Positions 1 through 64,000 of a stretch of 64,000 nt of DNA are shown in pieces. Source of the DNA: Hydrogenobaculum sp. Y04AAS1 (GTDB taxonomy: Bacteria > Aquificota > Aquificia > Aquificales > Aquificaceae); assembly GCF_000020785.1 (NCBI RefSeq), contig NC_011126.1, forward strand, positions 930,001 to 994,000, given 5' to 3'. Below the pieces are notes generated by a model. The model was not told the origin of the DNA, did not search any database, and saw nothing but the letters and a program-made list of their open reading frames with translations. The translations under genes were made by a program, and so were the position numbers. Position 1 is the stretch's first letter, and each line of letters opens with the position of its first letter.

Positions 1-270
1 GAAGCCTACTACAACAGAGTAGATCTGAAAGTAGAAGAACATATAAAAGATAGGCTAAAAAATCTTATCAAAAATCCACCTGATACATTAGATGGCATAA
101 AAGTACAAAAAGTAAACACAAAAGATGGATTAAAACTCATATTTGAAGATGATTCATGGGTAATGTTGAGAGCCTCAGGCACAGAACCTCTTATTAGAAT
201 ATACGCAGAAGCTTCTTCAAAAGATTTGCTAAATACCTTGCTTTTAAAAGCTCAAAAACTAGTATCGTAA
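1..270 (+). CDS. Phosphohexomutase (phosphoglucomutase/phosphomannomutase type), C-terminal 89 residues
   Basis: The gene is open at the left window edge, so only its C-terminal domain is visible. The motif R-x-SGTEP-x-IR at visible residues 57-66 is the phosphate-binding loop of domain 4 in alpha-D-phosphohexomutases, which move phosphate between C1 and C6 of sugar phosphates. The fragment fits the phosphoglucomutase/phosphomannomutase branch better than GlmM, but the substrate cannot be decided without the N-terminal active-site serine and the metal and sugar loops. It ends at TAA 268-270, eight bases before the next gene on the same strand, so the two are probably co-transcribed. Confidence 0.85.
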   Translation, partial: EAYYNRVDLKVEEHIKDRLKNLIKNPPDTLDGIKVQKVNTKDGLKLIFEDDSWVMLRASGTEPLIRIYAEASSKDLLNTLLLKAQKLVS

Positions 271-278
271 AAAGAAAG

Positions 279-866
279 ATGGAAAAAGAGAAACTGGTTA
301 TCTTCATAGATGGTTCAAATGTATTTCATGGATTGAAAAATGAAACCTTCAGATTAGATTACTTAAAGCTAATAGAATTTTTAACAGGCGATAGATATTT
401 GGTAAGAGCATATTTTTATTCTGCACTTCCAAGCGACAAAGATGTAGATAAGCAATCAAAAGAAGGTTTTAACAAACAAAAAAAGTTCTTGGAAGATTTG
501 GCTTTTATGGGAATCAAAGTAAAGCTTGCAAAATTAAGAAAACTACCAGATGGTAATTTTTTAGAAAAAGAAGTAGATATAATGTTAGCCACAGATATGC
601 TATCTTTAGCCTATAAAAATGCTTACGATTCATGTGTACTTGTAAGTGGAGATAGCGATTTTTCATACACAGTAGAAGCGGTACAATTCTTAGGTAAAAG
701 AGTAGAGAATGCCACATTCAAAAAAACATCTTCATACTCTTTGAGAAGACTTTGTGATAAATTTATATATCTTGATGATCATCTAGACAAATTCTTACTA
801 AAACCAAAAGAACCCACCGTATGGGACAAAATTAAAAATGTTTTCAAAATCAACATTGTAAATTAA
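279..866 (+). CDS. NYN-domain (LabA/DUF88-like, PIN-fold) putative ribonuclease
   Basis: The 195-residue protein opens with VIFIDGSN (Asp11, Asn14), the signature of NYN domains, a PIN-like fold that binds metal through clustered acidic residues. Further acidic positions are Asp100 and Asp106 and the motif SGDSDF with Asp125 and Asp127, as in LabA/DUF88 proteins. A C-terminal tail of about 25 residues is basic and amphipathic. By family it is a predicted RNase or RNA-binding protein of unknown substrate. It follows the mutase gene by 8 bp. A second PIN-fold gene, the RNase P at 1336, lies only 470 bp downstream. Confidence 0.85.
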   Translation: MEKEKLVIFIDGSNVFHGLKNETFRLDYLKLIEFLTGDRYLVRAYFYSALPSDKDVDKQSKEGFNKQKKFLEDLAFMGIKVKLAKLRKLPDGNFLEKEVDIMLATDMLSLAYKNAYDSCVLVSGDSDFSYTVEAVQFLGKRVENATFKKTSSYSLRRLCDKFIYLDDHLDKFLLKPKEPTVWDKIKNVFKINIVN

Positions 867-869
867 ATC

Positions 870-898
870 TTGAAAATTTTATAAAATTGCTTTATAAT
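870..898 (+). promoter_or_regulatory. Sigma70-type promoter for the Ser-rich lipoprotein gene
   Basis: TTGAAA at 870-875 and TATAAT at 893-898 are separated by 17 bp, an almost ideal housekeeping promoter. It starts inside the four bases after the NYN stop codon. A strong AGGAGG Shine-Dalgarno sequence follows before the ATG at 930, giving a leader of about 25 nt. Confidence 0.8.
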
Positions 899-929
899 AT
901 AATTATACTTTTTTTAAAGGAGGAGTAAG

Positions 930-1271
930 ATGAAAAAGTTACTCATCATAGCAGCCGCAGGCTTGGCACTTGTTGCTTGCTCAAAGCAACAATCCGCTGA
1001 ACAAAGCAGCGGTAGCGAAAACGCACCAGCAGCTACCCAAAACGCAGCACCACCACCACCAACACCAGCAACGCCAGAAGCTGGTTCTTCATCTTCAAGT
1101 TCTTCAAACAACGGATCAGCTACTACACCATCATCTGGTTCTTCAAGCTCTACAAGCAATGGCGCCAATGCTTCGTCATCAAACTCAAACAGCTCAAGCT
1201 CCAACAGCTCAAATTCATCTTCAACACCAGCTCCAGCACCAGCAGCTCCATCTGGCTCAAACGGTCAATAA
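930..1271 (+). CDS. Low-complexity Ser/Asn/Pro/Ala-rich lipoprotein
   Basis: The 113-residue precursor has a short basic N-terminus, a hydrophobic core and the lipobox LVAC with Cys17, so it should be lipidated and anchored in the envelope. After the cysteine the mature part is almost wholly Ser, Asn, Ala, Pro, Gly and Gln, with a Pro run near residues 47-50, Ser runs near 59-80 and 100-120, and another Ala-Pro stretch at the end. No globular domain is visible. It may be an extended spacer or surface coat. It has its own promoter and terminator, so it is a single-gene unit. The sequence is GC-richer than its neighbours because of the TCA/AGC/CCA codons. Confidence 0.8.
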   Translation: MKKLLIIAAAGLALVACSKQQSAEQSSGSENAPAATQNAAPPPPTPATPEAGSSSSSSSNNGSATTPSSGSSSSTSNGANASSSNSNSSSSNSSNSSSTPAPAPAAPSGSNGQ

Positions 1272-1283
1272 CAAAGGTTTAGT

Positions 1284-1309
1284 GCCCCCAAGTTTAATGG
1301 GGGCTTTTT
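1284..1309 (+). terminator. Rho-independent terminator after the lipoprotein gene
   Basis: A 6-bp stem (GCCCCC 1284-1289, GGGGGC 1299-1304) closes a 9-nt loop and is followed by five T (1305-1309). It lies 12 bp after the lipoprotein stop codon. Confidence 0.85.
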
Positions 1310-1320
1310 GGTTAACTTTA

Positions 1321-1329
1321 TGATAAAAT
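1321..1329 (+). promoter_or_regulatory. Extended -10 element (TGA-TAAAAT) directly before the RNase P gene
   Basis: TG at 1321-1322 and TAAAAT at 1324-1329 form an extended -10. Only 6 nt separate it from the ATG at 1336, so transcription would begin at or next to the A of ATG. There is no Shine-Dalgarno sequence. A leaderless mRNA is inferred. Confidence 0.6.
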
Positions 1330-1335
1330 ATATTA

Positions 1336-1896
1336 ATGCAAGATAATGTAATAATAGATACAAGTATATTTACAAATCCAAATATCTACAAAAGCATATC
1401 CTTAGAGCAACCCATAGACGCCATAGAAGCTTTTATCGGCTTAACCCATAAAAGCAGTAAAAAAATATATATGCCTAGGACAGTTTATATAGAGCTATGC
1501 AAGGTTGTGGATTTAGAATCAATAAAAAGCAGATTTGAATCTAGCATCATTATAAAATCCCCAAACAGATGCAACATTACCATAAACGCTTTGGCGTTGT
1601 TTGATTTTGTAGAGGATATGCGTATAAGAATAAACAAAGGCTTAAGAATAGCCGAAGAATTTGCCAGAGATAAAACACAAGATATACAAAATACTATATC
1701 AAAGCTAAGGGAAAAGTACAAAGAGGCTCTAAGACAAGGTACATTAGATAGCAAAGAAGACGTGGATGTTATATTGCTTGCTTTAGAACTAAACGGCGTT
1801 ATATTATCTGGGGATGAAGGCATAAACAGCTGGGCAGACAAATTTGGCATAAGAACAGTAAATCCGCTTTTTATACAAGAGTTTTTGAGCTTTTAG
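1336..1896 (+). CDS. RNA-free (protein-only) ribonuclease P, HARP family
   Basis: The 186-residue PIN-domain protein starts with VIIDTSIFTNP (Asp8) and carries the acidic cluster Asp138, Asp142, Asp144 and Asp160, spaced as in the Aquifex HARP RNase P (Aq_880). That is the minimal protein-only enzyme that cuts the 5' leader from pre-tRNAs without an RNA subunit. The residues between about 80 and 135 form the helical insertion used for oligomerisation and tRNA-elbow contact in that family. Older annotation calls the family 'RNA ligase partner' or UPF0278. The length matches (Aquifex about 190). It stands alone after a terminator with its own close -10 element. Family assignment is from memory of motifs, not a search. 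Confidence 0.85.
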   Translation: MQDNVIIDTSIFTNPNIYKSISLEQPIDAIEAFIGLTHKSSKKIYMPRTVYIELCKVVDLESIKSRFESSIIIKSPNRCNITINALALFDFVEDMRIRINKGLRIAEEFARDKTQDIQNTISKLREKYKEALRQGTLDSKEDVDVILLALELNGVILSGDEGINSWADKFGIRTVNPLFIQEFLSF

Positions 1897-1927
1897 TATA
1901 TAATAGATAATAATTAAGGAGGTTTAT

Positions 1928-2305
1928 ATGAAGTTAAAAAGAATAGCTATTGCTTTGGCAGCTTGGACGATGTTCTACAACGTATCGCCAGCCATGGCTT
2001 CTTTCATAAGTTCAAAAGCCCCCATACAAGAAAACTCACAAAAAAGTGAGTACATAAAAGAGATACAAAAAGCTCTTGAGAGTAAAATAGTAGCCCAAAA
2101 GCTAAAAGAATACGGCATGAACCCTAAAGAAGTTAAAGAAAAACTGAAATCCATGAATGAAGAACAGCTAAGGCTTTTGGCAAACGCTTCAAAAAAGTTA
2201 AATGCTGGTGGTGATGCATTGGGACTTGCAATAGCGGTGCTTGTTATAGTATTGCTAGTGGTATTGATACTAAGACTTACCGGTAAAGAGGTGATTATAA
2301 GATAA
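1928..2305 (+). CDS. PA2779-like small membrane protein
   Basis: The 125-residue protein has an N-terminal signal-like segment (residues 1-24), a charged helical middle (about 36-85) and a C-terminal membrane helix (about 97-117) introduced by GGDALG. That arrangement, with the Gly-Gly-Asp-Ala-Leu-Gly lead-in and a Val/Leu-rich helix, is typical of the PA2779 family (DUF6627), whose function is unknown and which sits next to a PA2778 cysteine-peptidase-like gene. The same pairing is seen here. A strong AAGGAGG precedes the ATG. Its stop codon TAA (2303-2305) overlaps the presumed AUA start of the next gene. Confidence 0.8.
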   Translation: MKLKRIAIALAAWTMFYNVSPAMASFISSKAPIQENSQKSEYIKEIQKALESKIVAQKLKEYGMNPKEVKEKLKSMNEEQLRLLANASKKLNAGGDALGLAIAVLVIVLLVVLILRLTGKEVIIR

Positions 2306-2805
2306 AACGTTTCATTTTTACAACAACCTTTATTATCTTTTTATCTTACGGGGGGCAGTTTTGCTCCCATCTCAACGTAGCATTTATAAAACAAAAAGAG
2401 AATCTTTGCGGTCCTGTGGCAGTGGAAGAGATTCTCATGTTTTATAAAGATAAAAAGCCTTTCAACAGCGTAATAAAAGCTGTATACACACCTTCTATAG
2501 AGGAAAGCCTTATAACAGACATACAAGATTATTTCCAGAAAGAAGGTTTTAAAACTAAGTATATAAGAAGCGTAAACTCTATAAAGCACCAAATAAAAAA
2601 ATGTAGGCCTGTTATAGCCCTTTTAGATATGGGAAATTTTCTCGTATCAATACCACATTACGTAGTGATAACTGGTTTTAATGAAAAAGGGTTTTTTATG
2701 AACGACGGCTACAAAAAAGATAGGTTTATGAGTTTTAAAGATTTTAAAAAGAGATTTAAAAACATGGGGAATGTAGCATTGGTGGCTTACAAAGAAAATA
2801 AATAA
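2302..2805 (+). CDS. PA2778-like secreted C39 cysteine-peptidase-fold protein, probable AUA start
   Basis: The open frame runs from a stop at 2284-2286 to TAA 2803-2805. It encodes a signal-peptide-like segment (KRF then a hydrophobic stretch) and a C39-like core: ENLCGPVAVEE with the catalytic Cys (codon 2407-2409), SIPHYVVITGF with the His, and MNDGY with the Asp. No ATG, GTG or TTG occurs in frame before the Cys codon. The first GTG (2416) would remove both Cys and signal. ATA at 2302 overlaps the upstream stop as ATAA and is preceded by a very strong Shine-Dalgarno match (GAGGTGAT, 2288-2295). At about 167 residues it lacks the C-terminal TPR region of longer PA2778 proteins. Family function is unknown. 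Confidence 0.75.
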   Translation: MKRFIFTTTFIIFLSYGGQFCSHLNVAFIKQKENLCGPVAVEEILMFYKDKKPFNSVIKAVYTPSIEESLITDIQDYFQKEGFKTKYIRSVNSIKHQIKKCRPVIALLDMGNFLVSIPHYVVITGFNEKGFFMNDGYKKDRFMSFKDFKKRFKNMGNVALVAYKENK

Positions 2806-2811
2806 GTTGTA

Positions 2812-2820
2812 TGCTAAAAT
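2812..2820 (+). promoter_or_regulatory. Extended -10 element (TGC-TAAAAT) before lysS
   Basis: TGC 2812-2814 and TAAAAT 2815-2820 end 9 nt before the lysS ATG. There is no Shine-Dalgarno sequence in the gap, so a leader of 0-3 nt is likely. Confidence 0.5.
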
Positions 2821-2829
2821 AATTTCACT

Positions 2830-4539
2830 ATGGAAGAATTTAGGAAAAAAAAGTTAGAAGAGCTTGCTAAAAGCCAAAAACACGTCTACAAATATGAATT
2901 TGAAAGCCCTTACTTTATTCACGATATAAGAGAGAAATACGAAAAAGAACCAAGAAAAGATAAAATTGTTGTAAAAGCCACCATCAAAAGAGTTTCAAAA
3001 GTAGAAGAGGGTTTTGTTTTAAGAATGACTTCAGAAAGTGGCGTTGAAATGCTTGCATATACAAAAGAGACTTTCGAGCCAAACAAAGCTTACAACATAG
3101 AAGGTGTCCTATCAAGGGTAGAAGAAAAATTGAGCCTAATAGATGCAAAACCCACAGAAGAAACTCCCACCACAAGCATAGATGATATTAAAAAAGAGCA
3201 CGATTTAGATCCGAACTTTGAAGATATATCGATAGCTGGAAGGCTTGTGGCCTTGAGAAGCATGGGTAAGGCCATATTTGGACATATACAAGATTTTACT
3301 GGGAAATTACAGATATATATTAAAAAAGATATAGTAGGAGATGAGAAGTTTAAATTTGTAGAAGATTATATAGATGTAGGAGATATAATAGGCATAAAAG
3401 GAAAACTGTTTAGAACGCATACCGGAGAGCTCACCGTAGAAGTTTTTGATATTGAGCTTTTAACAAAAGCCCTAAACAACATGCCAGAAAAATGGCATGG
3501 AATAAAAGATATAGAAATAAAGTATAGACAAAGATATTTAGATTTAATAGCCAACGAAAGCTCTAGAAAGGTCTTTACTTTGAGATCAAAGATTATAAAA
3601 GCCCTTAGAGATTTCTTTGATAAAAACAAGTTCATGGAAGTAGAAACACCAATTCTTCAGCCAATAGCATCAGGAGCTACCGCAAGGCCTTTTGTTACAT
3701 ATCACAACTATTTAGAATCTGAGCTTTACCTTAGGATAGCACCAGAGCTTTATCTAAAAAAACTAATAGTGGGCGGTATACCAAGGGTATATGAGATTGG
3801 TAAAAACTTCAGAAACGAAGGCGTAGACACTACGCACAACCCAGAGTTTACCATGGTAGAATTTTACGCTGCTTATTGGGATTATAAAAAACTCATCAAG
3901 TTTACCGAAGAGCTGTTTGACTATCTCACAGATATTACCGGTATCAAAAGCATAGAAACTCAAAATGGTGTTATAAACTTAAAGCCTCCTTTCAGAGTAG
4001 CTAAGTTTTTTGAGCTTTTAGAAGAAAAAACATCAAAAGATAAAAGTTTTTTCCTACACCATGAAGAAGAATTGAAGAAGTTTGCCAACGAGCTTGGCAT
4101 ACCAAAAGCTTATACTTTAACAAAACCAAAGCTTATAGAAAAAGTATTTGAATATACAGTAGAAGACGAGCTTATCCAACCTACTTTCATCATAGATTTC
4201 CCGAAAATGCTGTCCCCACTTGCTAAAACCCACAGAGATGACGATGAGTTGGTGGAACGTTTTGAGCTTTATATAAACAAAAAAGAAATAGCAAATGCAT
4301 ACTCAGAGTTAAACGACCCCGAAGACCAAGCCAAGAGGTTTTTAGAACAAAAGCTTCAAAAAGCCACCGGTGACGAAGAAGCTATGGAAACTGATGATGA
4401 TTTTGTAGAGGCTCTTAGATACGGTATGCCACCCACAGCCGGTGAAGGAATAGGGATAGATAGACTCGTAATGCTCTTTGCAAACGTAGACTCCATAAGG
4501 GATGTGATACTTTTCCCAGCCAACAGAAAGCTAGAATAA
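2830..4539 (+). CDS. lysS: Lysyl-tRNA synthetase, class II
   Basis: The enzyme charges tRNA-Lys. The OB-fold anticodon-binding domain starts at about residue 133 (ISIAGRL), motif 2 is seen in the EIGKNFRNEG stretch, and motif 3 is GEGIGIDR near the C-terminus. At 569 residues it is longer than the usual 490-510. The extra length is at the N-terminus, where residues about 44-110 form a separate beta-rich segment that looks like a second small OB-like domain. Aquifex LysRS is also long. It stands before bioB with a 66-bp gap. Confidence 0.95.
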   Translation: MEEFRKKKLEELAKSQKHVYKYEFESPYFIHDIREKYEKEPRKDKIVVKATIKRVSKVEEGFVLRMTSESGVEMLAYTKETFEPNKAYNIEGVLSRVEEKLSLIDAKPTEETPTTSIDDIKKEHDLDPNFEDISIAGRLVALRSMGKAIFGHIQDFTGKLQIYIKKDIVGDEKFKFVEDYIDVGDIIGIKGKLFRTHTGELTVEVFDIELLTKALNNMPEKWHGIKDIEIKYRQRYLDLIANESSRKVFTLRSKIIKALRDFFDKNKFMEVETPILQPIASGATARPFVTYHNYLESELYLRIAPELYLKKLIVGGIPRVYEIGKNFRNEGVDTTHNPEFTMVEFYAAYWDYKKLIKFTEELFDYLTDITGIKSIETQNGVINLKPPFRVAKFFELLEEKTSKDKSFFLHHEEELKKFANELGIPKAYTLTKPKLIEKVFEYTVEDELIQPTFIIDFPKMLSPLAKTHRDDDELVERFELYINKKEIANAYSELNDPEDQAKRFLEQKLQKATGDEEAMETDDDFVEALRYGMPPTAGEGIGIDRLVMLFANVDSIRDVILFPANRKLE

Positions 4540-4548
4540 CAAATATCA

Positions 4549-4576
4549 TTGAAATATTGAAATTTTATTGTATGTT
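4549..4576 (+). promoter_or_regulatory. Probable promoter of bioB
   Basis: TTGAAA (4549-4554), a 16-bp spacer and TATGTT (4571-4576) lie in the 66-bp lysS-bioB gap. An AAGGAG Shine-Dalgarno sequence follows before the ATG at 4606. The -10 is imperfect. Confidence 0.5.
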
Positions 4577-4605
4577 TTTAAAACAACTACTTAAAGGAGT
4601 TTGGC

Positions 4606-5601
4606 ATGGAACAAGTTTTTTTTGATATATATCAAAAGGCAAAAAACGACGAGATCTCAAAAGAAGAGGCTTTGTTTATACTAAAAGCCGAAGACAAGTA
4701 TATACCACTTATAGTATATTTGACTTCTAAACTAAAGGATGAGTTTTTTGATTCTCAAAAGTTTGAATTCTGCTCTATCATAAATGCAAAAAGTGGTGCT
4801 TGTTCAGAAGATTGTAAATTTTGCGCTCAATCTAAATTTTATAAGACGCCAATCAACATATACAAGTTAGTGGACAAAGAAGAGTTAGTAGAAGGCGCTA
4901 TAAGGGGTGTAGAGTTTGGAGCAAATAGATATTGCATGGTTTTAAGCTCAAGAGCTGCTTCTGATGAAGAGGTAGAAAAGCTTTGCGAGGCTGTACAAGA
5001 AATAAAAGCTCAAAACATACCTATAAACGTATGTGTATCTGCCGGGACCATAGGGCTTGAAAGTCTATTAAAACTAAAAGAAGCTGGTGTAACAAGGATA
5101 AATCACAATCTAGAAACTTCCGAAAACTACTTTCCCAACATAGTTTCTACGCATACTTGGAAAGAAAGGTTAGAAACCATAAAAAACGTTCAAAAAGCTG
5201 GTCTTTCCACGTGTAGCGGGGTTATATTTGGACTTGGAGAAACAGATGAAGATAGAGTAGACCTGGCTTTCGTTTATAAAGAGCTTGGCGTAGATTCAAT
5301 ACCCTTAAACTTTCTTATGCCTATACCAAACACACCTTTAGAAAACAACAAACCTTTAAGAGCTTTAGATGCTCTTAAAATAATAGCCATGTTTAGATTT
5401 ATAAACAAAAGTGCCGAGTTAAGGCTTTGTGGTGGCAGAGAACAAACTCTAGGTGATTTTCATGGTATGGCAGCTTTTATGACAAACGCACTGATGGCAG
5501 GTGGATATCTAACAAGAGCTGGAAGAGATATCAAAAAAGATTACAAGATGCTTGAAGATATGAATTTAGAAAGACTTACATCAGAAGAAGTGTGCAAATA
5601 G
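4606..5601 (+). CDS. bioB: Biotin synthase (radical SAM)
   Basis: BioB inserts sulfur into dethiobiotin in the last step of biotin synthesis. The radical-SAM cluster motif CxxxCxxC is at Cys66, Cys70 and Cys73 in the stretch SGACSEDCKFC. The downstream conserved pieces NHNLETS, CSGVIFGLGE and CGGREQTLGD are characteristic of BioB and include ligands of the second Fe-S cluster. The 331-residue length is normal. No other bio gene is nearby. Its last 10 bases overlap the GTG start of the next gene, so the two are translationally coupled. Confidence 0.95.
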   Translation: MEQVFFDIYQKAKNDEISKEEALFILKAEDKYIPLIVYLTSKLKDEFFDSQKFEFCSIINAKSGACSEDCKFCAQSKFYKTPINIYKLVDKEELVEGAIRGVEFGANRYCMVLSSRAASDEEVEKLCEAVQEIKAQNIPINVCVSAGTIGLESLLKLKEAGVTRINHNLETSENYFPNIVSTHTWKERLETIKNVQKAGLSTCSGVIFGLGETDEDRVDLAFVYKELGVDSIPLNFLMPIPNTPLENNKPLRALDALKIIAMFRFINKSAELRLCGGREQTLGDFHGMAAFMTNALMAGGYLTRAGRDIKKDYKMLEDMNLERLTSEEVCK

Positions 5602-6035
5602 AGTATATAGAACAAAAGCTTTTAGAACTTTGCAAAGAAGCTATAGCCCAAGATAGAATACCAGTAAGTGCCTTAGTTACAAAAAATGATGAAATAGTAT
5701 CTTGGGCTTTTAACGGCATAAAAAGTATAGAGCATGCAGAAATACTGGCTATAGAAAAAGCAATGAATGTATTAAATACAAAAAGGCTTGATGGATGCGA
5801 TATTTATGTAAGCTTAGAACCTTGCCCCATGTGCACTTACGCCATAAGCTTGGCTAGGATAGAAAAAGTGTATTTCTTTTCCTTGGATGATAAAAATGGG
5901 GCTATTTTAAGCAACGCAAACATAATTGATAAATTTGAACTTAAGTTAAAGTGGGAATATAAGAAAAATGCTGATTTTGAGAATATGTTAAAAGGTTATT
6001 TCAAAAACAAAAGATGTTTAACTGTGCTAAAATAA
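5592..6035 (+). CDS. tadA: tRNA adenosine deaminase-like zinc deaminase
   Basis: A 147-residue cytidine/deoxycytidylate deaminase fold with the zinc site HAE (His48, Glu50) and PCPMC (Cys78, Cys81). The surrounding sequence, with N41 before HAE and the Cys-Thr after PCPM, matches TadA, which converts A34 of tRNA-Arg(ACG) to inosine. Nucleobase deaminases of the same fold are the main alternative. The start is a GTG inside the bioB 3' end. A second GTG two bases earlier is out of frame. Confidence 0.8.
   Translation: MQIEYIEQKLLELCKEAIAQDRIPVSALVTKNDEIVSWAFNGIKSIEHAEILAIEKAMNVLNTKRLDGCDIYVSLEPCPMCTYAISLARIEKVYFFSLDDKNGAILSNANIIDKFELKLKWEYKKNADFENMLKGYFKNKRCLTVLK
6025..6033 (+). promoter_or_regulatory. 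Extended -10 element (TGC-TAAAAT) before yjbQ
   Basis: TGC 6025-6027 and TAAAAT 6028-6033 overlap the tadA stop codon and end 6 nt before the ATG at 6040. No Shine-Dalgarno sequence is present. Confidence 0.45.
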
Positions 6036-6039
6036 AACT

Positions 6040-6441
6040 ATGACAGAGAGAATCAAAGTAAAAACAGCAAAGCATACCTCGGTAGTAAATATAACCCAAA
6101 GGATAAGAGAGATTGTAGAGGCCTCTTCCGTAGACAATGGACTTTGCATAGTGTATGTGCCTCATACTACTGCGGCGGTGTTTATTAACGAAGGGGCAGA
6201 CCCTGATGTTGTAAAAGATATATTAAACACACTGGATAGACTAATACCTTGGACAAACGGCTATTATCATATGGAAGGGAACGCCGCAGCTCACATTAAA
6301 TCTTCTATCATAGGAAATTCACGAATAATACCTATATTAGAGGGAAGGCTTATGTTGGGAAAATGGGAAGCTGTATTTTTAGCAGAATTTGACGGACCAA
6401 GGGAAAGAGAAGTGATTGTAAGTATAGTGAGGTCTTCATGA
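6040..6441 (+). CDS. yjbQ: YjbQ family protein (UPF0047)
   Basis: The 133-residue protein matches the YjbQ/UPF0047 family over its full length. It has VYVPHTTAAVFINEGADP in the first half, H-x-EGN-x-AAHIK in the middle (H97 region) and GRLMLGKWEAVFLAEFDGPR near the end. Conserved His and Glu residues line a putative metal-binding pocket. Some members have weak thiamine-phosphate synthase activity, but the real role is not settled. Its stop overlaps the rseP start as ATGA (6438-6441), so it is coupled to rseP. Confidence 0.9.
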   Translation: MTERIKVKTAKHTSVVNITQRIREIVEASSVDNGLCIVYVPHTTAAVFINEGADPDVVKDILNTLDRLIPWTNGYYHMEGNAAAHIKSSIIGNSRIIPILEGRLMLGKWEAVFLAEFDGPREREVIVSIVRSS

Positions 6442-7754
6442 TACATACGGTTTTAGCGTTTTTAATACTGATAAGTATTTTAATAGTATTTCACGAGTTT
6501 GGTCATTTTATATTAGCTAAACTCTTTGGTGTAAAAGTAGAAGTATTTTCCGTAGGTTTTGGAAGCCCAATATTTAAAAAAAAGATAGGAGAAACTGAAT
6601 ATCAAATAGCATATATACCGATGGGAGGCTATGTAAAACTCTACGGCGAAGAAGAGGAGGTAAGTTCCAAAGACTCAAGGGCATTCTCCTCAAAAGCACC
6701 GTGGCAAAAGATCCTCATAGCAGCGGCAGGACCATTGTTTAACCTAATTATAGCTTTTATAGGTTTTACACTGTCTTTTTACATAGGTATACATCAACCA
6801 GCTTATATAGAAGAACCAGTAAAAGTTGGTTATATAACGCAGAAATCACCATTTTACAAAGCTGGTATAAGACCTGGTGATACCATAATAAAAATAGACA
6901 ACGTACCTATAAAAACGTGGAAAGACCTATATATCGTAGAGATAAAAGCTGTAGGTAAAAGTTCTAAAGTGGTTTTTGAAAGAAACGGACATGTATATAC
7001 TACCACCATAACAGTAGGCAAGATTCTAAATAAAGATTCCATAGGAATATTACCTGAGATAGCTTCTATGGTAGGTGGTATCATAAAAAATTCACCGGCT
7101 TCTCAAATAGGATTAAAAGAAGGCGATAAAATACTTGCAGTAAAAATGAACGATATGCCTACGGCAATACCTATAAAAAATTGGTATGAGCTAACAGATT
7201 ACATGAGAAAAGACAAAGGCAATCCAATAACGCTTGTAATAGAAAGATCAAATGCTTTATTAGTAAAAGAGGTTATACCAAAATATTCTGCCAAGCTAAA
7301 AGAGTACTACATAGGAATATACCCAGAAACTAAATATGTATTAAAAAGATACCCGGTAAGCGAAGCAATGGTTCAAGCTATAAGAAAAATAAAAGAGCTG
7401 ACAATCCTTAGTATAGATTCTATAAAAGCTTTAGTCACAATGCATGCATCTGTTTTAAACCTAAGCGGGCCAATAAGCATAGCAAAAATGTCTGGCCAAG
7501 CAGCGGAAGGTGGTTTAGGGGAGTTTTTAGGATTTATGGCTTTTGTTTCTTTGCAACTTGCCATAATAAACATCTTACCTATACCCATGTTGGATGGCGG
7601 TCTTATAGTGCTGTTTTTAATAGAAGCTATCATAAGAAGGCCATTATCAGAAAAGTTTAAAGAATATTGGCAAAAAATAGGTATAGCTTTTGTAATTTCT
7701 CTATCAGCCGTTGCAATACTAAGCGATATAATAAGGCTTTTCACAGGCGTATAA
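6438..7754 (+). CDS. rseP: Site-2 protease RseP (intramembrane zinc metalloprotease)
   Basis: RseP cuts anti-sigma factors and leftover signal peptides within the inner membrane. The zinc motif HEFGH is at residues 19-23 in the first membrane helix. Two PDZ domains follow at about residues 125-195 and 205-275 (ASQIGLKEGDKIL in the second). The second metal motif, NILPIPMLDGG, lies in a later membrane helix around residue 380. A final helix ends the 438-residue protein. In many bacteria rseP sits with dxr, cdsA and bamA. Here it follows yjbQ and precedes argF. Confidence 0.95.
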   Translation: MIHTVLAFLILISILIVFHEFGHFILAKLFGVKVEVFSVGFGSPIFKKKIGETEYQIAYIPMGGYVKLYGEEEEVSSKDSRAFSSKAPWQKILIAAAGPLFNLIIAFIGFTLSFYIGIHQPAYIEEPVKVGYITQKSPFYKAGIRPGDTIIKIDNVPIKTWKDLYIVEIKAVGKSSKVVFERNGHVYTTTITVGKILNKDSIGILPEIASMVGGIIKNSPASQIGLKEGDKILAVKMNDMPTAIPIKNWYELTDYMRKDKGNPITLVIERSNALLVKEVIPKYSAKLKEYYIGIYPETKYVLKRYPVSEAMVQAIRKIKELTILSIDSIKALVTMHASVLNLSGPISIAKMSGQAAEGGLGEFLGFMAFVSLQLAIINILPIPMLDGGLIVLFLIEAIIRRPLSEKFKEYWQKIGIAFVISLSAVAILSDIIRLFTGV

Positions 7755-7756
7755 TT

Positions 7757-7765
7757 TGTTATAAT
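7757..7765 (+). promoter_or_regulatory. Extended -10 element (TGT-TATAAT) before argF
   Basis: TGT 7757-7759 and a perfect TATAAT 7760-7765 end 6 nt before the ATG at 7772. No Shine-Dalgarno sequence lies between them, so the mRNA is probably leaderless. Confidence 0.65.
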
Positions 7766-7771
7766 AGATAT

Positions 7772-8710
7772 ATGAAAGCGCACTTTTTGGACGTGTGGGA
7801 TATCACTTTCGATGAAGCGAAGCATGTCATAGATTTATCTTTTGATTTTAAATACAATAACTTTAATCCTAAAAGCCTACAAAACTTAAACATAGCTCTC
7901 CTTTTTAGCAAACCCTCTACAAGAACAAGAGTATCTTTTGAAGTAGGTATAAAAGAGCTTGGCGGTAACCCAATTTTTCTACAAGAATCAAGCCTTCAAG
8001 TGTCAAGAGGAGAAGATGCTTCAGATAGCGCTAGGACATTGTCTCGCTATATAGACGGTGTAGTTATAAGAACTGGCTCTCATCAATGGCTTTTAGATTT
8101 TTCCCAATACGCCAGTATACCTGTTATAAACGCTCTTACAGACTATACTCATCCTTGCCAAGCTATATCAGATATATTCACACTTTTTGAAGCTTTTAGA
8201 GAAAAAACAAAAAATATAAAAGTGCTTTACATAGGTGATGGCAACAACATGGCAAACGCTCTAATATCAGCTTTTGCTATATTTGGGCTAAGCCTAACTG
8301 TGTGTACACCAAAAGAGCTTAGACCAGATGAAGAAAATTTAAAAAGGGCTTTAGAAGTTTCAAAACAAACCGGGGCAGAGATTATATTGGAAGAAGATCC
8401 TATAAAAGCTGCTAAAGACAAAGATGTAATATATACGGATGTATGGATTTCAATGAACGATGAAGGTTCAAAAGATCACAAAATAAATTTGTTAAAGGAT
8501 TATCAGGTAAATACCAAGTTGCTTTCTTACGCTAAAAAAGATGTAAAAGTCATGCATTGTTTACCAGCTAAAAAAGAACAAGAAATAACAAGAGATGTCT
8601 TCGAGAAATATGCAGATTTTATATTCAATCAGGCAGAAAATAGACTTCATACACAAAAAGCTCTGATGCATTTGATGTTTAATGGAACAAATCAAATGGC
8701 TTCTATCTAA
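7772..8710 (+). CDS. argF: Ornithine carbamoyltransferase
   Basis: ArgF joins carbamoyl phosphate and ornithine to make citrulline in arginine synthesis. The carbamoyl-phosphate loop SKPSTRTR is at residues 46-53, HPCQAISD near residue 130 is the second carbamoyl-phosphate site, and MHCLPA near residue 264 is the ornithine-binding Cys loop. From the ATG at 7772 the protein has 312 residues, the normal size. The open frame extends upstream into rseP, but that extension is not conserved in character and the TATAAT supports the ATG. The 3' end overlaps the next gene by 29 bp. Confidence 0.95.
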   Translation: MKAHFLDVWDITFDEAKHVIDLSFDFKYNNFNPKSLQNLNIALLFSKPSTRTRVSFEVGIKELGGNPIFLQESSLQVSRGEDASDSARTLSRYIDGVVIRTGSHQWLLDFSQYASIPVINALTDYTHPCQAISDIFTLFEAFREKTKNIKVLYIGDGNNMANALISAFAIFGLSLTVCTPKELRPDEENLKRALEVSKQTGAEIILEEDPIKAAKDKDVIYTDVWISMNDEGSKDHKINLLKDYQVNTKLLSYAKKDVKVMHCLPAKKEQEITRDVFEKYADFIFNQAENRLHTQKALMHLMFNGTNQMASI

Positions 8711-10379
8711 CTTAAAACCCTATTGGGCGTTTGTAAGCCTTGTTATATTTGGCTCCATTTTAGAAGGGCTTGGCACGTCTTTCATGACATACCTTGTTAA
8801 AAGAATAATGGATGATGTATTCATATTAAAAGAATCAAACAAGCTTTACATGATACTATATCTTTTTGCAGCGGCGGCTGTTGTCATCCAAATTGGATTT
8901 TTCTTAAGGAACTTCCTCATGAATATGGTATCAGAAAAACTCCTAATGGATTTCAGAGAAAAGATGTTTTCATCGCTCCTTTATTCAAAAGTAGATTTTT
9001 TCATAAATCACCCAAGCGGCGATATAATAAGTAGATTCAACAACGATATAAACGCAATAAAAAACATACTTATAGACTATATGCTATCCCTCATAAAAGA
9101 ACCCATTACAGTTCTTTTGCTTTTAGGTGTTTTAATATATAGAGATATATACCTAACCATTATAATAATCTTTGCTTTTCCCATCATATCTTATTCGGTA
9201 AAATACTTTGGAACAAAAAGAGCTAAATATGTAAAACTGAACCAAGAAAGGTTGGGTATCATAAATCAACATGTAACGCAACTCATAAGCGGCATAGAAA
9301 ACATAAAAATATTTGGAGCTGAAAACAAATTTTTGGAACGCTTTGTCCAAGCAAATAAAAATTTATTTAAAGCTGGTATAAAAACCATATTTTACACAGT
9401 AATGAACTCAATATTCAATCAATCTACTGGTTATATAGTTTTTGGTTTGGTGCTTTTATATGGAGGTTATAGAATAGTCCATGGTTATACTAGCGCTGGG
9501 AATTTTATCTCCTATATAACTGCATTATTGCTCATACAAATGCCCATCATGGAAACTCAAAAAGGCTTTATGAATATGCGCTCCTCAATCCCACTTGTAA
9601 AAAGGGTTCAAGAGATGCTCTTGCTCCAAAAAGAAAAAGATGGCACTATAAATATAGGCAATCTCTTAGTACCCATTGTCATGAAAAATGTATATGTAAC
9701 AATAGATTCTAAGGAAATTCTCAAAGATATAAATCTAACTATAAACCCAGGTGAAAAAATAGGTATAGTGGGACCTACCGGTGCTGGTAAATCTACGCTT
9801 CTTGATATACTTCCAAAGCTTGTAAGCTACAAAGGAGATGTATATATAAAAGATAAAAGTTTAGAAGATATAACAAACAAATCGATAAGATCTAAAATAG
9901 CCTTTGCTTCTCAACATGTTTTCATATTCAACGATACTGTTAGAAACAACCTTTTAATAGCAAATCCAAACGCATCAGAAGAGCTTTTAATAAAAGCTAT
10001 AAAACTAGCAAAAGCAGAGTTTTTGTTTACATTGAAAAACGGTCTTGACACCGTTTTAGGAGAATACGGATATACAGTATCAGGGGGCGAAAGACAAAGA
10101 ATAGCCATAGCGAGGATTTTTCTAACAAATCCAGATATAATTTTGTTAGATGAAATTACTTCAGCTCTTGATGTACATACAGAGCAAGCTGTTATATCAA
10201 ACATTTTTGAGGTTTTTAAAGATAAAACAATACTAATAGTGGCTCATAGGCTCTCAAATATAATAAATTGTGACAGAATTCTTTACATAGAGGATGGAAG
10301 GATATTGGAAGAAGGCACTTTTGAAGAGCTCATGAGAAAACAAGGCAATTTTTATACTCTATACCAAAAATCTAGATAG
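8682..10379 (+). CDS. ABC exporter, MsbA-like half-transporter
   Basis: A 565-residue fused membrane and ATPase half-transporter that should work as a homodimer in the inner membrane. Six membrane helices cover about residues 15-290. The ATPase part has Walker A GPTGAGKST near residue 363, signature VSGGERQRIA near 465, Walker B IILLDE near 486 and the switch His in AHRL. The MsbA/lipid A-core flippase branch or a peptide exporter are both possible, and nearby lpx genes make the former attractive. It begins inside argF and ends convergently, overlapping the DUF4416 gene by 8 bp. Confidence 0.85.
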   Translation: MEQIKWLLSNLKPYWAFVSLVIFGSILEGLGTSFMTYLVKRIMDDVFILKESNKLYMILYLFAAAAVVIQIGFFLRNFLMNMVSEKLLMDFREKMFSSLLYSKVDFFINHPSGDIISRFNNDINAIKNILIDYMLSLIKEPITVLLLLGVLIYRDIYLTIIIIFAFPIISYSVKYFGTKRAKYVKLNQERLGIINQHVTQLISGIENIKIFGAENKFLERFVQANKNLFKAGIKTIFYTVMNSIFNQSTGYIVFGLVLLYGGYRIVHGYTSAGNFISYITALLLIQMPIMETQKGFMNMRSSIPLVKRVQEMLLLQKEKDGTINIGNLLVPIVMKNVYVTIDSKEILKDINLTINPGEKIGIVGPTGAGKSTLLDILPKLVSYKGDVYIKDKSLEDITNKSIRSKIAFASQHVFIFNDTVRNNLLIANPNASEELLIKAIKLAKAEFLFTLKNGLDTVLGEYGYTVSGGERQRIAIARIFLTNPDIILLDEITSALDVHTEQAVISNIFEVFKDKTILIVAHRLSNIINCDRILYIEDGRILEEGTFEELMRKQGNFYTLYQKSR

Positions 10380-10872
10380 CACTAAGATAATAATCTCTTG
10401 ACATTTTGAAAAACAGCTTTACTTTTTCGTATCTATAATCTTGATAAGTCCAGTAAAAGGGCTTAAAATCTTTATAGATATAGATATACTCCATCTCTAA
10501 AAATATGTGTTTACCTATATGAATTCTAGCACCTCTTTCTTTTGAAGAAGCCAAAATAAGATGTTGTTTATTTATATAACCAGGGTCTATGTTAACGGTC
10601 CTTTTAGAATTTATACTAAAGAGTTTTTCTATCTCCATTGTTTTTAGCTTTAGACTTAAAATATCTGCATCTTCAAAAAGGTTTTTTGCGTAGAGGTAAA
10701 CTTTGAAAAGAGGTTTTTCCATTTCTTTTGAGTAATATTTTTGAAGATTTTCAAAGTAAAAATGCTCCGACATACAAAATCCACCAAAATCTCCAAGCAT
10801 TTCTAATGCGGTGTATAAATTTTCTTCATAGTTTTTATTATAAAGTATGGCAAATATCGGCAAAGCTTTCAA
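10372..10872 (-). CDS. DUF4416 family protein
   Basis: The 166-residue protein matches DUF4416 by the pattern NIDPGYIN followed by HLILASSKERGARIHIG (about residues 95-120) and FLEMEYIY with FYWTYQDYR near the C-terminus. The family is found in thermophiles and deltaproteobacteria and has no established function. It lacks membrane segments or a signal peptide. Its ATG overlaps the argC stop by 4 bp (10869-10872), so it is the last gene of the rplM-rpsI-argC run. Confidence 0.75.
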   Translation of the reverse strand: MKALPIFAILYNKNYEENLYTALEMLGDFGGFCMSEHFYFENLQKYYSKEMEKPLFKVYLYAKNLFEDADILSLKLKTMEIEKLFSINSKRTVNIDPGYINKQHLILASSKERGARIHIGKHIFLEMEYIYIYKDFKPFYWTYQDYRYEKVKLFFKMSRDYYLSAI

Positions 10873-11873
10873 GGTATCACAGGAAATGTGTCAATACCAA
10901 GCGTTTCTTCTAAACCAAACATGATATTCATATTTTGGACAGCTTGAGAAGAGGCCCCTTTACCAAGGTTATCTATAGCGCTTATTATTTCAAGCATTTT
11001 TAAGCTTTTATGATAATAAATATATATATAGCACATATTTGTACCTATTACCCATTTAGTGTGGGGTGGTTTATCTGTTAGTTTTACAAAAGGTTCATCT
11101 TTGTAAAAATTCTCATAAAGGGCTTTAAAATCCATCTCTTCTATATCAAAAAGCTTTATGTTTGCAATCATCCCCCTTGAAGCCGGGATAACCATAGGGC
11201 TAAACTGCACTTCTAAACCAAGGTGCAAAGACATCTCCGGGGTATGTCTATGCTTTCCTATGCCGTAGTAAAAAGCGTTTTGTTCCATGTATGGAAAATG
11301 AAATTCTTGCTTTAACTTAGCACCAGCCCCAGAAACCCCAGAAACAGCGTTTACTATTATAGGCTTTCTATAAGAGGTATTTTTTACAATAGGAAGAACT
11401 CCCAGTATCACCGCAGTAGGATAACATCCTGGATTTGATACGATATTGGCTTTTCTTATATCTTCTCTAAAAAGCTCCGGTAAGCCGTAAATAACCTCTT
11501 GAACAATAGACTCATGCTCAAGCTTATACTCTAAATTGTAGTATTCTTTAAAGATATTTTTATCTTTTAATCTAAAAGCCCCAGACAAATCTATAATTTT
11601 TACACCTTTAGAAGCGTAAAAAGGAACTTGGTCTAAAGAAGCCTCATGAGGCAAAGCTAAAAACACCACATCCATATCTTCAAGCTCTTTTGTGATTTTA
11701 ATGTTTTCTATATTGGCAAAATCTAAAACATCGTATAGGTACTTATCGTAGTGTGTAGAAGAAGATAAAGACGTTATCTTTACTTTAGGATGTTTTGATA
11801 ATATTCTTAAAAGTTCTAAACCGGTATAGCCAGTAAATCCAGCTATACCAACTTTTATTATCTCTTGCTCCAT
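10869..11873 (-). CDS. argC: N-acetyl-gamma-glutamyl-phosphate reductase
   Basis: ArgC reduces N-acetylglutamyl phosphate with NADPH, the third step of arginine synthesis. The N-terminal nucleotide fold begins GIAGFTGYTGLELLR, LSGAFRLKD is conserved, and the active-site Cys lies in SNPGCYPTA near residue 150. The 334-residue length is normal. The start overlaps the rpsI 3' end by 16 bp, which suggests coupled translation with ribosomal genes. The other arginine gene here, argF, is 2.2 kb away on the other strand. Confidence 0.95.
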   Translation of the reverse strand: MEQEIIKVGIAGFTGYTGLELLRILSKHPKVKITSLSSSTHYDKYLYDVLDFANIENIKITKELEDMDVVFLALPHEASLDQVPFYASKGVKIIDLSGAFRLKDKNIFKEYYNLEYKLEHESIVQEVIYGLPELFREDIRKANIVSNPGCYPTAVILGVLPIVKNTSYRKPIIVNAVSGVSGAGAKLKQEFHFPYMEQNAFYYGIGKHRHTPEMSLHLGLEVQFSPMVIPASRGMIANIKLFDIEEMDFKALYENFYKDEPFVKLTDKPPHTKWVIGTNMCYIYIYYHKSLKMLEIISAIDNLGKGASSQAVQNMNIMFGLEETLGIDTFPVIP

Positions 11874-12298
11874 CTAAATTTGGCACGAGCACCCATCTTA
11901 CCATATTTTTTACGTTCTTTAATGCGAGCGTCCACTTTGAGTAGACCTGCTTTTTTGAGGGTAGTTCTAAAATTTGGATTATAGGTCAAAAGTGCATCGG
12001 CTATGCCATACATTATAGCTTCTGCTTGAGCAGACAAACCGCCACCGTTTACTATAGCGTAAACACCAAATTTACCGTTGGTATTTGTAATGTTAAAGGG
12101 CAAAAGCACTTTAGCAAAAGAGCTGTCTCTTTGGAGATACTCTCTCATATCGTACTCTTTTTGTGAGTCTCTAGCTTTTACTATAAAACCATTGGCATTT
12201 TTGACAAGCCATACTCTAGCTACGCTGTCTTTTCTCTTACCTACACCGTGATAAGAGTTATCTTCTAAAACCTTAAAATTTCTAACCACTGTTGCCAT
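11858..12298 (-). CDS. rpsI: 30S ribosomal protein S9
   Basis: The protein contains GVGKRKDSVARVWL near residue 19 and ends in GARAKFRWSKR, the basic C-terminal tail of S9 that reaches the P-site tRNA. GGGLSAQAEAI is the conserved middle. At 146 residues it is slightly long because of a 15-residue N-terminal extension, as in some thermophiles. It follows rplM by 12 bp, the usual L13-S9 pair. Confidence 0.97.
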   Translation of the reverse strand: MATVVRNFKVLEDNSYHGVGKRKDSVARVWLVKNANGFIVKARDSQKEYDMREYLQRDSSFAKVLLPFNITNTNGKFGVYAIVNGGGLSAQAEAIMYGIADALLTYNPNFRTTLKKAGLLKVDARIKERKKYGKMGARAKFRWSKR

Positions 12299-12310
12299 AA
12301 TATACTCCTT

Positions 12311-12745
12311 TTACTTAAGAGGTTTAGGGTTTTGAGCTATATGAGGATGCTTATCGGTTTCATAAACTTTCAACCTTTTCAATATCCTATGACCAAGCCT
12401 ATTTTTAGGTAGCATCCTCTTTACCGCCAACATAATAACTTGGTTTGGATTGGTTTCCAACATGAAACCAAGAGACTTCTCTTTGAGGCCGCCTGGATGG
12501 TTTGTATGAAACTTATAGACTTTATCTCTTAGCTTATTACCTGTGGTTTTTACTAGTTTAGAGTTTATAACTATTACAAAATCACCACAATCTACATCCG
12601 GTTGATATATAGGCTTGTGCTTGCCCCTTAAGATACTGGCACATTTAGCCGCAAGTCTTCCTAACACCATATCCTTAGCGTCTATTATCCAATACTCTCT
12701 TTTAATATCCTGTGGTTTTGGCCTTATAGTCTTCACGCTATCCAT
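12311..12745 (-). CDS. rplM: 50S ribosomal protein L13
   Basis: The 144-residue protein has the L13 signatures WIIDAKDMVLGRLA near residue 19, LRGKHKP near 40 and VKRMLPKNRLGHRILKRLKVY near the C-terminus. L13 binds 23S rRNA early in large-subunit assembly. It is the first gene of a four-gene run (rplM-rpsI-argC-DUF4416) with a well-formed promoter upstream and a GGAGG Shine-Dalgarno sequence. Confidence 0.97.
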   Translation of the reverse strand: MDSVKTIRPKPQDIKREYWIIDAKDMVLGRLAAKCASILRGKHKPIYQPDVDCGDFVIVINSKLVKTTGNKLRDKVYKFHTNHPGGLKEKSLGFMLETNPNQVIMLAVKRMLPKNRLGHRILKRLKVYETDKHPHIAQNPKPLK

Positions 12746-12779
12746 ATTGCCTCCATTTTATAAAACTTAATAGCCTATT

Positions 12780-12807
12780 ATTATACCATATATAAATTAA
12801 AAGTCAA
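12780..12807 (-). promoter_or_regulatory. Promoter of rplM-rpsI-argC-DUF4416
   Basis: On the minus strand TTGACT (12807-12802) is followed after 16 bp by TATAAT (12785-12780), itself preceded by TGG, so both a -35 and an extended -10 are present. The leader to the rplM ATG is about 28 nt and contains GGAGG. Confidence 0.85.
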
Positions 12808-12821
12808 TTATCAAAGACATA

Positions 12822-13853
12822 TTAAACCACTACTCTTTTTACCCGCTTGCCCATCCTACACATCAACTCATAAGGTATTGTTTTTACGATTTTAGAAGCC
12901 ATAGAAAACGTTTGCCCTTCGTTTACAAAATCAACATAATCTCCTATTTTTATATTTACTCCCTCGGGAAGTTCAAACATCGTCATATCCATAGTCACTG
13001 CACCAACCATTGGAAGCTTTGCACCGTTAAAGTCAAAATACCATTTGTTGGCAAGAGATTTTGGAATACCATCGGCATATCCCATAGAAACTACGCCTAT
13101 AGTAGCATCTTTTGTCAAAGTATATGTCCCTCCGTAAGAGATTTTATCGCCCTTTTTAAAATTTTTTAACGATATAACCTTAGCTTTTACTTTGTATATT
13201 GGCTTTATAGGTATGTCAAAGCCTTCATATGGTTTCTCACCGTACATTGCAAGGCCTATTCTTATAGCCGTTGTAAAGTCTTTTTCATACATAAGCCCAG
13301 CAGAACTTTGATAGTGTATTTCAATACTATTTCTTTTTAAGCTTTTAACAATATTTTTAAACTTTTGTATTTGAAAAGCGCTATAATCTTTATCTAGCGG
13401 TGAAGCAAGGTGAGTCATAATACCTTTTAAATTAGGATGACCGATTATATCCTCTTGAAGCTCAAAAAATCCCAACCTTCCCATACCAGTGTCCAACTTT
13501 ACGTGAAAGTCTATACCGGCATTCTTTATCATATCAAACTGATAGGCACTTGAAATAACCGGCGTAAGTTTATAATGTTTTAGATATTCTACATCTTTTA
13601 GGTCAAGAACACCTCCTAGTACAAGGATAGGTTTTTTTACATCGACTTCTCTTAACTCTACAGCTTCTTCTATGCAAGCCACCGCAAAAGATTTTACATA
13701 GGGATTATCATCAAGAACTTTAGAAACCTCAGCACTTCCCATGCCATAGGCATTTGCCTTTACCACAGCAATGATGGGTTTATTCACACTATTGTATATT
13801 TGGCTTATGTTGTTTAAAATGTTTTCTTTTAAAAGCTCTAAAACTATTCTCAT
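12822..13853 (-). CDS. alr: Alanine racemase
   Basis: The PLP enzyme makes D-alanine for peptidoglycan. The PLP lysine is Lys32 in AVVKANAYGMG, and the second catalytic base is the Tyr in SMGYADGIP near residue 247. The protein of 343 residues is near normal size for the family. Its ATG overlaps the stop of the small secreted-protein gene (13850-13853), and lpxI lies just before that, so alr ends a three-gene envelope run. Confidence 0.95.
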   Translation of the reverse strand: MRIVLELLKENILNNISQIYNSVNKPIIAVVKANAYGMGSAEVSKVLDDNPYVKSFAVACIEEAVELREVDVKKPILVLGGVLDLKDVEYLKHYKLTPVISSAYQFDMIKNAGIDFHVKLDTGMGRLGFFELQEDIIGHPNLKGIMTHLASPLDKDYSAFQIQKFKNIVKSLKRNSIEIHYQSSAGLMYEKDFTTAIRIGLAMYGEKPYEGFDIPIKPIYKVKAKVISLKNFKKGDKISYGGTYTLTKDATIGVVSMGYADGIPKSLANKWYFDFNGAKLPMVGAVTMDMTMFELPEGVNIKIGDYVDFVNEGQTFSMASKIVKTIPYELMCRMGKRVKRVVV

Positions 13854-14155
13854 TTGAGTACTTTACACATTTTCACAAAAGCCTCAACACCAAATTTAGA
13901 AATCCCCTTGTTTAAAACAGCGCCTTTACAAGCCGCAGTACAAGCTTCTATAAAAAGTTTTGTGCTTTTAGAATTGGACTTAATGATCTTTGATAGTTCA
14001 TTTTCGAGATCACCACAGGCACTAAAATCGTGTTTTTGACCAAAATTAGCACAAGTTTCTAAAAACAAACCATAAACATCACATCTATCAAGGGCAAAAG
14101 AAGGGTTTAAGAGAAAAAGTGTTGCTAAAAACAATATAAGCATATTTCTATTCAT
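13850..14155 (-). CDS. Small Cys-containing secreted protein of unknown function
   Basis: From the ATG at 14155 the protein has 101 residues, with a signal peptide (NRN, hydrophobic core, then PSFA-L) and a mature part holding six cysteines, some in pairs (CDVYGLFLETC, ACTAAC). These could form disulfides in the periplasm. No family is recognised. A start 12 bases earlier is possible, but it would overlap lpxI further and lengthen the n-region. Position between lpxI and alr suggests co-transcription with them. Confidence 0.65.
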   Translation of the reverse strand: MNRNMLILFLATLFLLNPSFALDRCDVYGLFLETCANFGQKHDFSACGDLENELSKIIKSNSKSTKLFIEACTAACKGAVLNKGISKFGVEAFVKMCKVLK

Positions 14156-14933
14156 AAGCGTATACACCTATACCAAAACGGTTAGCCATTTTAATGAACT
14201 TTTCTTTTTCAAGTACGTAAACTTTACCTTTTTGAATAGCTATGGCTTTTGCCTTTGTCTCTTTTAAAGTATTTAACGTATCTATACCAACGGTGGGCAC
14301 ATCTATCCTAAAATCTTGATTTGTACGAGCTGATTTTATCACAACAATACCTTTACCAGCTATATCAAAAGCCCTAAGAATAGTTTTGTCTGTGCCTTCC
14401 ATAGCCTCCACAGCCACAACGGCTTTTTGTTTTACCACCACCGTTTGGCCTATATCCATATCGGCAATATTCTTTGCTATCTTTGCGCCAAACTCTATAT
14501 CTTCAACAACATTTTTATCTAACTCTACATCGTTTAAAAGTCCCCTTTTTTCTATTAAAAGCTCAGATAAATAAGGTTTTGGATCCAAAAATTTAAGCCC
14601 TTCCTCTTCCATAAACTTTATAAAAGCCTTTACTATGCTAGATGGTTTTCTATCTTTCAATGAAGCTAATATAGAAATAGCTTTTATATCATAATCTCTC
14701 GGATCTAAGCTTAATTTATGTTCAAATTTACCAAGCATAACTATTTGCTCTACGTTTTTTTCTTTTAAAAACTCTACAAGCTTTGATAGCTTACCAATAG
14801 GAAACGTTATATCTGATTTAATCGTAGTGATATCGTTTACGCCTATGGTAAAAACTTCATCACCGTTTTTTAAGGCATTTTTTCTAAATATTTCTGGTAG
14901 TTCTCCAGCACCAGCTATAAGACCTATTTTCAT
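14148..14933 (-). CDS. lpxI: UDP-2,3-diacylglucosamine pyrophosphatase LpxI
   Basis: The 261-residue protein is of the LpxI (DUF1009) type, which hydrolyses UDP-2,3-diacylglucosamine to lipid X in place of LpxH. Visible signatures are GLIAGAGELPE at the N-terminus, MLGKFEHKLSLDPRDYD in the middle, and VVKQKAVVAVEAMEGTD with VGIDTL in the C-terminal catalytic domain. Together with lpxA at 29 kb it shows an LPS-bearing outer membrane. A TGA-TATAAT element lies 8 nt before its ATG. Confidence 0.9.
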   Translation of the reverse strand: MKIGLIAGAGELPEIFRKNALKNGDEVFTIGVNDITTIKSDITFPIGKLSKLVEFLKEKNVEQIVMLGKFEHKLSLDPRDYDIKAISILASLKDRKPSSIVKAFIKFMEEEGLKFLDPKPYLSELLIEKRGLLNDVELDKNVVEDIEFGAKIAKNIADMDIGQTVVVKQKAVVAVEAMEGTDKTILRAFDIAGKGIVVIKSARTNQDFRIDVPTVGIDTLNTLKETKAKAIAIQKGKVYVLEKEKFIKMANRFGIGVYAYE

Positions 14934-14941
14934 TTTAAAAT

Positions 14942-14950
14942 ATTATATCA
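14942..14950 (-). promoter_or_regulatory. Extended -10 element (TGA-TATAAT) before lpxI
   Basis: Minus-strand TGA (14950-14948) and TATAAT (14947-14942) end 8 nt before the ATG at 14933. There is no Shine-Dalgarno sequence between them. Confidence 0.55.
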
Positions 14951-16270
14951 TTTGCATATATAAAAAGTTGTGCCGTCTTTTACTTCTACTTTTAGGTTAA
15001 AATTATGCACTTGGGCCACCGCTTTTACTATAGAAAGCCCTAGGCCAAGACCTCTTTTATCTTTTGAAACCCTGTAAAAACGTTCAAATATAAAAGGTAA
15101 ACTCTCTTTAGGTATACCAGGCCCAAAATCTTTCACATATATACAATCACCAGTATATCCAAGTATGATATCTTTATCAGAATACTTTATAGCATTTTCC
15201 AAAAGATTTTTCACAGCTATTTTTAAATAGTGTGGGTCTGCTATCCAAGTATCTTGGCTTTTAATATCAAGAATGATATTTCTATTCTGAATAGCAAACT
15301 CTTCTTTTAGTTGATTAAGAAGCAAAACCACATCTAACTCAGTCTTTGAAATAGGTATATTTGATTCTAAACGAGCCAAAGCCAAAAGGTCTTCTGTAAA
15401 CTTGCTAAGCACGTCCGTCTGTTTATAAACCTTCTTAAGCACGCCAAACACCTCATCTTCTTGATAAACTCCTGTCAAAATAAACTCAATTTGAGCTTTT
15501 ATATAGCTAATTGGCGTTTTAAATTCGTGAGAAACATCCGCTATAAAGTTTTTCTGAATTTTTATGGTGTTGTTTAATTTTTCTACCATGTTTTTGAAAG
15601 CCCTAAACATTATTCCGAATTCATCGCTGGTACTACTATCTGGAATATCTATATCCATATTACCAGCGTATATATTTTCAGATATTCTTGTGATATCATC
15701 AAGCTGTTTCAATATCCTGTTTAAAATTGTATATATGGTAAGTACAGAAAATATGACAATACCTACCGTAAGAACAATAAGCATATAAATAAATTGCTTT
15801 ATTACTTTATTTATCTCTCTTAATCTGCCTATTACCACAAAATACACATCTTTTGTTTTTTTGACTATGTAAGCGTAATCTTCTCCGTCCTCTTCAAAAG
15901 TACCCATTGACTTCTTTAAAAATAGATTTAAAATATAGCTGTTTATGGGTATAGGTTTTTCAGAATCTTCAAAAGACCCTACACTTAGCACACTACCATT
16001 TGAAGATAGCACAACAGCAGTTATATTTTCGGATGTAATGTCGTCTATCATATCTTTAGCCTCTTTAGCAAGATTGTTTGAATATATAGAATAGAACTCT
16101 ATAACAGGTTTTGCTTGATTGTTTAGATATGTGTACATATAGTTTATTAGGATTTTATGAAGAACAAATGATGTGCTAATGGCTACAAAACCCATACTTA
16201 AAATTACAAGAACACTAAAAAGGGTTATGAGTCTTAATCTAAAACTCGATGTATTTTTAAACCATAACAT
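14948..16270 (-). CDS. Membrane sensor histidine kinase (HAMP-HisKA-HATPase)
   Basis: The 440-residue protein has membrane helices at about residues 12-35 and 160-185, a periplasmic sensor region between them, a HAMP segment to about 232, and a HisKA domain with phospho-acceptor His248 in DVSHEFKTP. The ATPase part shows the N box (LLENAIKYS), G1 (DFGPGIP), F box (FERFYR) and G2 (GLGLGLSI). No response regulator is adjacent, so it is an orphan kinase of unknown signal. It follows infB by 6 bp, probably in the same transcript. Confidence 0.92.
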   Translation of the reverse strand: MLWFKNTSSFRLRLITLFSVLVILSMGFVAISTSFVLHKILINYMYTYLNNQAKPVIEFYSIYSNNLAKEAKDMIDDITSENITAVVLSSNGSVLSVGSFEDSEKPIPINSYILNLFLKKSMGTFEEDGEDYAYIVKKTKDVYFVVIGRLREINKVIKQFIYMLIVLTVGIVIFSVLTIYTILNRILKQLDDITRISENIYAGNMDIDIPDSSTSDEFGIMFRAFKNMVEKLNNTIKIQKNFIADVSHEFKTPISYIKAQIEFILTGVYQEDEVFGVLKKVYKQTDVLSKFTEDLLALARLESNIPISKTELDVVLLLNQLKEEFAIQNRNIILDIKSQDTWIADPHYLKIAVKNLLENAIKYSDKDIILGYTGDCIYVKDFGPGIPKESLPFIFERFYRVSKDKRGLGLGLSIVKAVAQVHNFNLKVEVKDGTTFYICK

Positions 16271-16276
16271 TAAACG

Positions 16277-18841
16277 TTAAAGGGTTTGCTTCTCTTCCTT
16301 TATTTCATAGCATTCTATTTCATCTTTCATTTTTATATCGTTGTAGTTCTCAAGCTTTATACCGCATTCGTAACCTCTAGCTACCTCGTTTACATCTTCT
16401 TTGAAACGCTTTAAAGACTCTATCTTACCATCGTATATTACAACACCGTTTCTTATAAGTCTTGCTCTTTGATTTCTAACAATTTTACCCTCTAATACAT
16501 AACAACCAGCTACAGTACCAGCGCCCTTTACTTTAAAAGTAGCTCTTACTTCAGCAAGGCCAAGTGTAATTTCTTTCTTCACCGGAGAAAGCATACCGCT
16601 TATGGCTTTCTTCACATCGTCTAAAAGCTCGTATATGATACCATAAACCCTTATATCAACTTTCTCTCTTTCAGCGGCTTCTTTTGCTTTGGCATCTGGT
16701 CTCACATTAAAACCAAGTATTATTGCCTTTGCAGCTTTTGCAAGCATTACATCGCCTTCGGTAATAGAACCTACGCCTTCATGGATTACCTTTATGCTAA
16801 CTTCTGAGGTTTTTATATCTGACAAAGATTTTTTAATGGCTTCCAAAGAACCTACGGCATCAGCTTTGACTATAAGTTTAAGCTCTTTTACTTCACCCTC
16901 TTTGATTTTCTTAAATATATCATCTAAAGATATACCAAGCTCTTTGTTTTTCTCTTGCTCTTTGGCCATTTTCCTTATTTGAGCAAGTTCTTTAGCCTGC
17001 TTTTCAGAATCTACAACCTTTAACACATCTCCAGCCTCCGGCACTTCTTCAAAGCCTATGATCTCTACAGCCATAGAAGGCATCGCTTGTTTTACTCTAT
17101 GGCTAAGACTGTCCATCATAGCCCTTACTCTACCGTAAGTGGCGCCCACCGCAAATATATCCCCTACCTTCAAAGTACCTTCCGTAACAAGCACAGTGGC
17201 TACTGGACCTTTCTGTTTGTCTAGTCTCGATTCTATAATAGTACCCTTAGCCTTTTTGTCTGGATTGGCTTTTAACTCCAGCATGTCTGCCACAAGCATA
17301 ACCATATCAAGAAGCTCATCAACTCCTTGCCCAGTCTTGGCAGATACGTCTACAAAAACAGTATCTCCACCCCATTCTTCTGGTATAATTCCCACTTCCG
17401 ATAACTCTCTTCTTACTCTAGAAGGGTCAGCACCTGGCTTATCTATCTTGTTAACTGCTACCACCATTGGCACGTTAAAAGCTTTAGCATGATTTATAGC
17501 TTCTATAGTTTGGGGCATAACACCATCATCAGCTGCCACAACCAATATAGCAACATCTGTTACCTGAGCACCTCTAGCGCGCAAACTTGTAAACGCTTCG
17601 TGACCTGGAGTATCTAAGAAGGTTATGAGTTTTCCTTCTTTGGTTTTCACCATCGATGCCCCTATGTGTTGGGTTATGCCGCCTTTTTCTTTGGCAGCGA
17701 CGTTTGTTTTTCTTATGGTATCAAGAAGCGTAGTTTTACCATGGTCTACGTGCCCCATCACTACTACTACCGGAGGACGTGATTTTAGCTTTGATTGATC
17801 TTCCTCTTCTTCCGTTTCCTCTTCTATAACTATCTCCGGTTTTTTTATCTCCGCTAGATATCCAAGCTTATCAGCTATTTTAGCAGCTAAGTTAGGATCT
17901 ATATTCTGATTTATGGTTACTAATATGCCTTCTTGGAAAAGTTCTTTTATAATTTGATTTGGGCCTACTCCTAAAAGCTCGGCGAACTCTCTTACAGATA
18001 TCACTTCAGGAATTTCTATTATCTTTATTTCTTCCTCTTTCTTTACTTCTTCTTTTGGTGGAGATGGTTTTTGGGGTTCTTTTTTAGGCTTTTGAGAAGA
18101 CACTTTTTGAGATTCTTGCTTTGTTTCAACTTTTTCTTGTTTTTCAGCTTTTACCTGTATTAGCTCTTCTTTTGCCTTCTCTTGTTTTTCTTCTTTTATC
18201 TTGCTTTTTTCTTCAGTATGTTCTTTCTTTTCTTGAACTACCAGCTTTTCTTCACTGGGCTTTATTTCAGTTAAAGGTTCTTGTTTTAGCTGTTCTTGAG
18301 CAATATTTTCCTCAACAACCTTATCCATACGCTTTACAGGTTTTCCAACAGATTTATCTTGCTCTATCTTTTCTTTTGGTTTTTCTTCCGCTACAGGTTT
18401 TGATTCTACAGGTTGAAAAGTCTCTGAGAGTACTGGTGCTGATAGTTGCTCTTCTTTCTTTGGCTCTGATAGAACAACTTGATCTTTTGTTTCTTGTTTT
18501 ATTTCTGGCTTTCTTGCTGGAACTTCTTGTTTTTTTGGTGTTTGCACTGATTTTACTTGAGGTTTTTTAGAAGTTGGTTTTTGGCTTTTAGCAGATTTAA
18601 TACGCTCTTTTTCTATTTCTTTAGCAACAGTTTTTGGAGTTTCCTCAACAAGCACAGCTTCGGAAAGCTCATAGTAATCTATCAAAAAATCTTTATCTTC
18701 TTCTTCTATATACTGCGTAACTTGGGATATGTTTTTGCTACGCCATTCTCTAAGTACACTTTTTATTTCGTCTACTCTGTCCTCTAAACCGTAGGTTTCA
18801 ACAAAATCTTTTAACCTTATACCGCTTTTTTTCTTTGACAT
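16277..18841 (-). CDS. infB: Translation initiation factor IF-2
   Basis: IF-2 brings initiator tRNA to the ribosome. The GTPase domain starts at [16 protein letters not shown], with DTPGHEAF and NKIDKPGAD downstream, followed by domains II-IV. The 854-residue protein has an IF2-N fold at residues 1-55 and another at about 278-330, joined by a Lys/Glu/Pro/Gln-rich linker of roughly 200 residues that is probably disordered. nusA and rbfA are not adjacent. A TATAAT ends 6 nt before the ATG. Confidence 0.97.
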
Positions 18842-18847
18842 ACTATT

Positions 18848-18853
18848 ATTATA
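18848..18853 (-). promoter_or_regulatory. -10 element (TATAAT) before infB
   Basis: Minus-strand TATAAT (18853-18848) is followed by 6 nt and the infB ATG at 18841. No Shine-Dalgarno sequence is visible, so a leaderless start is inferred. Confidence 0.55.
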
Positions 18854-18894
18854 CCTGAAAACCTTGAAAATTATTATACTTTATGAAGCCTTAA

Positions 18895-18967
18895 TGGAGT
18901 CGACGGGACTTGAACCCGTGACCTCCGACATGCCATATCGGCGCTCTCCCAACTGAGCTACGACCCC
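18895..18967 (-). tRNA. tRNA-Ala (GGC anticodon)
   Basis: The 73-nt gene folds as a full cloverleaf: acceptor GGGGTCG/CGACTCC, D arm, anticodon loop ATGGCAT with GGC at positions 34-36, and T arm with GGTTCAAGT. The acceptor has the G3-U70 wobble pair that marks tRNA-Ala. The discriminator is A, and the CCA end is not encoded. It lies 20 bp downstream of the small 58-residue gene and upstream of infB on the same strand. Confidence 0.95.
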
Positions 18968-18987
18968 TAAATAAAACTAAGTATATT

Positions 18988-19164
18988 TTACATCAATTTT
19001 TGTTTATTTTCAAGTTTTTCTTTCTCCTCCCTATATATATCTTCAAAATCGCTTCTAGGACTAGATTTAAGTTTATCTAAAAGTGCTTTTCGTCTTTTAA
19101 TCTCTTCAGACACTAAAACTTTGCTTTCTTGTTTAAGAGTACCTATAAGTCGTTCGTAAGCCAT
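18988..19164 (-). CDS. Small charged coiled-coil protein, unknown function
   Basis: From the ATG at 19164, which has a strong AGGAGG seven bases upstream, the protein has 58 residues. It is mostly helical and highly charged (Lys/Glu), with heptad-like Leu and Ile spacing, and has no cysteines, membrane helix or known motif. It precedes tRNA-Ala by 20 bp and may share its transcript. No family is recognised. Confidence 0.6.
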   Translation of the reverse strand: MAYERLIGTLKQESKVLVSEEIKRRKALLDKLKSSPRSDFEDIYREEKEKLENKQKLM

Positions 19165-19261
19165 AAACAACCTCCTTTCAAAATTGGTATAACTATATAT
19201 ATAACAAGTAAACAATTTTGCAATGATTAACTGATAAATATTATAAAAAGAAGGTCGTTAT

Positions 19262-19286
19262 TTAAATAAAAGCCCCAAACGGGGCT
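19262..19286 (-). terminator. Rho-independent terminator of the atpF'-F-H-A run
   Basis: On the minus strand AGCCCC-GTTT-GGGGCT (19286-19271) forms a 6-bp hairpin and is followed by TTTATTTA. It lies 26 bp beyond the atpA stop codon. Confidence 0.8.
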
Positions 19287-19311
19287 AAATATATTTTATT
19301 AGATTAAACTA

Positions 19312-20820
19312 TCATGGAATAAAGCTTGCCTTAAATTTGTCTAAAGCTGTTTTTAGCTTAGATTTTACAGAATCATCTATAGCTTTTTTGGTTTTTAACT
19401 CATCTAAGAGGTCTTTGAAGTTTGCATCTAAAAATCCATACAACTCCATTTCAAACTTTCTTACAGATGACACAGGTATATCGTCAAGGTAACCGTTTGT
19501 ACCTGCGTATATAGCTATTACTTGCTTTTCTACAGGTATAGGACTGTAAGGACCTTGCTTTAACAATTCTACAAGCCTTAAACCTCTATTGATGGTGTCT
19601 TGAGTAGCCTTATCCAAATCAGAAGCAAACTGCATAAAAGCTTCCAATTCTCTAAACTGAGCTAAGTCAAGCCTCAAAGTACCAGCCACTTGCTTCATAG
19701 CTTTTATCTGAGCACTACCGCCAACCCTTGAAACAGAAAGACCTACGTTGATAGCTGGTCTTATACCTTTGTTAAAAAGGTCTGGCTCTAAGTATATCTG
19801 ACCATCTGTAATAGATATAACGTTTGTTGGTATGTAAGCCGACACATCACCAGCCTTTGTTTCTATGATAGGAAGAGCTGTCAAAGAACCTGCGCCAAGC
19901 TCATCGTATAGCTTAGCCGCTCTTTCCAATAGCCTTGAGTGTAGATAGAATACATCACCAGGATAAGCTTCTCTTCCGGGAGGACGTCTTACCAACAAAG
20001 AAAGCTGTCTGTAAGCTTCGGCATGTTTTGATAGGTCATCGTAAACGATGAGAGCATGTTTACCGTTGTCTCTAAAATACTCGCCTATTGTACAACCAGT
20101 AAATGGTGCCAAATATTGCAAAGGAGCTGGGTCCGTGGCAGAAGCCACTACAACGGTGGTATATTTCATAGCCCCTTCCCTTTCAAGAAGCTCTATGATG
20201 CGGGCAGTAGTAGATTTCTTTTGACCTATGGCCACATATATACAATATACATCTGTATCTTTTTGGTTAAGTATGGTGTCTATAGCAACAGTGGTTTTAC
20301 CTGTGGCCCTATCTCCTATTATAAGCTCTCTTTGCCCTCTACCTATTGGTATCATAGCGTCTATAGCTTTTATACCTGTTTGAAGAGGTTCGTGAACAGA
20401 CTTTCTTTTCACTATACCCGGAGCTATCTTTTCTACTGGGCTCCTATGCTTTGCATTGATGGGGCCTTTGCCATCTAGTGGATTACCTAATGGATCTATA
20501 ACTCTACCTACAAGTTCTTCGCCCACAGGAGCGTCCAATATTCTACCCGTACGCTTTACTATACTGCCTTCTTTTATACCAGACTCTGAACCAAGTATTA
20601 TGATACCAACGTTGTCTTCTTCAAGGTTAAAAGCGAGTCCAGCCTCACCACTGTCAAATTCCAAAAGCTCGTTGGCCATAACGTTGTCAAGACCGTAGGC
20701 TCTTGCAACACCATCACCTACAGCATAAACTACGCCAACCTCTTCCATCTTTATGTCTGTTTCAAAGCTTTGAAGCTGAGATTTCAGTATCTCCAAAGCG
20801 TCGTCGTAAGCAAGTGTCAT
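19312..20820 (-). CDS. atpA: ATP synthase F1 alpha subunit
   Basis: The 502-residue non-catalytic nucleotide-binding subunit of F1 carries Walker [15 protein letters not shown] near residue 170, the alpha-type [14 protein letters not shown] near 365 and the Arg finger within it. It pairs with beta, whose gene is 4.6 kb away. Upstream on the strand are atpH, atpF and atpF'. The gamma, epsilon, a and c genes are not in this window. A 106-bp leader with several hairpins separates it from atpH. Confidence 0.97.
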
Positions 20821-20835
20821 ATCTCACACCCTTTT

Positions 20836-20920
20836 ATCAAGGATACCCTTGATGCTGGTATTTTTACCCCGCCTTCTTTTTAGCGTGAAGGCCCTTCCAG
20901 CCGGCGGCTTTTACCTTCAC
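20836..20920 (-). promoter_or_regulatory. Structured leader between atpH and atpA with competing hairpins
   Basis: On the minus strand the gap has three complementary parts in order: GTGAAGG (20920-20914), GCCTTCAC (20892-20885) and GAAGGC (20876-20871). The middle part can pair with the first (7 bp) or the third (6 bp), but not both. Between the first two lies a small GC-rich stem (AGCC/GGCT). Nearest to atpA is a perfect 7-bp hairpin, ATCAAGG with a 4-nt loop (20853-20836), 15 nt before the ATG. This resembles an attenuator or a translational control structure. Function is inferred. Confidence 0.5.
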
Positions 20921-20926
20921 ACCGTT

Positions 20927-21475
20927 TTATAAGCTTTTAACTTTATTGGATAAATTTTGCAAAACACTTCTTACAGATGTATCAAGCACCAATCCAGAGA
21001 GCCTTAATTCAAAGCCACCTATCAGAGCTTCGTTAACAGATATTTCTGGCTCTATCTTTCTATTTAAAACCTTTTCAACTCTTTGTATTATTTCGTCTAC
21101 AAGCTCTTTGACGGGCTCTTTGGCAAAGATAAGTTTACCTTTATAAATAGACAATATCTTTTCAGATTCGTAATCAAACAACCTTTTAATCTCACCAACA
21201 ATTCTAAGAAGGTTTAAGTCAATAAGTTCATCCACAAAAAACTCTATTTCTTTTGGTATATTACCCTTTTGTATAAGACTTTTTATAAAAAGTTTTTTCT
21301 GCTCATTTGACACAAAAGGAGACAAAACAAAATCTCTAAACTTAGGTTCTTTTTTGTATAATACCCCTAAAAGCCCTAAAAAATCAGATACTGCGCTAAG
21401 AGATTCTTTGTCTTTTGGAACGGAAAAAACAATCTTCTTTGACAGCTTTCTAGCCAACTCCTTGTTTACCTTCAT
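20927..21475 (-). CDS. atpH: ATP synthase F1 delta subunit
   Basis: The 182-residue peripheral-stalk subunit joins F1 alpha to the b dimer. The C-terminal signature, ISVNEALIGGFELRLSGLVLDTSVRS, is the conserved delta motif, and the N-terminal helical domain fits the family. Its ATG overlaps the atpF stop as ATGA (21472-21475), so delta and b are coupled. Confidence 0.93.
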   Translation of the reverse strand: MKVNKELARKLSKKIVFSVPKDKESLSAVSDFLGLLGVLYKKEPKFRDFVLSPFVSNEQKKLFIKSLIQKGNIPKEIEFFVDELIDLNLLRIVGEIKRLFDYESEKILSIYKGKLIFAKEPVKELVDEIIQRVEKVLNRKIEPEISVNEALIGGFELRLSGLVLDTSVRSVLQNLSNKVKSL

Positions 21476-21954
21476 TTACCTAACCTCTCAAGCCTTGACT
21501 TTATATAAGAAACTTCTACCTTCTCATCTTTAAAAGCCTCTTTTAGCTTCACCTCTGCTTTTGATATCAAAGATGAACTAAGTCCAGATATAAGTTGAGA
21601 CTTTAGTCTGTTGGCTTCTACCTCTACTATTTCTTTACCCATCTTCTCTATGTTCTCGGCCACCATCTTCGCATGAGACAGTATCTCATCGTATTGTTCT
21701 TTTGCAAGTATCCTTTGATTTTCAAGAGCTTTTTCATATTTCTTTCTTGCTTCTTCAACTTCTTTCTTTGCCAAAGACACAGTCTCTCTATTGGATAAAA
21801 GCTTAGAAAGAGGTTCTTCTACTTGAGATATAAATGATTTGTAAGCTTTCTCAAACATATCTTTTATTTGCTTACCGGCAAACTTATAAACTAAAGCAAA
21901 AAATAATATTACGTTAACAGCTTTCCATATATTTTCAAATACATAGTTAGACAT
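21472..21954 (-). CDS. atpF: ATP synthase F0 b subunit
   Basis: A 160-residue protein with one N-terminal membrane helix (about residues 8-25) followed by a long charged helix rich in Lys and Glu, the form of the b stalk subunit. Order within the run (b', b, delta, alpha) supports the call, because b and b' are too alike in composition to be told apart by motif. It starts 3 bp after the b' gene. Confidence 0.88.
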   Translation of the reverse strand: MSNYVFENIWKAVNVILFFALVYKFAGKQIKDMFEKAYKSFISQVEEPLSKLLSNRETVSLAKKEVEEARKKYEKALENQRILAKEQYDEILSHAKMVAENIEKMGKEIVEVEANRLKSQLISGLSSSLISKAEVKLKEAFKDEKVEVSYIKSRLERLGK

Positions 21955-21957
21955 AAA

Positions 21958-22386
21958 CTACCCCTTTATTACCTTTTCTACCAGCGATTCTACCAAAGAG
22001 TCCAAAGAAGCTTCTAAAACTTTTTTCTGTTCTTCTAGTTCTTGTTTTATCTTTTCTATTTGAGTACGGTATTCGAGTTCAGCCTTTTCCTCAGCTTCTT
22101 TTAAGATTCTTTGTTTCTCATCGTTTGCTTTTTTTATAGCCTCTTCCAAAATCTCTTGAGCTTCTTTTTTAGCTTTTTCTAAGATCTCTTGAGCTTCTTT
22201 TAAAAGCATTTCACGTTCTTTGGCAAGAGCCTGAGCTTCCTTAAGCGTTTTATCAGCTTGATCTTGTCTTTCTTTAGCTATACCAAGATACGGTTTCAAA
22301 ACCATATAATTTACAATGGCTACAAAAACTAGAAAAAGGACAATCTCCACAAACAAGGTTTCATTGGGTATAATGCCTATACTCAT
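21958..22386 (-). CDS. atpF': ATP synthase F0 b' subunit
   Basis: The 142-residue protein has an N-terminal membrane helix (FVEIVLFLVFVAIVNYMVL) ending in LKPYLGIAKERQ, the b-type turn into the stalk, then a continuous Glu/Lys/Ala helix. Two distinct b-type genes in tandem imply a heterodimeric stalk, as in photosynthetic bacteria and Aquificales. It is first in the run and has its own promoter. Confidence 0.88.
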   Translation of the reverse strand: MSIGIIPNETLFVEIVLFLVFVAIVNYMVLKPYLGIAKERQDQADKTLKEAQALAKEREMLLKEAQEILEKAKKEAQEILEEAIKKANDEKQRILKEAEEKAELEYRTQIEKIKQELEEQKKVLEASLDSLVESLVEKVIKG

Positions 22387-22408
22387 ACTAAGCCTCCATT
22401 AAAGTATT

Positions 22409-22438
22409 ATTATAACATGGCTCCATAGCTTTGCGCAA
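22409..22438 (-). promoter_or_regulatory. Promoter of the atpF'-atpF-atpH-atpA run
   Basis: On the minus strand TTGCGC (22438-22433), an 18-bp spacer and TATAAT (22414-22409) with a TGT extension precede a GGAGG Shine-Dalgarno sequence and the atpF' ATG. The smpB gene starts divergently 94 bp away. Confidence 0.75.
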
Positions 22439-22480
22439 ATTAAATACACTTACTAATGTAGATATAGTATATTATATATT

Positions 22481-22957
22481 ATGAAAAAACAAGAACAAAA
22501 TAATACACCAAGGTATGTAAACAAAGAAGGCTTGCATGAAAATGAGGTTGTGGAAACTTATCAAGCGGGTATTGAGCTTTTAGGACCAGAAATAAAATCC
22601 ATAAGAAACAAACAAACCGTATCTTTCAAAGATGCTTTTGTTAGGATAGAAAACGGCGAAGCATTTTTACACAACTTATACATAGCTCCTTACAAGTACG
22701 CCACTATAAAACCTCCGGATCCACTTAGAAAGAGAAAGCTACTTCTTCATAAAAGGGAAATTTTGAGGCTTTTAGGAAAATCAAAGGAAAAAGGTTATAC
22801 GATAATACCGCTTAGCCTTTACTTTAAAAACGGCAAAGTAAAAGTAGATATAGCTCTTGTCAAAGGTAAAAAACTTTACGATAAAAGAAAAGAGCTAAAA
22901 GAAAAAGATATAAAGAGAGAACTACAAAGAGAGTTTAAAGGGAGAGTAAAGCTCTAA
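22481..22957 (+). CDS. smpB: SsrA-binding protein SmpB
   Basis: SmpB works with tmRNA in rescuing stalled ribosomes. The family signatures are ETYQAGIELLGPEIKSIR near residue 28, LLLHKREILRL near 88 and the basic C-terminal tail GKKLYDKRKELKEKD. The 158-residue size is normal. No tmRNA gene was recognised in the window. It overlaps the RNase R start by one base, linking the two trans-translation and RNA-decay partners. Confidence 0.96.
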   Translation: MKKQEQNNTPRYVNKEGLHENEVVETYQAGIELLGPEIKSIRNKQTVSFKDAFVRIENGEAFLHNLYIAPYKYATIKPPDPLRKRKLLLHKREILRLLGKSKEKGYTIIPLSLYFKNGKVKVDIALVKGKKLYDKRKELKEKDIKRELQREFKGRVKL

Positions 22958-25041
22958 TGGAAAAAGAAGAAATAGTTACAGCTATAGAGAGTTTGTTGTC
23001 TTCCAAGAAAAAACCAGTCTCTTTTGGTGAACTTACAAAACATATACCAGTAGATAAAAAGATACTTAGGAAGACTTTAAGAGAGTTAATCAAACAAGAT
23101 AAAATCATCACCACCAAAGGACATTTTAGCCTAAACAGAGAATCTATAAAAAAGGTAGTAGGTGCTGTAGAGGCAAATCCAGCAGGTTTTGGATTTTTAA
23201 TACGAAAGGATGGTTCTAAAGATATATACATACCGTTTTTTGAAATGCAGAAAGTGTTTGACAAAGACGAGGTGGAAGGGTATGTTGTCCTTTACAAAGG
23301 AAAAGAAGAGATAAGAATTGAAAGAGTCCTAAAACGAGCTAGAAAAGAGTTTGTTTGCAGCATATCAAATTTCAAAAAATGCATTGCAAACCCAATAGAC
23401 GAAAACCACTTTCACGATATAGAGCTTTCTAAAAACCAATGCAAAAATTTAAAACCAGAGCAGCTTGTACTTGTAAAGATAACAAAATACCCTACAAAGA
23501 CTCAAAAAGCCAAAGGAAAAATAATTGAAGTAATAGGAAATCCATCTGAAAGTTTCTTGTCTTTGGAGCTTTTAAAAAGAAAATACAACTTAAAAAATCA
23601 ATACCCAAAAGAGGCTATAAAAGATCTAAACTCGTTTTTAGAAAAATTTGATTTTCAAAAGGAGATATCAAGACGAAAAGATTTAAGAGACCAACCTTGT
23701 TTTACCATAGACCCAATAAGAGCAAAAGACTTTGACGATGCAGTTTATCTTGAAAAAGAAGGTGATGACTACAGGCTTTTTGTACATATAGCAGATGTGT
23801 CTTTGTTTGTAAAATTTGGAAGTGCCCTTGACAAAGAAGCCTACGAAAGAGGTACCACAATTTACCTTCCAGGAGAAGCTATACATATGCTTCCAGAAGA
23901 GCTATCTTCAAACCTTTGTAGTCTTGTGCCAAATGAAGACAGATTTTGTCTTAGCGTGGAGATGGTTTTTGATAAAAGCGCAAAATTAAAACATTACGAG
24001 ATATATGAAAGCGTTATAAATTCAAAGGCAAGGCTCACCTACGACCAAGCTTTAGATATAATAACTGGTAAAATCAAGCCACCACTTCCAAGCATAAGAG
24101 AAACCCTTATTGAGATGGAAAATCTCTATAGAAAAAGACATAAGATGAGATGGGACTTAGGAAGTATAGACTTTGACCTACCAGAGGCTGAGATCGTAAT
24201 AGACGAAACGGGTGAACCAAGTGCTATACTACCTTACGAAAGACATATAGCTCATAGGATAATAGAGGAATTTATGGTATCTGCCAACGAGGTAATAGCG
24301 ACATTCATGAATGAGAAATCAGATTTAGGCTTTTATAGAGTTCATGAAAAACCAAATAAAGACAAAGTCCAAAACCTTCTAGATATACTATCTGGACTTG
24401 GATACAAAACTACAATGCCAGATGATTTCGAGCCAAAATTTTTCCAACGTATTATAGAACATTTTGAGGGAAAAGATGAGGAGTTTTTGGTGAGATTTTT
24501 AACCTTAAGAAGTATGCAAAAAGCCAAGTACTCACCCATAGACATAGGACACTTTGGCCTTGCATCAAAACATTATACGCACTTTACCTCTCCCATCAGA
24601 AGGTATCCAGATATTATAGTACATCGGATAATAAAATCTATTTTAAAGAAAAAACCTTTAGCTTTTAATATGAGCTATCTTGAAGAAGCAGCAGTGCATT
24701 TGTCTGAAAAAGAACGTTTGGCTGATAAAATTGAATACGAAGCTATAGATTTCTTAAGAGCAAGGTTTATGAAAGATAAGATAGGAGAGATATTTGAAGG
24801 CATTATCACCGGTATAATACAAAACGGTATCTTCGTGCAGATAAAAACCATATTGGCCGAAGGGTTTGTAAGCATAAGCTCTATGGAAGGTGATTTTATC
24901 TACGACCAAGAAAATCATAGGTTTATAGATACCAAAAGCCATAAAACCTATAGGTTGGGAGATAGTGTAAAAGTAAAAGTAATAAAAGTAGATGAACAAA
25001 AAGGAAAGCTAGACTTTGAGATAGTAGAAGAAGTTATATAA
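22957..25041 (+). CDS. rnr: Ribonuclease R
   Basis: This 3'-5' exonuclease degrades structured RNA and acts with SmpB-tmRNA on stalled messages. The 694-residue protein has an N-terminal helix-turn-helix and cold-shock domains (to about residue 210). The RNB catalytic domain follows, with DPIRAKDFDDAV (four conserved Asp near residue 250), HFTSPIRRYPD and the C-terminal S1 domain from about residue 610. It lacks the long Lys-rich tail of the E. coli enzyme. Its stop lies 8 bp from the convergent tRNA-Met. Confidence 0.95.
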   Translation: MEKEEIVTAIESLLSSKKKPVSFGELTKHIPVDKKILRKTLRELIKQDKIITTKGHFSLNRESIKKVVGAVEANPAGFGFLIRKDGSKDIYIPFFEMQKVFDKDEVEGYVVLYKGKEEIRIERVLKRARKEFVCSISNFKKCIANPIDENHFHDIELSKNQCKNLKPEQLVLVKITKYPTKTQKAKGKIIEVIGNPSESFLSLELLKRKYNLKNQYPKEAIKDLNSFLEKFDFQKEISRRKDLRDQPCFTIDPIRAKDFDDAVYLEKEGDDYRLFVHIADVSLFVKFGSALDKEAYERGTTIYLPGEAIHMLPEELSSNLCSLVPNEDRFCLSVEMVFDKSAKLKHYEIYESVINSKARLTYDQALDIITGKIKPPLPSIRETLIEMENLYRKRHKMRWDLGSIDFDLPEAEIVIDETGEPSAILPYERHIAHRIIEEFMVSANEVIATFMNEKSDLGFYRVHEKPNKDKVQNLLDILSGLGYKTTMPDDFEPKFFQRIIEHFEGKDEEFLVRFLTLRSMQKAKYSPIDIGHFGLASKHYTHFTSPIRRYPDIIVHRIIKSILKKKPLAFNMSYLEEAAVHLSEKERLADKIEYEAIDFLRARFMKDKIGEIFEGIITGIIQNGIFVQIKTILAEGFVSISSMEGDFIYDQENHRFIDTKSHKTYRLGDSVKVKVIKVDEQKGKLDFEIVEEVI

Positions 25042-25049
25042 AATAAAAA

Positions 25050-25122
25050 TGGCGGTAGGAGGATTCGAACCTCCGACCTAAGACTTATGAGATCTCCGCT
25101 CTAGCCCCTGAGCTATACCGCC
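25050..25122 (-). tRNA. tRNA-Met (CAT anticodon), elongator type
   Basis: A full cloverleaf of 73 nt: acceptor GGCGGTA/TACCGCC, anticodon loop CTCATAA with CAT at 34-36, T arm GGAGG-TTCGAAT-CCTCC, discriminator A, no encoded CCA. The G1-C72 pair and the lack of three G-C pairs in the anticodon stem rule out an initiator. A tRNA-Ile carrying lysidine at C34 has the same anticodon and cannot be excluded. It lies 6 bp downstream of the cytochrome gene on the same strand and probably shares its transcript. Confidence 0.9.
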
Positions 25123-25128
25123 TTTATA

Positions 25129-25386
25129 TTACTTAGAAGAAAGCCAATTTATTATAGCTTCTCTTTCTGATGCTGGCAGAGCCATAGCTGGTCTGCAGTG
25201 AGATATAGCTTTTACGAGTTCTTTTTTCTTGCCAGCAAACTTTGTGTGAAGCTCTTTAGCAGATGGGGCTCTCTTGCCGTTATGACATTTCATACAATGC
25301 ATTTCAAATATCTTTTGCGGGGTCAAAGCAAAAGCCCCGAAACTCACCATGGCCAGAAGTCCTAAAGTCAAAGCTAAGTTTCTCAT
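25129..25386 (-). CDS. Small periplasmic c-type cytochrome
   Basis: The 85-residue precursor has a signal peptide (to about residue 21, FGAFA) and a single haem motif CMKCH at residues 31-35. The likely axial Met lies in RPAMALP near residue 69, and the C-terminal helix EREAIINWL is typical of class I cytochromes. The mature protein would be very small, about 65 residues. It sits 14 bp after atpD and 6 bp before tRNA-Met, so it is probably expressed with the ATP synthase beta subunit. Redox partners are unknown. Confidence 0.85.
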   Translation of the reverse strand: MRNLALTLGLLAMVSFGAFALTPQKIFEMHCMKCHNGKRAPSAKELHTKFAGKKKELVKAISHCRPAMALPASEREAIINWLSSK

Positions 25387-25400
25387 ATATATATAATATA

Positions 25401-26825
<1,425 letters not shown>

Positions 26826-26841
26826 TTAAAAAGTTTTTACT

Positions 26842-26870
26842 ATTATAGCATGTTTATATTTTGAAATCAA
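26842..26870 (-). promoter_or_regulatory. Promoter of atpD
   Basis: On the minus strand TTGATT (26870-26865), a 17-bp spacer and TATAAT (26847-26842) with TGC in front. The leader of about 18 nt has AAGGTGG before the ATG. The -35 lies 5 bp from the 3' end of tRNA-Thr. Confidence 0.8.
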
Positions 26871-26874
26871 CAAA

Positions 26875-26947
26875 AGCCGGCGATGGGACTCGAACCCACG
26901 GCCTAGGCATTACGAATGCCTCGCTCTGCCGACTGAGCTACACCGGC
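26875..26947 (-). tRNA. tRNA-Thr (CGT anticodon)
   Basis: The cloverleaf has acceptor GCCGGTG/CGCCGGC (one wobble pair), anticodon stem AGGCA/TGCCT, loop TTCGTAA with CGT at 34-36, T arm with GGTTCGAGT, discriminator T and no encoded CCA. CGT reads ACG codons for Thr. It lies 5 bp after the FlgO-like gene and just before the atpD promoter. Confidence 0.95.
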
Positions 26948-26952
26948 TTAAA

Positions 26953-27735
26953 CTATTTTTTCACGCTTTTAGAAGGATTTTTTACCTCTGGAGTAGTTTG
27001 TGCTGGTACACTCATTGCTTGAGCTGCGTTTTGATAAGAGGGTACCATTGAAGAACCTCTTAGCTGTAGTTCTGGCACAGATTGGGATGAGTTGTAAAGC
27101 AGATCGCTTATTATTTGCGTAGGTATAGAAGCATGTGCAGTAGCCACCACTAAACCGTTTGAGGCATCTATTATTCTAGCATTTACAGACGTCGAGTAAT
27201 CCCCTACCGAGTATGTCCCAACTAACACATAACCTATCTTGTATTCTTTTCTTAAATTATTTATATCTCTTGATAGATAAAACTCCCCTTTTGGATTTAT
27301 AAGCATGAAGGTTTGAGCCCTTATATCTATAACTGCCATATTTTTCCTTTGAAGTTGGGATATCAAATCTTCCGATAAAAGCCTACCAAAATCCGTGGTT
27401 TGATGCAACTTGTTTAGATCTACTATCACAGAGACACCTATTGGAGCTCGTATAGGCGTAAGCTCACTACAAACCAACTGATTTGCTATATCCTTTGCCA
27501 TCTCATCCACGCTTGTTATTGGCTTTTCATGGTCCATCATACATGATCTATAATAATATTCTCTGCTATAAGATTGCTGTATGTAAGCTGGTTGATTTGA
27601 CGCTGGTATCTTAGGCCCAGCTGCCATTTGCTTTTGATATATTGTCTGGTATATAACTTGATGCGTATCTTTCTCACCACCAAAAGCCAAACACAAAACC
27701 CCAACCAATCCTAACATAAAAATAAACTTTTTCAT
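26953..27735 (-). CDS. FlgO-like outer-membrane/periplasmic protein
   Basis: From the ATG at 27735 the 260-residue precursor has a signal peptide (KKF, hydrophobic core, LAFGG). The region at about residues 75-215 matches the FlgO domain: VDEMAKDIANQL, then LSEDLISQLQRKNMAVIDIR, then a YVLVGTYSVGDYSTSVNARIID stretch and NGLVVATAHASIP. The tail is Pro/Gln/Lys-rich. FlgO proteins are outer-membrane lipoproteins linked to flagella, but this one has no lipobox Cys and no flagellar neighbour, so the role is unclear. A TATAAT ends 6 nt before the ATG. Confidence 0.75.
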   Translation of the reverse strand: MKKFIFMLGLVGVLCLAFGGEKDTHQVIYQTIYQKQMAAGPKIPASNQPAYIQQSYSREYYYRSCMMDHEKPITSVDEMAKDIANQLVCSELTPIRAPIGVSVIVDLNKLHQTTDFGRLLSEDLISQLQRKNMAVIDIRAQTFMLINPKGEFYLSRDINNLRKEYKIGYVLVGTYSVGDYSTSVNARIIDASNGLVVATAHASIPTQIISDLLYNSSQSVPELQLRGSSMVPSYQNAAQAMSVPAQTTPEVKNPSKSVKK

Positions 27736-27741
27736 AATACT

Positions 27742-27747
27742 ATTATA
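27742..27747 (-). promoter_or_regulatory. -10 element (TATAAT) before the FlgO-like gene
   Basis: Minus-strand TATAAT (27747-27742), then 6 nt, then ATG at 27735. There is no Shine-Dalgarno sequence. Confidence 0.5.
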
Positions 27748-27817
27748 ATACACACATTGTATAAGTTGTGTACAAGTTCAATACATCGTGAACACATATG
27801 AGGTAAAAGCATGATAA

Positions 27818-27922
27818 AACCTCGCTGCAAAAGCCAGGTGTCCGTATTGTGGAGCAGGCTGTGGCTTAAAAAACAAGAATTATCCACCAGCAAAAAGAGA
27901 TATATTTATTAAAACCTTATAA
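27818..27922 (+). pseudogene. Remnant of a molybdopterin oxidoreductase N-terminal Fe-S domain
   Basis: An open stretch of 34 codons between two stops, without any start codon, contains RCPYCGAGCGL (codons 27836-27868). CPYCGxGCG is the [4Fe-4S] motif that opens formate dehydrogenases and nitrate reductases of the molybdopterin family. The stretch ends after about 16 further residues at TAA 27920-27922. No other part of such a gene is seen nearby, so this is probably a decayed fragment, although a very short functional peptide cannot be excluded. Confidence 0.5.
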
Positions 27923-27931
27923 TGCTATAAT
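27923..27931 (+). promoter_or_regulatory. Extended -10 element (TGC-TATAAT) before purK
   Basis: TGC 27923-27925 and a perfect TATAAT 27926-27931 end 8 nt before the purK ATG at 27940. No Shine-Dalgarno sequence is present. Confidence 0.6.
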
Positions 27932-27939
27932 ATTATTTT

Positions 27940-29046
27940 ATGAGAGTTGGTATAATAGGCGATGGACAACTTGCCATGATGAGCGTAATGGAAGGGCTCA
28001 TGATGGATATAGATTTTGCTGTCTTATCTTTTGAAAAAGACCCTCCAGCTTCTTACGTAACTAAACATGTTTTCAAAGAAAATGAAGTGGAAGAGTTTGT
28101 GGCTTTTAGCGATGTGATAACCTATGAGTTTGAGCATTTTAACAAAAAGATATTTGACTGCACGAAACTACTGGACAAGCTTTATCCTGGTGTAAAACCA
28201 ATAGAGTTAAAACAAAACAGGCTTTTAGAAAAAAAGTTTTTAAAAGACCACAACTTTCCAACAGTCCCTTTTTACGAAGCTAAAAATACAGATGAACTTT
28301 TTGAGATTGTAGAAAGTTTAAACAAAGAAGCGGTAGTAAAAACAATATCAAACGGCTACGATGGTAAAGGACAGTATGTAATACATACAAGAGAAGATTT
28401 GGAACTTTTAAAAGATAAACTAAAAGATTCTAAAGACAGTTTTTTAATAGAGGAGTTTTGTTATTTTGATTTTGAAATGTCTTTGATAGCTGGTATATCA
28501 AAAGATAGAATCGTCTTCATGCCAATGACAAAAAATATACATAAAAACGGTATTTTGTTATACAACCATACAGATTTTTTTACAAACGAAGTGCAAGAAA
28601 AAGCTAAAGCTATAACCTCAAGGCTTCTAAAGGCCCTTGGTATAGAAAAAGGTGTTTTAGCGGTGGAATTTTTTGTAAAAGCCAAAGACGTTTATATAAA
28701 CGAATTTGCCCCAAGAGTACACAACACCGGTCATCACACGTTGAACGATGCCGAATACTCCCAGTTTGAACTGCTTTTAAGAACAATGTTAGATATGCCA
28801 ATATACTCTCCCTCTCTTATAACACAAGGTGGGATGATAAACATAATAGGCAATATAAATCTTACAAAAGAACTAAAAGATGGTATATTGTCTTTAGAAG
28901 GTGCTAGTCTTTATTGGTATAGGAAAACACCAAGAGAAGGCAGGAAATTAGGACATATAAACGTTGTTGGGAGAGATGTTGAAGAAGTAAGAGCTAAGCT
29001 TAGAAATTTATCTAAACTTTTATACCCTTCGTTAAATATATGGTAA
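27940..29046 (+). CDS. purK: N5-carboxyaminoimidazole ribonucleotide synthase
   Basis: PurK uses ATP to carboxylate AIR in purine synthesis. The ATP-grasp protein of 368 residues starts GIIGDGQLAMM, has EFEHF near residue 65, the ATP-binding NGYDGKGQ near 141, and EFAPRVHNTGHHT near 255, which is diagnostic for PurK. purE is not adjacent. It is followed after 12 bp by lpxA. Confidence 0.95.
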   Translation: MRVGIIGDGQLAMMSVMEGLMMDIDFAVLSFEKDPPASYVTKHVFKENEVEEFVAFSDVITYEFEHFNKKIFDCTKLLDKLYPGVKPIELKQNRLLEKKFLKDHNFPTVPFYEAKNTDELFEIVESLNKEAVVKTISNGYDGKGQYVIHTREDLELLKDKLKDSKDSFLIEEFCYFDFEMSLIAGISKDRIVFMPMTKNIHKNGILLYNHTDFFTNEVQEKAKAITSRLLKALGIEKGVLAVEFFVKAKDVYINEFAPRVHNTGHHTLNDAEYSQFELLLRTMLDMPIYSPSLITQGGMINIIGNINLTKELKDGILSLEGASLYWYRKTPREGRKLGHINVVGRDVEEVRAKLRNLSKLLYPSLNIW

Positions 29047-29049
29047 AAT
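29041..29049 (+). promoter_or_regulatory. Extended -10 element (TGG-TAAAAT) before lpxA
   Basis: TGG 29041-29043 and TAAAAT 29044-29049 overlap the purK stop codon and end 9 nt before the lpxA ATG. No Shine-Dalgarno sequence is present. Because it coincides with a stop codon in an AT-rich context it could be fortuitous. Confidence 0.4.
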
Positions 29050-29058
29050 TATAGACTT

Positions 29059-29832
29059 ATGAAGACATCTATAATAAGTCCAAAAGCTGAAATAGGTTTA
29101 AATGTAGAAATAGGTGAATTTTGCATCATAGAAGATGATGTAAAGATAGGAAACAACGTAAAGATAAAGAACAAAGTACTTATAAAAAAAGGTACTATCA
29201 TAAAAGATAACGTAAAGATATACGACGGAGCAATAATAGGCGAAGACCCACAACATTTAAAAGATAACGGCGAGGGTTCTACTGTAGAAATAGGGGAAAA
29301 TACCATCATAAGAGAGTACGTCACAATACATAGAGGTACCACTTTTGATAAGAAGAAAACAACAATTGGTGCAAACGTTTTCTTGATGGCTTATACACAC
29401 GTAGCTCACGATTGTGTGGTAAAAGACGGTGTTATTATGGCAAACTGTGCTACACTTGGTGGGCATGTTGAGGTAGGTGAATACGCTTTTGTGGGAGGGC
29501 TTTCAGCAGCTCATCAACATACAAAAATAGGAGCTTATGCTATGGTGGGGGGACTAAGCGGAGTATCTTTGGATATTCCACCCTTTGTAAAAGCGGCTGG
29601 TCCTCATGCTAAGCTTTATGGAATAAACACAATAGGGCTTGAAAGAAGATGCTTTTCCAAAGAAGATATAGAGATTATAAAGCATGTTTACAAAATAATT
29701 TTTAGAAGCCAAAAACTAAAAAAAGATGCCATTGAAGAAGTCCTCTCTTTGTACAAAGACAACAAATACGCTCTTATGTTTGTGGATTTTATTAAAAACT
29801 CGAAACGTGGTGTAGCTAGAGAAGAAAGATGA
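29059..29832 (+). CDS. lpxA: UDP-N-acetylglucosamine acyltransferase LpxA
   Basis: LpxA adds the first acyl chain in lipid A synthesis. The 257-residue protein is a left-handed beta helix of hexapeptide repeats (residues about 5-185: IGLNVEIGEFC, VKIGNNVKIKN and so on). The catalytic His is in THVAHDC near residue 117, with HQHTKIG and GPHAKLYGINTIGLERR further on, as in LpxA. LpxI is encoded at 14 kb. lpxD, fabZ and lpxB are not next to it. Confidence 0.95.
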   Translation: MKTSIISPKAEIGLNVEIGEFCIIEDDVKIGNNVKIKNKVLIKKGTIIKDNVKIYDGAIIGEDPQHLKDNGEGSTVEIGENTIIREYVTIHRGTTFDKKKTTIGANVFLMAYTHVAHDCVVKDGVIMANCATLGGHVEVGEYAFVGGLSAAHQHTKIGAYAMVGGLSGVSLDIPPFVKAAGPHAKLYGINTIGLERRCFSKEDIEIIKHVYKIIFRSQKLKKDAIEEVLSLYKDNKYALMFVDFIKNSKRGVAREER

Positions 29833-29854
29833 AATTTAAAAGGAGGTTAACAGT

Positions 29855-30328
29855 ATGAACAACAGAAAAGACAAGATGATAGAAGAGTACATTCACGATC
29901 CTTACTTTAACAAAGAAAAGCTTGAAGAACCATCTGTATGCGAAGTTTGTGGGGTTGTCTTTAGGGATGGAGCATTTAGATGGGAAGAAGCTCCAAAAAA
30001 TGCAAAAAAGATGATATGCCCAGCTTGCAGAAGAATTCAAGATAAGTATTACGGTGGTATAGTGGAACTAAGCGGAAATTTCCTAAAAACTCATAAAGAA
30101 GAGATAATGAATCTTATAAAAAATGAAGAAGAAAAAGAGAAAAACCTAAGACCCCTAGAAAGAATAGCCCTAATAGAAGAAAACGATGACAATATAACAA
30201 TCAAAACCACTTACGAACATATAGCAAGACGCATAGGAGAAGCTGTACACAAAGCTTATAAAGGCAAACTAGAGCTACACTACCAAGAAGGGGCTCATTT
30301 TCTAAGGGTAAAGTGGCATAGAGACTAA
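29855..30328 (+). CDS. Zinc-ribbon protein, BCAM0308-like family
   Basis: A 157-residue soluble protein with two Cys pairs, CEVC (near residue 29) and CPAC (near 54), forming a rubredoxin-like or zinc-ribbon knuckle separated by about 22 residues. The rest is charged, with a C-terminal segment YEHIARRIGEAVHKAYKGKLELHY and the ending FLRVKWHRD, as in the BCAM0308 family of unknown function. A strong AGGAGG precedes the start. It ends 3 bp from the convergent accA stop. Confidence 0.7.
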   Translation: MNNRKDKMIEEYIHDPYFNKEKLEEPSVCEVCGVVFRDGAFRWEEAPKNAKKMICPACRRIQDKYYGGIVELSGNFLKTHKEEIMNLIKNEEEKEKNLRPLERIALIEENDDNITIKTTYEHIARRIGEAVHKAYKGKLELHYQEGAHFLRVKWHRD

Positions 30329-30331
30329 TAA

Positions 30332-31273
30332 TTAAGCGTTTTCGTAAAAGCCTATATTTAGATAGCGATCGTGTCTTTTCTGTACTATTTCATCTATATT
30401 GTATTTCAATACTTCGTTTAAGGCTTTTCTTAGGAAAAACTTTACATTGTAAAAGGTAAGCCTATGAGACATATGAGCCCCGCAGTAGGGCTCTGGTATT
30501 ATACAATCTATTACACCTAGCTCATACAAATCCTGAGCTGTTATTTTTAGGGATTTTGTAGCTTCTTGAACCTTTGATTGATCTTTGTAGAGTATAGCTG
30601 CACAACCCTCTGGTGATATTACAGAATACCAGGCGTTTTCAAGCATAAGTACTTTATCAGCCACCGCCAAAGCCAAAGCACCGCCAGAACCACCTTCTCC
30701 TATTATAATTGTTATGATATGGGTTTTTAGACTACCCATAAGCTCTATACTTGTAGCTATAGCTTGAGCTTGGCCTCTTTCTTCGGCCCCTATACCAGGA
30801 TAAGCACCTGCCGTATCTACAAAAGTTATAATAGGTATTTGAAATTTCTCCGCTAGCTTCATTATCCTCTGTGCTTTTCTATAACCCTCCGGATGAGCCA
30901 TGCCAAAGTTCCTATATATCTTATCTTTCGTATCCCTTCCTTTTTGATGCCCCATTATACATACGCTCTTGTTGTAAAACTTCGCAAACCCAGATATTAT
31001 GGCTGGATCATCTCCATAGCATCTATCTCCGTGAAGCTCTACAAAGTTTTTAAAAACAGCTTTTATATAATCTAAAGTCTGGGGCCTTTCGTTGTGTCTT
31101 GCTATACTTACCCTATCCCAAGGGCTTAAATTTTTACAAAACTCTTTTGATATTTGTTTTGATTCTCTTTGAAAAGCCCTCAAATCTTTTTCTACATCCG
31201 TTTTACCTTGTTTGTAAAGTATTTTAAGCTGGTCTATCTTAGTTTTTAGTTCTTGTACATCCTTTATTGTCAT
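30332..31273 (-). CDS. accA: Acetyl-CoA carboxylase carboxyltransferase alpha subunit
   Basis: With AccD it transfers the carboxyl group from biotin to acetyl-CoA. The 313-residue protein shows the family pieces RPQTLDYI, ELHGDRCYGDDPAI, FGMAHPEGYRKA, FVDTAGAYPGIGAEERGQ and IGEGGSGGALAL. accD is not adjacent. The ATG overlaps the topoisomerase stop as ATGA (31270-31273). bioB at 4.6 kb would supply the biotin. Confidence 0.96.
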   Translation of the reverse strand: MTIKDVQELKTKIDQLKILYKQGKTDVEKDLRAFQRESKQISKEFCKNLSPWDRVSIARHNERPQTLDYIKAVFKNFVELHGDRCYGDDPAIISGFAKFYNKSVCIMGHQKGRDTKDKIYRNFGMAHPEGYRKAQRIMKLAEKFQIPIITFVDTAGAYPGIGAEERGQAQAIATSIELMGSLKTHIITIIIGEGGSGGALALAVADKVLMLENAWYSVISPEGCAAILYKDQSKVQEATKSLKITAQDLYELGVIDCIIPEPYCGAHMSHRLTFYNVKFFLRKALNEVLKYNIDEIVQKRHDRYLNIGFYENA

Positions 31274-33597
31274 TTTTTGCCCCTTCTGTAGGATTTTTTA
31301 TACCCGGTTTGTTTTATGGCGTTTTTTATCCACTCTGACATCGTTTTCGTAGAAACGTAAGCGTCTTCTGGTATTTCTTGGTTTAATTTCTGGGCCAAAG
31401 ATTTGGCAAAAGCAATTTGCTTTTCTGTGGGGGGTGTATATCCATTTGTGTTTTCTTCGGTATTTCCCTCTTTTTTAGGATTATGCTCTTCTATAAAAGC
31501 TTTTATAGTTTCATAATCCGTAGAATGAGGTGGTTTTATATTTTTTGCCCTTGCCAAAGATCTTGCAAACTCTATCATCTTCTTTGTAGCCATCGGCACT
31601 CTTTTCATTTCTACAAACTTAAGTCTATCTATGTTGTCTGATACAAATTCTTTTATATTGTGCATAAACCTTATATAACCCTCTTTTGATTTTCTTTCTT
31701 TGTATATTCGTTCAAGCTCTTCTTCCCATGTTGTGGTCATCTCTGGCTTGGATACATCGCTATCTCTTAGAGATTTTATAAGCTCCTCTCCTTTTAGCGT
31801 AGGTAGTAAAGATTTATCTACCCTTGATATGTATTTTCTTTCTAAAAGCGTCTCTATTATAGAAGCCCTCGTAGCTGGTGTACCAAGGCCTAGCTTTTCC
31901 ATAACTTTGAGGAGTGTACCTTCTGTGTAAAGAGCTGGTGGCTTGGTAAACTTTTGTAAAGCTTCTAAAGATCTCTTATAAACTTTATCATCTGGTTTCA
32001 GGCTTTTAATATAATCAAAATCTAGTGTGCTGTAAGCATTTCTCTCTTCTCCTTGGTGGCTGCGCCTGTTCCTTAGCTCCGAAACACGCTGATATCGCTC
32101 TATATTATTAGGTTCTATATCCTCATCTTCAGACAAAGATTCTTTAATTTCAAGCTTGTAAGGTCTATATAAAGAAAGGTAAGTCTTTTGATACTCTTCC
32201 TCTGTCAACGTTTCTATGTTTATATTTGATATAAAAGTAAATTCTCCTAACATCGTTTTTATAGTAATAATGGCATATTCGTAAGGTTCCATAAAAGCAC
32301 CTACAAATCGTCTAAAAACGAGGTTGTATATATTTTTCTCTTCATTAGAAGCATCTTCCGGTATAGGTCCAAAAGGAATTAAAGCGTGGTGGTCTGTAAG
32401 TTTTGAACTATCAAATACCCTCTTGCCAACTTTGTTTATATTTTTTGATAAAAACTCATAAATATTTTTATCAACTAACTTTTTTAAAAGGTTCTTAACA
32501 AGATTTTTGGTTTCTTGATCCTCTCCAAGGTAGTTTGAGTCCGTTCTTGGATAAGATAAACACTTGTAAGATTCGTAAAGCTTCTGAGCTATATTTAACG
32601 TTCTCATGGAAGAGTATCCATATATTCTGTTGGCTTCTCTTTGCAAAGACGTCAAAGAGTGTAAAAGCGGTGGGTTTTCCTTTCTTTTAGTGATTTTTAC
32701 ATCTTTTACAATACCTTCTTTAACTTTTTCCAGTTTTTCCATTATTTGATTTTTTGATTCTTTTAAAAGCGGTGTAAAATATTTGGACTTTGGAGCACCT
32801 GCAGTCTTTTCTGACTCTTCCTCTTCCAAAGCATCTTTTAACGTCTTATACGTTTTTTCTTGAGCTTTGTCTAATACCAAAAGCCCTACATAAGATTTAG
32901 ATATAGTATCTATACAATCATCACAAGCACTAAACACAGCTTTTATTACATAGTATTCTTTTGGTATAAAATCCTTAAACTCTTTGTACCTATCAACTAT
33001 AAGCTTAAGAGTAGGAGTTTGTACCCTACCTACAGACCATACACCACCTCCTGCTTTTACCGTCATAAGCCTTGTAAGATTTATACCCACTATCCAATCG
33101 GCATGTGAACGAGCTAAAGCAGAATAATATAAACTATCAAACAAAGAAGCATCTTTTAAATTTTCCATCTCCCTTATAATCACTTCTTTTGTAAGAGCAT
33201 CGGATGTCCAAAATCTTTTTACAGAGCCTTTAAAGTGGTTTAACATCAAAATAAGCCTTGCTATCAACTCACCTTCTCTTCCAGCATCTGTGGCGATCAC
33301 CACTTCGTCTACTTCTTTTAAAAGCTTAGATATTACTTTAAACTGATTCGAAGTTTTATCTATAACTTTATATTTGAAAGTCTCTGGCAGTATTGGAAGC
33401 GTTTCTAAGCTCCACTTTCTTGGGGCTATCTCATCGTCTATTTCTACCAAATGCCCTATAGCCCAAGTGATATATAGGTTTTTTTCTTCACATTCAAAAT
33501 ACCCTTTCTTTGAAGCGTCTTTGTTTAGGCTTTTACATAAAGCCGAAGCTATATCTCTTGCCACAGATGGTTTTTCAGCCAATATAAGTCTTTTCAT
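31270..33597 (-). CDS. topB: DNA topoisomerase III-like type IA enzyme with C-terminal repeats
   Basis: The 775-residue enzyme nicks and reseals single DNA strands. The Toprim domain has AEKPSVARDIA at the N-terminus and DAGREGELIAR near residue 106. The active-site Tyr is Tyr349 in SYPRTDSNYL. LGTPATRASIIETL near residue 555 is also typical. There are no zinc-finger Cys motifs. Instead the C-terminal 130 residues hold two copies of a small module (FARSLARAK..., FAKSLAQKL...) about 68 residues apart, separated by an acidic linker. topA is the alternative name for such enzymes, but the N-terminus and AIGHLVEI fit TopB. Confidence 0.88.
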   Translation of the reverse strand: MKRLILAEKPSVARDIASALCKSLNKDASKKGYFECEEKNLYITWAIGHLVEIDDEIAPRKWSLETLPILPETFKYKVIDKTSNQFKVISKLLKEVDEVVIATDAGREGELIARLILMLNHFKGSVKRFWTSDALTKEVIIREMENLKDASLFDSLYYSALARSHADWIVGINLTRLMTVKAGGGVWSVGRVQTPTLKLIVDRYKEFKDFIPKEYYVIKAVFSACDDCIDTISKSYVGLLVLDKAQEKTYKTLKDALEEEESEKTAGAPKSKYFTPLLKESKNQIMEKLEKVKEGIVKDVKITKRKENPPLLHSLTSLQREANRIYGYSSMRTLNIAQKLYESYKCLSYPRTDSNYLGEDQETKNLVKNLLKKLVDKNIYEFLSKNINKVGKRVFDSSKLTDHHALIPFGPIPEDASNEEKNIYNLVFRRFVGAFMEPYEYAIITIKTMLGEFTFISNINIETLTEEEYQKTYLSLYRPYKLEIKESLSEDEDIEPNNIERYQRVSELRNRRSHQGEERNAYSTLDFDYIKSLKPDDKVYKRSLEALQKFTKPPALYTEGTLLKVMEKLGLGTPATRASIIETLLERKYISRVDKSLLPTLKGEELIKSLRDSDVSKPEMTTTWEEELERIYKERKSKEGYIRFMHNIKEFVSDNIDRLKFVEMKRVPMATKKMIEFARSLARAKNIKPPHSTDYETIKAFIEEHNPKKEGNTEENTNGYTPPTEKQIAFAKSLAQKLNQEIPEDAYVSTKTMSEWIKNAIKQTGYKKSYRRGKK

Positions 33598-33603
33598 AAC
33601 TTT

Positions 33604-34764
33604 TTATGCCAACAAGCTATCTATTCGCTCTTTTAATATTGTAGTAGTGATCTCTCTTATTATAGCTTTTATATCTTCTTCTTTTATAGCTGTTTCTATC
33701 TCTTTTGTGGCTATGTTCATAATTTCATTTCTCATGTTGTTTACTATTTCGTTGACACTGTTTAACATAAGTGATTTTATATCCTCAGTGGCTATCTGAG
33801 ATTGTATAGCGTTTTTTGCAAGCTCTCTAAAATCTATACCAGACAAAGACTCTCTTACAGAGTTTCTTATCTCTTCTTTTAGTACATCTACTATAATATC
33901 TTTTAAATGGCTTTTTGAAGAATCCATAGCTAAAACCTCCGATATCTTATCTAATCCTTTCTTAGCCTTTCTTGAACTAATATTATATTCCGATATAAGC
34001 TTTAAAACTATTGTTTTTAAAGAATTTTCTATTTCTGCTTTTACGATACCCACCTTCTTGACGATAGGTATACGGCTTATATCTATAGGAAACATATCAT
34101 CTAACACGATGATAACAGGAATATCTGCATTTTTATACATGTTTATAAGCTCTCTTGCCGCCGATACGCCTTCTGTGGTATCGTATATTATAATATCTGA
34201 ATTAAATATCTCATCTTTATTTATTTGTTCTGGTGAAAATATTTTTACGTAAGCTATATTTTCTAAAGCGCTTTTTATGTTGTCTAGGAGCTCTTTGTCT
34301 TTTGATATTACAGATATTTCAACGCCTGTATGAGATTCCTTATCATACTCATAACTTCCTTGAGTTTTTAAAGAATATTCGTTTACAGATTTATCTCTTG
34401 AAACATTTGTATTTGATGTAATTAGCTCTTTGTATTTCTTTATAAGCTCTGGTAAAACAGATAACTCTCTATCCCTTGATATAATGATCTTACCAGGTAT
34501 TTTTAGGTTGTCTGGGTCTATGGGAAAAAGATCATCCATCAGGACAATATATTTTGAGTTTCTATAGGCTTTTTCAAATAAAGAGTTCAAATCGTTCTCA
34601 GACACAAGGCCAGAGACCGCATCGTAAATTATTATATCTATGTCTTTTAGTGCATTTCTTATAGCTTCCTCGCCGTTTTTCACAAAAATAATGTTTTCTC
34701 CCGAAAGAAGATATTGTAACTTTTCTATTAAAAGCCTATCAAAAGAAGATACCAAAATCTTCAT
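33604..34764 (-). CDS. Tandem degenerate receiver-like protein, unknown function
   Basis: The 386-residue protein has two similar units, about residues 1-113 and 146-255. Each starts with a short beta strand and one acidic residue (SSFD, SKDKE), has IIIYDxxxG at the place of the receiver phospho-Asp, and then V-x-DD-x-FPID. This looks like a duplicated CheY-like fold, with the usual Asp pair and Thr/Lys partly lost, so phosphorylation is uncertain. Residues about 262-386 are amphipathic helices (LKDIIVDVLKEEI and similar repeats). It overlaps the next gene upstream by 4 bp. No family is recognised. Confidence 0.6.
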   Translation of the reverse strand: MKILVSSFDRLLIEKLQYLLSGENIIFVKNGEEAIRNALKDIDIIIYDAVSGLVSENDLNSLFEKAYRNSKYIVLMDDLFPIDPDNLKIPGKIIISRDRELSVLPELIKKYKELITSNTNVSRDKSVNEYSLKTQGSYEYDKESHTGVEISVISKDKELLDNIKSALENIAYVKIFSPEQINKDEIFNSDIIIYDTTEGVSAARELINMYKNADIPVIIVLDDMFPIDISRIPIVKKVGIVKAEIENSLKTIVLKLISEYNISSRKAKKGLDKISEVLAMDSSKSHLKDIIVDVLKEEIRNSVRESLSGIDFRELAKNAIQSQIATEDIKSLMLNSVNEIVNNMRNEIMNIATKEIETAIKEEDIKAIIREITTTILKERIDSLLA

Positions 34765-35354
34765 GATTTGCTCTCCTTAGAGCGTTCTTTTGCATAACTT
34801 AGTATTATGTCTATTATACGCTTTGCTTCTTCCGAGCTTTCTTGGGGTATTATCTTTGCTGTGGCGATGGTAAGCCTTAACGCCTTTAGCCTTTCTATCA
34901 ACTCTTCATCAAGATAATCTACAAAGGTTTTCCTAAGACTCCATACTATCCATGTTGCTATCGCAAGCCCTATCAAAAACATACCAACGGCTATAGGCGT
35001 CCTAAAAAGCTCTGTCATAATATCGCCAAAACTAGTTATCTTGATACCTACTATTACTGTATCGTTTCCTATCTTCTGGGTGGCCCCATGAAATAGGTTT
35101 TGGTCTATGGGATGGTTTATAAGGTTTGTAGATTTTATAACACCGTTTGGAGTCCTCACAACCACCACCATATCTTCACCATAGGGTAACACTATTTGAT
35201 TTGAATTTGATTTTATGCTGTATAAAGCCATTGCCATATCTTTTGATATATGCTCTTCTTTTGTATAATAATAATAATCTGAAGCTATGTAAAAACTTCC
35301 CACTATAAAAAATATTGCGCAAAACATGGCAAAAAGCGATGTAAAGATGTTCAT
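34761..35354 (-). CDS. Two-helix membrane protein with periplasmic domain, unknown function
   Basis: The 197-residue protein has an N-terminal membrane helix (about 4-24), a periplasmic part of about 90 residues, a second membrane helix (about 119-141) and a cytoplasmic helical tail rich in Lys and Glu. The topology is that of a sensor or chemoreceptor-like input module without a HAMP or output domain. Its stop overlaps the ATG of the tandem receiver-like gene, and it follows tldE by 1 bp. No family recognised. A shared signalling or localisation role with its partner is inferred. Confidence 0.6.
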   Translation of the reverse strand: MNIFTSLFAMFCAIFFIVGSFYIASDYYYYTKEEHISKDMAMALYSIKSNSNQIVLPYGEDMVVVVRTPNGVIKSTNLINHPIDQNLFHGATQKIGNDTVIVGIKITSFGDIMTELFRTPIAVGMFLIGLAIATWIVWSLRKTFVDYLDEELIERLKALRLTIATAKIIPQESSEEAKRIIDIILSYAKERSKESKS

Positions 35355-35355
35355 A

Positions 35356-36684
35356 TCATACTCCCCCTATTGTGATATTTTCTACCAACACTGAAGGAGA
35401 TCCCACATGTCCAAAAAACCTAAAGTCATTTCCTACCAATTTTATTTTCTTTAAAAGCTCCAAAAAGTTTGAGGCTACAGTTACCGCTCTTATAGCATAC
35501 ATAGGTTTTGCATTTTGATAAACAATACCAGAAGCACCCAAAGAAAAGTTTCCAGAAATAGGGTCTGCCATATGAAGACCCATAAGCTCCGTAATATATA
35601 CACACTCTTCATAAGCACCAAGAAGTGTTTCTAAAGAATTGTTTTTAGGTACCAAATAAAAGTTGTGAATTCCAGTTTGTGGTACAGATCTATAACCTGC
35701 TCTTACGCTGTTGGCGGTAGACTCTTTATTGGATTTTTTAGCTGTGTATATGTTGTGCAAAAACATTTTAAAAACACCGTTTTCTACCACTATATTTTTT
35801 TGGGTTGGATTTCCATCGGCATCAAAGCGAGAACTTCCCAAAGCTCTATTTATAGTGCCATCATCTATTATAGTTACCTCTTCACTGGCTATCTGCTCTT
35901 GTAGTTTATCTTTTAGCATAGTTTTATTTTTTATAAGAGAGTCTCCTAAAAATACACTGGAAAATGCCCTTAGCAAAGATACCATGCTATCCGGTGAGAA
36001 AACCACCGGTAATGACTTTGTTTCAAAGCTTTTAGGATTAAGAAGATTTACCGTATTTATAGCTATTTCCTTCGAAAGTAAGTCAAAATCCAAATCCTCA
36101 TAAAATCTACTAGCTATATAAGAGCATCCGGAGGATGTATCTTCACCATCTTTTGCTATAGCACACCCCATTACAAAGAAACCGCTCAACGTTTCTTCTA
36201 TTTTTACTCCGTAGGAGTTTTCCATAAAATAAGAATATGTGGACTCTGCGTAAGATAAGTCCCTAACCAAAGCTATACGAGGATCGTAAGCCTTTATTTT
36301 ATCTTCTGTCTCTAAGAGTTTATTTATCTTTAGTTGTCTATCCTTAGAAAGACCTTCTTTATCAAAGAGCTCTATTTGATTTTTATTTTCTTTTTGTTCT
36401 TTTAAAAGCTCAAAAACATCCTCTTTCTCTTGAGATAGATCTATGTCCATTGCTATTTTCGTACAATCTTCTATGTCTTTTTTTGTAAGCTTCGTAGTAT
36501 AAGAAAATCCCACTTTTCCATCTTTTATAACCCTTATACCCAAACCTTGTTCTTTTGAGGCTTCAACTCTATCTATAGCTTTATCCTCAATGTCAATCTT
36601 TACTTTGTTAGATTGACTTACATATATCTCAAACTCAAACCCTTCTTTTATGACATTCTTTACAATAGCCTTTATATCTTCCAT
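35356..36684 (-). CDS. pmbA: TldD/PmbA family metalloprotease subunit (TldE-like)
   Basis: The 442-residue protein is of the TldE/PmbA branch. It lacks the HExxxH zinc motif of TldD. It has the family pieces GLGIRVIKDGKVGFSYT near residue 46, AGYRSVPQTGIHNFYL near 330, and the C-terminal VGNDFRFFGHVGSPSVLVENITIGG. TldD and TldE together form a protease that clips unfolded peptides. No tldD gene is in the window. A TATAAT ends 6 nt before the ATG and there is no Shine-Dalgarno sequence. Confidence 0.88.
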   Translation of the reverse strand: MEDIKAIVKNVIKEGFEFEIYVSQSNKVKIDIEDKAIDRVEASKEQGLGIRVIKDGKVGFSYTTKLTKKDIEDCTKIAMDIDLSQEKEDVFELLKEQKENKNQIELFDKEGLSKDRQLKINKLLETEDKIKAYDPRIALVRDLSYAESTYSYFMENSYGVKIEETLSGFFVMGCAIAKDGEDTSSGCSYIASRFYEDLDFDLLSKEIAINTVNLLNPKSFETKSLPVVFSPDSMVSLLRAFSSVFLGDSLIKNKTMLKDKLQEQIASEEVTIIDDGTINRALGSSRFDADGNPTQKNIVVENGVFKMFLHNIYTAKKSNKESTANSVRAGYRSVPQTGIHNFYLVPKNNSLETLLGAYEECVYITELMGLHMADPISGNFSLGASGIVYQNAKPMYAIRAVTVASNFLELLKKIKLVGNDFRFFGHVGSPSVLVENITIGGV

Positions 36685-36690
36685 AGTTTT

Positions 36691-36696
36691 ATTATA
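36691..36696 (-). promoter_or_regulatory. -10 element (TATAAT) before pmbA
   Basis: Minus-strand TATAAT (36696-36691), 6 nt, then the ATG at 36684. No Shine-Dalgarno sequence is present. This probably also drives the downstream two-gene pair, topB and accA, which follow with overlaps. Confidence 0.55.
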
Positions 36697-36816
36697 AACT
36701 AATTTTCATCAAAAAATAAGCAAGAGTTATAGACATGATTATGTGGTCAATATTTTCATCAAATATTCATCATTTTGGTTTTATATTTATAACATCAACC
36801 TTAAGGAGGTATTGAT

Positions 36817-37092
36817 ATGAGAAAAATAGCAAAGGCAGTATTAGGAGTTGCACTTTTATCTGGAGTTGTGTTGGCACAACCAACAAAGCCTGCCACGACA
36901 CATGAAACCAAATCTCAGGAGAAATTTGAACATGTGAAGGCTCGTATTCTTCATATGATTGACAAGAGAATGGACTTTTTAGCAAAACACAAAGCTTGCG
37001 TGGAAAAAGCTCAAAACTGGAAAGAGCTAAGAGCTTGCAGACCACATAGAAAAATGTGGCATAAACCCATGAAAAAGATGGAGCAAAAGTAA
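36817..37092 (+). CDS. Small basic periplasmic protein, unknown function
   Basis: The 91-residue precursor has a clear signal peptide (RKIAKAVLGVALLSGVVLA, cut before QP). The mature part of about 70 residues is rich in Lys, His and Met with two Cys (CVEKA, CRPHRK), predicted helical. Composition suggests metal binding or interaction with acidic polymers, but no family is recognised. AAGGAGG precedes the ATG. It is followed by the tandem repeat at 37100. Confidence 0.65.
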   Translation: MRKIAKAVLGVALLSGVVLAQPTKPATTHETKSQEKFEHVKARILHMIDKRMDFLAKHKACVEKAQNWKELRACRPHRKMWHKPMKKMEQK

Positions 37093-37099
37093 ATTATCA

Positions 37100-37172
37100 C
37101 AAGTATGCCACGCTAAACAAGTATGCCACGATTAACAAGTCTGCCGCGGTTAAACAAGTATGCCGCGGTTTA
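37100..37172 (+). repeat. Four tandem 18-19 bp repeats (CAAGTATGCC type)
   Basis: Units lie at 37100-37117, 37118-37135, 37136-37154 and 37155-37172. All share CAAGT-TGCC-CG followed by an AT tract. Units 1-2 have CCACG and units 3-4 have CCGCGG. The array begins 8 bp after the stop codon of the small periplasmic gene and lies in the 146-bp gap before the glycine-zipper gene. In one frame it reads as three related hexapeptides (KYATLN, KYATIN, KSAAVK) and then a stop, but without a start codon. Confidence 0.85.
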
Positions 37173-37238
37173 CCCGCATCATAAACATCATAAAAAAAAG
37201 ACTTAAACATATTAAATTTCATATAAAGGAGGTAAAAG

Positions 37239-37667
37239 ATGAATGTTGTAAATGTTAGATTTGCAAAAATAATTAGTATAGTTGGTCTATCGGCTGTGCT
37301 TTTTTCCTGTGCACAAACTGGCCAATATAGTTTATCTCCAGCTGGCCAGCAAGGAGCAGCTGTTGGCGGTATCCTAGGTGCCACTGCTGGTACGATGTTA
37401 GACAATAGTAACAGATGGCGCGGTGGAGTTATAGGTGGTGTTATGGGTGCTCTACTTGGTGGAACCTTAGGTCAGATAGCAAACGAAGCTGCTCAGCAAG
37501 CAGCTACACAAAATCAGCCAGTCCAATATTCAAATGGCAATCAAACAATCCAAGCTATTCCACAAGGACAAGCTCAAAATGGCTGTCAAACTGTAACCAC
37601 AAAATACTATCAAAACGGACAACTTGTAAAAACAGAGACAAGAGAAGTGTGCCCAAGTCAACAGTAA
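37239..37667 (+). CDS. Glycine-zipper 2TM-domain lipoprotein
   Basis: The 142-residue precursor has a lipobox LFSC with Cys24. Residues about 37-85 are a glycine zipper: QQGAAVGGILGATAG, then a short turn (DNSNRW) and GGVIGGVMGALLGGTLG, as in SlyB and 17-kDa outer-membrane antigens. A Gln/Asn-rich spacer follows, and the end has CQTVTTKYYQNGQLVKTETREVC, a beta hairpin that two cysteines could close. It is probably an outer-membrane lipoprotein with a structural role. A strong AGGAGG precedes the ATG. Confidence 0.85.
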   Translation: MNVVNVRFAKIISIVGLSAVLFSCAQTGQYSLSPAGQQGAAVGGILGATAGTMLDNSNRWRGGVIGGVMGALLGGTLGQIANEAAQQAATQNQPVQYSNGNQTIQAIPQGQAQNGCQTVTTKYYQNGQLVKTETREVCPSQQ

Positions 37668-37680
37668 AATTTAACTTTAA

Positions 37681-37697
37681 AGCGGGTTTTACCCGCT
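37681..37697. terminator. Hairpin between convergent genes, likely terminator
   Basis: AGCGGGT (37681-37687), TTT, ACCCGCT (37691-37697) forms a perfect 7-bp stem. On the minus strand it is followed by TTTAAAGTTAAATTTT, so it fits termination of the transglycosylase run best, and it may serve both directions. Confidence 0.65.
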
Positions 37698-37713
37698 ATG
37701 CCTTTAACAACTT

Positions 37714-38427
37714 TTATGTAACGTTTTGGTATTTCTTAATTTTTGACAACACAGATTTGACATAGCCCCAGTTATCTGAGTTTATACCATTGTAAGCTTT
37801 TATAGCGGTAGGCCAATTTCCATACTTTTGAAAATCTCTAGCCAGTATGGCTGTGCCAGCTTCTATATTGGTGTCTATATCAAACAGTTGGTTTTTATCT
37901 TTTATATTTAGCTCTTTCATTATATCTATATTGTGATCGTAGTTTACCTGCATTAGTCCCCTATCTGTGGTACCATCTTTGTTGTGATTTACAGAATAAG
38001 GATTAAAAGAAGATTCTTGATCTATAATAGCATATATAAGTTCTTTGGGAATATGGTATTTGAAAGAAGCTTTATCTGCGGCTTGTCCTATTTGATTTTT
38101 TAGGTCTTTTGGCAAGCTATCAAAACTATATTCTATAGCTTCTTTTGTGTTATCTGTGATAAGATTTGTTAAGTTGTTATGGTTTTCATTGTCTGTAGGA
38201 GGATCTTGGGTAGTGTCAACAATATCAAAAAACTTAAACATTTCCACCAAAGAGGAATTGTCTGACATAAAACCGTCTTTTGTAAAGGGAATAAACTTTG
38301 ATTCGGTTTTTTTAGAGTTTTCAGATTTTAACGTATCTTCAAAAGAAGGCACATCTTCTTTTATCTTTTTAACAATTTTCTCTTCATTACCACCTTTTAT
38401 AAAATTTGTTAAATCCTCAATCCTCAT
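37714..38427 (-). CDS. Lytic transglycosylase (SLT-domain) protein
   Basis: The C-terminal half of this 237-residue protein (from about residue 110) is an SLT domain: ELIYAIIDQESSFNP with the catalytic Glu, RGLMQVN, TNIEAGTAILA and AIKAYNG. These enzymes cleave peptidoglycan to 1,6-anhydro ends. The N-terminal half is charged and low in structure, and no signal peptide is visible. So export by another route, for example with a flagellar or secretion apparatus, or a cytoplasmic location before export, must be assumed. It follows the TPR gene by 4 bp. Confidence 0.85.
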   Translation of the reverse strand: MRIEDLTNFIKGGNEEKIVKKIKEDVPSFEDTLKSENSKKTESKFIPFTKDGFMSDNSSLVEMFKFFDIVDTTQDPPTDNENHNNLTNLITDNTKEAIEYSFDSLPKDLKNQIGQAADKASFKYHIPKELIYAIIDQESSFNPYSVNHNKDGTTDRGLMQVNYDHNIDIMKELNIKDKNQLFDIDTNIEAGTAILARDFQKYGNWPTAIKAYNGINSDNWGYVKSVLSKIKKYQNVT

Positions 38428-38431
38428 AATA

Positions 38432-40078
38432 TTATTTTATCTCTTTTAAAAATTCTAAAATCTTTTTCTTTTGATCAGGCTCTTCTTCTCCTCTTTTATT
38501 TACTATGTATAGGGCTTTTAGTAACAAACTTTTGGCTTCTTTTGGTTGTCCCAGCATAAGTTTTATCATGCCAAGATGTTGTATAATTACGGAATCTTTT
38601 GAATTTAGCTTGTAAGCCTCTTCTTCGTATTTTAAAGCCTTTTTATAATCATGCAAAAGAAAGTATCCATAAGCTAAGCTATCAAGGTAAGAGGGGTTTT
38701 TAGGAGAAAGTTTCACTGCTTTTTCTATATACTTCATTCCCTCTTTTATATCTTTATTGTAAATAAGCATAGTATAACCTAAGTAATTTAGCATATCTGC
38801 ATCATTTGGCTTTAACTCTACTACTTTTTTTAAATCCTTTATTTCATTGTCTATCTGATGAAGCTTATCTTCAATCATAGCTCTTATAAAATAGCTTCTA
38901 TAATCATGATGATTTAGCTTTATAGATTGATCCGCATATACTTTTGCCATTATGTAATGACGATGACTAGCCGCTATTATAGCTTTAAATATGTAAAGCT
39001 TTGAGCTCAAGGGGTTGAGTTTTAAGCCTTTTTCTATATAAGGCATAGCCTCGTTATATTTACCTTCGTCTATCAAAATACTTGCTATTCTTTCGTATAG
39101 CTTTGGGTTTTTCTTATCTATTTGAAGAAGCTTTTTATATACTTCAAGAGCTTTTACCGGTTTGTGAGCAGCTTCCAACGTCAGTCCGTAAAGGTAAGCA
39201 ATGGGTTTGTTGTTTGGATGCTTCTTATACAAAGGGGCTAAAACTGATAAAGCCTTATCGTATCTCATGCTTTGGAGCAAAGATAATGCATACTGATACT
39301 GATAGTTTAGATTGTTTTTGTTTAGTTCTGCAAGTTTTTTATATATATCCGAAGCCTTGTAGCTAAGGCCTAATTTAAAAAACAGGTTACCCAACCGCTC
39401 CAAGGCGCTTATATTAGAAGAATCTTTTTTTAGTATATCTTCATAAAGTTTTTCCTCATCTTGATATTTACTTTCTTGATCGTATATACTTGCCAAAGTA
39501 TCTACGGCCTCATCAAAGTTTGGTTTTAACTCTATAGCCTTTTTAAGATCTTCTATTGCCTTTTCTTTGTTTTGCTGTGCAAGTTCTATACGTGCTCTAA
39601 TATAGTAAAAAATCTCTTTTCCGTTTTCGTTTTTAAAAGCCAAAAACCTGTTTATAATATCTTCGGCTTTTTTAATTTCTCCATCATGTATATACGTGGT
39701 TATAAGATTTAGAGCAAAGAAATTGTCCTGAGGAAATTTACTTAGCGCTTCTTCCAATGTCTTTTTTGCATTTTCATAGTCTTTATCCATAGTATAAAGA
39801 GTGTATAGATCTATATAAGGTTCTTTTAGATTTGGATATCTATCTTTGTAAAGCTTTGCAACGTAAATAGCACCTTCTAAATAATGGGCTCTTACATACA
39901 TACTTATAACATCTTCAAACACACTTGGGGTTGGAAGTTCCTTAAGGGCTTTTGAGCAATAAGGATAAGCTTTTTGAGGGTTATCTATATAATAATGACA
40001 CATTGCATAGTCAAAATACGGGTTTGCCAAACCTAAAGAGCTTGCAAACAAAAGTGATAACAAAATTTTTCTAAACAT
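38432..40078 (-). CDS. Tetratricopeptide-repeat protein
   Basis: The 548-residue precursor has a signal peptide (FRKILLSLLFASSLGLA). From there to the end it is built of TPR units, about a dozen, for example the units with YYIRARIELAQQ, AIEDLKKAIELKP, YLYGLTLEAAHKP and YLDSLAYGYFLLHDY. Such periplasmic or outer-membrane TPR proteins act as scaffolds for protein complexes, and the partner here is unknown. It starts 1 bp after the universal stress gene and is in the long minus-strand run from aroK. Confidence 0.9.
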   Translation of the reverse strand: MFRKILLSLLFASSLGLANPYFDYAMCHYYIDNPQKAYPYCSKALKELPTPSVFEDVISMYVRAHYLEGAIYVAKLYKDRYPNLKEPYIDLYTLYTMDKDYENAKKTLEEALSKFPQDNFFALNLITTYIHDGEIKKAEDIINRFLAFKNENGKEIFYYIRARIELAQQNKEKAIEDLKKAIELKPNFDEAVDTLASIYDQESKYQDEEKLYEDILKKDSSNISALERLGNLFFKLGLSYKASDIYKKLAELNKNNLNYQYQYALSLLQSMRYDKALSVLAPLYKKHPNNKPIAYLYGLTLEAAHKPVKALEVYKKLLQIDKKNPKLYERIASILIDEGKYNEAMPYIEKGLKLNPLSSKLYIFKAIIAASHRHYIMAKVYADQSIKLNHHDYRSYFIRAMIEDKLHQIDNEIKDLKKVVELKPNDADMLNYLGYTMLIYNKDIKEGMKYIEKAVKLSPKNPSYLDSLAYGYFLLHDYKKALKYEEEAYKLNSKDSVIIQHLGMIKLMLGQPKEAKSLLLKALYIVNKRGEEEPDQKKKILEFLKEIK

Positions 40079-40079
40079 A

Positions 40080-40961
40080 TTAACCCTCAGCTTTAAATAT
40101 GTACAAAGGATGCGTACTGTTTCTTAATATTCTTACAGTTTCTACACCGCCAAATATCCTTTCTAAAAGCTTAGGCCTTTTTGAAGCTACAAATATAATA
40201 TCTGGGTTTATGTTGTTGGCAAATCTTTCCAACGTTTTAGCTATATCGTTATCGTTTATTATCTCATATGAAAAGCTGTAAAATTCAGAAAATTTATTTT
40301 TTATATCGTTTAGTTTTTTTAGTTTTACATCGTTTATACTTTGCTCTAATGTTTGAGATACCTCTGGAGAAATTTGAATATTTATACCTTTATCCACGTG
40401 TAGTAGTATAATCTTTGGTTTTATGCTTTTAAAAGTATCAAATATAAAATCTAGCATCTTATCGCATATGCTGGTAAAATCGTAAGCCACAAGAATATGG
40501 TCTAGTTTTTCTATTTCCTTAGCTTTTATCACTACCAAGCTAACTTTAGAGTTCTTAACAACATCTTCAGTAGTGCTTCCCACCAATATCTTTTCTATAA
40601 GGTTCTTACTATGCCCACCTAAAAATATACCGTCCATATTGTTGTTTTCGGCTTCTTGAGATACTATTTCAGCAAACGGCGTATCTATTAGTACTTTGTA
40701 AGTGGTTTTCACCGGATCTAAATACTCTGCTAAGGCGCTTAGTTTTTCCAAAGCTAAATTTTTTGCGTTTTCTTCGGCTTTTTTGATAATATCCATGTCT
40801 ACTATATCTATAGAAAGACCTTCTGGGTATGGAAGGTATGTAAAAGGAGCTATTATATGAAGAAGCTCTAACTCTACATTTAGTTTTGTAGCAAAGACTT
40901 TTGCACTTCTTACCACCAAGTTTGTGATATCTGAAAAATCAACGCTTACAAGATACTTCAT
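40080..40961 (-). CDS. Universal stress protein with two Usp domains
   Basis: From the ATG at 40961 (GGGGG-rich Shine-Dalgarno sequence upstream) the protein has 293 residues in two Usp domains. The first (residues 1-140) has YLVSVDFSD and GGHSKNLIEKILVGSTTEDVVKNSKVSLVVIK with an ATP-type GxG-S/T loop. The second (about 150-293) has ILVAYDFTS and a more degenerate SKRPKLLERIFGGVETVRILRNS. The first domain may bind ATP. A longer frame upstream overlaps the IMPase gene and is unlikely to be used. Confidence 0.88.
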   Translation of the reverse strand: MKYLVSVDFSDITNLVVRSAKVFATKLNVELELLHIIAPFTYLPYPEGLSIDIVDMDIIKKAEENAKNLALEKLSALAEYLDPVKTTYKVLIDTPFAEIVSQEAENNNMDGIFLGGHSKNLIEKILVGSTTEDVVKNSKVSLVVIKAKEIEKLDHILVAYDFTSICDKMLDFIFDTFKSIKPKIILLHVDKGINIQISPEVSQTLEQSINDVKLKKLNDIKNKFSEFYSFSYEIINDNDIAKTLERFANNINPDIIFVASKRPKLLERIFGGVETVRILRNSTHPLYIFKAEG

Positions 40962-41748
40962 AACTAACCCCCACGTTTTTTTGCACAACACTTAGCATCC
41001 AATCGTGTATTAAACCGTTAGAAGCCACTATATCGGTAGGGCTTTTGAGGCCGTTGGTTAAAGAGTAAGTCCCACCTGCTTCTAAAAGTACTATCAAAGC
41101 CCCCGATATATCCCATGGATGAAGTTCAAATTCCATAAGCCCATCAAATATACCCTCTGCCAAAAAGCATATATCAACCGCCGCAGCACCGGGGCGCCTC
41201 ATAGACGCCACTTCTATAAAAAGCTCTTTTGAAGCTTGAAGATAACTATTTAAATCTCTTTTTGAGCGAGAGGGAAATCCATAACACACGTTGCAATGCT
41301 TTAGTATATGCCTATTGCTAACTTTTATAGGTTTTCCGTTCTTAAAAGCTCCCAAACCTTTGGCTGCAAAGTAAAGTTTATCAAAATAAGGCAAATAAAC
41401 AGCTCCAGCTATAGGCTCATCTTCATAAGCAAGCCCTACTGAACATGCAAATATTGGAAAACCCATAAGATAATTTTTTGTACCATCAAGAGGATCTATA
41501 TACCACTTGTAAGGACTATTATTTATAGAGGATCCTTCTTCACCAACTATCTGATGGTCTTTAAACACTGAGTTTATATACTCTACTATCTTTGATTCAG
41601 ATGTTTTATCAACAAAACTAACAACATCTTTTTCAGCTTTTTCCTCTATATCTGATACTTTAACACTACCAAAGTACTCTTTTAATACTTCCCCACCTAT
41701 TAGGCTTGCGTTTTTTGCCACATCTAAAAATCTACTTATATCATCCAT
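40939..41748 (-). CDS. Inositol monophosphatase family phosphatase
   Basis: The 269-residue metal-dependent phosphatase has VGEEGSS near residue 72, the metal motif DPLDGTKNY near 88 and the C-terminal WDISGALIVLLEAGG near 216. The SuhB/IMPase group dephosphorylates inositol-1-phosphate, while FBPase and NADP phosphatase activities occur in thermophile members, so the substrate is open. It overlaps the Usp gene by 23 bp and follows the aldolase by 6 bp. Confidence 0.9.
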   Translation of the reverse strand: MDDISRFLDVAKNASLIGGEVLKEYFGSVKVSDIEEKAEKDVVSFVDKTSESKIVEYINSVFKDHQIVGEEGSSINNSPYKWYIDPLDGTKNYLMGFPIFACSVGLAYEDEPIAGAVYLPYFDKLYFAAKGLGAFKNGKPIKVSNRHILKHCNVCYGFPSRSKRDLNSYLQASKELFIEVASMRRPGAAAVDICFLAEGIFDGLMEFELHPWDISGALIVLLEAGGTYSLTNGLKSPTDIVASNGLIHDWMLSVVQKNVGVSYEVSCKR

Positions 41749-41754
41749 ATTGAT

Positions 41755-42312
41755 TCATTTTATCATGTTTTTGGCTTTTAAAAGCATAAAACAAGAATGC
41801 TCCAAAGCCCCAGTATAAGCGTAAGCTTTCATAAGATTCCTTGAAGCGGCGAAAACCCCATGGGTTTTTACTATCACTATATCATATTCTTTTAGAGCCA
41901 AACAAAGGGCTTCTTCCAAAGCTTTTGATGCGGATGGTGGATTCACATCCAAAACCGGTGCTTGTCCAAATATAAGCTTTCCTTCGGAGTCTATCGGTAA
42001 GATCTTATCGTATAAAAACGATGCAAGGACAGTATACTTTGGATGAGTATGGAGTATAGCTTTTTTACCTGTGTTTAGATATATGGCTTTATGGACCGAT
42101 GCTTCAGAAGAGGCTTTTTCTGATATTTTATCTTTTTTTAGATCTATTTTTATTATATCTTTTTCTGTGAGATCTCCAAAAAAAGAACCTCTTTTGGTAA
42201 TATACATATAATTTTTATACGAATAGCTTATATTTCCAGCAAAAGCATTTACCAAGCCCTCTTTAAAACTTAACTTTGCAACTTTTAGTATCTCAGCTTT
42301 TATGAAATCCAT
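41755..42312 (-). CDS. Class II aldolase/adducin family protein
   Basis: The 185-residue protein has the zinc ligands HTHPKY near residue 96 and THGVFA near 154 with ALEHSC further on, and the N-terminal FAGNISY of the L-fuculose-phosphate aldolase fold. Related enzymes include fuculose-1-phosphate aldolase, ribulose-5-phosphate 4-epimerase and MtnB. Which reaction it performs cannot be told from sequence. Its start overlaps the UbiA gene end by 13 bp. Confidence 0.85.
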   Translation of the reverse strand: MDFIKAEILKVAKLSFKEGLVNAFAGNISYSYKNYMYITKRGSFFGDLTEKDIIKIDLKKDKISEKASSEASVHKAIYLNTGKKAILHTHPKYTVLASFLYDKILPIDSEGKLIFGQAPVLDVNPPSASKALEEALCLALKEYDIVIVKTHGVFAASRNLMKAYAYTGALEHSCFMLLKAKNMIK

Positions 42313-43151
42313 AAAGATAGCATTATTAAAAGCATAAAAACGATGCTTATATAACCGTTTACAGTAAAAAAAGCTTTGTTTAGCTTTGATAGGTCGTTTG
42401 GTTTTATAAGCTTGTGTTCATAGACCAAAAACCCAGCTATTCCAACAAGACCAATTAGATAAAGAACTCCAAGCCTACTATCTATAAAATGAAGCCACAA
42501 AAGACACAAAAACGTTATGACATGAAATACCCTTGCCGTATATATAGCCTTATCTTTTCCAAGCCAAACAGCTATTGATTTTACACCATGCTCTAAATCA
42601 AACTCATAATCTTGAAGAGCGTAAAGCATATCAAACCCACTCACCCAAAATCCCATTGCAAGACCAAGCATTATAGCTTCTTCTGATACATGGCTATTTA
42701 GGGCAACATCCACTCCTATTGGTATAAGAAAATAAACCAAACCAAGAAAAATGTGTGGCATGTAGGTAAACCTTTTGGCTTTTGGATATATATAGATAGA
42801 TAAAAGCACTATAGGAGAAAGAAAAAAAGCAAGTTTATTTAACATAAGGCTTACTATTAAAAACAGATAAGAGGTAACGAAAATGATAAGTTTTAGTTCA
42901 AGTTCCGAAACAGTACCTTTAGCATGGGGCCAGTTTTTTGTACGAGGGTTTAGCTTATCAAGATCAATATCTGATAGTCTATTCATAGTCATGGCGTCTG
43001 TTCTTACAAGCACCATAGCTATTATGATAAGTGTAAACTTCCATAGGTCAAAACCATGAGCAAGCAATAAAAATGCACTTATACCAAAAGGAAGAGCAAA
43101 TATAGTATGCTCAAACTTAACAAGCTCTGATATCTCTTTTAAATTGCTCAT
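42300..43151 (-). CDS. UbiA-family prenyltransferase of quinone synthesis (MqnP/UbiA type)
   Basis: The 283-residue integral membrane enzyme has about eight helices. The first prenyl-diphosphate motif is MNRLSDIDLDKLNPRT near residue 56, and the second Asp-rich motif is in DMLYALQDYEFDLEHG near 176. The family attaches polyprenyl chains to aromatic acids. In Aquificales, which use the futalosine route, the MqnP role in menaquinone synthesis is likely. It overlaps aroK by 35 bp. Confidence 0.88.
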   Translation of the reverse strand: MSNLKEISELVKFEHTIFALPFGISAFLLLAHGFDLWKFTLIIIAMVLVRTDAMTMNRLSDIDLDKLNPRTKNWPHAKGTVSELELKLIIFVTSYLFLIVSLMLNKLAFFLSPIVLLSIYIYPKAKRFTYMPHIFLGLVYFLIPIGVDVALNSHVSEEAIMLGLAMGFWVSGFDMLYALQDYEFDLEHGVKSIAVWLGKDKAIYTARVFHVITFLCLLWLHFIDSRLGVLYLIGLVGIAGFLVYEHKLIKPNDLSKLNKAFFTVNGYISIVFMLLIMLSLWIS

Positions 43152-43635
43152 AGTGTTTTATTATATCCTCTGCTATGGTTTCTGGGCTTTTGGTAACATC
43201 AAAACGTTGATGTGCCATACTGTAAACGTAGTATCTTTTATTATGCAAGCTTCTAAGCTCCTCTAAAGATTTTCTAAGCAGTGGTCTATTTGGTAAACCT
43301 TTGCAACGGTTGTAAAATTCTTCAAAAGATACATCCAAGAAAGCTACAAAACCATTTTTTTTCATAAACTCCATAGCCTCTTCATTAGCCCCAAGACCAC
43401 CACCTGTAGATATTACACTTTTTGGCTTCGAAACATCTTTTAATGTCTTTATCTCAAAATCTCTAAAAAAAGATTTTCCTTTCTTGGTAAAAATCTCTTC
43501 TATCGTCATATTAAGGCGGTTTTCTATCTCCTTATCTACATCTATAAAGGCAAAGTTTAACATTGAAGACAATATATTGCCTACAGATGTTTTGCCACTA
43601 CACATGAAACCCACTAAGAATATAGGAATATCCAC
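43117..43635 (-). CDS. aroK: Shikimate kinase
   Basis: The 172-residue kinase phosphorylates shikimate on the way to chorismate. Walker A GFMCSGKTSVG is near residue 8, DVDKEIE near 31 binds magnesium and shikimate, STGGGLGA near 76 is the shikimate loop, and LPNRPLLRK near 114 is the lid region with Arg. It overlaps the prenyltransferase gene downstream, which uses chorismate-derived substrates. Confidence 0.95.
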   Translation of the reverse strand: MDIPIFLVGFMCSGKTSVGNILSSMLNFAFIDVDKEIENRLNMTIEEIFTKKGKSFFRDFEIKTLKDVSKPKSVISTGGGLGANEEAMEFMKKNGFVAFLDVSFEEFYNRCKGLPNRPLLRKSLEELRSLHNKRYYVYSMAHQRFDVTKSPETIAEDIIKHYEQFKRDIRAC

Positions 43636-43974
43636 TTAAAAGTCTAAGTCTATATCTTCGTCGTCTATTTCAAATGTATCTGTGGTAAAGAAAAAACCCC
43701 TTACGTTTAAAGCTATGTTCTTAAATTCATTTAGATATTCAAGGACGCTGTCGTAAAAGTTGATAGTGTCTCTTAAGTTCCTTATTTGATCACCATCTAA
43801 CCCTTTTTTTCTCAACATCCTCATAGAGGCTATACGTCCCATTCTTGCTTTGGAATATTTTTCCTGCCACTCGGTCCAAAACTCCTGTTTATGGACTGGG
43901 GTTTTGATGACAAAGCTGTCCAACTTGGACAATTCTTCTAACCATTGGAGCTCCAAAGAAGATTTCTTGTTCAT
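43636..43974 (-). CDS. Conserved-looking 112-residue protein, unknown function
   Basis: A small soluble protein with a helical body (Trp-rich N-terminus: LQWLEEL, WTEWQEKY), the basic stretch KARMGRIASMRMLRKKG and an acidic C-terminus (EIDDEDIDLDF). There is no signal peptide, Cys motif or known domain. It ends exactly where aroK begins and has a TGA-TATAAT element ending 6 nt before its ATG, so it heads the aroK-ubiA-aldolase run. No family recognised. Confidence 0.6.
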   Translation of the reverse strand: MNKKSSLELQWLEELSKLDSFVIKTPVHKQEFWTEWQEKYSKARMGRIASMRMLRKKGLDGDQIRNLRDTINFYDSVLEYLNEFKNIALNVRGFFFTTDTFEIDDEDIDLDF

Positions 43975-43980
43975 ACAAAT

Positions 43981-43989
43981 ATTATATCA
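43981..43989 (-). promoter_or_regulatory. Extended -10 element (TGA-TATAAT) heading the aroK run
   Basis: Minus-strand TGA (43989-43987), TATAAT (43986-43981), 6 nt (ATTTGT), then ATG at 43974. There is no Shine-Dalgarno sequence. Confidence 0.65.
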
Positions 43990-44041
43990 TATTAAATTCT
44001 TAAAACAATAACATTAGGCATAAATTATTAAGCATAAACTT

Positions 44042-44794
44042 TTAAAAACTCTTTACACCTTTTGCTATCAAAATTATACCGCATATTATCGTTAAAAACG
44101 GTACACTCAAGTTAAGATAGCGTTTGTTTATAAATCTACTTACAAATCTACCTGTCCAGAGCCCCGCTACAGATGCAATCCCCCAGTACAGTATATAATC
44201 GTATCTTACATTTGAAAAAGCATGAAGCATATAGTATATAAAAAGCCTAATACCTACTAGCAAAACAAAGTAAATAGATATGAGATATCTATACTCATCA
44301 AACTCTTTTACTATATTTCTCAAATATATAGCCGCCGGCGGCCCTCCAATACCTACTATACCAGAAAACACCCCAGACACAACTCCCACCAAAAATCCAT
44401 GCTTTATCTCTATTTTTGAAGTTAAGTTTAAAAGCTCATTTTTAAATATGGCTAAACCATCAAACATTCCTATGCTTATAAAAAACAACCCACTGAAGAT
44501 CTCCATATAAGGAACGCTTATGATTTTTAAAATATGGGCACCCAAAAATATACCAACAAAAGAACCGCTTATCAGATAAAATATCATCTTTATATTTGGT
44601 TTATAGCTTTTACTAACCAAAAGAATACTAAAAGGTCCTAAAGCTTGAATAAAAGAAAATGTAAGCACAGCAGATTTTATATTCATCACAAGACTTAAAA
44701 GTGTCAGCATAAAAACCCCACCGCCAAAGCCAGATATACCTTGGACTATCCAACTTGCAAATATCATTAAACTTGTGATAAAAAGAAGATTCAA
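44042..44794 (-). CDS. TauE/SafE family sulfite/anion exporter
   Basis: A 250-residue membrane protein with about eight helices in two homologous halves. Each half has a Gly-rich motif, GISGFGGGVFML near residue 19 and GVFSGIVGIGGPPAAIYL near 140, the hallmarks of the TauE/SafE family, which exports sulfite, sulfoacetate or other organosulfur anions. A sulfur-oxidising host would fit, but the substrate is unproven. The start overlaps the SPOR gene by 4 bp. Confidence 0.9.
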   Translation of the reverse strand: MNLLFITSLMIFASWIVQGISGFGGGVFMLTLLSLVMNIKSAVLTFSFIQALGPFSILLVSKSYKPNIKMIFYLISGSFVGIFLGAHILKIISVPYMEIFSGLFFISIGMFDGLAIFKNELLNLTSKIEIKHGFLVGVVSGVFSGIVGIGGPPAAIYLRNIVKEFDEYRYLISIYFVLLVGIRLFIYYMLHAFSNVRYDYILYWGIASVAGLWTGRFVSRFINKRYLNLSVPFLTIICGIILIAKGVKSF

Positions 44795-45405
44795 CGGACT
44801 CTAAAAGCACTCGGAAATGCAGTTAAAAGCTTTATACCTTCATTTGAATTTGTTAGCATGACTCTTACTATATAAAAACCTTTTTCTTGCTTTACCATCG
44901 GTTCAAAGCCTAAAGCTCTTGCCTTTGATATAGCCCTTTGCAAAGCAGTTGGGGATTTGAAAGCTCCAATTTGGAATAAAATATTACCACTATTTTCCTT
45001 TTTTTGACTATTTCTTATTATCTGTGTAATAGTTTTTGGAGCATTTGGTTTTGGTTTTTGAGCTATTTTTTGGGGTTTAGTAGATGGTTTTGGTGTTGAT
45101 GTTTGAGGGGGTTTAGCTGATGGGCTGGGAGTGGGAGAGCTAGGCTGAGAAATAGCTTGGTTTTGAGGGGTTTGCACAGGTTGATTTTGAGGTTGTTGAT
45201 TGTTTGTAGAAGGCATTTGAGGTGTTTGAGTTTGAGGATTTGATGCCACAGAAGATGTATTTTGATTGGGTGTGGAAGAGGCTGTAACTATATTTATCTT
45301 GCCTGTGGATTCTTTTTCATGTTGCCACTGGTTTAAACCTATATAAAAAAGCGTAAAACCTATGAACGCTCCCAGAGATAAAAGTGCCGTTCTTTTTAAC
45401 TTCAT
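44791..45405 (-). CDS. SPOR-domain membrane protein
   Basis: The 204-residue protein has one N-terminal membrane helix (about 7-26), a Pro/Gln/Thr/Ser-rich periplasmic linker of about 90 residues (40-130), and a C-terminal SPOR domain (about 140-204: LFQIGAFKSPTALQRAISKARALGFEP). SPOR domains bind denuded glycan strands, usually at division sites, as in FtsN and DedD. Single-helix topology with a disordered linker is FtsN-like, but identity with FtsN is not shown. Confidence 0.88.
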   Translation of the reverse strand: MKLKRTALLSLGAFIGFTLFYIGLNQWQHEKESTGKINIVTASSTPNQNTSSVASNPQTQTPQMPSTNNQQPQNQPVQTPQNQAISQPSSPTPSPSAKPPQTSTPKPSTKPQKIAQKPKPNAPKTITQIIRNSQKKENSGNILFQIGAFKSPTALQRAISKARALGFEPMVKQEKGFYIVRVMLTNSNEGIKLLTAFPSAFRVR

Positions 45406-45411
45406 ACAAAT

Positions 45412-45420
45412 ATTTTACCA
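45412..45420 (-). promoter_or_regulatory. Extended -10 element (TGG-TAAAAT) before the SPOR gene
   Basis: Minus-strand TGG (45420-45418), TAAAAT (45417-45412), 6 nt (ATTTGT), then ATG at 45405. The same six-base gap ATTTGT occurs before the ATG at 43974. Confidence 0.6.
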
Positions 45421-45454
45421 TCAAAAAGTTAAAAACTAAATTTTTATTATCTAA

Positions 45455-46477
45455 TTATTGTTCAAACTGAGCTAAAAACCTTATATCGTTTTCGTAAAAT
45501 AACTTTATGTTGTCTATACCATAATAAAGCATTGCAAGTCGTTCTACACCCATTCCGAAAGCAAAACCTGTGTATAAAGATGGATCTATATTGCAGTTTC
45601 TTAAGACGTTTGGATGCACCATACCGCATCCCATCACCTCAAGCCAGCCAGTTTGTTTACAAACCCTACAACCACTTCCTTCACATATCACGCATTGGAT
45701 ATCTACTTCAAAGGATGGTTCTGTAAATGGAAAATAAGAACTTCTATATCTGGTTTTTAGGCTTTTGTTAAAAAATAACTGCAAAAAAGTATCTAAAACA
45801 TACTTTAGGTGTCTTAAATTTATATGCTTATCCACCGCCAGACCTTCCACTTGAAAAAACATCGGTGAGTGAGTAGGATCGTCATCTTTCCTATAAACTT
45901 TACCGGGTGCTGTTATATATATAGGTGGCTTGTTAGAAAGCATAGTTCTTATCTGTATCGGAGAAGTATGGGTTCTCAAGACATAGCCTTCTTTATTTAC
46001 GTAAAAAGTATCTTGCATATCCCTGGATGGGTGATATTTTGGTATATTTAGCATATCGAAGTTGTATTCTTCTTTTTCAAGCTCTGGCCCTTGCTGTTCT
46101 AAAAACCCCATAGACTTTAGTATAGAAAGTATTCTATCTAGGGTAAGCGTTATAGGATGAAGACTACCTATCTGGTTTGTAGGAGGAAGCGTAGGATCCA
46201 CAAATTCTTTTGATAAGTTTTTTCTTTCTTCTAGGCTTTTAAAATATAAAAACTTTTGAGAAAATAGCTCTTCTACATTTTCTTTTAGCTCGTTTAAAAG
46301 GCTTCCATAGGTTTTTCTCTCTTCTGGTGGAATATCTTTTATAGCTTTTGAAAGCTCTTTTACAACACCTGTTTTACCTAAATACTTGCTTTTTAATTTT
46401 TCTAAGTCTTGTAAAGAAGAAACGGAAGCTAACTCTTCGTTTAGCTCCCTTAGTATAGCATCTTTATCAAGCAACAT
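45455..46477 (-). CDS. pheS: Phenylalanyl-tRNA synthetase alpha subunit
   Basis: The catalytic subunit of the class II heterotetramer, 340 residues. It has an N-terminal coiled coil (about 1-85), motif 2 around [11 protein letters not shown] near residue 202 and motif 3 [17 protein letters not shown] near 307. [17 protein letters not shown] near 260 is a Cys cluster that may bind zinc, a feature of some PheS proteins. pheT is absent from the window, so the subunit genes are dispersed. It overlaps rplT by 11 bp. Confidence 0.95.
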
Positions 46478-46817
46478 GCTGTCTTGCTTTTTCTATAAGC
46501 TCTTTAAAAGCCTGAGGGTCAAGGATTGCTATTTGGGATAGAGATTTTCTATTTAGATTTATACCAGCTTTTTTAAGACCGTTTATAAACTTGCTGTATG
46601 TCATGCCGTTGGCTCTGCAAGCGGCATTTATACGAGCTATCCAAAGCGCTCTAAACTGTCTTTTGCGCTGGCGTCTATCCCTGTATTGATATTTCAGTGC
46701 TCTTATAACAGCTTCCTTAGCTTTTCTGTAAACTCTACTCTTTTGGCCTCTATATCCCTTTGCTAATTTTAAAACTTTCTTCCTAAACTTTTTGGAAGAG
46801 CGACCTTTTACTCTCAT
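46467..46817 (-). CDS. rplT: 50S ribosomal protein L20
   Basis: The 116-residue basic protein has [20 protein letters not shown] near residue 12, [21 protein letters not shown] near 51 and the C-terminal [20 protein letters not shown]20 is an early 23S rRNA binder. In most bacteria L35 (rpmI) lies directly upstream. Here rnhB does instead, and pheS follows with an overlap. AAGGAGG precedes the ATG. Confidence 0.97.
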
Positions 46818-46832
46818 AAAAACCTCCTTAAA

Positions 46833-47474
46833 CTAAATATTATAACAAAAACTTCTTCTATGTATAGAAGAAAGTCCAAAATCCTTTATCTCTTTTATAT
46901 GCTCTTTTGTGCCGTATCCTTTGTGCTTATCAAAACTAAAAGGTTTAAAAGAAGAAGCGTAATCTATCATCATTTTATCACGGGTGGCCTTGGCCACCAA
47001 AGATGCAAGCCTTATAGAAAAGCTCTTCTCATCACCTTTTACTATTGGTATACAATCGTAATCTTCTAAATTTATAAAATCTGACAAAACTATGTCAAAA
47101 CCCTTCAAAGCCTCAAGTGCTCTTTTCATAGCCATCTTTGTGGCTTTCGTAATACCAAAATCATCTATCTCTTGATGCGTGGCAATACCTACACTATATT
47201 TAAAATATTTTTTTATCGTATCAAAAGCCCAAAACCTATCGGCCTCTTTTAGCTTTTTGGAATCTCCTTTTATAAGGGTATATTCTTCTTCAAAGAAGAT
47301 ATCCAGATTATCCACCAAAATAGCACCAACCACTAAAGGACCGGCCAAAGCACCTCTACCGGCCTCATCCACACAAGCCAACGTTAAGCCTCTTTTCAAA
47401 AATTGATGTTCGTATATTAGGATTTCTTGGATTTGGCTTCTTGTTTGAGCTTGTCGTGAGCCTCTTTTTCCCAT
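46833..47474 (-). CDS. rnhB: Ribonuclease HII
   Basis: RNase HII cuts RNA in RNA-DNA hybrids, including single ribonucleotides. [18 protein letters not shown] near residue 36 holds the first catalytic Asp-Glu, and [12 protein letters not shown] and HKGYGTKEH are conserved further on. The ATG at 47474 overlaps rplS by 58 bp and has AAGAGA upstream. The part conserved with other family members begins only near YEHQFLKRG (codon about 21), so a shorter start at an ATA (47417) directly at the rplS stop, or a TTG at 47399, is possible. Confidence 0.9.
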
Positions 47475-47821
47475 GGTTTAATCTCTTTTATCTTACGCGC
47501 TGCAGTTTTACCCTTTAGCTGTCTTAAGAAGTAAAGTTTGGCTCTTCTTACCTTACCGTATTTTACTAGCTGTATGCTGTCTATGTTAGGGCTATAGTAT
47601 GGGAATGTTCTTTCTATGCCCACTCCGTAAGATTCTTTTCTTACTGTAAACATCTTATTTAGGCCTTTATTTTTTATCCTTATGACTATACCTTCAAAAC
47701 CCTGTATCCTTTCTTTATCACCTTCTTTTATTTTGTAATTTACCCTTATGGTATCACCTACTTTAAACTTTGGATACTCTTTCTTAGGGGTATATAACTT
47801 TTCTAACTCTTGAATATTCAT
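47417..47821 (-). CDS. rplS: 50S ribosomal protein L19
   Basis: The 134-residue protein has the L19 signatures [48 protein letters not shown] and [23 protein letters not shown]19 lies at the subunit interface. trmD and rimM, its usual neighbours, are absent. It starts a run with rnhB, rplT and pheS. A GGAGG Shine-Dalgarno sequence is present. Confidence 0.97.
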
Positions 47822-47868
47822 GGCTTTTGACCTCCAAAAATCGTTTTAAACAAGTATTATACCATAAA

Positions 47869-49032
47869 TTAGATCTTTGGATTTAACATTTTATCTTTAT
47901 CTATAGGTAAGCCCGTTTCAGTGGAAAGACAAGGGGCTCTAAAGAGTGAACCATGCCATACGCCCTGAAGAGTCCTTACCATAACTATTGCATAGAAAAC
48001 GGTGAGCATAAGTATCTCTATACCAGATAGTATTTTAACAAATATATAACCTGTGAAAATCCATATTTGAATAGTAGCTGCTGTAAAAACACCCAATGGG
48101 AACGTAAATCCCCACCATCCCATGTTGAAGGGCAATCCTTCTCTTAGATACTTTAAGGTAGTCATTATAGCCATCACAAACCACCATAGCCCGTACGCCC
48201 ACAAAAGCATACCTATCATAAAACCTACTCTGAAGAAAAGCCTTGAAAAAAGCTCAAACTCAGTACCGTAAAAAATTCCAGAAGATGCCTGACCTAGCAA
48301 AAACATTGCCAAAGCTCCTGTCCCTATAGGACCAAGAGTAAGCCATATGGAAACTGCCATATCTTTTGGTGGCAAACCGTGTACTGCCAATCTAAAAAAT
48401 AGTATAACCAGTATACTCATAGCAAGAGGGACAGACAAAGACCATAGTATGTAGCTTGTATAAACAATATATTGACCGTACATTTGGGGAACATGAGGTG
48501 CCACAATACCACCAGAAGCAGCTGTAACCTCTGATGGAACAATTGGTAAAAGCCATACGCCTGTCATCTTGTCCAAGCTGTGATCATGTGATATAAACAT
48601 ATAAAATGGCACTAAAAATCCACTTATTATAGCTAGTAACGCATCTATCCACCAAAGATAGTAGTCTAAATGGGCATAAAGATTGCCATCAAATAGTATA
48701 AAACCGTTTACTATGGTGGCAAAGCCCATAGGTATAGCGCCTATAAACATAGACTGGACTGGATGATGAAGCATTTTTTTAGCACCTTCAAAAAAGAATA
48801 TCCATCTTGCTATAAAAAGAAGCGAAATTACAGCAAAAAATACTATATTTAGCTCCCATAAAAACTTTGTTATAGGTATCATAAAAGGAAAGTGATAGGG
48901 GGAGTTGTGAAGGTCTATGGCCACTATACCTGTACCCATCGTAAGGGTGAACCAGTTAGGTGTGAAATTTTTCACTATGTCCAAAGGATGGCTTAAAGCT
49001 TGTAGAGGTTTATAAAATTTCTTAGTTTCCAT
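47869..49032 (-). CDS. TDT/SLAC1 family tellurite-resistance/dicarboxylate-type transporter
   Basis: The 387-residue membrane protein has about ten helices. NFTPNWFTLTMGTGIVAI near residue 22 is the typical start of the TehA/MAE1/SLAC1 (TDT) family, and PLGVFTAATIQIW near 318 is in the C-terminal helices. Members transport malate, sulfite or other small anions or act as anion channels. With a TauE exporter nearby, sulfite is an attractive but unproven substrate. Confidence 0.85.
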   Translation of the reverse strand: METKKFYKPLQALSHPLDIVKNFTPNWFTLTMGTGIVAIDLHNSPYHFPFMIPITKFLWELNIVFFAVISLLFIARWIFFFEGAKKMLHHPVQSMFIGAIPMGFATIVNGFILFDGNLYAHLDYYLWWIDALLAIISGFLVPFYMFISHDHSLDKMTGVWLLPIVPSEVTAASGGIVAPHVPQMYGQYIVYTSYILWSLSVPLAMSILVILFFRLAVHGLPPKDMAVSIWLTLGPIGTGALAMFLLGQASSGIFYGTEFELFSRLFFRVGFMIGMLLWAYGLWWFVMAIMTTLKYLREGLPFNMGWWGFTFPLGVFTAATIQIWIFTGYIFVKILSGIEILMLTVFYAIVMVRTLQGVWHGSLFRAPCLSTETGLPIDKDKMLNPKI

Positions 49033-49038
49033 GCAAAT

Positions 49039-49044
49039 ATTTTA
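49039..49044 (-). promoter_or_regulatory. -10 element (TAAAAT) before the TDT transporter gene
   Basis: Minus-strand TAAAAT (49044-49039), 6 nt (ATTTGC), then ATG at 49032. There is no Shine-Dalgarno sequence. Confidence 0.5.
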
Positions 49045-49126
49045 ATGTTTTTTATGTTTCCAAGCAACACAAACACACTTATAAGCAATAAGTAAACGCT
49101 ACATTTACAAGATTATATTTTAGATA

Positions 49127-49135
49127 TGATATAAT
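49127..49135 (+). promoter_or_regulatory. Extended -10 element (TGA-TATAAT) upstream of ispH
   Basis: TGA 49127-49129 and TATAAT 49130-49135 end 5 nt before an in-frame ATG at 49141 and 53 nt before the ATG at 49189, which matches other IspH proteins. A second hexamer TATACT (49183-49188) directly abuts the 49189 ATG. Confidence 0.5.
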
Positions 49136-49188
49136 TTATAATGAGTAATTTCATTGTAATAGTATCATTTTTGAAATACCATTATACT

Positions 49189-50049
49189 ATGCCAAAAGTT
49201 TTAATTGCTAAAAATGCAGGATTTTGTTATGGGGTTAAAAGAGCTATTACACTTGCCGAAAGAGCAGCCAAAGAGCAAGAAAAAATATATACGTTGGGCC
49301 CTCTTATCCATAACCCCCAAGAAGTAAACAGGCTTTCCAACATGGGTATAAAAACCGCCACCGATACAAACATAGATAAAGATGCCACGGTGATAGTACG
49401 CTCTCACGGTATATCTCCAGAAAAAGAAAGGCTTTTAAGAAATACGTTTGTTAAGGTTGTAGACGCCACTTGCCCTTACGTTAAGGCTGTTCATGAGGCT
49501 GTTGTATCGCTTGCAAAAGAAGGTTACTTCGTAGTAATAGTAGGGGAAAAAGATCATCCAGAAGTTCAAGGAACAGTAGGATATTTAGAAGAAGCAAAAG
49601 GACGATACAAGGTTATAGATTCTCTTGAAGATTTGGAAGATATAAAAGAAGATAAAGTTGGAATAGTAGCTCAAACCACTCAAAATGAAATATTTTTTGA
49701 AAATGTAGTTTTAAAGCTTTTAAAAAAGGTAAAAGAAATAAAGGTAATAAACACCATTTGCAACGCCACAGAAGAGAGACAATCAGATATATACGAGCTC
49801 GCCCCCATAGTGGATGTGATGATAATAATAGGTGGTAAAAATAGCGGTAATACCAAAAGGCTTTTTGAGATAAGTAAATCTTTGAACCCACGGTCTTATC
49901 ACATAGAGACAAAAGACGAGATTGACCCAAGCTGGTTAGAAGGTGCAAAAACCATAGGTATAAGCGCAGGTGCATCAACTCCAGATTGGATTATAGAAGA
50001 TGTAAGATACTTTTTAGAAAATCATGAAAACTTCACAGAAAAGCTTTAA
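49189..50049 (+). CDS. ispH: 4-hydroxy-3-methylbut-2-enyl diphosphate reductase IspH
   Basis: The [4Fe-4S] enzyme makes IPP and DMAPP in the last step of the MEP pathway. Its three cluster cysteines lie in NAGFCYGVKRA, VDATCPYVK and NTICNATEERQ. From the ATG at 49189 the protein has 286 residues, the usual size. An in-frame ATG at 49141 with a close TATAAT would add 16 residues, which are hydrophobic and not family-like. The choice is open. dxs, the first enzyme of the pathway, is at 59 kb. Confidence 0.93.
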   Translation: MPKVLIAKNAGFCYGVKRAITLAERAAKEQEKIYTLGPLIHNPQEVNRLSNMGIKTATDTNIDKDATVIVRSHGISPEKERLLRNTFVKVVDATCPYVKAVHEAVVSLAKEGYFVVIVGEKDHPEVQGTVGYLEEAKGRYKVIDSLEDLEDIKEDKVGIVAQTTQNEIFFENVVLKLLKKVKEIKVINTICNATEERQSDIYELAPIVDVMIIIGGKNSGNTKRLFEISKSLNPRSYHIETKDEIDPSWLEGAKTIGISAGASTPDWIIEDVRYFLENHENFTEKL

Positions 50050-50080
50050 AATAAGCTTATCCTACATTTAAGGAGCTTTT

Positions 50081-51013
50081 ATGAGAGAACTTAAACTTGA
50101 ATCTTCAAAGAGTTTTCATATACCGTCCTATGTATGGTATGCTTTGGCAGGCATTGGCATATCTTTGATGTTGGGCTTATCTGGGCTTAACAATCTATTT
50201 CTTTACAAGATTGCTTTTTTTGGATACGCCATATCGTTTTTTGTTTATTTTGCTTTTGTTATTTTAAGAAACAATTTATTTTCTAAGCTATCTACTGGAA
50301 GTTTGAGCTTAGCGGTGATGCTTAATTTATCCGCCATGATAGCAAGGATGCTTGATAGCTACAAGATTGGGCTTTTTCATCCTCCTTGGACAGACCTTTT
50401 TGAAGCTCTCACCTTTTGGTCTTTTATAGTGGGCGTTGTTTATCTTTACATAGAGCAAAAGTATGGCTACAAGTTAATGGGTAGCGTAGTTGCCTTTTTC
50501 ATAAGCGGTATATACCTTTTTGCCATGCTAAAAGCCGATCCCAACATAGAACCTCTTATGCCGTCTTTAAGAAGCTATTGGCTTTATATACACGTTTTAA
50601 CGGCATTTTTAGGTTATGCAGGTTTTACAGTGGCTTTTGCAGCAGCCGTGTTTTATCTTATAAAATATTATGCCCCTAACCATGTAAAAGCTAAGCTACC
50701 GCCAGAAGATGTTTTAGATGAAATAGCTTATAAATCTGTGGCTATTGTATTTCCAATATGGACTGCATCTATCATACTTGGCGCCGCTTGGGCTGATGAA
50801 GCTTGGGGTGGTTATTGGTCTTGGGATCCAAAAGAAGTTTGGGCTTTGATAGTGCTTCTTTTCTTCGGGGCTTACTTACACGCTCGTTATATGATGGGTT
50901 GGAAAGGTCCTAAAGTAGCTTGGATGGTAGTTATAGGTTTTATAGCGATATTGATATGCTTTTTTGCAATAAACTTATACTTCCCAGGTTTACACAGCTA
51001 CGCAAAATCTTAA
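50081..51013 (+). CDS. Cytochrome c biogenesis protein CcsB/CcsA type (WWD-domain haem handler)
   Basis: The 310-residue integral membrane protein has about eight helices. The haem-binding WWD motif is WGGYWSWDPKEVWALI near residue 247, with conserved His residues in HPPWTDLFEALTF near residue 95, YIHVLTAFLGY near 170 and LHARYMMGW near 275. In system II, CcsA/ResC with ResB attaches haem to apocytochrome c outside the membrane. This agrees with the small cytochrome c at 25.1 kb. The partner gene (ResB) is not in the window. AAGGAGC precedes the ATG. Confidence 0.9.
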   Translation: MRELKLESSKSFHIPSYVWYALAGIGISLMLGLSGLNNLFLYKIAFFGYAISFFVYFAFVILRNNLFSKLSTGSLSLAVMLNLSAMIARMLDSYKIGLFHPPWTDLFEALTFWSFIVGVVYLYIEQKYGYKLMGSVVAFFISGIYLFAMLKADPNIEPLMPSLRSYWLYIHVLTAFLGYAGFTVAFAAAVFYLIKYYAPNHVKAKLPPEDVLDEIAYKSVAIVFPIWTASIILGAAWADEAWGGYWSWDPKEVWALIVLLFFGAYLHARYMMGWKGPKVAWMVVIGFIAILICFFAINLYFPGLHSYAKS

Positions 51014-51022
51014 AACCTTTTG

Positions 51023-51856
51023 ATGAATTGGCTTAAAATAGATGAGGCTATAAAAAGCTTTTTAGAAGAAGATATAGGCTGGGGGGATATAACCTCCTCA
51101 GGCCTACCTGATGATTTAAATGCCAAAGGTTTTATAAAGATAAAAGAATCTGGCGTTGTAAGTGGTTTATTTTTTGCAAAAAGGGTTTTTGAGCTTTTAG
51201 GCATAAAAGAGATCATATTAAAAGCCAAAGACGGGGATTTAGTAAATAAAAAAGACATCACAATGGAACTTCAAGGAAACGCAAAAGCCCTTCTTATGGG
51301 TGAAAGGGTGGCTTTAAACCTTATACAGTCTTTATCTGGTATTGCCACAGAGACAAAGTTTATGCTTGATAAGATAAAAGATTATGAAGTTAAGCTTCTT
51401 GATACCAGAAAAACCACACCAGGATATAGGTTTTTTGAAAAATACGCCGTTAGGACAGGAGCTGGCACTAACCATAGGTTTGCCCTTTACGATATGGTGC
51501 TCATAAAAGATAACCATATAAACCTATACGGTAGCATATCAAAAGCGGTACAAGAAATAAGAAAAAACTTATCTATGGCTTACAAAGTAGAGGTGGAGGT
51601 AAGCAACTTTGAGCAACTTGAAGAAGCCCTCAACTTAGATATAGATATGATACTGCTTGATAATTTTGGCGTAGAAGATGCCAAAAAAGCAATAGAGCTT
51701 ATAAGGAAAAGATCTTCTATAAAGATAGAGCTCTCAGGTGAAATAAACAAAGACAATATAGAAACCTATGCCAAGACAAGACCTGATTATATATCCTCTG
51801 GAGCTATCATACACTCCTCTAAATGGCTAAACGCCAGTATGGATATAACAATATAA
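51023..51856 (+). CDS. nadC: Nicotinate-nucleotide pyrophosphorylase (quinolinate phosphoribosyltransferase)
   Basis: NadC turns quinolinate and PRPP into NaMN in NAD synthesis. The 277-residue protein shows EEDIGWGDITS near residue 14, GERVALNLIQSLSGIAT near 93, LDTRKTTPGYRFFEKYAVRTGAGTNHR near 130 and IKDNHI near 165. The ATG at 51023 is preferred over a TTG one codon earlier. It is 9 bp after the cytochrome-biogenesis gene. Confidence 0.95.
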   Translation: MNWLKIDEAIKSFLEEDIGWGDITSSGLPDDLNAKGFIKIKESGVVSGLFFAKRVFELLGIKEIILKAKDGDLVNKKDITMELQGNAKALLMGERVALNLIQSLSGIATETKFMLDKIKDYEVKLLDTRKTTPGYRFFEKYAVRTGAGTNHRFALYDMVLIKDNHINLYGSISKAVQEIRKNLSMAYKVEVEVSNFEQLEEALNLDIDMILLDNFGVEDAKKAIELIRKRSSIKIELSGEINKDNIETYAKTRPDYISSGAIIHSSKWLNASMDITI

Positions 51857-51898
51857 TTATCTCTTATAAAAATATTTTATTTTCTTCTTACATATATC

Positions 51899-51926
51899 TT
51901 GACATACGCATCTTTAGTGATATAAT
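51899..51926 (+). promoter_or_regulatory. Consensus sigma70 promoter of the HU gene
   Basis: TTGACA (51899-51904) and TATAAT (51921-51926), both perfect, with a 16-bp spacer. A 26-nt leader with AAAGGAGG follows before the ATG. This is the strongest promoter in the window, as expected for an abundant protein. Confidence 0.92.
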
Positions 51927-51958
51927 AGTAATTTGAAAACATGTAAAGGAGGTTTACC

Positions 51959-52228
51959 ATGACAAAAACAGAATTAGTTAGTTATGTGGCTCAGCAAGCT
52001 GACATAACAAAGGCAAAGGCTGAAAAATGTGTTAACGCTGTATTTTCTGCATTGGCAGAAAGCCTAAAGAAGAAAGAGAGAACCACAATACCGGGCTTTG
52101 GTACTTTTACAGTAAGCACCAGAAAAGCCAGAACCGGCAGAAACCCAAAAACTGGCCAAGAGATAAAAATACCAGCCAGAACTACCGCCGTTTGGAGACC
52201 CTCTAAAGAGCTAAAGAAATTAGGTTAA
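51959..52228 (+). CDS. hup: DNA-binding protein HU
   Basis: The 89-residue protein has the full HU/IHF fold. The N-terminal helices carry TKTELVSYVA, the signature GFGTFTVSTRKARTGRNPKTG is near residue 46 and the DNA-inserting arm is RTGRNPKTGQEIKIPARTTAVWRPSKEL. It is the sole such gene here. It has its own consensus promoter, Shine-Dalgarno sequence and terminator hairpin. Confidence 0.97.
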   Translation: MTKTELVSYVAQQADITKAKAEKCVNAVFSALAESLKKKERTTIPGFGTFTVSTRKARTGRNPKTGQEIKIPARTTAVWRPSKELKKLG

Positions 52229-52239
52229 CTAAATTAGGG

Positions 52240-52258
52240 GCGGTGCTTTATGCACCGC
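52240..52258 (+). terminator. Hairpin after the HU gene
   Basis: GCGGTGC (52240-52246), TTTAT, GCACCGC (52252-52258): a perfect 7-bp stem 11 bp after the HU stop. Only a short T run (TTCCTT) follows, so termination may be partial and the next gene may be reached by read-through. Confidence 0.65.
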
Positions 52259-52286
52259 TTCCTTATAAAGGACAAGAGCAAAAACA

Positions 52287-52739
52287 GTGAAAAAAGATTT
52301 AACAAACCTTATAAAAAGCGAAGATCTCTACCAGTCCAATGATTTCTTAAGCGAAAGAACAGCTGCTAATTATGTGGCAAAATACCTTATAAGCTATATA
52401 ACCATAGAACTTCAAAACCTACCAAAAGAACATTGGGAAAAAACGTTAAAAACATGGTTAAAAATAATAGCTTTAGCTAAAAGCCTACAAAACAACATGC
52501 AAAGGAGTATGTTTTATCAAGAGAACAAGTTTGACATGGTAATGGAAGGTATCACAGAAGATGTGATACACACAATAAACGGCTTTCAATCTATAAACTT
52601 GCTTTCTAAAGACTTCAAACCTTATGAGCTTATAAAAAAATCCCTTGAAATCATCGTAAAATATCAAAAACATCAAGAATACCAACTCTTTGAAGAACCG
52701 TTTAAGTATCTATGCCAAATCTTTGATGTTAAAACCTAA
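52287..52739 (+). CDS. 150-residue protein of unknown function
   Basis: The protein is soluble and probably all-helical, with alternating hydrophobic and charged residues and no recognised motif. It starts at GTG 52287 with AAAGGAC about 15 nt upstream, so the ribosome site is weak. The 3' end overlaps ksgA by 14 bp, which suggests coupled translation. No family is recognised. Confidence 0.6.
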   Translation: MKKDLTNLIKSEDLYQSNDFLSERTAANYVAKYLISYITIELQNLPKEHWEKTLKTWLKIIALAKSLQNNMQRSMFYQENKFDMVMEGITEDVIHTINGFQSINLLSKDFKPYELIKKSLEIIVKYQKHQEYQLFEEPFKYLCQIFDVKT

Positions 52740-53484
52740 AAAAACATTCGGTCAAAACTTCTTAAAATCAAAAAATATAGCACACTCCATAGTAGAGCTT
52801 TTAGATGTAAAAGAAGATGATACAGTCATAGAAATAGGTCCTGGGCTTGGGGCATTGACAGAGTTTTTATATCAAAAGCCAAAAAAAGAGCTTATATTGG
52901 TAGAACTTGACAAAGATATTTTTGGGCTTTTAGAAAAGAAGTATAAAAATGCTACGCTTTTAAACGAAGACGCTTCTTTGGTAGATCTATCAAGCTATAA
53001 AAATCTCAAGATCATAGGAAACCTTCCTTACAACATGTATGCAAGCATACTTATAAATATGATAAATCAAGAAAAGCATATATCAAAGATGGTTTTTATG
53101 CTTCAAAAAGAAGTGGGAGAAAGACTTATAACAGATTCCAAAGATAAATCTTGGCTTTGGGCATATGCCAACACTTACTTTAATATACATTACGCTTTTA
53201 GTGTACCAGGGAGGTTCTTTGAGCCTGTGCCAAAAGTGACCTCTTGTGTTTTGGTTTTTGATAAAAAAGAAGATACTCCTTCTTTTGAAAAACAAAATTA
53301 TATGGATTTTTTAAAAAAGATGTTTTCCAACAGAAGAAAGATGCTAAAACACAAATTAAATAATATCGAAGATAAATACGCTCTAAAAAGAGTAGAAGAG
53401 CTTTCTTTAGAAGATATAAAATATATTTACAATACGCTTTCGTGTTTTAACAAAAACATCTTTACATCCACACCGGCGTTGTAA
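52726..53484 (+). CDS. ksgA: 16S rRNA dimethyladenosine transferase (KsgA/RsmA)
   Basis: KsgA dimethylates two adenosines in helix 45 of 16S rRNA. From the ATG at 52726 the protein has 252 residues. It has KKTFGQNFL at the N-terminus, the SAM loop EIGPGLGALTEFL near residue 39, and the catalytic NLPYN near residue 97. The frame extends upstream, but this ATG begins right before the conserved KPKKTFGQNFL. The last 58 bp overlap the 3' end of the convergent ogt gene. Confidence 0.94.
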   Translation: MLKPKKTFGQNFLKSKNIAHSIVELLDVKEDDTVIEIGPGLGALTEFLYQKPKKELILVELDKDIFGLLEKKYKNATLLNEDASLVDLSSYKNLKIIGNLPYNMYASILINMINQEKHISKMVFMLQKEVGERLITDSKDKSWLWAYANTYFNIHYAFSVPGRFFEPVPKVTSCVLVFDKKEDTPSFEKQNYMDFLKKMFSNRRKMLKHKLNNIEDKYALKRVEELSLEDIKYIYNTLSCFNKNIFTSTPAL

Positions 53485-53870
53485 CCACCTATGTAATTTT
53501 TATCTTTATAAAAGCCGTTAAACACTACCCTATGACAAGGTATAAATATAGGAAGAGGGTTTAATTTCATAGCGGTGGCTATAGTCCTTTGATGAAGGTT
53601 TAGCTTAGCACCAAGCTCTTTGTAGCTTACAACATTTCCAAAAGTTATATTATTTTTAAGATACATATAAATATCTTTGTATCTATCTGGTATATAAAAG
53701 ATATCTTTATTTTCTATATCTTTTTTTTCTATGAAGTATATATCAAATATATCTTTTATATCCTTTGGTATATGCTCTTTTTCATCGGATATAAAAGGTT
53801 TTATATAAAAAATCTTACCGTTTTTTATATATATGTATAGGTTAAAGTTCTGATACTTGTAAACAAACAT
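53427..53870 (-). CDS. ogt: Methylated-DNA-[protein]-cysteine S-methyltransferase
   Basis: The suicide DNA-repair protein removes alkyl groups from O6-guanine. The 147-residue protein has the active-site IPCHRVV motif (Cys near residue 111), VVSYKELGAKL near 80 and IGGYNAGVDVKMFLLKHE at the end. The N-terminal part is shortened and rich in Ile, Tyr and Lys. Its 3' end overlaps that of ksgA on the other strand. The two terminator hairpins upstream separate it from the porin gene. Confidence 0.92.
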   Translation of the reverse strand: MFVYKYQNFNLYIYIKNGKIFYIKPFISDEKEHIPKDIKDIFDIYFIEKKDIENKDIFYIPDRYKDIYMYLKNNITFGNVVSYKELGAKLNLHQRTIATAMKLNPLPIFIPCHRVVFNGFYKDKNYIGGYNAGVDVKMFLLKHESVL

Positions 53871-53885
53871 AATTTATAAAATAAA

Positions 53886-53903
53886 GCGGGCTTTTAGACC
53901 CGC
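53886..53903 (-). terminator. Second terminator hairpin downstream of the porin gene
   Basis: On the minus strand GCGGG-TCTAAAAG-CCCGC forms a 5-bp stem followed by TTTATTTTATAAATT. It lies between the porin and ogt genes, just before the ogt start, and backs up the first hairpin. Confidence 0.7.
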
Positions 53904-53930
53904 CAAAGGACAAAGCTATGAAAAGCATAA

Positions 53931-53962
53931 AATCCCCCGTCCACTTTATCGTGGCGGGGATT
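53931..53962 (-). terminator. Terminator hairpin directly after the porin gene
   Basis: A long stem (AATCCCC/GGGGATT extended by CG and CCAC/GTGG with two bulges, loop TTTATC) lies 6 bp past the porin stop. On the minus strand TTATGCTTTT follows. With the second hairpin it makes a tandem terminator after a probably abundant mRNA. Confidence 0.75.
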
Positions 53963-53968
53963 AAAAAC

Positions 53969-55366
53969 TTAAAATACGGTTCTTAAAGCAAGTGTCCAGT
54001 CTGTGAAGTTTTTGAGCTGATTATTGCTATTTGCGGTAGCAGTCTTCAAATCACCATTTGGATTTACTATTTGAGCACCCAAAGATATGTTTGCATTTTC
54101 ACCATCTATATAGTAGTTAAAGAATATATCTGTCATAGATACTTTAGCATCTACAAAACCACTACCGTTGGGGTTGGCATAGTAATTTTTATTTTCATCT
54201 TGTTCATATCTTAAAACCAAAGCTGGTTTTCCTATACCTACATATCTATCGTATAAAAGCTGTGTTTGTAAATAATACCCTTGGGCTTCTGGTTGAGCTA
54301 CATCACCGTTATTGTCTTCTGCATATCCTAAATCCTTTTGGTCAAGCCATGCAGCTTGGAAGTTTGGCACAAAATCCCCAAACTTTTGTTCCCACAATAC
54401 ATCAAACGTATAGGCTTTTGCTGTGGTGGAAGATGAAGCACCAGGTAAATTTAATCCAGAAAAAGAACAAGTGTTTGTAGCACCTGTAGTAGCGTTTGTT
54501 CCACATTCTATCTTTTGTTGTTGATAGGCAAAAGCAAATGTCAATGTGTTTTGTTTGCCAAGGAACGTATCTTCATCTACATAACCAGGTGTACCTTTGT
54601 ATCCAAGCATTGTAGGTGTAAACTCTATTCTAAAACCATATTTTAGATTGCTGTTACCGTTTTTACCAGCTTCATAATCGTATTTACCATTACCAGCCAT
54701 GAGGTAGTACTTTATCATGGCATCTTTACCTATATCACCCCAAAGGGCTATACCAGCATCCCGAAAAGAGTTACCCACATCAGAACCAAGCGTAAATGGA
54801 ACAAGAGGGTTTATGAAAGGTTTACTGTTTAAAATGTCAGTGCTCCCCAACAAATTCCCACCATCAGTGTTTATCTCAGATATACCTGGGTTATAGTTCT
54901 CAAGTGGTACTATGAAAGAGTACAAATCACCAAGAGCTACCCTTGACCATGGGTCTAAGAAAAGACCAGCCATAACTTGAGCTTGTGGCATAAACTTAAA
55001 GTTTATAAAAGCATCTTTTATACCAGAAAAAGCCTTAGAACTTGAAGTACCTATACCACCAGTATGAGCTCTTGCAGAACCATCTGGAGCTAAAGCTGTG
55101 TTGTCTGCAAAATCAATGTTTGCGCCAAATTGGACTATTGGGTTTATTTGGCCTGAAAAATAAAGCCTTGCGTTTTCCACCGAGAAGTTGGTGCTGCTGT
55201 GGTCGTTGGTGGTAACGGCACCGTTGTTTTGAGCCCAGATAGCAAGCTTAAGACCTACGTTTGCAAACTCGTTGTCGTTTGCTTTTAATAAGATAGCATC
55301 GGCGCTATGAAGGGGTATCATAGCCATACCAAAAACCGATAGAGCTAGTAATAGCTTCTTTTTCAT
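53969..55366 (-). CDS. Beta-barrel outer-membrane porin
   Basis: The 465-residue precursor has a signal peptide (KKKLLLALSVFGMAMIPLHSADA). After that come alternating strands typical of a 16-18-strand barrel, a conserved N-terminal KLAIWAQ strand, and a terminal Phe (LALRTVF), the outer-membrane assembly signal. The layout (NFSVENARLYFSGQI, PQAQVMAGLFLDPWSR) is like that of phosphate-selective porin-like proteins (OprO/OprP type) of Aquificales, but specificity is unknown. A Shine-Dalgarno AAGGAGG and TATAAT lie upstream. Confidence 0.88.
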   Translation of the reverse strand: MKKKLLLALSVFGMAMIPLHSADAILLKANDNEFANVGLKLAIWAQNNGAVTTNDHSSTNFSVENARLYFSGQINPIVQFGANIDFADNTALAPDGSARAHTGGIGTSSSKAFSGIKDAFINFKFMPQAQVMAGLFLDPWSRVALGDLYSFIVPLENYNPGISEINTDGGNLLGSTDILNSKPFINPLVPFTLGSDVGNSFRDAGIALWGDIGKDAMIKYYLMAGNGKYDYEAGKNGNSNLKYGFRIEFTPTMLGYKGTPGYVDEDTFLGKQNTLTFAFAYQQQKIECGTNATTGATNTCSFSGLNLPGASSSTTAKAYTFDVLWEQKFGDFVPNFQAAWLDQKDLGYAEDNNGDVAQPEAQGYYLQTQLLYDRYVGIGKPALVLRYEQDENKNYYANPNGSGFVDAKVSMTDIFFNYYIDGENANISLGAQIVNPNGDLKTATANSNNQLKNFTDWTLALRTVF

Positions 55367-55462
55367 ACAAACCTCCTTAAGTTTTGATGCTTTTATTATA
55401 AAAAAGAATTGTTAATTTTTCATTAAGATTTCATTTTTCTTTTATAAGGTATATTAATTTGT

Positions 55463-57262
55463 TTATATATTTAGATGCTCTAACTTTTCTTTAAGAAGCT
55501 CTATATCATCTTCTTCGGAAAGCCCAAGATGTTCTAAGAGTTTTCCTATACTTACCCATTTTTTTAGGACCATACCTTGGGTGATAAGCCTATCAAAAGG
55601 CTCTATATGGTCTATAAGGCCTATATCGTATAAAAACTTTTCAAAAAACCTCGAATAAAGAAGATGAAGCACCGCATGCTCTATACCGCCTATATATATA
55701 TCCACATTCATCCATCTATTGGCTATATCTTTATCAAAGGGAAGCTTGTGGTTTTTTGGATCTGTGAACCTCAAAAAATACCAAGAGGAATCAAAAAACG
55801 TATCCATAGTGTCTGTTTCTCTTCTTGCTTTGGCACCGCATTTTGGACATGTAGTATTTACAAAGCTCTCAGATTGTTCTAAAGGGTTTCCGTATCCTGT
55901 GAAGTTTACATCCTTTGGAAGAAGCACCGGCAAATCTTCGTAAGGCACAGGCACTATACCGCAGTTTTGACAGTGTATCATAGGTATAGGGGTTCCCCAG
56001 TAGCGCTGTCTTGATACATTCCAATCTTTTATCTTGTAAGAGATTTTTTTGGTGGCTAAGTTTTTGGCTTTTAAAAACTCTAAAATTTTTTCTTTTGCCT
56101 CATCGGAAGAAAGTCCATCAAAATCTCCAGAGTTTATAAGAATACCCTTTTCTTCGTAAGCTTTTTCATCAAAATCATGGTTGTCGTTTTGGGGTTTAAC
56201 AACAGGTATTATATCAAGCTTGTAAGCTTTGGCAAAATCAAAGTCCCTTTGATCGTGAGCGGGCACTGCCATTATGGCACCTGTTCCATATTCAAAGAGG
56301 ATATAATTTGCCACGTATATGGGTATTTTCTTGCCGTTGGCAGGATTTATGGCGTATAGGCCTGTAAAAACTCCTTCTTTAACAGATGCGGTACCCCTTT
56401 CTCTTGTAGATATATGAGACATTTTTTGTAAGAAATCTTTTACGGCTTGGTTTTCTTTGGATACCTCTTTAGCCAGTGGATGTTCTGGGGCTATAGCCAT
56501 AAAACTAACCCCAAATATCGTATCTATACGTGTGGTAAAAATTTCCAAATATTCAAAATCTTTTAGCTTTGTTTCCAATGGAAACTTTACCAAAGCCCCT
56601 TCGCTTTTTCCTATCCAGTTTCTTTGCTGCATAATTACTTTTTGAGGCCATTTTCCTTCTAAAAGCTCCAAATCTTTTAAAAGCCTTTCAGCGTAATCTG
56701 TAACCTTTATATACCAAGAGGGAATTTCTTTTTGGACAATAAGAGTACCACATCGCCAGCATTTACCATCTATTACCTGCTCGTTGGCAAGCACCGTTTG
56801 ATCGTGAGGACACCAGTTCACAGTGGCGGTTTTCCTATAAACTACGCCTTTTTCATACATCTTTAAAAAAATCCACTGATTCCATTTATAATAATCTGGA
56901 TTGCAAGTGGCAATTTCTCTATCCCAATCGTAAGAAAAACCAAGAGATTTTAACTGAGCCCTCATATAATCTATGTTTTGATAAGTCCAGATATCAGGTC
57001 TTAAGTTGTTTTTTATAGCGGCGTTTTCGGCGGGCAGTCCAAAAGCATCCCATCCCATCGGATGAAGCACGTTATGTCCTTCCATTCTTTTGATACGGGC
57101 TATAGCATCTCCTATTGTGTAGTTTCTTACATGCCCCATGTGTATTTTTCCAGATGGATATGGAAACATCTCAAGTACGTAAAATTTGTTTATGGGTTCT
57201 TGGGTTTTAGATTCTTTTTCCCAGCGTTCTTGCCACTTTTTTTCTATGCTTTTAAAATCCAT
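55463..57262 (-). CDS. leuS: Leucyl-tRNA synthetase alpha subunit (split enzyme, N-terminal half)
   Basis: The protein of 599 residues carries the HIGH motif as HMGH near residue 40, zinc knuckle CPHDQ...CWRC, the whole CP1 editing domain ([33 protein letters not shown]) and the second zinc site CQNC...CPKC. It stops soon after [10 protein letters not shown], about where Aquifex LeuRS alpha (about 634 residues) stops. The KMSKS loop and anticodon domain are missing, and no sequence for them follows. This is the natural two-subunit form, with beta encoded elsewhere. ATG 57262 is preferred over a TTG four codons earlier. Confidence 0.92.
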
Positions 57263-57263
57263 A

Positions 57264-57818
57264 TTAATAATCAAAAAGCATCGCTTTTGCCACTTCTTTT
57301 GCCTTTTCTTTTGAAGTTAATTTTTCTAAAAGCCTAAAACCAAAAACCATAGCCGTAGCTGGACCTCTACTGCTTATAATATTTTCATCTTCTACCACAG
57401 ATTCTTCTTTGTATAGATGTTCGTTAAACTCAAGCTTCACAGATGGATGAGAGGTAATATGCTTATTTTCCACCACACCAGCATTTTTTAGCACCAAAGG
57501 ACCTGCGCATATAGCGCTAACATATTTTTTCTTAGCATTCATTTGATTTATAAGGTTTTTTACTTCTTCACTTTTTTTGAGATTTTCAACACCTATCATA
57601 CCACCAGGGATTATGATCATATCGAGGTTATCTACATCCTTTAGCTCATCTATGGTTACATCAACTTCAATTTTTACATTTCTGGCACTTGGTATGACTT
57701 TATCTTTTACACCTACTATCAAGACTTCTACACCGCCTCTTCTTAATATATCTATGGGGGCTATAGCTTCTACTTCTTCAAAACCAGGTGCCAACAACAC
57801 AGCTACTTTTGCCATCAT
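57264..57818 (-). CDS. DJ-1/PfpI family protein
   Basis: The 184-residue protein has [21 protein letters not shown] at the N-terminus and the nucleophile elbow ICAGP (Cys near residue 105), with the usual E (GFEE) nearby and SHPSVK after. DJ-1 relatives act as chaperones, deglycases or hydrolases, and the role of this one is not known. Two consecutive ATGs (57818, 57815) are possible starts. The first overlaps the upstream stop as ATGA. Its stop abuts the leuS ATG. Confidence 0.88.
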
Positions 57819-58135
57819 TCCCTCCTTTTTATATCAAACTTCACTTCTTTTGCCCACTCAGGTCTTCTGTTTAACCAACTCATCATATTTTCCAAAGACC
57901 TTGAATAGCAAACCTCACACATCAAAGTCCCGTCATCCATTATCTTAGAGTTATCATCACAGCATTCGGTTATGTTCCAGAATTCGTAGTTATCGTGAAG
58001 TATAAGTTTACCGCAGTTTTTACACTGGTATAGTTTATAGTTTTTGGCTTTTAGTATCTCATCAAAATTATCGTTGGTAACATCTTGCTCAAATATATTT
58101 GATAAAAACTCCAATTGCTCTTTTGAAAATTCCAT
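57815..58135 (-). CDS. Zinc-ribbon-like protein, unknown function
   Basis: A 106-residue protein with two Cys pairs, CKNC (residues 38-41) and CEVC (near 73), plus Cys-Cys near residue 58, which could bind zinc. It has no signal peptide or membrane helix. No specific family is recognised. It lies between the ferredoxin and DJ-1 genes, overlapping the latter by 4 bp, and is probably expressed with them. Confidence 0.65.
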   Translation of the reverse strand: MEFSKEQLEFLSNIFEQDVTNDNFDEILKAKNYKLYQCKNCGKLILHDNYEFWNITECCDDNSKIMDDGTLMCEVCYSRSLENMMSWLNRRPEWAKEVKFDIKRRE

Positions 58136-58145
58136 AAACGCTATA

Positions 58146-58379
58146 TTAAGCCACTTCTTCGTGGGCTTCCGCCATCACCATTTTTATGGCGTTTCTTTTT
58201 AGCATATCAGAGCATACGTATACGCAAAGAGCACATCCTTTGCATCTATTTGTAATCACATAAGCGTGATGTTCATCATCAGAGTACATAAGGGTGTTTG
58301 GTTCTGGACAAAAAAGCGTGCATTGTTTGCAGTTGTATTTGCTGCATTCGTCATTTATAACCTTAGCTACATAATACAT
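58146..58379 (-). CDS. 4Fe-4S ferredoxin-like protein, probable 2-oxoacid oxidoreductase small subunit
   Basis: The 77-residue protein has the clusters CSKYNCKQCTLFCP (residues about 12-25) and CKGCALCVYVC (about 46-56), typical of a bacterial 2[4Fe-4S] domain. The spacing with an additional loop between and the MLKRNAIKMV ending resemble the small ferredoxin-type subunit of pyruvate or 2-oxoglutarate:ferredoxin oxidoreductases used in the reverse TCA cycle. No catalytic subunit genes are nearby, so this is not certain. It starts the ferredoxin-zinc-DJ-1-leuS run. GGAGG precedes it. Confidence 0.75.
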   Translation of the reverse strand: MYYVAKVINDECSKYNCKQCTLFCPEPNTLMYSDDEHHAYVITNRCKGCALCVYVCSDMLKRNAIKMVMAEAHEEVA

Positions 58380-58412
58380 ATCAAGCCTCCTTTGAAAATG
58401 AGATAGTTATAT

Positions 58413-58438
58413 ATTATAACATTTGTTTGGTGTGTCAA
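58413..58438 (-). promoter_or_regulatory. Promoter of the ferredoxin-leuS run
   Basis: Minus-strand TTGACA (58438-58433) and TATAAT (58418-58413) with TGT in front. The spacer is only 14 bp, but the extended -10 may compensate. A GGAGG Shine-Dalgarno sequence follows. Confidence 0.55.
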
Positions 58439-58549
58439 TATGTCTTTTGATAGTATAAGCTTTTTTTGAGCTTTTTATAAGAATATTTTTGCGTTGTGCC
58501 TTTATTTATGGTTTATAATTATATTCTAATACTTATGGAGGTATAGTCT

Positions 58550-58954
58550 ATGCTGCATGCATTTTTTGCAATGTTTACCGGCGTTTACGCTCTAACGGCT
58601 TTTACAACTTATCTTCTTGTGTTTACAATCCTTAAGAAAAAACCAGTTATGATGTTTGGTCTTACAAATCATGGTTTATCGGTGATTTTTGGTATCTTGG
58701 CGGTGCTTACTGGTTTTGGTGCCGAGAGAATATCCTATGTGATGGTGAAAGCCCCGGCGCTTTTTGTATTTTTACACAAATGGATTGCCATATTTACAGC
58801 TCTTTACATAATAGGTACTTTCATATATCTTTGGGTAAAACAAGAAGATGCCGGTAAATTAAAAGGTATAGCTATAGCTGTAACAGGTTTATTTTTCTGT
58901 CTTTTTACGGTATTTTTAGGGCTTGATATCATATTTGATTTTGTAGCAAGATAA
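58550..58954 (+). CDS. Four-helix membrane protein, unknown function
   Basis: The 134-residue protein is almost entirely hydrophobic with four predicted helices (about 3-28, 45-60, 72-95 and 106-130). His residues lie near membrane ends (HAFFAMF, NHGLSV, FLHKWI). Paired His in a four-helix protein could bind haem b, but no family is recognised. TATAAT at 58514-58519 and GGAGG before the ATG look like a proper promoter and ribosome site. It precedes dxs by 13 bp. Confidence 0.65.
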   Translation: MLHAFFAMFTGVYALTAFTTYLLVFTILKKKPVMMFGLTNHGLSVIFGILAVLTGFGAERISYVMVKAPALFVFLHKWIAIFTALYIIGTFIYLWVKQEDAGKLKGIAIAVTGLFFCLFTVFLGLDIIFDFVAR

Positions 58955-58967
58955 TATATTAAATTAA

Positions 58968-60851
58968 ATGAGTATATTAGAACATATAAACAGCGTATTG
59001 GATTTAAAAGAGCTTTCAAAAGAAGAACTAAAGCTTTTAGCCGAAGAAATCAGAGAGTTTATCATAGATGTAACATCCAAAAACGGAGGTCATGTGGCTC
59101 CTGGTCTTGGTACTGTAGAACTTACCATAGCACTTTTGAGGGTTTTTGATGTTCCAAAAGATGTTGTGGTTTGGGATATAGGGCATCAAGCTTACCCTTG
59201 GAAAATACTAACAGATAGGAAAGAGGTATTTCATACACTTAGAAAAAAAGGTGGTATATCTGGGTTCTTAAGAATAGAAGAGAGCTTATACGATGCTTTT
59301 GGGGCTGGGCATAGCTCTACTTCCATATCGGCAGCGGAAGGTTTTAGAGTGGCAAAAGACCTATTAAAAGACGATTCTTATGTAGTAGCCGTTATAGGGG
59401 ACGGTGCCATGACCGCAGGCATGGTATATGAAGCTTTAAACAACATAGGACATCTTCATCATAACAAACTTATAATAATATTAAACGACAACGAAATGTC
59501 TATATCAAAAAACATAGGTGCAATATCCACATATTTAAACAAACTAATCACCGGCAGGCACATACAAGATACAAGAAACAAAATAAAAAATATTTTAGAT
59601 AAAGCTGGGTTTGTACCAAGAAGATTTGCAAAACTTACAGAAGAGTTTGTAAAGGGTTTTGCCACCCCTGGTATTTTGTTTGAAGAGCTTGGTCTAAATT
59701 ACATAGGTATAATAGATGGTCACAACGAGGAAGCCCTTGAAACAACGTTAAAAAACGCAAAATCTATAGATGGACCCGTGTTAATACACATTGTCACAAA
59801 GAAAGGAAAGGGCTACGAACCAGCGGAAGAAAACCCCGTCAAATGGCACGGTGTTGCCCCTTACAAAAAGGAATCCGGTGAAGCTTCAAAAATGTCTGGT
59901 GGTAAATCCTGGACCCAATGCTTTTCCGAAGCGCTTCTTAAAATAGCAGAGCTTGATGAAAGAGTGGTAGCCATAACCCCAGCCATGAAAGAGGGTTCTG
60001 GTCTCGTGGATTTTGCTAAAAAATATCCAGATAGGTTTTTTGACGTTGGCATAGCCGAACAGCACGCCGCTACTTTTTCTGCTGGGCTTGCTGCAGGTGG
60101 CTTAAAGCCGGTTTTGGCTTATTATTCTACTTTTATGCAAAGAGCCTACGACCAAATAATACACGATATAGCTCTTCAAAATCTAAACGTTGTTTTTGCA
60201 GTGGATAGAGCTGGTTTAGTAGGAGAAGATGGGCCTACACACCACGGAGTTTTTGATATATCGTTTTTAAATTGTATACCAAACATCGTTATATCATCTC
60301 CCAAAGACAATCTTGAGCTTTTAGACCTTCTTTACACCGCCATAAATTCCAACAAACCGTTTGCAATAAGATATCCAAGAGGAGAAGCGGTTTTATCCAA
60401 AGAAGAAAGAGCACCAAAGCTTATAAAAATAGGTAAATGGGAAGTGTTAAAGCCCGGTACAGATATAGCTATACTTACAAACAGTTATCTTTTAAAAGAA
60501 GCTTTAGAAGCATCTTATGAGCTTTTAGAGCATGGTATAAACATAGAAGTGGTAAATGCAAGGTTTATAAAACCTTTAGACGAAGATATGCTATTTGATA
60601 TAGCAAAAAGGTTTAACGCTGTTCTTAGTATCGAGGACGGGGTATTAAAAGGAGGTTTTGGAGCCTCTATTTTAGAGTTTTTTAATGACAATATGTTAGA
60701 CGTAAAAATGTATAGGATAGGTATTCCAGACAAGTTTGTAGAACATGCTTCTCAGAAAGAGCTAAGAGAGATGTTTAACCTTACAAAAGACGGTATTAAA
60801 AAGTTTATATTAGAGCATATAGTTGCATCTCAAAAGTTAGAAAACTTTTAA
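58968..60851 (+). CDS. dxs: 1-deoxy-D-xylulose-5-phosphate synthase
   Basis: This thiamine diphosphate enzyme joins pyruvate and glyceraldehyde-3-phosphate as the first step of the MEP pathway and supplies pyridoxal synthesis as well. The 627-residue protein has VWDIGHQAYPWKILTDR near residue 68, the ThDP motif GDGAMTAGM near 144, GIAEQHAATFSAGLA near 363 and DRAGLVGEDGPTHHG near 410. ispH at 49 kb is the last enzyme of the same pathway. Its 3' end overlaps the convergent PP2C gene by 15 bp. Confidence 0.97.
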   Translation: MSILEHINSVLDLKELSKEELKLLAEEIREFIIDVTSKNGGHVAPGLGTVELTIALLRVFDVPKDVVVWDIGHQAYPWKILTDRKEVFHTLRKKGGISGFLRIEESLYDAFGAGHSSTSISAAEGFRVAKDLLKDDSYVVAVIGDGAMTAGMVYEALNNIGHLHHNKLIIILNDNEMSISKNIGAISTYLNKLITGRHIQDTRNKIKNILDKAGFVPRRFAKLTEEFVKGFATPGILFEELGLNYIGIIDGHNEEALETTLKNAKSIDGPVLIHIVTKKGKGYEPAEENPVKWHGVAPYKKESGEASKMSGGKSWTQCFSEALLKIAELDERVVAITPAMKEGSGLVDFAKKYPDRFFDVGIAEQHAATFSAGLAAGGLKPVLAYYSTFMQRAYDQIIHDIALQNLNVVFAVDRAGLVGEDGPTHHGVFDISFLNCIPNIVISSPKDNLELLDLLYTAINSNKPFAIRYPRGEAVLSKEERAPKLIKIGKWEVLKPGTDIAILTNSYLLKEALEASYELLEHGINIEVVNARFIKPLDEDMLFDIAKRFNAVLSIEDGVLKGGFGASILEFFNDNMLDVKMYRIGIPDKFVEHASQKELREMFNLTKDGIKKFILEHIVASQKLENF

Positions 60852-61454
60852 CACTATAAAAGATAGGTTATCTTTTATATGACGCTCTTTTGATAAGATA
60901 TGCTCTTTTATAGATTTAGGATCTTTTTCTACTATATCTTCCAATACATCTTTTATATCGCATATGCCGTCTGTAGATATGAAAAAAATATCGTTTTTCT
61001 CAATGTTTCCTATTGTTTTATATAAATCTATACTCCAATTTGTACCAAGGGCTTTCACGTATTTTTTATGGTTTTCTAGTTTGCTTTGGTCTTTAGTAAG
61101 TTGCATTAGGCTTTTATCACGAATAAGAAATATTTTAGAATCTCCAACATGATATACATAGTACATCATGCTATCTAAATCGCATTTTAATACACTAAGC
61201 GTGGTACCACATATAAGCCCATCTGCATATTTACTTAACCTATTTATAATCTCTTTGTTTATTTTATAAAAAGCCTTTTCTATATTATCAAGATATTGTT
61301 CTAACACCTGTATCGCTATTTTTGAGGCAAGCTTTCCAGAGTTTTTATCTCCCATACCATCTGCCACTGCAAACACGCTATCTTGCACAAATATTTCATC
61401 GCTTTGGTAATTCTTCTCTCCCATTATCTGCCCGCACTCGTAGACTATATTCAT
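60837..61454 (-). CDS. PP2C-type protein serine/threonine phosphatase
   Basis: From the ATG at 61454, overlapping the kinase stop as ATGA, the protein has 205 residues. The PP2C metal motifs are FAVADGMGD near residue 31, YHVGDSKIFLIRD near 100 and ISTDGICD near 160. It is a short PP2C, about 40 residues less than PrpC/Stp. In such pairs it reverses the phosphorylation by the neighbouring kinase. The longer frame upstream lies within the kinase gene and is not needed. Confidence 0.85.
   Translation of the reverse strand: MNIVYECGQIMGEKNYQSDEIFVQDSVFAVADGMGDKNSGKLASKIAIQVLEQYLDNIEKAFYKINKEIINRLSKYADGLICGTTLSVLKCDLDSMMYYVYHVGDSKIFLIRDKSLMQLTKDQSKLENHKKYVKALGTNWSIDLYKTIGNIEKNDIFFISTDGICDIKDVLEDIVEKDPKSIKEHILSKERHIKDNLSFIVLKVF
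60856..60878. repeat. 10-bp perfect inverted repeat at the dxs/PP2C convergence
   Basis: ATAAAAGATA (60856-60865), GGT, TATCTTTTAT (60869-60878). It starts 5 bp after the dxs stop and lies inside the 3' end of the PP2C gene. It is an AT-rich stem. No long T tract follows, so a role in ending dxs transcription is only a suggestion. Confidence 0.6.
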
Positions 61455-62254
61455 AAAATCTCGTGAGTCTTTAGATATTCTCTTAGTTCTATGGCATTTT
61501 GAAATCTTTTGTTGTAATCGCACTCTAAAAGCATCTTTATAAACTCCCTCGTTTTTTGAGGTATGTCTTCAGACATCTTGTAATCGCAGTTTTTGTTTCT
61601 TTTTAACTTTGGTATATCGCTTTCCACGTCAAAAGGGTCTTTTTTTGTAAGGATATAGTGAAGCAACGCCCCCATAGAAAAGATATCACTGGCTGGATAT
61701 ATTTCGTTTCTAAATATCTCAGGGGCTATATAGCCTACAGTGCCTTTTACAGATATAAGAGATTGCCCTTTTTTTGTTTTTAAAAGCCCAAAATCTCCCA
61801 ATTTCCACACAAGCCCTTTCAATATCTTTTTACCAAACACGTTATCTGGTTTTATATCGCTGTGTATATAGCCCATTTGATGTAAAAAAGCAAGGCCGTT
61901 GGTTATATCCGTAAAAATCTTCAATACAACCTCTTTGTTAAGATCTTGATGAGATATATATTCTTTTAAATTTCCAGTATCCATAAGCTCGTATATAACA
62001 TATAGTCTCTTTTCATCTTTTTTATAAAGATAGCTTATCAAAGATATAATGTTTGGATGTCTTAAAAGTATAAGGGATTGGACTTCTTTCCAAAGATATT
62101 CTATAGCATATTCATCTTTTGCTATTTTTAATGCAAACTCCTTCCACTTGTATTTGCCTTTTAAGCCCTCAACTTTGTATACTTTACCAAACTCACCTTC
62201 CCCAAGAATACCCACTATCCTATACATATCTAAAACTATATCGCCTATTTCCAT
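61451..62254 (-). CDS. Hanks-type serine/threonine protein kinase (cytoplasmic)
   Basis: The 267-residue kinase has the Gly loop LGEGEFGKVYK near residue 17, Lys in FALKIAKDE near 43, the catalytic loop HSDIKPDN near 135 (Ser in place of Arg, so not of the RD type), DFGLL near 154 and APEIF near 178. It has no membrane helix or sensor domain, unlike PknB. It shares an operon with the PP2C phosphatase and with truA and glgP. The targets are unknown. Confidence 0.9.
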   Translation of the reverse strand: MEIGDIVLDMYRIVGILGEGEFGKVYKVEGLKGKYKWKEFALKIAKDEYAIEYLWKEVQSLILLRHPNIISLISYLYKKDEKRLYVIYELMDTGNLKEYISHQDLNKEVVLKIFTDITNGLAFLHQMGYIHSDIKPDNVFGKKILKGLVWKLGDFGLLKTKKGQSLISVKGTVGYIAPEIFRNEIYPASDIFSMGALLHYILTKKDPFDVESDIPKLKRNKNCDYKMSEDIPQKTREFIKMLLECDYNKRFQNAIELREYLKTHEIL

Positions 62255-62997
62255 CAGTAATATACCTTTTTTAAGTATAAACCATGAGCTTTTGCCGTGT
62301 GGTTTGAAACTCTCTTTGCTTTTAAAAAATCATTTACATCGTCTATTGATATAAGCCCTTGAGCGTAAGATAACATCGTCCCTACCATACGCCTTACCAT
62401 ATACCTCAAAAATCTATTGGCAGTAATTGATATTTCTACCAAAGGGTAATCCACTTTAAAAGTTATATTTTCTACAGAGCAATAGCCGTTTTCGTCTTCA
62501 AGCTCTTTGGTAAATCCCCTAAAATCCTTATAACCTAAAAATAAGTGCGATATTTCCATCATTTTGCCTAAATCTGTAGGCTTATACACAAGCATTGCCC
62601 TATCCTGGAAAAACGGTGAGTTTTTCTCATCAAAAAACAGTTTATATATATAGGTTTTTTTTAAAGCATCAAAACGGGAGTTAAACTCCAAAGGCACCTC
62701 TTCTATGTTGTGGATTTTTATATCCTTTGGTAGAGCGCTATTTAGGGCTTTCCTTAAAAAATTTAAATCTTTATCAAATTCCATCTTGACGTTGAATACA
62801 AACTCAATAGCATGAACGCCTTTGTCTGTCCTAGAACAACCTATAGCCCTTATTTTTTGCTTTATAGGTTTTTTCTTATTTACTATGTAATACAGTTTTT
62901 CTTCTACTTCGTTTTGTATGGTAGGTACGTTTGGTTGGTATTGCCATCCGCTGTAATTTGTGCCTACAAAGGATATAGTAAATTTATAGTTCTTCAC
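62254..62997 (-). CDS. truA: tRNA pseudouridine synthase A
   Basis: TruA makes pseudouridine at positions 38-40 of tRNA anticodon arms. The 247-residue protein has FVGTNYSGWQYQPN near residue 11, the catalytic Asp in GCSRTDKGVHAIE near 56, and FLRYMVRRMVGTML near 200. It overlaps glgP by 4 bp and the kinase by 1 bp, so all four genes of this run are translationally packed. Confidence 0.95.
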   Translation of the reverse strand: MKNYKFTISFVGTNYSGWQYQPNVPTIQNEVEEKLYYIVNKKKPIKQKIRAIGCSRTDKGVHAIEFVFNVKMEFDKDLNFLRKALNSALPKDIKIHNIEEVPLEFNSRFDALKKTYIYKLFFDEKNSPFFQDRAMLVYKPTDLGKMMEISHLFLGYKDFRGFTKELEDENGYCSVENITFKVDYPLVEISITANRFLRYMVRRMVGTMLSYAQGLISIDDVNDFLKAKRVSNHTAKAHGLYLKKVYY

Positions 62998-64000
62998 ACC
63001 GCCAACGTGTTCTTTAGATAAAGCTTTGTTATATATTCCATTACCATCCTATTTGTATTAAAATATGTCCCACTTGTGGCTACAGCCATTTTCATAACGT
63101 TTATATATTTCCCAAAGCTGTTGTAGTAAGTGGGCAATATTATATATCTAAGCTTGTTGTAAAGATCGTGTATCTCTTCTTTATCCCATTCTGGTTCTAA
63201 AGCTATATCTTCCCAAGAGGTTTTTTTACCTATGGACCAGCCGTTTATGTTTTCCATACAGCCTTCTATCCACCATCCATCCAATACAGAGAAATTGGGA
63301 ACACCATTTAAAGCTGCTTTCATTCCACTTGTACCAGAAGCCTCTAAAGGTCTTTGTGGAGTGTTTAACCATATATCTACGCCGGATATAATAATCTTAG
63401 CTTTATACATGTCGTAATTTTCTATAAAAGCTATTTTTAGCTTGTTGGTTTTGGATTTTGCATAATCTTTTGCATCAAATATCTCTTTTATGATAGCTTT
63501 GCCTTCTCCGTCAAGTGGATGAGCTTTACCAGAAAATACTATTTGAAGACCGTTAAAATCGTTAGCTATATCTATGAGCCAGTCAATATCTTTTAATATA
63601 ATATGATTTCTTTTATAGGCAGTTATACGCCTTGCTCCCCCTATAGTAAACCAATCTCTAGAAAATGAAGCATCCGTTTGAGAGTTTACCAAATCTATAA
63701 GATCGTCTTTTGCCTTTTGATGGGCTTGTATAAATATCTGATCTGGTACATTTACTATCTGTCTTAGTAAGGAAGGGTCTTCTTCCCAACCTCTTATAAA
63801 TTCTGTGTAAAGCTTTTTATGATGAGGTGATACCCATCTCATATGATGCACACCGTTTGTCACATATTCTAGCTTATGCCCTTCAAAAATACTTTCAGAT
63901 ACGTATTTGTGTTTTTTTGATACAGCAGCCACAGTTCTTGAAGCTTTTAAAGATACCCAAGATAGGTTAAACTCTTGATCGTGATCAAAAAGATCTTCCA
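62994..64000 (-). CDS. glgP: Alpha-glucan (glycogen) phosphorylase, C-terminal part
   Basis: The gene is cut by the right window edge, so the N-terminal half is missing. The visible 335 residues include VTNGVHHMRWVS, ITAYKRNHI, VFSGKAHPLDGEGK and LEASGTSGMKAALNG, in which the Lys is the PLP-binding residue. The order and spacing fit the short alpha-glucan phosphorylases (TIGR02094 type) of thermophiles, which cut glycogen or maltodextrins to glucose-1-phosphate. It overlaps truA by 4 bp. Confidence 0.93.
   Translation of the reverse strand, partial: EDLFDHDQEFNLSWVSLKASRTVAAVSKKHKYVSESIFEGHKLEYVTNGVHHMRWVSPHHKKLYTEFIRGWEEDPSLLRQIVNVPDQIFIQAHQKAKDDLIDLVNSQTDASFSRDWFTIGGARRITAYKRNHIILKDIDWLIDIANDFNGLQIVFSGKAHPLDGEGKAIIKEIFDAKDYAKSKTNKLKIAFIENYDMYKAKIIISGVDIWLNTPQRPLEASGTSGMKAALNGVPNFSVLDGWWIEGCMENINGWSIGKKTSWEDIALEPEWDKEEIHDLYNKLRYIILPTYYNSFGKYINVMKMAVATSGTYFNTNRMVMEYITKLYLKNTLAV

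Follow-up and report, generated by a model that had tools for sequence, protein, structure and literature searches.

The locus described here lies on the minus strand of a 64,000-nucleotide window (the whole stretch of DNA that was analyzed) of the Hydrogenobaculum sp. Y04AAS1 genome, itself a single contig of 1,559,514 bases, and raises the question of what a protein built from two degenerate receiver-like units does beside a small membrane protein and with no adjacent kinase. The two proteins, named RR and MEM here, form a real, lineage-restricted pair of a known kind, the pseudo-receiver signaling type, with an unusual build. Literature searches, which covered titles and abstracts and had most subscription papers outside their scope, revealed no apparent description of the pair. 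The features of the locus are as follows:

33604–34764 (−), RR, tandem pseudo-receiver protein of 386 aa (open reading frame, orthologs, AF2 model, PleD fold match)
34761–35354 (−), MEM, two-TM partner of 197 aa (open reading frame, orthologs)
35356–36684 (−), presumed pmbA/tldE, peptidase partner subunit, constant upstream neighbor of MEM in Aquificaceae
34998–35282 (−), predicted extracytoplasmic loop of MEM, about residues 25–119, four-stranded sheet
34764–34928 (−), putative cytoplasmic tail of MEM, residues 143–197, conserved helical hairpin
34417–34764 (−), pseudo-receiver unit A of RR, residues 1–116, the most conserved part of the protein
34516–34527 (−), FPID motif of unit A, F80–D83, family-wide LxD[DE]LFP[VI][DN]
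34330–34416 (−), linker 1 of RR, disordered, residues 117–145 (pLDDT <50 at 119–143)
33985–34329 (−), pseudo-receiver unit B of RR, residues 146–260
34081–34092 (−), FPID motif of unit B, F225–D228
33682–33984 (−), linker 2 and helical region of RR, residues 261–361 (low AF2 confidence at 267–330)
33607–33681 (−), conserved C-terminal helix of RR, residues 362–386, family consensus DI..IIRE....LKERL.ELI

Gene Layout and Distribution in the Aquificota

Both open reading frames of the original prediction, for a two-helix membrane protein overlapping a 386-residue protein by 4 bp, were found, with the overlap at 34761–34764; the third constant member of the cluster, absent from that earlier reading, is a gene at 35356–36684 that we take to be pmbA/tldE. 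RR orthologs were recovered from 66 of 136 Aquificota genomes, specifically 59 of the 64 Aquificaceae (f1) and all seven members of a sister family (f3), and none were found in the families f2, f4, and f5. MEM orthologs were present in 61 of the 64 Aquificaceae and in no other family; the five Aquificaceae genomes that lack RR are 65–91% complete, and three of the five have MEM. Across 84,980 species genomes, 50 RR loci were found, all but two of which carry Aquificota names; the other two are on contigs of metagenome-assembled genomes titled Acidobacteria (J001, L125) and Gammaproteobacteria (MAG 128, L140), which look mislabeled.

The predicted pairing is conserved: among 52 Aquificaceae loci, 48 have MEM as the next gene upstream of RR, in the same orientation. 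Of the remaining four, two are contig ends, one is a locus in which MEM is present and was missed in open reading frame picking, and one is an extra RR paralog. The last belongs to genome G048, in which a second RR copy occurs with neither MEM nor tldE (L066, 8176–9357, minus strand; L121, 6001–7179, plus strand), in addition to a normal cluster (L055). In every Aquificaceae genus with enough sequence, pmbA/tldE precedes MEM on the same strand. The genes outside this trio served as an internal comparison for conserved order, and they varied: upstream there are at least five different genes among the genera, and downstream are genes that we take, from their sequences rather than from profiles, to be topA (g1), rsmH (g2), purB (g3, g10, and g11), or an ABC substrate-binding gene (g4, g6, g8, and g9). 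Because the trio is constant while its outer neighbors change, the tldE-MEM-RR cluster is likely functional, as judged against these outer neighbors. In the sister family f3, RR is found with neither MEM nor tldE beside it, and RR must therefore also serve some function independent of MEM. The f3 neighborhood is also unlike that of the Aquificaceae in that RR often follows a hypF-like gene (L077, L082, L062, and L083).

No relative of the pair was found in viral contigs, no PADLOC anti-phage defense model matched either of the window’s two proteins at E ≤ 0.1, and their PHROG matches were all insignificant; a phage or defense origin was rejected on these grounds.

RR Consists of Two Duplicated Receiver-Like Units and a Helical C-Terminus

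The repeated motifs noted in the original prediction, IIIYDxxxG and DD-x-FPID, are present at equivalent positions of units A and B, as IIIYDAVSG/IIIYDTTEG and DDLFPID/DDMFPID, respectively. When the two units were cut from the RR family alignment and compared profile to profile (hhalign), they were homologous with a probability of 99.9% (E 5e-34), against 5.8% for the reversed control. Compared with eight canonical receivers of the same genome, unit A matched at 95.9% over residues 1–75 and unit B more weakly, at 70%, with reversed controls at ≤1%. The AF2 model of RR (mean pLDDT 76, about 90 over both units) has receiver-type strand-helix repeats in both units, low confidence at 119–143 and 267–330, and C-terminal helices at 326–362 and 365–385. 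In a Foldseek search of the PDB, the nine best matches of this model were all to the tandem-receiver protein PleD (E 8.7e-8), at low TM-scores of about 0.2, which presumably stem from the undefined relative placement of the RR parts, and with NAD-dependent dehydrogenases ranking close behind. Given those low scores and the dehydrogenases, the receiver assignment rests on the profile result and the fold match together. A PDB sequence search with the single RR protein returned nothing useful, and one with the RR profile gave weak receiver matches only. The units of RR are of receiver ancestry and arose by tandem duplication, which sustains the earlier description of two degenerate CheY-like units.

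No Pfam, NCBIfam, PHROG, or PADLOC model passed its cut-off for either window protein, in keeping with the suggestion that the shared motif marks no known family, with the exception that three relatives of RR pass the Pfam family NARF (PF20299), weighed below. Response_reg (PF00072) was matched in 4 of 44 RR members, the best at 20.4 bits (E 6e-4) against a cut-off of 30.2, and no member exceeded that cut-off.

Linker 1 is acidic (E+D 26%), contains Pro, and ranges in length from 18 to 130 across the RR family. The helical C-terminus of the 386-residue protein, also part of the original prediction, appears in the model as the long helices given above, through which RR may oligomerize. A search of the 136 genomes for this C-terminal module gave no strong match outside the RR family. 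The idea of a module shared with other proteins was rejected, as the outside matches were weak, with many in open reading frames of about 150 aa; these are probably generic amphipathic helices.

Most Catalytic Positions Are Substituted, and a Polar Set Is Conserved in Both Units

A receiver counts as a pseudo-receiver when at least one of five catalytic residues is absent (PMC12632262). The catalytic positions of RR were read from the profile alignment and column counts, and the Thr/Ser position also from the end of the fourth strand of the model. Across 58 sequences, four of the five positions are substituted throughout in unit A and nearly throughout in unit B, and both units are therefore pseudo-receivers. 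In place of the metal-binding Asp pair, unit A has S7/F8 (S/T and F in the family) and unit B has S154/F155 (S and F/K/R/L in the family; K155 in the window RR). The Thr/Ser position is V, Y, or M in unit A, followed by D77, and I, V, L, or M in unit B (T in 2 of 58), followed by D222. The catalytic Lys is an Arg in unit A (R97 in 57 of 57), and the corresponding position of unit B holds R in 54 sequences and K in four, including the window RR. The phosphoacceptor Asp is kept in both units, as D48 (57 of 57) and D195 (58 of 58). Further conserved residues bring the list for unit A to F8, D9, K29, N30, E33, D48, A49, E56, N60, D77, F80, P81, K92, and R97, and that for unit B to S154, D156, D195, G199, A202, D222, I227, and R/K242. 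FP[VI][DN] lies in the loop that joins strands 4 and 5, and the model shows no alpha4 helix there.

The polar set formed by D9, D48, D77, and R97 and its unit B equivalents is conserved in both units, which argues for specialization rather than decay. Because four of five catalytic positions are substituted, a mode of action that does not use a histidine kinase is likely, as the original prediction had supposed; because neither unit ever varies at the phosphoacceptor Asp, weak or unusual phosphorylation of RR may occur. RR proteins with and without MEM are separated at ten positions, most clearly by K237 to L, a comparison confounded by clade divergence.

A Possible Resemblance of MEM to the Sensor Half of a Kinase

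The predicted two-helix membrane protein with a domain between its helices was recovered in MEM, in which two TM segments (hydropathy 2.3 and 2.1) flank a loop of ∼95 residues with four strands. The loop is putatively extracytoplasmic, as judged from the positive N-terminus, with a weak charge signal. The most conserved part of MEM is its tail, a predicted helical hairpin with the consensus KALRLTLAT.KIIPEES..EAK.ILDDIL, in which K157 is present in 49 of 49 sequences. A fold search with MEM gave no match at E ≤ 0.001.

In full-length hhalign comparison, MEM scored 30.1 (local) and 27.4 (global) against a Hydrogenobaculum histidine kinase, the resemblance lying in the TM-sensor-TM half; column shuffles averaged 16.9 and 5.3, respectively, with at least one shuffle exceeding the local score and values as high as 37.7, and 57 control families gave probabilities of ≤1.7%. 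The likeness of MEM to a kinase sensor half, which stands above the 57 control families and not above every column shuffle, is suggestive. This kinase, with its small MEM-like sensor half, is encoded in the same genome (G000:C1:1156226–1157254, minus strand).

Proposed Mechanism

Pseudo-receivers of known mechanism work by binding ligands, by contacting other proteins, or through their oligomeric state (PMC12632262), and this class of mechanism is therefore the default for RR. From the combined evidence we infer a function for the RR-MEM pair, and the best reading, which we hold tentatively and at a little less than an even chance, is a phosphorylation-independent, membrane-coupled signaling or scaffolding module with its output via the helical C-terminus. 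RR would act with no need for phosphorylation of Asp. MEM, which has the shape of a kinase-less sensor, would detect or mark something in the envelope, and its conserved cytoplasmic hairpin would pass the signal on by touching the pseudo-receivers directly, with the nearly invariant unit A as the likeliest site of contact. Such contact would alter the packing of the two units so that the helical C-terminus becomes exposed or clustered, and this C-terminus would be the output, through oligomerization or partner binding. The polar set may lock the receiver fold in one state or bind a small ligand. Signaling by the pair probably relies on direct contact between proteins, the MEM-RR contact itself being proposed from the features above. 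In favor of this mechanism are the receiver homology and tandem duplication, the substituted catalytic sites with one polar set kept in both units, the linkage of MEM to RR despite changing outer neighbors, the conserved MEM tail, and the likeness to a sensor half, whereas the invariant phosphoacceptor Asp and the seven f3 genomes and the G048 paralog, which have RR without MEM, speak against it.

Alternative Explanations

Several other readings start from the identity and chemistry of the two proteins. NARF is the closest Pfam family by score and the one most often matched, by 12 of 44 RR members at E ≤ 0.01; three Hydrogenobacter-type relatives (g4) pass its cut-off of 25 in unit B, at 27.5, 28.7, and 25.6 bits, other members have weaker matches, located in unit A, and nearly all NARF matches in the 136 genomes scanned are RR family proteins. 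NARF has a Rossmannoid fold, and no description of the family was found in the literature searched. If the units were NARF-type Rossmannoid domains and not receivers, their function would follow NARF and not two-component signaling, but the window RR and most members lie below the cut-off, receivers match both by profile, where D48 aligns with the phosphoacceptor, and by fold, and no nucleotidyltransferase was recognized beside the RR gene among neighbors that are only partly annotated by profile. We regard this reading as very unlikely; NARF and receivers may themselves be related domains. A phosphorylation-dependent regulator with a remodeled site, in which a kinase elsewhere phosphorylates D48 and/or D195, would account for the invariance of these residues in all aligned members, and substitutions at the DD, T, or K positions do not always abolish phosphotransfer (PMC12632262). 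It is nonetheless unlikely, as both metal-binding Asp positions are replaced in both units, the Thr/Ser position holds a hydrophobic residue or Tyr beside a conserved Asp, and the Lys is mostly Arg. For the orphan kinase at 14948–16270, which the original prediction had named as a possible partner, full-length orthologs occur in g1, g4, g6, g8, and g9, but none in g2, g10, and g11, and only one in the 17 g3 genomes, nearly all of which bear the pair. In four genera, most genomes that bear the pair lack this kinase, and it was rejected as an obligate or general partner. Its gene lies between infB and a 261-aa open reading frame (14148–14933), and its orthologs are patchy in the Aquificaceae. 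The pair could also be a fossil two-component system, with MEM a degenerate histidine kinase and its tail a dead DHp whose His has become K157. The layout and predicted helical hairpin of MEM fit this, and in the full-length profile comparison K157 falls close to the His of the Hydrogenobaculum kinase; however, the tail alone scored only 12.2 against the DHp region, with one column aligned, and shuffles averaged 9.7 with a maximum of 15.0. The tail as a dead DHp, an idea that came from a hand alignment and the full-length match, was accordingly rejected as no better than shuffles, and the fossil system is extremely improbable.

Other readings turn on the output of the pair. Like the polarity protein RomR, which has been reported from Aquificales, RR runs from receiver through a variable linker to a helical C-terminus, and a second polarity protein, FrzS, is a pseudo-receiver (PMC3441718, PMC1974792), so that a pole-targeting C-terminus controlling pili or motility can be imagined. 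RomR, however, has one receiver where RR has two, and its C-terminal signature includes an invariant Trp and Pro (PMC3441718), whereas the C-terminal block of RR has no invariant Trp in 37 members. In addition, no Roadblock/LC7 (MglB-type) protein was detectable in any of five Hydrogenobaculum genomes (G000 and G030–G033), all of which keep RR, and a RomR-type link of RR to MglA/MglB is unlikely for this reason. Membership in a RomR/MglAB module was rejected on the Trp signature and the absence of MglB in Hydrogenobaculum, and we judge a polarity role improbable. Among the other Aquificaceae, nearly all encode between one and four Roadblock/LC7 proteins. A further alternative concerns the third gene: the peptidase to which TldE contributes the non-catalytic half has relaxed specificity, and access to it must be restricted (PMC5810440), and the constancy of tldE upstream of MEM-RR in all Aquificaceae genera that could be examined, despite changing outer neighbors, suggests an effect of the pair on the TldD/TldE peptidase. 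MEM and RR would then recruit or gate TldE, and thereby catalytic TldD, at the membrane. Against this, TldE-type proteins occur in 122 of 136 Aquificota genomes, mostly with two matches each (the second more distant and TldD-like), including families that have neither MEM nor RR; the RR genes of f3 lie away from tldE; and the co-location may reflect co-expression alone. Membrane-tethered control of TldD/TldE is possible but rather doubtful. A bolder combination, in which the trio is a new phosphorylation-free system whose kinase-less sensor docks on pseudo-receivers with a novel ligand pocket and whose output controls TldD/TldE at the membrane, strikes us as quite unlikely.

Significance and Comparison With Known Systems

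The cluster is a nearly universal Aquificaceae system with an operon-linked membrane partner and an alternative polar set that occurs twice in one protein, and within this lineage it provides TldE with a candidate partner. Proteins from thermophiles are usually favorable for structure determination, and the small RR-MEM pair is a tractable test case for pseudo-receiver regulation, with directly testable questions, namely whether unit A is bound by the MEM tail and what occupies the putative pocket. A 2025 review regards the switching of pseudo-receivers as a mystery (PMC12632262).

RR resembles the bacterial pseudo-receiver proteins, or atypical response regulators (PMC12632262), with which it shares a receiver fold, the loss of catalytic residues, and no adjacent kinase. 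It differs from them in having two tandem pseudo-receivers with a polar set of their own, a membrane partner dedicated to it, no alpha4 helix in the model, and scores that in all 44 members stay under the PF00072 cut-off. The TldD/TldE (PmbA) peptidase is linked to the pair by the conserved position of tldE next to MEM-RR, and the literature searched yielded no TldE system that includes a pseudo-receiver or a membrane partner. By score, NARF is the nearest curated family, with the differences set out above.

Among individual proteins, the N-terminal pseudo-receiver of KaiA similarly has a fold like that of receivers and aligns poorly to canonical ones, but its output and lineage are different from those of RR. 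The Myxococcus protein RomR combines a receiver, an unstructured linker, and a conserved helical C-terminus; it has a single receiver, a different C-terminal signature, and co-occurs with MglA/MglB, whereas Hydrogenobaculum is without MglB. FrzS, also from Myxococcus, is a pseudo-receiver that acts by protein contact and has a helical C-terminal region, but it has lost the phosphoacceptor Asp and carries a 258-residue coiled coil, whereas the Asp of RR is invariant and its units are two. PleD of Caulobacter, the best PDB fold match, likewise has two tandem receiver-type units, one of them a pseudo-receiver; in PleD a true receiver comes first and the output is a GGDEF domain, whereas in RR both units are pseudo-receivers and the helical tail is the putative output.
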